Made by a program: the position numbers and the translations under genes
Assembly (NCBI GenBank): GCA_947253615.1
Contig: CAMYAA010000009.1
Location: forward strand, 1 to 11,003
DNA: 11,003 nucleotides
Direction: 5' to 3'
Source: an uncultured Sutterellaceae bacterium
GTDB lineage: Bacteria > Pseudomonadota > Gammaproteobacteria > Burkholderiales > Burkholderiaceae_F
Part shown: positions 1 through 11,003 of the stretch, in pieces
Position numbering within the stretch: position 1 is the first letter of the stretch
How the letters are laid out: each line of letters opens with the position of its first letter
Notes under the pieces: model-generated
Databases searched by the model: none
What the model was told of the DNA's origin: nothing
Seen by the model: only the letters and a program-made list of their open reading frames with translations

Positions 1-226
1 AAGGGTGCTTTTGTGCCTCGATTTCAAGTCGTTCGTAGGCCTCTTTCGGATCATTGCGATGCAAGGCAATGTCGGCGACGAGAAGGTTGTAGAGCGTCTC
101 AGAGGCCGTGGTAAGTTCACGTGTGTTGGCCTCGGGCGAATTGTTGGACGCACTATGCGCAAGCATGGGCGTGCTCAAGCTCAACAGTAAGCATAAGGTC
201 GTTAAACGAAAAGATAAACGCAACAT
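1..226 (-). CDS. Exported TPR-repeat protein, N-terminal part only (cut by window edge)
   Basis: I translated this partial frame directly; it stays open for 75 codons to the window edge. Residues 1-23 form a clear signal peptide: Arg at positions 3 and 7, a Leu-rich core, and a likely cleavage site after Met-Leu-Ala. The mature part then has a segment with Thr-Ala-Ser-Glu-Thr-Leu-Tyr and Asp-Ile-Ala-Leu-His-Arg-Asn-Asp-Pro, which resembles the first helix pair of a betaproteobacterial periplasmic tetratricopeptide-repeat protein often found beside lolB and the mutM/mutY genes. The biochemical role of that family is poorly defined; envelope scaffolding is a guess. The ATG is chosen because it places the signal peptide at the N-terminus; no good Shine-Dalgarno sequence precedes it. 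It is divergent from mutY. The family assignment rests on the N-terminus and neighbourhood only. Confidence 0.7.
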   Translation of the reverse strand, partial: MLRLSFRLTTLCLLLSLSTPMLAHSASNNSPEANTRELTTASETLYNLLVADIALHRNDPKEAYERLEIEAQKHP

Positions 227-310
227 GGACTGAGTTCACGAATCAATAAAGTAAATACTGTATTGTAGAGCTTATATTTTTTATTTTTGAAAAGATTACT
301 TCAAATCGTA
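227..310. promoter_or_regulatory. AT-rich divergent intergenic region (TPR gene / mutY)
   Basis: This short region between two divergently read genes must hold the start signals for both unless mutY is driven from further upstream. It is much richer in A+T than its surroundings. On the minus strand a TACAAT hexamer (about 263-268) is a fair -10 candidate for the TPR gene, but no convincing -35 lies 16-18 bases upstream. On the plus strand TATATT (about 272-277) is a possible -10 for mutY, again without a good -35. Promoter presence is inferred from gene layout more than from motif quality. Confidence 0.35.
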
Positions 311-1420
311 ATGGACAAAGACTTTACAGAGCGCCTTTTAGCCTGGTTTGATATCCACGGTCGTCATGATTTGCCTTGGCAAAAAACAAGTAATTGGTAC
401 ACCCGTATTCTCTCTGAGGTGATGCTCCAGCAAACCCAAGTGAAGACGGTGATTCCTTATTTCGAGAAGTTTCTCAACGCTTATCCGACGCCCGAGGCAC
501 TTGCCCATGCACATGACGAAGACGTGATGGCGCTCTGGGCGGGGCTAGGGTATTACTCCCGTGCGCGTAATCTATTAAAGGCCATCAGAACGGTGGTGTT
601 TGATTACGAAGGACGTTGTCCGCAAACGGCAAAAGCGCTCGCTGAGCTCCCAGGGATTGGCCTGTCAACCGCAGGGGCCGTGTCGAGTTCGGTCTTTGGA
701 GAACGCGCGGTGATGGCTGACGGTAATGCCAAGCGCGTGATTTGCCGCGTGTGGGGTATTCCAGGATACGTGGGACAAACGAGCTTTGAAAAGGCGGTGT
801 GGGCAAAAGCGGAGCAGTTATTACCAGCCTCTGAACGGATGGCGGACTATACCCAGGCACTCATGGATATTGGGGCCTTGCTCTGTAAACGTCGTCCTGA
901 GTGTGATCGTTGCCCTATGCAAACGGTGTGTGACGCCTATGCGAGTGGCTCCCCAACGGATTTTCCAGCCTCTAAACCTAAAAAAGTTCGTCCCATCCGT
1001 TATGCTCGCGCGTTTTTCTTGGTGGGTGAGGAGCAGTGTTGGGTCCTTAAAAAACAGCAAAAAGGCGTTTGGGAAGGATTATGGCTGCCTCCATTGGTGG
1101 AGTCCGATGACAAAAATGCGTTGCTAGGGCAACCTTGGGACGCTTTTTGGCGCCCAGCGCTTCGAGAACGCATGCTTGAGGCCCAACGTGCAGTGCTCCC
1201 ACAAATGATGTGGCCGCATGACTTTTCGCATTACCGGTTGGAAATTTATCCGAGCGTGATCGAGTTAAAGCCCGGGTGCGTTCCGGTTGGGTTTGATGGA
1301 GAGGCCTTAGAGCCGCTCCCCTTTAAAGCGCTGGATCGATTGGGATTACCCAGCCCAATCCGCAAACTTTTGGATCAATGCGTCCTAAACCAAACGATGG
1401 ACAGTCTTTTTTCCCATTAA
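311..1420 (+). CDS. mutY: Adenine DNA glycosylase MutY
   Basis: MutY removes adenine mispaired with 8-oxoguanine, the last guard of the GO repair system. The 369-residue length is usual. The catalytic Glu is E36 in Ser-Glu-Val-Met-Leu-Gln-Gln-Thr-Gln. The helix-hairpin-helix Leu-Pro-Gly-Ile-Gly is followed by catalytic D137 in Ala-Asp-Gly-Asn-Ala-Lys-Arg. Four cysteines for the [4Fe-4S] cluster are C192, C198, C201 and C207. The C-terminal NUDIX-like 8-oxoG-reading domain (about 230-369) keeps the Phe-Ser-His motif at 305-307. The ATG start aligns with the usual N-terminus; a TTG eight codons upstream at 287 is in frame but would add an atypical extension. Neither start has a strong ribosome-binding site. 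The first two cluster cysteines are five residues apart where the family has six. The stop codon overlaps that of the convergent rapZ by four bases (TTAA). Confidence 0.97.
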   Translation: MDKDFTERLLAWFDIHGRHDLPWQKTSNWYTRILSEVMLQQTQVKTVIPYFEKFLNAYPTPEALAHAHDEDVMALWAGLGYYSRARNLLKAIRTVVFDYEGRCPQTAKALAELPGIGLSTAGAVSSSVFGERAVMADGNAKRVICRVWGIPGYVGQTSFEKAVWAKAEQLLPASERMADYTQALMDIGALLCKRRPECDRCPMQTVCDAYASGSPTDFPASKPKKVRPIRYARAFFLVGEEQCWVLKKQQKGVWEGLWLPPLVESDDKNALLGQPWDAFWRPALRERMLEAQRAVLPQMMWPHDFSHYRLEIYPSVIELKPGCVPVGFDGEALEPLPFKALDRLGLPSPIRKLLDQCVLNQTMDSLFSH

Positions 1421-2316
1421 GGGGTTTGTTCACGTTTTTCAATGTTCCACGTGGAACGACTTTGGTCCAAAATGCGATGACGCACCGCAGTACCAAACTT
1501 GTTTTTGAAATGCTTACCTAAGGCTTCGGCGATATAGACCGAGCGATGTTGTCCACCCGTGCAGCCAATTGCCACGGTCAGGTAGTGTCGGTTTTGATTG
1601 GCGTAGTCCGGTAACCAAAATTCGATAAAGTCCGTGATTTGTTTGAGCATTTCATGCGTTTTAGGTTGCGCCTCTAAAAACGCCTGAATGGGCTCATCTT
1701 TGCCGGTTAAGGGGCGTAAGAGCGGATCGTAATAGGGATTGGGTAAGCAGCGGACGTCAAAGACGAGGTCGGCCGCGGACGGAATCCCGTACTTAAAGCC
1801 AAAGGATTCAAAAATCAGGGTCATTTGGGCTCGTGGTTGATCCACGAACGAGCGTACCCATTGACGCAGTTGCCCAGGGAGCAAGGCGGTCGTGTCCATT
1901 TGTGCTGCGCCTAGCGAGAGTGGTTCAAGCAAATCACGCTCTTTCTGAATGAGTTCAAGGAGCGTTGGGCGCTGAGCCCCAAGGGGAACGCTTTTGGCTA
2001 ACGGATGCTGACGGCGAGTTTCCGAGAAACGGGTGATGAGCTCATCATCCGAGGCCGTTAAGAAAAGCGTTCGTACGTCAAAGCCTTCTTGGGCGAGATT
2101 GGTGAGGGCTTCAACCGAGTGGTCAAAGGAGTCTTGGCTTCGAGCATCAATGGCGACCGCAGCGGTTTTAATACCGTTTTCTTTCAGATAGGTTGCTACG
2201 GGCATTAAGAAGACCCCGGGCAAATTATCGATACAAAAATAACCACAATCTTCAAGCTGGCGGATAGCAATAGATTTGCCGCTGCCCGACATGCCGGTCA
2301 CCAATATAAGTTGCAT
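1417..2316 (-). CDS. rapZ: RNase adapter / nucleotide-binding protein RapZ (YvcJ family)
   Basis: RapZ has an N-terminal P-loop ATPase-like domain and a C-terminal domain. In enterobacteria it binds small RNAs that control glucosamine-6-phosphate synthase and guides RNase E; in betaproteobacteria the target is not established. Seen here: Walker A Gly-Met-Ser-Gly-Ser-Gly-Lys-Ser at residues 8-15, Ile-Asp-Asn-Leu-Pro at 29-33, the family block Ser-Glu-Thr-Arg-Arg-Gln-His-Pro-Leu, Val-Phe-Asp-Val-Arg-Cys-Leu-Pro-Asn-Pro-Tyr-Tyr, and Gly-Cys-Thr-Gly-Gly-Gln-His-Arg-Ser at 251-259. The ATG is chosen because the Walker A then sits at the normal distance; a TTG 33 codons upstream is open but encodes non-family sequence and crosses a hairpin. 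The ribosome-binding site is weak (GGTGG). The last 15 or so residues extend past the usual end near His-Arg-x-Leu, and their codons contain the 14-bp parS-like palindrome. Confidence 0.95.
   Translation of the reverse strand: MQLILVTGMSGSGKSIAIRQLEDCGYFCIDNLPGVFLMPVATYLKENGIKTAAVAIDARSQDSFDHSVEALTNLAQEGFDVRTLFLTASDDELITRFSETRRQHPLAKSVPLGAQRPTLLELIQKERDLLEPLSLGAAQMDTTALLPGQLRQWVRSFVDQPRAQMTLIFESFGFKYGIPSAADLVFDVRCLPNPYYDPLLRPLTGKDEPIQAFLEAQPKTHEMLKQITDFIEFWLPDYANQNRHYLTVAIGCTGGQHRSVYIAEALGKHFKNKFGTAVRHRILDQSRSTWNIEKREQTP
1443..1458. other. Candidate parS centromere site (ParB-binding palindrome)
   Basis: The sequence TGTTCCACGTGGAACG contains a perfect 14-bp palindrome, GTTCCACGTGGAAC. From established knowledge, chromosomal ParB proteins bind parS sites of the form TGTTTCACGTGAAACA, and the Pseudomonas version carries the same GTTCCACGTGGAAC core. 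Here it lies in the codons for Ser-Thr-Trp-Asn in the variable C-terminal tail of rapZ, near the convergent rapZ/mutY junction, a tolerant place for a fixed DNA site. It is not a terminator: the stem would be 5 bp and no T-run follows on either strand. One fixed 14-mer is very unlikely by chance in 11 kb. Binding by ParB is inferred. Confidence 0.8.
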
Positions 2317-2344
2317 GGACGCCACCGATGGTTGAAAAAATATG

Positions 2345-2370
2345 AAAAAAGCCCATTGTTGATCATGGGC
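2345..2370 (-). terminator. Rho-independent terminator or attenuator between ptsN and rapZ
   Basis: Read on the minus strand, GCCCAT, an 8-base loop (gatcaaca), ATGGGC, then six T residues form a short intrinsic terminator. One more G lies next to the upstream arm without a partner. The stem is only 6 bp, so the strength is probably moderate. It lies after the ptsN stop and only 28 bases before the rapZ ATG, leaving almost no room for a separate rapZ promoter. Either rapZ depends on read-through, making this an attenuator, or its promoter overlaps the hairpin. No plus-strand T-run is present, so it acts only toward rapZ. Confidence 0.6.
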
Positions 2371-2442
2371 CCTTAGGAATGGGAGGATGACTTCATTATG
2401 AAGGAGACCACCCAAATTTTCATGTGCAAAGGAAGGTCTTCG

Positions 2443-2913
2443 TTATTCTTGAGGGCTGGGGTTTTCCCAACTATGAATAATTTCACAAATCGCGACTTCG
2501 CTATTGGCACGCATTAAGCGTTCACGGAACGCATCGTCCTTGAGGCAAAGGGCGATTTCACGGAGTACATTGAGATAGTTTTCCGTGTCCTTTTCAGGAA
2601 TCAACAAACAGAAGAACAAGCTCACGGGCTCGTTGTCGGGGGCATCGAGTTTAATGGGCTCGAGCGTACGTACGATCGCGAGTGCTGGTTCTTCAATCCC
2701 TTCAATACGGCCGTGAGGAATGGCACAGCCATGGCCCACGCAGGTGGAACCAATTTTTTCACGATTGAAAAGGGCATCAAAGCTGTCTTGGTGGGCAACA
2801 CCACACGTACGTTCAAAAATCAACGCGGCTTCTTCGAAAAGACGTTTACGACTGACCGCGTCGCAACCAATTTTGACAGAGTCTAAAGTTAATAAAGGGG
2901 CTAATGTATTCAT
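2443..2913 (-). CDS. ptsN: Nitrogen-PTS EIIA component PtsN (EIIA-Ntr)
   Basis: PtsN is the terminal phosphoryl acceptor of the regulatory nitrogen phosphotransferase system (PtsP-NPr-PtsN). It moves no sugar but adjusts potassium transport, nitrogen and carbon signals by protein contacts in the cytoplasm. The 156-residue single EIIA type-2 domain is the normal length. The phosphorylated histidine is H67 in Gly-His-Gly-Cys-Ala-Ile-Pro-His-Gly-Arg; the following Asp-Ala-Pro-Asp-Asn-Glu-Pro-Val and Leu-Leu-Ile-Pro-Glu blocks are typical. It follows rpoN by 85 bases; in both E. coli and many betaproteobacteria hpf sits in that gap, but there is no room for it here. No strong Shine-Dalgarno sequence precedes the ATG. 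The next gene, rapZ, lies beyond a hairpin, with no hprK between. Confidence 0.95.
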   Translation of the reverse strand: MNTLAPLLTLDSVKIGCDAVSRKRLFEEAALIFERTCGVAHQDSFDALFNREKIGSTCVGHGCAIPHGRIEGIEEPALAIVRTLEPIKLDAPDNEPVSLFFCLLIPEKDTENYLNVLREIALCLKDDAFRERLMRANSEVAICEIIHSWENPSPQE

Positions 2914-2998
2914 GAAAAATCGACAAGATCTATCGTTAAAGACCTTGTGTCTTTACTTTTAAGAGGGATCAGTCTAGCAAACTTCGTCGGAAAATGGT
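2914..2998 (-). other. rpoN-ptsN spacer lacking hpf, with a small inverted repeat
   Basis: These 85 bases separate rpoN from ptsN where the hibernation-factor gene hpf normally lies. No coding remnant is visible. A perfect 6-bp inverted repeat (AAAGAC, 5-base loop, GTCTTT) sits at 2938-2954. On the minus strand it is not followed by a T-run, so it is not a convincing terminator of the rpoN message. I find no good sigma-70 or sigma-54 promoter. Confidence 0.5.
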
Positions 2999-4480
2999 TT
3001 AAAGACAGCGTTTGCGTAATCGAGCAGCGGGGATTTGATCGAGCTCGCGGTATTTCGTGACGGTGCGGCGAGCGACGTGGAGTCCTTGAGCTTCGAGGGC
3101 GTCGGCAATCGCTTGGTCGCTCAACGGTTTTTGTGGATTTTCTGCCTCAATGAGCGCTCGGATTTTGGCACGAATGGCGTCCGAACTGGCGTCTTCGGGG
3201 CTGCTCGCCGCGAGGGTAGGCTCTGCGTTTTGACTGAAGCGACTAGCATTAAATAAGTTCTTTAAAGGAATAAGCCCACGAGGGGTGAGCATATATTTCC
3301 CGGAACACGCTCGGGAGACGGTAGAGACCGAGAGGCCGAGAGCTTGGGCGCATTCAGGCATGGACAACGCCTTTAGCGTTGCCTCAGGATGGGTGATCCA
3401 GGCCTTTTGTGTTTCAAACAAGAAGTGGCCGAGTCGGGAGAGGGTGAGCATACGCGACTGCAGGGCCGTGAGTAAAAGGCGGGCTTCTTGGAAATAACTT
3501 TGCCAGGTGGTTTTATCCATGGTTTTTTCCAAGCGTCGGAGCTCTTGGGTTTCTTGCCAGTCGATTGCGGGTAGGTGGTGCGCATTGATCACCAGATGCC
3601 ATTGATCTTGTTCATGGACGACCATGAGATCGGGCTCGATGTACTCGGTAATCTCGTTATTTTGGTTGCCCCACGGGAAGGGGTTGAGCCCTTTGAGTTC
3701 GTCATAAAGGGCTTCTAGGCGCGAGGAATTTTGATTGACGTAGGTCAGGAGTTTGCTCTCATTTCGTTGAAGCAAATCGGTGAGCGACTCCGTAATGATC
3801 AATAGTAGGGTTTCGAATAACTCACGTCGCTCGGGTTGCGTGGCGATCTTTTGATGAATTTGTAATCGCAAAGCTTCCATCGGGCCCGAGGCACCAAGAC
3901 CAGGAGGATCAAAACGAGTCAAAAGGTTTTTCGCGTTTTCCCAATCGGCCAAGGTGACGAGTGTGTAACCTTCTTGGGCCAAGACGGGGGTGTATTCCTG
4001 CGCGAGTGTAGACAGTGAGCTCGTGAGAAAACCATGTTCATCGAGTTCATCAATGAGGCAGGTCACGAGGGTTTCTTCGAGGGGCGAACGTGTTAAACAA
4101 CGCGCGTCCGAAAGAAGGCTCGCTTTGCTGTCTTCAAGGGCAGCGACGTTTTCAAAGGGATCCCAATCCTCGGAAGCGTTGCTGGCTTTTCCCCACGTTT
4201 CGTCATTGTAGGTTTCATCCTCGGCTGGATCGGGCAGAGGGGGCGTAGCGTCGTCGGCCTCTGACGCGCTAGGCGTTTCCTCTTCGAGTGAGGACGTCTC
4301 TTTATCTTTGGGCGCGTTCGTGTGGTTCGTACTCTGGAGCAAAGGGTTTGACGCGAGCAACGCCTCGGCTTCGAGGCGAAGTTGCTCGGACGGGATCTGG
4401 AGAAATCGCGTCACAAGGATTTGTTCTTGTGAAAGCGTCTGCTTCTGTGATTGCTGTGTTTGGAGTTTAGCCGAGCCCAC
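2999..4480 (-). CDS. rpoN: RNA polymerase sigma-54 factor RpoN
   Basis: Sigma-54 directs RNA polymerase to -24/-12 promoters that need an ATP-driven activator. The 493 residues show the expected order: a Gln/Leu-rich region I (1-48, ending Asn-Pro-Leu-Leu), an acidic linker (about 55-115), the core-binding domain, a helix-turn-helix region, and the RpoN box Ala-Arg-Arg-Thr-Val-Thr-Lys-Tyr-Arg-Glu at 470-479. Several positions usually near-invariant are changed: region I lacks the usual Thr-Pro-Gln-Leu-Gln-Gln block, the core-binding Gly-Ala-Arg-Asp-Leu is Gly-Ala-Ser-Gly-Pro, and the helix His-Glu-Ser-Thr is Ser-Val-Ser-Thr. The reading frame is intact. The GTG start is supported by an AGGAA eight bases upstream that overlaps the lptB stop codon, implying translational coupling. 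It is the sixth gene of the kdsD operon. Confidence 0.93.
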   Translation of the reverse strand: MGSAKLQTQQSQKQTLSQEQILVTRFLQIPSEQLRLEAEALLASNPLLQSTNHTNAPKDKETSSLEEETPSASEADDATPPLPDPAEDETYNDETWGKASNASEDWDPFENVAALEDSKASLLSDARCLTRSPLEETLVTCLIDELDEHGFLTSSLSTLAQEYTPVLAQEGYTLVTLADWENAKNLLTRFDPPGLGASGPMEALRLQIHQKIATQPERRELFETLLLIITESLTDLLQRNESKLLTYVNQNSSRLEALYDELKGLNPFPWGNQNNEITEYIEPDLMVVHEQDQWHLVINAHHLPAIDWQETQELRRLEKTMDKTTWQSYFQEARLLLTALQSRMLTLSRLGHFLFETQKAWITHPEATLKALSMPECAQALGLSVSTVSRACSGKYMLTPRGLIPLKNLFNASRFSQNAEPTLAASSPEDASSDAIRAKIRALIEAENPQKPLSDQAIADALEAQGLHVARRTVTKYRELDQIPAARLRKRCL

Positions 4481-4491
4481 ACCAACGATTC

Positions 4492-5247
4492 CTACATACT
4501 GAAGTTTTCGCCCAAATAGATTTTGCGAACGTCAGGATTGTTAATGAGGGTATCGGGATCGCCCTGCGCTAATACGCGACCTTCATTGATGATGTAGGCG
4601 TGGTTACAGATGGCTAACGTCTCACGCACGTTATGGTCTGTAATTAACACGCCGAGACCGCGTTTTTTCAAGTAGCTAATGATGCGTTGGATTTCGATCA
4701 CTGCAATCGGGTCCACCCCGGCGAAAGGTTCGTCGAGCAAAATAAAACGAGGGTTAGCTGCCAAGGCGCGTGCGATTTCAGTACGACGTCGTTCGCCCCC
4801 GGAGAGTGACATGGCCAAATTCGAACGGATATGTTGAATTTGTAATTCCGTGAGTAGCTCTTCCAAACGGCGTTCGAGTTCTTCTTTGCTCAAGGGATTG
4901 CCTTGCTCATCTTGTTGCAATTCTAAAATGGCACGGATATTGTCTTCAACGGTGAGCTTACGAAAGACACTGGCTTCTTGGGGGAGGTAACTCAACCCCA
5001 GACGAGCGCGCTTATAGATAGGCATGTGTCCGAGGGACTTCCCGTCGAGCTCGATCGTTCCCGCATCAGCCACCACAAGGCCAACGACCATATAAAAGGT
5101 GGTCGTTTTCCCGGCGCCATTGGGCCCGAGCAGCCCGACGATTTCTCCCGATTTCACTTCGAGATTAACGCCTTTGACAACTTGTCGAGAGCTATAGTGT
5201 TTTTTGAGGTTAGTCGCAACTAACTTATGAACGGTGGTATCACTCAC
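4492..5247 (-). CDS. lptB: LPS export ABC transporter ATP-binding protein LptB
   Basis: LptB is the cytoplasmic ATPase that, with LptF and LptG, pulls lipopolysaccharide from the inner membrane into the Lpt bridge. In 251 residues all ABC motifs are present: Walker A Gly-Pro-Asn-Gly-Ala-Gly-Lys-Thr-Thr (41-49), Q-loop Q90, signature Leu-Ser-Gly-Gly-Glu-Arg-Arg-Arg (148-155), Walker B ending Leu-Leu-Asp-Glu-Pro (170-174), and switch H205 in Thr-Asp-His-Asn-Val. The C-terminal Tyr-Leu-Gly-Glu-Asn-Phe is the LptB tail. An acidic helix with an Asp-Glu-Gln-Gly-Asn-Pro-Leu insertion (about 112-130) makes it slightly longer than the E. coli protein. The start is GTG with AAGGT upstream. It begins 16 bases after lptA and ends 11 bases before rpoN. 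lptF and lptG are not in the window. Confidence 0.97.
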
Positions 5248-5263
5248 TTTTCAACGACCTTGA

Positions 5264-5857
5264 TTAAGGGGTGGATGGCGTTTCAGTTGGCGTTAACTGA
5301 GGGGTGATCAGGGGTTTCGTGTTCGAGTTATCTTTCCCACGTGGGGCAATGATGGTCGTGACACGTTGTTGCTGACCATTAATCACGGCCCCAGTTACCA
5401 CGGAGCGTGCTTTACGCAAGTCGTAGGTAATGTTTTCGCCGCTCGTCGAATCTTTTTCGACGCCGTTTTCAGAGCGACTTAATTTCGCATTACCTTTGAG
5501 CATTAACTGATCGGACTCTTCGTCATAGACCAATCGATTTGCACTCGCCTTCATCCATTCCGTGGTGTTGGGCGATTTGGTATCGCGTTTTTGTTTAAAA
5601 CTAGCGGGGGCGCCAACGAGCTCAATGTGTCGATAGCCTTTGGGCGTAATCGATAGTGATAAGCTCTGTCCTTTGAATTCGATAGACCCTTGTTTGACTA
5701 ATACATTGCCCGAGTATGTGGCGATTTGTTTGACTTCGTCACCTGAAAACTTATCAGCCGTGATTTCAATGGGCTGCGAACGGTCGGTGGCTAAGGCCCA
5801 GGCTTGATGACATAAGCTCAATCCCACGATGGCTGTAAAGACGATGAGTTTATTCAT
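5264..5857 (-). CDS. lptA: Periplasmic LPS transport protein LptA
   Basis: LptA oligomerises into the periplasmic bridge that carries lipopolysaccharide from LptC to LptD. The 197-residue protein has a signal peptide (about 1-21, Leu-rich core, cleavage near Gln-Ala-Trp-Ala). The OstA/LptA beta-jellyroll follows, starting Pro-Ile-Glu-Ile-Thr-Ala-Asp-Lys and including Ala-Thr-Tyr-Ser-Gly-Asn-Val and the repeated Leu-Met-Leu-Lys-Gly-Asn-Ala strand. The last 20 or so residues are a low-complexity Thr/Pro tail, probably disordered. Its ATG overlaps the lptC stop in an ATGA, so it is probably translated by coupling; its own ribosome-binding site is weak (AAAGAA). No alternative function is likely. 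Confidence 0.94.
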   Translation of the reverse strand: MNKLIVFTAIVGLSLCHQAWALATDRSQPIEITADKFSGDEVKQIATYSGNVLVKQGSIEFKGQSLSLSITPKGYRHIELVGAPASFKQKRDTKSPNTTEWMKASANRLVYDEESDQLMLKGNAKLSRSENGVEKDSTSGENITYDLRKARSVVTGAVINGQQQRVTTIIAPRGKDNSNTKPLITPQLTPTETPSTP

Positions 5858-6462
5858 TGTGCGTTCTTTTTTGGATTAGTCGTTGAACGGATGATCGACG
5901 TAACGCCCCCTAAGAGTTCGATATTACGTCCAATATGGTCATAGTGTAGGCCACCTTGACTCTCCGTGGTATCAATCCCCCAGCGTAATGATGCTGGCGT
6001 CTTGGTTTCGAAGGTATAGGTATCGAGGTAGCCCTTCAATTGATGCGTCGAAAAATACATGGACGGATCTTGACCAAAGGGAGCGCGTTGGGCGCTGACG
6101 TTGCCTTGGAGTTCGATGGTTTGTAACCCGTCATCGCTCCAGGCGCGATTAGCTTTGATGCTAAGCGTAGCCGTATTCGGATTCAAGGTGACGTATTGCA
6201 CGTTGGTGCTGTTGAGACGATTATCCGTGAAGTGTTCCAACGTTTTTGCGGTAAGGCGCTGTTTGGGCGAGCCGTTCGCATTAAAGTCGGTAATTTCAAT
6301 ATTAACGGCCTTAAAGTCAGGGCTATTGGGGCTAGGAATGTACTTGAGCCCCGAAAGGTAAGTTTGAATGGAATACAGATAGCTCGCGCCAATTAAGGTC
6401 GCGAGCAAGGATATTCCAATAATAGCCGTGATGCGGTCTCGTAAAAAAAATGGCTTGCTCAC
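5854..6462 (-). CDS. lptC: LPS export protein LptC
   Basis: LptC is a bitopic inner-membrane protein that receives lipopolysaccharide from LptB2FG and passes it to LptA. In 202 residues there is a short basic cytoplasmic N-terminus, one membrane helix (about 11-31), and a periplasmic beta-jellyroll. The jellyroll has the family-like strand Val-Asn-Ile-Glu-Ile-Thr-Asp-Phe-Asn-Ala-Asn-Gly and Leu-Gln-Gly-Asn-Val-Ser-Ala. The sequence is diverged, as usual for LptC, so the call leans on topology plus its position between kdsC and lptA. The GTG start has AGGAAA nine bases upstream. A run of eight T residues in codons 5-8 (encoding Phe-Phe-Leu) is noted. It overlaps lptA by four bases and starts 69 bases after kdsC. 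Confidence 0.92.
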   Translation of the reverse strand: MSKPFFLRDRITAIIGISLLATLIGASYLYSIQTYLSGLKYIPSPNSPDFKAVNIEITDFNANGSPKQRLTAKTLEHFTDNRLNSTNVQYVTLNPNTATLSIKANRAWSDDGLQTIELQGNVSAQRAPFGQDPSMYFSTHQLKGYLDTYTFETKTPASLRWGIDTTESQGGLHYDHIGRNIELLGGVTSIIRSTTNPKKNAQ

Positions 6463-6531
6463 TTGGCGTGGTTTCCTATAGGGCGTCTCAGCGTAGTCAC
6501 AACGTACTATTTTATCTGAGATAGTCCTTGA
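6463..6531 (-). other. kdsC-lptC spacer
   Basis: This is the largest gap inside the kdsD-to-rpoN gene set. It contains the lptC ribosome-binding site (TAGGAAA), a TAAAAT hexamer that could be a -10 but lacks a matching -35, and a small palindrome TATCTGAGATA. In E. coli the lpt genes have an extra envelope-stress promoter inside this region of the operon; nothing here clearly matches one. No terminator is visible, so read-through from kdsC into lptC is expected. Confidence 0.35.
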
Positions 6532-7065
6532 TTATCGGCCTTGTTCAAAGGTTTGTTCAACGAGGTCAAACCAGCGACCTTGAGCGCGCAAAATCAATTC
6601 CGCCAATGAGCGAACAGCCCCCTGCCCGCCGGGGAAGGGGGAGACAAAATTGACGAGCGCTTGAATATCAGGATCCGCGTCCGAAGGCGAGCTCGAGAGT
6701 CCCACGCGCTTTAACAAGGGTAAGTCGGGGATGTCGTCGCCCATGTAGGCCACGGCTTGTTCGTCAATCCCGAGTTTTTTGAGGAGTGCCTCAAAGGCTG
6801 GCACTTTAAAGCGTTGGTTTTGATAGAGCTCGGTGATGCCGAGTTCTTCGCAACGCGTTTTCAAAATTTGTGATTCACGTCCCGTGATGATAGCCACTGG
6901 AATACCAGCTTTCTGAAGCATTTTGATGCCCAGACCATCGCGAACATAAAAGCGTTTGAAGAATTCACCGTGATCAGTCACGTAAATCCCGCCATCACTG
7001 AGCACGCCATCGACGTCGAGAATGACGAGGCGAATGGCTTGAGCCTTTTGGGTAAGTGCGTCCAT
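6532..7065 (-). CDS. kdsC: 3-deoxy-D-manno-octulosonate 8-phosphate phosphatase KdsC
   Basis: KdsC hydrolyses Kdo-8-phosphate to Kdo, the sugar joining lipid A to the core. It is a small HAD-superfamily phosphatase (177 residues, normal size, no cap domain, usually a tetramer). Catalytic motif I is Asp-Val-Asp-Gly-Val-Leu with D17 as nucleophile and D19 as general acid. Motif II is T61 in Ile-Ile-Thr-Gly-Arg, the conserved lysine is K87, and motif III is Met-Gly-Asp-Asp-Ile-Pro-Asp (108-114). The C-terminal Gly-Gly-Gln-Gly-Ala-Val-Arg segment, which folds over a neighbouring active site in known structures, is kept, although the usual Glu after Arg is Ser. The ATG overlaps the kdsD stop by one base (TAATG), and an AAGGTGA just upstream lies inside the end of kdsD. 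Confidence 0.97.
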   Translation of the reverse strand: MDALTQKAQAIRLVILDVDGVLSDGGIYVTDHGEFFKRFYVRDGLGIKMLQKAGIPVAIITGRESQILKTRCEELGITELYQNQRFKVPAFEALLKKLGIDEQAVAYMGDDIPDLPLLKRVGLSSSPSDADPDIQALVNFVSPFPGGQGAVRSLAELILRAQGRWFDLVEQTFEQGR

Positions 7066-8048
7066 TAGATCACCTTAGCATTGATCAAATCATGCAAATG
7101 AAGGGCCCCGATGACGTGGTTATTCGCATCGGTGACGATGAGTTGATTACATTGATATTGGTTTAAGCGTTTGACAGCGGCAGCAGCGAGCTCATTCTCA
7201 TCAATGGTTTTGGGGGATTTTGTCATGACGTCACGAATGACCAAGGCGCGGATATCGCCCACCTTTTCGATGAGTCGACGCAAGTCGCCTTCGGTGAAAA
7301 TCCCTGTTAAGACGCCGTCTTCATTGATGACTGCGGTCATCCCCATGTGCTTACGGGTAATTTCATTAATGGCTTCTAAAACCGTTGTGTTTTCGTTGAC
7401 GATGGGGATAGCTTCCCCCGTGCGCATGACATTTTGCACATGCAACAACAATCGACGACCGAGGGCGCCACCCGGATGGCTGCGGGCGAAATCTTCTTTC
7501 GTGAAGCCCTTAGCACTCAAGAGGGAGACGGCCAAAGCGTCGCCCAAAGCGAGGGTGACGGTCGTGGAGGTTGTTGGCGCTAAATTCAGGGGGCATGCCT
7601 CACGTTCGACGTGGCAGTTAAGGTGTACGTCGGCATGACGAGCCAAGGTGGATTCGGGATTGCCAGTCATTGCGATGAGGGCCGCGCCTTCACGTTTGAG
7701 GGTGGGGATGAACGTTAATAATTCGTTGGTTTCGCCCGAGTACGAAATCGCAATGACCACATCTTGCGGGGTGACCATACCAAGGTCGCCGTGGGCGGCT
7801 TCAGCGGCATGAACGAAATAGGCGGGCGTTCCTGTGGAGGCAAAGGTGGCGGCTAATTTACGGCCAATGTGACCGGACTTACCCACACCTGAAACGATTA
7901 AGCGCCCTTGGCAATTCAAGATTAAACGGAGGGCTTCGATAAATTCGTCACCTAAACGATGAGCCAGGGTTTCAATCGCTTTGGCCTCTTGATTCAAGAC
8001 TTCACGAGCGAGTTGTAACGCATGTTCAGGGGTTAACTCGGTTTTCAT
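7065..8048 (-). CDS. kdsD: D-arabinose 5-phosphate isomerase KdsD
   Basis: KdsD interconverts D-ribulose 5-phosphate and D-arabinose 5-phosphate, the first step toward Kdo. The 327-residue protein has the usual N-terminal SIS sugar-isomerase domain (about 30-180) and two C-terminal CBS domains (about 205-260 and 270-325). Residues matching the E. coli catalytic set are visible: K57 in Gly-Val-Gly-Lys-Ser-Gly-His, E109 in Ser-Gly-Glu-Thr-Asn-Glu, E150 in Arg-Glu-Ala-Cys-Pro-Leu, and H191 in Ser-His-Pro-Gly-Gly-Ala. The ATG has a good AGGAAA about six bases upstream. It is the first gene of the kdsD-kdsC-lptC-lptA-lptB-rpoN run; the glt terminator upstream means its promoter must lie in the 88 bases before it. 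Confidence 0.97.
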   Translation of the reverse strand: MKTELTPEHALQLAREVLNQEAKAIETLAHRLGDEFIEALRLILNCQGRLIVSGVGKSGHIGRKLAATFASTGTPAYFVHAAEAAHGDLGMVTPQDVVIAISYSGETNELLTFIPTLKREGAALIAMTGNPESTLARHADVHLNCHVEREACPLNLAPTTSTTVTLALGDALAVSLLSAKGFTKEDFARSHPGGALGRRLLLHVQNVMRTGEAIPIVNENTTVLEAINEITRKHMGMTAVINEDGVLTGIFTEGDLRRLIEKVGDIRALVIRDVMTKSPKTIDENELAAAAVKRLNQYQCNQLIVTDANNHVIGALHLHDLINAKVI

Positions 8049-8136
8049 GCCTATTTCCTTTTGGGGATTGTATAGAGTGTTCTTATATTAACGAAAAACC
8101 ATACGAATGGAAAAACGGGAGTGGGGTTGAGGTGAT
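8049..8136 (-). promoter_or_regulatory. Probable promoter/leader region of the kdsD-lpt-rpoN operon
   Basis: The region lies between the glt terminator and kdsD, so transcription of the operon should begin here. On the minus strand it carries a TATACAAT stretch (about 8070-8077) that could serve as a -10, and further upstream a TTAATATAA stretch. No convincing -35 sits at the right distance from either. The kdsD ribosome-binding site AAAAGGAAA is at the left end. The promoter is inferred mainly from layout; the exact hexamers are uncertain. Confidence 0.4.
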
Positions 8137-8176
8137 AAAAAAACGAGGGAATAAAGATGAACTTTATGCCCTCGTT
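8137..8176 (-). terminator. Strong intrinsic terminator of the glt operon
   Basis: On the minus strand an 8-bp arm (AACGAGGG/CCCTCGTT) is followed by one mismatch and an inner 6-bp arm (ATAAAG/CTTTAT) closing a 5-base loop, then a run of seven T residues. It begins 25 bases after the gltL stop codon. There is no T-run on the plus-strand side, so it works in one direction. It insulates the kdsD-lpt operon from transport-gene transcription. Confidence 0.93.
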
Positions 8177-8201
8177 GCAGATCGACTAGATCGTGACTTT
8201 C

Positions 8202-8936
8202 TTAGTGATGCAAGATCTTCGAAAGGAATTGCTGAGCACGATCGGTATGCGGAGAATTAAAGAATTCTTGAGCAGGCAAGTTTTCGATAATTTCACCAGC
8301 GTCCATAAAGATCACGCGGTCAGCCACTTTACGAGCAAAGCCCATTTCGTGGGTCACGACCATCATGGTCATCCCTTCGCTAGCGAGCTGGACCATAACG
8401 TCGAGTACTTCATTAATCATTTCAGGGTCAAGCGCGGAGGTCGGTTCGTCAAAGAGCATGCAGATGGGGTCCATCGCCAATGCGCGAGCGATAGCCACAC
8501 GTTGCTGCTGACCACCCGAGAGCTGCCCCGGGAATTTTTCCGCGTGAGCCAAGAGTCCGACGCGATCCAATAAAGCTAAACCACGCTTGGTAGCTTCTTC
8601 GCGATCACGGCCCAAGACTTTCATCTGAGCTAACACGAGGTTTTCTTTGATGGATAAGTGGGGGAAGAGTTCGAAGTGCTGGAACACCATGCCCACACGG
8701 CTGCGTAATTTGGGTAAATCGGTTTTGGGGTCGCCCACCGAAATACCGTCCACAATAATTTCACCTTCTTGGAAAGGCTCAAGCGCGTTAACCGTTTTAA
8801 TTAAGGTGGACTTACCCGAACCGGACGGGCCGCAAACAACCACGACCTCACCTTTAGCGACTTCAACCGAACAATTCTTGAGAACGTTAAAGTTCCCGTA
8901 CCACTTACTAATATTTTTAAGTTCAATCATTGCCAT
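8202..8936 (-). CDS. gltL: Glutamate/aspartate ABC transporter ATP-binding protein GltL
   Basis: GltL is the cytoplasmic ATPase of the glutamate/aspartate importer GltIJKL. The 244 residues are very close to the E. coli protein along their whole length, including Ser-Lys-Trp-Tyr-Gly near the start. Motifs: Walker A Gly-Pro-Ser-Gly-Ser-Gly-Lys-Ser-Thr (36-44), Q-loop Q86, signature Leu-Ser-Gly-Gly-Gln-Gln-Gln-Arg (139-146), Walker B ending Phe-Asp-Glu-Pro (162-165) and switch H196. Two in-frame ATGs are possible; the second, two codons in, matches the E. coli N-terminus. AAAGGA lies rather far upstream of the first. It is the last gene of the operon and is followed by the terminator at 8137-8176. 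Assignment to glutamate/aspartate instead of glutamine or another polar amino acid rests on this likeness and on GltI. Confidence 0.95.
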
Positions 8937-8967
8937 AATGAATAGGAATCCTTTTATAAAATCGGTC

Positions 8968-9651
8968 TTACTGCGCTGTGCTCATTTTTGTTTGAAGACG
9001 TCGAATCAGCATGGAAAGCGAGAGCGATACTGAAAGATAGCAGATTGCAGCAAAAGAGTACATCAAAACAAGCTGTCCGTCACGTTCAGCAATCTTGGTG
9101 ATTGCGCCCATGAAGTCATTCCCGCTGATCACATAGACCAGACTCGTATCCTGGAACAACACAATCGTCTGGGTTAACAAGACGGGAAGCATATGTCGAA
9201 TGGCCTGCGGCAAAACTACATAGCGCATCGTCTGAGCATAACTTAAGCCAAGCCCATATGCGGCCCAAAGCTGCCCCTTTTTTACAGATTGAATCCCAGC
9301 TCGCATAATTTCAGCGAAGTAAGCCGCTTCAAAGAGCACGAAAGTGACGATGGCGGTTAAATCCGCGCCAATCATGACGGGGTGATCTAACCCGAGGATG
9401 AGCTGGAGAACCACCGGCATCAATAAGAAGAACCAAAAGAGCACCAACACCAAGGGGATGGAGCGCATGGTATTGATATAAAAGATCGCCGGTGTGCGTA
9501 ACCATGCGCGATGCGATAAGCGACAAAGGGCCAAGACCGTCCCCCAAGCTAAACCCAGGGTGGCCGTGATTAAGGTTAATTTGACCGTGTATTCGAGACC
9601 GTTTAAGAGAAAATCGGCACTCTGTGTAATCGAGGAAAAATCGATAGCCAT
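8968..9651 (-). CDS. gltK: Glutamate/aspartate ABC transporter permease GltK
   Basis: This is one of the two inner-membrane permeases forming the amino-acid channel. The 227-residue protein is a His/Glu/Gln/Arg/opine-type permease with about five membrane helices. The family block Arg-Ser-Ile-Pro-Leu is at 63-67, and the EAA loop that docks onto GltL is at about 114-140 (Arg-Ala-Gly-Ile-Gln-Ser-Val-x-x-Gly-Gln). A Phe-Gln-Asp-Thr-Ser-Leu-Val-Tyr-Val block and a late Ala-Glu-Arg-Asp-Gly are shared with E. coli GltK. The ATG has an excellent AGGAG seven bases upstream, which overlaps the gltJ TAG stop, so the two permeases should be made in step. It precedes gltL by 31 bases. Confidence 0.93.
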
Positions 9652-9661
9652 GGTTTTTCTC

Positions 9662-10396
9662 CTAAGCCTTTAATACAAAACCAGGAACCTGGCTACGACG
9701 TTCAATCCAGGCCATGATGCGATTCACACTAATGCTGATGAGCACATAGAGGAGCGTGGCCCAGGTGTAAGCGGCAAAGAAATGGAACGTGTTTTCGCCC
9801 ATTTCGTTAGCGCGCATGGTGAGTTCAGGCAGGCCAATGGTCATGGCGACCGCCGTGTTCTTCACCATGTTCATGGCTTCGGAGGTAATGGGGGGAATCA
9901 CAATGCGCAGGGCCATGGGCAAGATCACATAGCGATAGCTCTGCATGGTGGTCAAGCCCAATGCCGTGGCTGCTTTGCTCATGCCGGGGGGCAACGAACT
10001 GATCCCGGCGCGAACCTGTTCGGCAATACGCGAGGAGGTGAAAAGACCCAAGCAGATAAAGGCGGAGAAAAACTGGCTATTTTCGGGAGCGGTCGTAATC
10101 ATCCAGGCCTTGTAGGGCGGGATGAGTTCGGGCATCACGAAATACCAAATGAAGATTTGGACAATTAAGGGGATGTTGCGGAATAGTTCAATCCAAGCTT
10201 CGCAGAAAAGGCGAACGTGTCGAATCTTGGAGGTGCGCAGGGTACCGATGAGGGTGCCTAAGACGAGAGCGAGTGCGAATGAGCACAGGGTCAATCCAAT
10301 CGTCCAAAGAGCCCCAACCGTAATGTAGTCGAGCCAGGTGCCATCACCAAATAAGCTGGGCTCGAGCAGAGAATCTAATGAAATGCTGAGTGCCAT
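9662..10396 (-). CDS. gltJ: Glutamate/aspartate ABC transporter permease GltJ
   Basis: This is the second inner-membrane permease of the importer. The 244 residues hold about five membrane helices, the first after a roughly 25-residue N-terminus with Thr-Trp-Leu-Asp-Tyr. The family block Phe-Arg-Asn-Ile-Pro-Leu-Ile-Val-Gln follows, then an EAA loop (Glu-Gln-Val-Arg-Ala-Gly-Ile-x-Ser-Leu-Pro-x-Gly) and Met-Val-Lys-Asn-Thr-Ala-Val-Ala, typical of GltJ. The longer N-terminus and larger size distinguish it from GltK. A GAGG element lies about nine bases before the ATG. It is separated from gltI by 96 bases containing a stable hairpin, and ends ten bases before gltK with a shared stop/ribosome-binding site. 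Confidence 0.93.
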   Translation of the reverse strand: MALSISLDSLLEPSLFGDGTWLDYITVGALWTIGLTLCSFALALVLGTLIGTLRTSKIRHVRLFCEAWIELFRNIPLIVQIFIWYFVMPELIPPYKAWMITTAPENSQFFSAFICLGLFTSSRIAEQVRAGISSLPPGMSKAATALGLTTMQSYRYVILPMALRIVIPPITSEAMNMVKNTAVAMTIGLPELTMRANEMGENTFHFFAAYTWATLLYVLISISVNRIMAWIERRSQVPGFVLKA

Positions 10397-10453
10397 AATG
10401 GGAAACCTCGTTGTTATTTTGTCTTTATGCTGGCGAAGTCAGCTCCATGAACC

Positions 10454-10475
10454 CAAGAGGGCTTTCGCCCTCTTG
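10454..10475 (-). ncRNA. Intercistronic GAAA-tetraloop hairpin after gltI (mRNA stabiliser or processing site)
   Basis: On the minus strand a perfect 9-bp stem (CAAGAGGGC/GCCCTCTTG) closes a GAAA tetraloop, an especially stable GNRA loop. It starts 17 bases after the gltI stop codon. It is followed by GGGTTC with no T-run, so it is not an intrinsic terminator. In many ABC operons a hairpin just after the binding-protein gene protects that part of the mRNA from 3' decay, so the binding protein is made in excess over the permeases. That role is inferred here. Confidence 0.75.
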
Positions 10476-10492
10476 AGAACGGTTTGCTCGGA

Positions 10493-11003
10493 TTAAATCC
10501 CGTCGCTATTGGGATGAGCAAACAAGTCTTTGGTGACCGAGTTCATCGGGAAGTTCAAATTGATGCCCTTCGGAGGAATCGGTTTTTCGAACCAGATCGT
10601 GTAGAGTTCAGCCAAACGACCCGACTTGATCATGTCCGTGATGGTCTTATCGACTAAAGCCTTGAACTTCGGATCGTCCTTGGCAAACATCGGGGCATAC
10701 GGTTCCGTCGAGAGCGAGGCGTCTAAGATCTTGAAGTCACCTGGGTTGGGTAAGTTGGCAATCTGACCAGCGAGAAGCACGTCGTCAATAACGAAGGCAT
10801 CCGCGCGGCCATTCGCAACGAGCTGCATGGCGGCCGCGAAGTCTTTGGTCTGGAGAAGCTTGAAATGCAAGTGATTGGCTTTTTCGAAGTCTTTTAAGAG
10901 CGCAATCGAGGTTGTGCCCGAGGTCACGGCAATGTTTTTGCCATTTAAATCCTTGAGGGTATTAATACCGCTGTTCTTACGAACGGCTGCACTGACCTGA
11001 ATC
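10493..11003 (-). CDS. gltI: Glutamate/aspartate periplasmic binding protein GltI, C-terminal part (5' end outside window)
   Basis: GltI is the periplasmic receptor that delivers glutamate and aspartate to GltJK. The frame is open to the right edge, giving 169 C-terminal residues of a protein usually near 300; the signal peptide and first lobe are missing. Seen: Ser-Gly-Ile-Asn-Thr-Leu-Lys-Asp-Leu-Asn-Gly-Lys, the ligand-site loop Val-Thr-Ser-Gly-Thr-Thr-Ser, Asp-Ala-Phe-Val-Ile-Asp-Asp-Val-Leu-Leu-Ala-Gly, and near the end Trp-Phe-Glu-Lys-Pro-Ile-Pro-Pro-Lys-Gly-Ile-Asn-Leu-Asn-Phe. All are close to E. coli GltI. A GTG at 10925-10927 is internal, not a start. It is the first visible gene of the operon; the promoter lies beyond the window. 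Confidence 0.94.
   Translation of the reverse strand, partial: IQVSAAVRKNSGINTLKDLNGKNIAVTSGTTSIALLKDFEKANHLHFKLLQTKDFAAAMQLVANGRADAFVIDDVLLAGQIANLPNPGDFKILDASLSTEPYAPMFAKDDPKFKALVDKTITDMIKSGRLAELYTIWFEKPIPPKGINLNFPMNSVTKDLFAHPNSDGI

Follow-up and report, generated by a model that had tools for sequence, protein, structure and literature searches.

Results

Gene content of the locus

We analysed a window of 11,003 nucleotides, the whole stretch of DNA presented here, and its features are collected in Table 1. RapZ is followed by PtsN, sigma-54, LptB, LptA, LptC, KdsC, KdsD and an amino-acid ABC transporter. An NCBIfam scan took in ten of the window proteins; gltK, gltJ and gltI lie outside the scan and were named by reading. 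RapZ, MutY, RpoN, LptB, LptA and LptC each exceeded the cut-off of the corresponding model; KdsC and KdsD did so for broader family models and stayed below the cut-off of their equivalog, and the best matches of PtsN and the transporter ATPase fell below cut-off. The longest rapZ ORF opens at a TTG 33 codons upstream (window 2316-2415); the starts of the displayed RapZ homologues correspond to the ATG at 2316. The adjacent ptsN and rapZ genes are separated by 126 bases (window 2317-2442), and hprK, which occupies the ptsN/rapZ place in other betaproteobacteria, is absent from this interval.

Table 1. Features of the window and example parS stations in relatives. Positions refer to the window unless a locus or contig is given.
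Feature	Position	Strand	Remarks
mutY	311..1420	+	Convergent with rapZ, overlapping its end; TIGR01084, 305.7 bits (cut-off 286.5)
rapZ, host gene	1417..2316	-	299 aa from the ATG at 2316; NCBIfam NF003828, 341.9 bits (cut-off 244)
parS-like 16-mer TGTTCCACGTGGAACG	1443..1458	unstranded	15/16 bases as in PAO1 parS2/3
Perfect 14-base palindrome GTTCCACGTGGAAC	1444..1457	unstranded	Proposed ParB loading site
rapZ codons 287-291 (Arg-Ser-Thr-Trp-Asn) under the palindrome	1444..1458	-	Variable C-terminal tail
ptsN, rpoN, lptB, lptA, lptC, kdsC, kdsD, gltL, gltK, gltJ, gltI (cut)	2443..11002	-	tblastn against relative blocks
Example loci of the group with parS 64-74 kb from dnaA	L179-L181, L184, L186, L187, L189		
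gatB/pyrE-type station sites	L241:2704, G408:C110:36039, G410:C74:42878, L242:2946, L246:2899		

Among the best 120 of 7,593 RapZ matches, the closest of those listed were 77% and 76% identical. Five of the listed matches had a readable organism name, four of them Sutterella (60-63% identity) and the fifth a metagenome bin under the name Burkholderia (63%). On its sequence, the window is DNA from a Sutterella-like betaproteobacterium. The nearest family genomes by RapZ identity (60-65%) were G155, G405-G413 and G415, and the RapZ tail of G409 is identical to that of Sutterella massiliensis RapZ. We compared the window by tblastn (E 1e-15) with 13 relative blocks of ~19-20 kb each, ten from this nearest group plus G438, G431 and G368, and with G407. 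All 13 window genes occur in the same order in eight of the ten nearest-group blocks and in G407. No ptsN match was found in the G405 and G413 blocks (L226, L227), and the shorter blocks of G438, G431 and G368 (L228, L229, L230) gave no match to rpoN, gltI, gltJ or gltK. The convergent arrangement of rapZ and mutY is common to all 13 blocks and G407.

A parS-like palindrome in the 3' end of rapZ

A first-pass annotation of this DNA had pointed to a perfect palindrome of the parS type in the last codons of rapZ, and we confirmed it, the perfect core being 14 bases long. This core fits the motif GTTYCACGTGRAAC with 0 mismatches and is its sole exact match in the 11,003 bases, so that the site stands alone with no companion copy in the window. 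The CACGTG core is intact in the 16-mer, which has the near-palindromic form of chromosomal parS, TGTTNCACGTGNAACA. The core is flanked by the consensus T at one end and by C at the other, one flank being without the consensus A. The claimed rarity of such a fixed 14-mer was borne out, with a chance expectation of 4.0e-5 to 5.0e-5 per 11 kb window (Markov orders 0-3) and ~0.01 in 2.7 Mb under base-composition models of the same orders. A site at 7604 with 3 mismatches was set aside as noise: shuffled sequences are expected to hold 1.77 matches at up to 3 mismatches, and the window has 2. A second perfect 14-base palindrome of a different sequence, TGATGAGCTCATCA, is present inside rapZ at window 2034-2047.

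On the minus strand the palindrome is read as CGT TCC ACG TGG AAC, and 23 bases lie between it and the plus-strand mutY stop. The match to the NCBIfam RapZ profile stops at residue 281 of 299, which places the palindrome in the tail of the protein, past the conserved core, as the first-pass annotation had proposed. We compared the last 40 residues of RapZ proteins, and the Arg-Ser-Thr-Trp-Asn peptide was found in 0 of the 119 others among the best 120 of 7,593 matches. The two nearest RapZ proteins have KASMRPEQ and KAHLNPER at the same place, and a Gln-Thr near the very end of the protein is a common ending among relatives. Since the tail varies between relatives, a DNA site could sit there at little cost.

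The motif and ParB in the family

We counted GTTYCACGTGRAAC in a sample of 67 genomes from the family of G155. There were 148 matches in 58 of these genomes, against 3 for the reversed control pattern. The 28 further genomes of the order gave 86 matches against 0 for the control, and six other genomes gave 17 against 3. Where family sites could be placed, they lie beside dnaA/parB or at shared stations. This distribution supports the view that GTTYCACGTGRAAC behaves as the parS of the window's family. Among 55 sampled family sites, 9 match GTTCCACGTGGAAC exactly and 12 belong to the T/C flank class of the rapZ site.

A ParB match was present in 26 of the 31 relatives searched, 25 of them over the family cut-off; none was found in G414, G415, G453, G455 or G457. 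In G407, parB follows an ORF that we read as parA-like, and its product aligns with the solved chromosomal ParB proteins 1vz0, 7bnk and 6t1f. The best NCBIfam score of this ParB is to nucleoid_noc, below cut-off, and it exceeds the cut-off of parB_part. The parB match of G406 is in two pieces, one with an internal TGA (G406:C1:2685347-2685819, on a 2.7-Mb contig).

Place of the window relative to the origin

The nearness of this DNA to the replication origin, which the first-pass annotation expected of a real site, is supported by synteny. We searched for dnaA in 20 genomes, 19 of them from the family, and measured distances only where the features share a contig. The distance between rapZ and dnaA is 109.5-122.9 kb in all ten family genomes with both on one contig, that of G409 resting on a partial dnaA match, and is ~126 kb in the outsider G004. 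In G407, rapZ lies at 104,853, dnaA at 226,937 and the cumulative GC-skew minimum at 219,277, which is 7.7 kb from dnaA (first 400 kb of 2.7 Mb read); the rise in skew past this minimum is weak, at +0.018. The plus strand of the window is G-rich (skew +0.094), with third-codon-position skews of +0.24 in the minus-strand genes and +0.18 in the plus-strand mutY. The excess of G on the plus strand, seen at third positions of genes in both directions, fits an origin to the left of the window. Thus, the rapZ site most likely lies ~110-123 kb from oriC, in the origin domain, by synteny and in agreement with strand skew. According to PMC5815017, a second parS cluster is best tolerated within ~500 kb around ori in Caulobacter, and parS must lie within a zone of ~650 kb in P. 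aeruginosa; at ~110-123 kb the rapZ site would be inside both.

The distances from rapZ to parS were measured on shared contigs in 18 family genomes. In 17 of these all such sites lie within 39-128 kb of rapZ; the exception, also to the placing of rapZ near the origin, is G422, in which rapZ is 1,790 kb from a parS pair (G422:C1:1321249-1321287). No parS was nearer than 39.0 kb to rapZ in the 18 genomes. For 22 of the 28 order genomes, by linear distances among the matches listed, no parS lay within 37 kb of rapZ, and in most of these 22 the separation exceeded 150 kb.

Distribution of parS sites in relatives

The table of positions used 147 of the 148 family sites, the second G418 site being left out. 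In the 18 family genomes with parS and dnaA on one contig, the distance between them was at most 74.3 kb. G438, G431 and G368 have a single parS, 4-7 kb from both dnaA and parB. In G155, G405, G406, G407, G409, G411 and G413, the main parS is separated from dnaA by 64-74 kb and from rapZ by 39-49 kb, on the same arm as rapZ and across oriC from parAB. In six of these seven genomes (all but G406) it is 75-85 kb from parB with dnaA between them, a distance taken only from genomes with an unbroken parB match on the parS contig.

Five neighbourhoods that we read, in G155, G406, G407, G411 and G415, have parS beside ttcA and a CBS-like gene, the identity of ttcA being confirmed in G407 by family scan. 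Sites at this station form clusters of two to three, except for the single site of G155. G405 and G413 each have two parS ~5.5 kb apart, those of G405 being away from ttcA. A further station is found 24-25 kb from dnaA in G411, G408 and G410; by ORF similarity its neighbours are both gatB and pyrE in G411 and one of the two in G408 and G410. In G442 and G416, parS is beside a gatB-like ORF.

Several of the family sites fall within coding DNA. An additional GTTCCACGTGGAAC is located inside ttcA in both G428 and G445, at a distance of 43 kb from rapZ, and G412 has a parS inside a peptidase-like ORF. A G405 site (L243:8174-8187) spans the final codons of a cca-like gene for a tRNA nucleotidyltransferase, to which it gives the TGA stop, and is in the same reading frame as the rapZ site. 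The ttcA, cca-like, peptidase-like and 24-74 kb sites are therefore precedents in the family for parS that are outlying, within coding sequence or at a gene end. The outsider G004 has seven parS, all to the same side of dnaA within a span of 135 kb (G004:C2:151956-286942), and two of them flank rapZ at 1.3 and 10.5 kb, the nearer lying in ubiX.

Conservation of the rapZ site

The palindrome was looked for in the relatives' rapZ, the nearest RapZ proteins being 76-77% identical and ten of the 13 DNA blocks coming from the 60-65% group. Its retention there, put forward in the first-pass annotation as a check on the site, did not hold, which counts in part against the site: it is missing from all 13 blocks, in which tails of similar length are retained. 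With up to 2 mismatches allowed, no parS match was found in these 13 blocks or at 100-120 kb of G407. A position kept among relatives, which is usual for established parS but not required, was thus not found for the rapZ site. Family sites lie at different places in different genomes, so a kept position is not a defining property of parS.

The first 80 RapZ loci (1.49 Mb) contained one parS-type site, in ubiX of a Rhodocyclales bacterium, where the peptide may account for it. We considered the G004 site, 1.3 kb past rapZ, as a syntenic relative of the rapZ site. It lies in ubiX and spells VPRET, which we take to be a conserved UbiX motif, and this copy may be driven by the protein; because of its place in ubiX and the peptide that it spells, we did not count it as support.

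The same 22-mer as at the rapZ site, encoding Arg-Ser-Thr-Trp-Asn-Asp-Phe-Gly, occurs in an unrelated gene on a phage-like contig (L238:4866-4887). It was the one hit when a viral contig collection was searched for DNA of the same species, and we rejected it as such, since apart from the 22-mer blastn at E 1e-10 showed no similarity to the window. Its ORFs appear phage-like by reading, and we take the 22-mer for a coincidence. That L238 shares 22 bases without relationship shows that exact copies do arise without kinship.

Interpretation of the rapZ palindrome

The rapZ palindrome is best explained as a functional, single, lineage-specific parS of the origin domain, inside coding DNA, on which ParB could load, and we put the probability of this reading at roughly 0.75. 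A ParB dimer would nucleate on the palindrome, CTP would close it into a clamp, and the clamp would then slide onto the flanking mutY/rapZ DNA. With an estimated distance of ~110-123 kb to oriC, on the arm that bears the outlying parS of close relatives, the site would be one of the places where ParB loads, both for the ParA-driven segregation of the origin and for the loading of SMC. Once on the DNA, ParB stimulates ParA and recruits SMC (PMC7333895). We infer the ParB of the window's own cell, its binding at the rapZ site and all steps after binding from general knowledge of ParABS systems.

The probability was set by a rough weighing. The ratio of 148 matches to 3 gives ~49 to 1 for any family match being real. 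None of the sites in 18 genomes was as distant from dnaA, and a correction that allows for half an event lowers this to an estimated ~10-15 to 1 for a real site. Uncertainty about the window's own genome lowers our confidence below these odds, to the value given above. The reading that has to be weighed most closely is chance, in which a fast-changing coding tail would have drifted into the 14-mer and the cell would make no use of it. The place is without conservation in the 13 blocks and the 119 listed RapZ proteins, and the nearest family parS is 39 kb from rapZ across 18 genomes. Chance copies do exist, to judge from the 3 control matches in 67 genomes and the 3 in six others; the 22-mer of L238 looks like one such coincidence, and the ubiX copy of G004 may owe its sequence to the protein. 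Against chance, the palindrome falls by synteny in the few per cent of the chromosome nearest the origin, on the arm with the relatives' outlying parS; the odds of ~10-15 to 1 favour a real site; and, with the codon usage of the window, R-S-T-W-N would be encoded by this palindrome with a probability of only 0.015 (1.5%). We consider chance unlikely on this balance.

Readings other than a working parS or chance are, taken together, very improbable. A perfect dyad that starts 24 bases past the last base of the mutY stop might be the operator of another DNA-binding protein or a terminator between the convergent mutY and rapZ. However, in 1300-1700 we found 0 terminator-like and 0 promoter-like sites and no G+C stem-loop followed by a T run that would define an intrinsic terminator; no T-run follows the palindrome on either strand, RNA folding was no better than that of shuffled sequences on both strands (z 0.93 and -0.06), and the dyad is inside the 3' end of a gene, away from the starts of the named genes. 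An operator or terminator is on these grounds highly improbable. We give even less weight to selection of the Arg-Ser-Thr-Trp-Asn peptide for RapZ function, with the DNA dyad as its by-product. The peptide does belong to the C-terminal region of RapZ, and the Gln-Thr near the very end is one that relatives commonly share, but it recurs in the last 40 residues of none of the 119 other listed proteins, and the two nearest RapZ have KASMRPEQ and KAHLNPER in its place.

Comparison with known parS systems

We compared the putative rapZ parS with the sites of Pseudomonas aeruginosa PAO1, of the Sutterella group and of Caulobacter. In the PAO1 study, parS2/3 are TGTTCCACGTGGAACA and parS1/4 are TGTTCCACGTGGAACC (PMC4368675, Table 1). 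The 14-base core is identical in the rapZ site and PAO1 parS1-parS4, which also lie in the ori domain (PMC4368675), and the first-pass annotation was thus correct in equating it with Pseudomonas parS. Over 16 bases the rapZ site agrees with parS2/3 at 15 positions and differs from parS1/4 in the last base alone. The PAO1 parS1-4 are clustered less than 16 kb from oriC (PMC4368675), whereas the rapZ site is single and by synteny ~110-123 kb from dnaA. That study also recoded intragenic parS sites without changing the protein (PMC4368675).

The Sutterella group, in G155, G405-G407, G409, G411 and G413, has outlying parS that share the motif, the arm and a location away from parAB. They lie 64-74 kb from dnaA, whereas the rapZ site is a lone copy within a coding tail, placed by synteny 39-49 kb further out. 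The ttcA sites of G428 and G445 and the cca-like site of G405 resemble it as occurrences of GTTYCACGTGRAAC within protein-coding DNA; the ttcA-internal site is kept in two genomes, whereas the rapZ site is seen in one.

In Caulobacter crescentus, ParB likewise nucleates on a short palindrome, and parS sites occur inside essential genes or genes with a high fitness cost, as reported in PMC5815017. Its parS form a cluster ~8 kb from ori with measured binding (PMC5815017), whereas the rapZ site is known from its sequence.

Implications

The candidate is an element of a known kind, and its place in the end of rapZ is not seen in any relative compared. If real, it would add another parS to those in gene ends and, judged by synteny, would exceed every placeable family site in distance from oriC (at most 74.3 kb from dnaA, 18 genomes). 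Among the open-licence papers searched we found none that joins parS sites and Sutterella, and a narrow phrase search there found no parS away from parAB; neither search was a full survey.

It is conceivable, though we consider it doubtful, that the centromere of the Sutterella branch has left parAB and is moving outward along one arm, from the origin through the gatB and ttcA stations, and has reached rapZ at ~115 kb from oriC, where it may be one of few parS or the only one, taking over a dispensable gene end. Segregation would in that case start well after the origin has been copied.

A more useful by-product of the analysis is the arrangement in the relatives, with the main parS 64-74 kb from dnaA, 75-85 kb from parB and separated from parAB by oriC. 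These displaced parS offer a natural test of the workable distance between centromere and origin.
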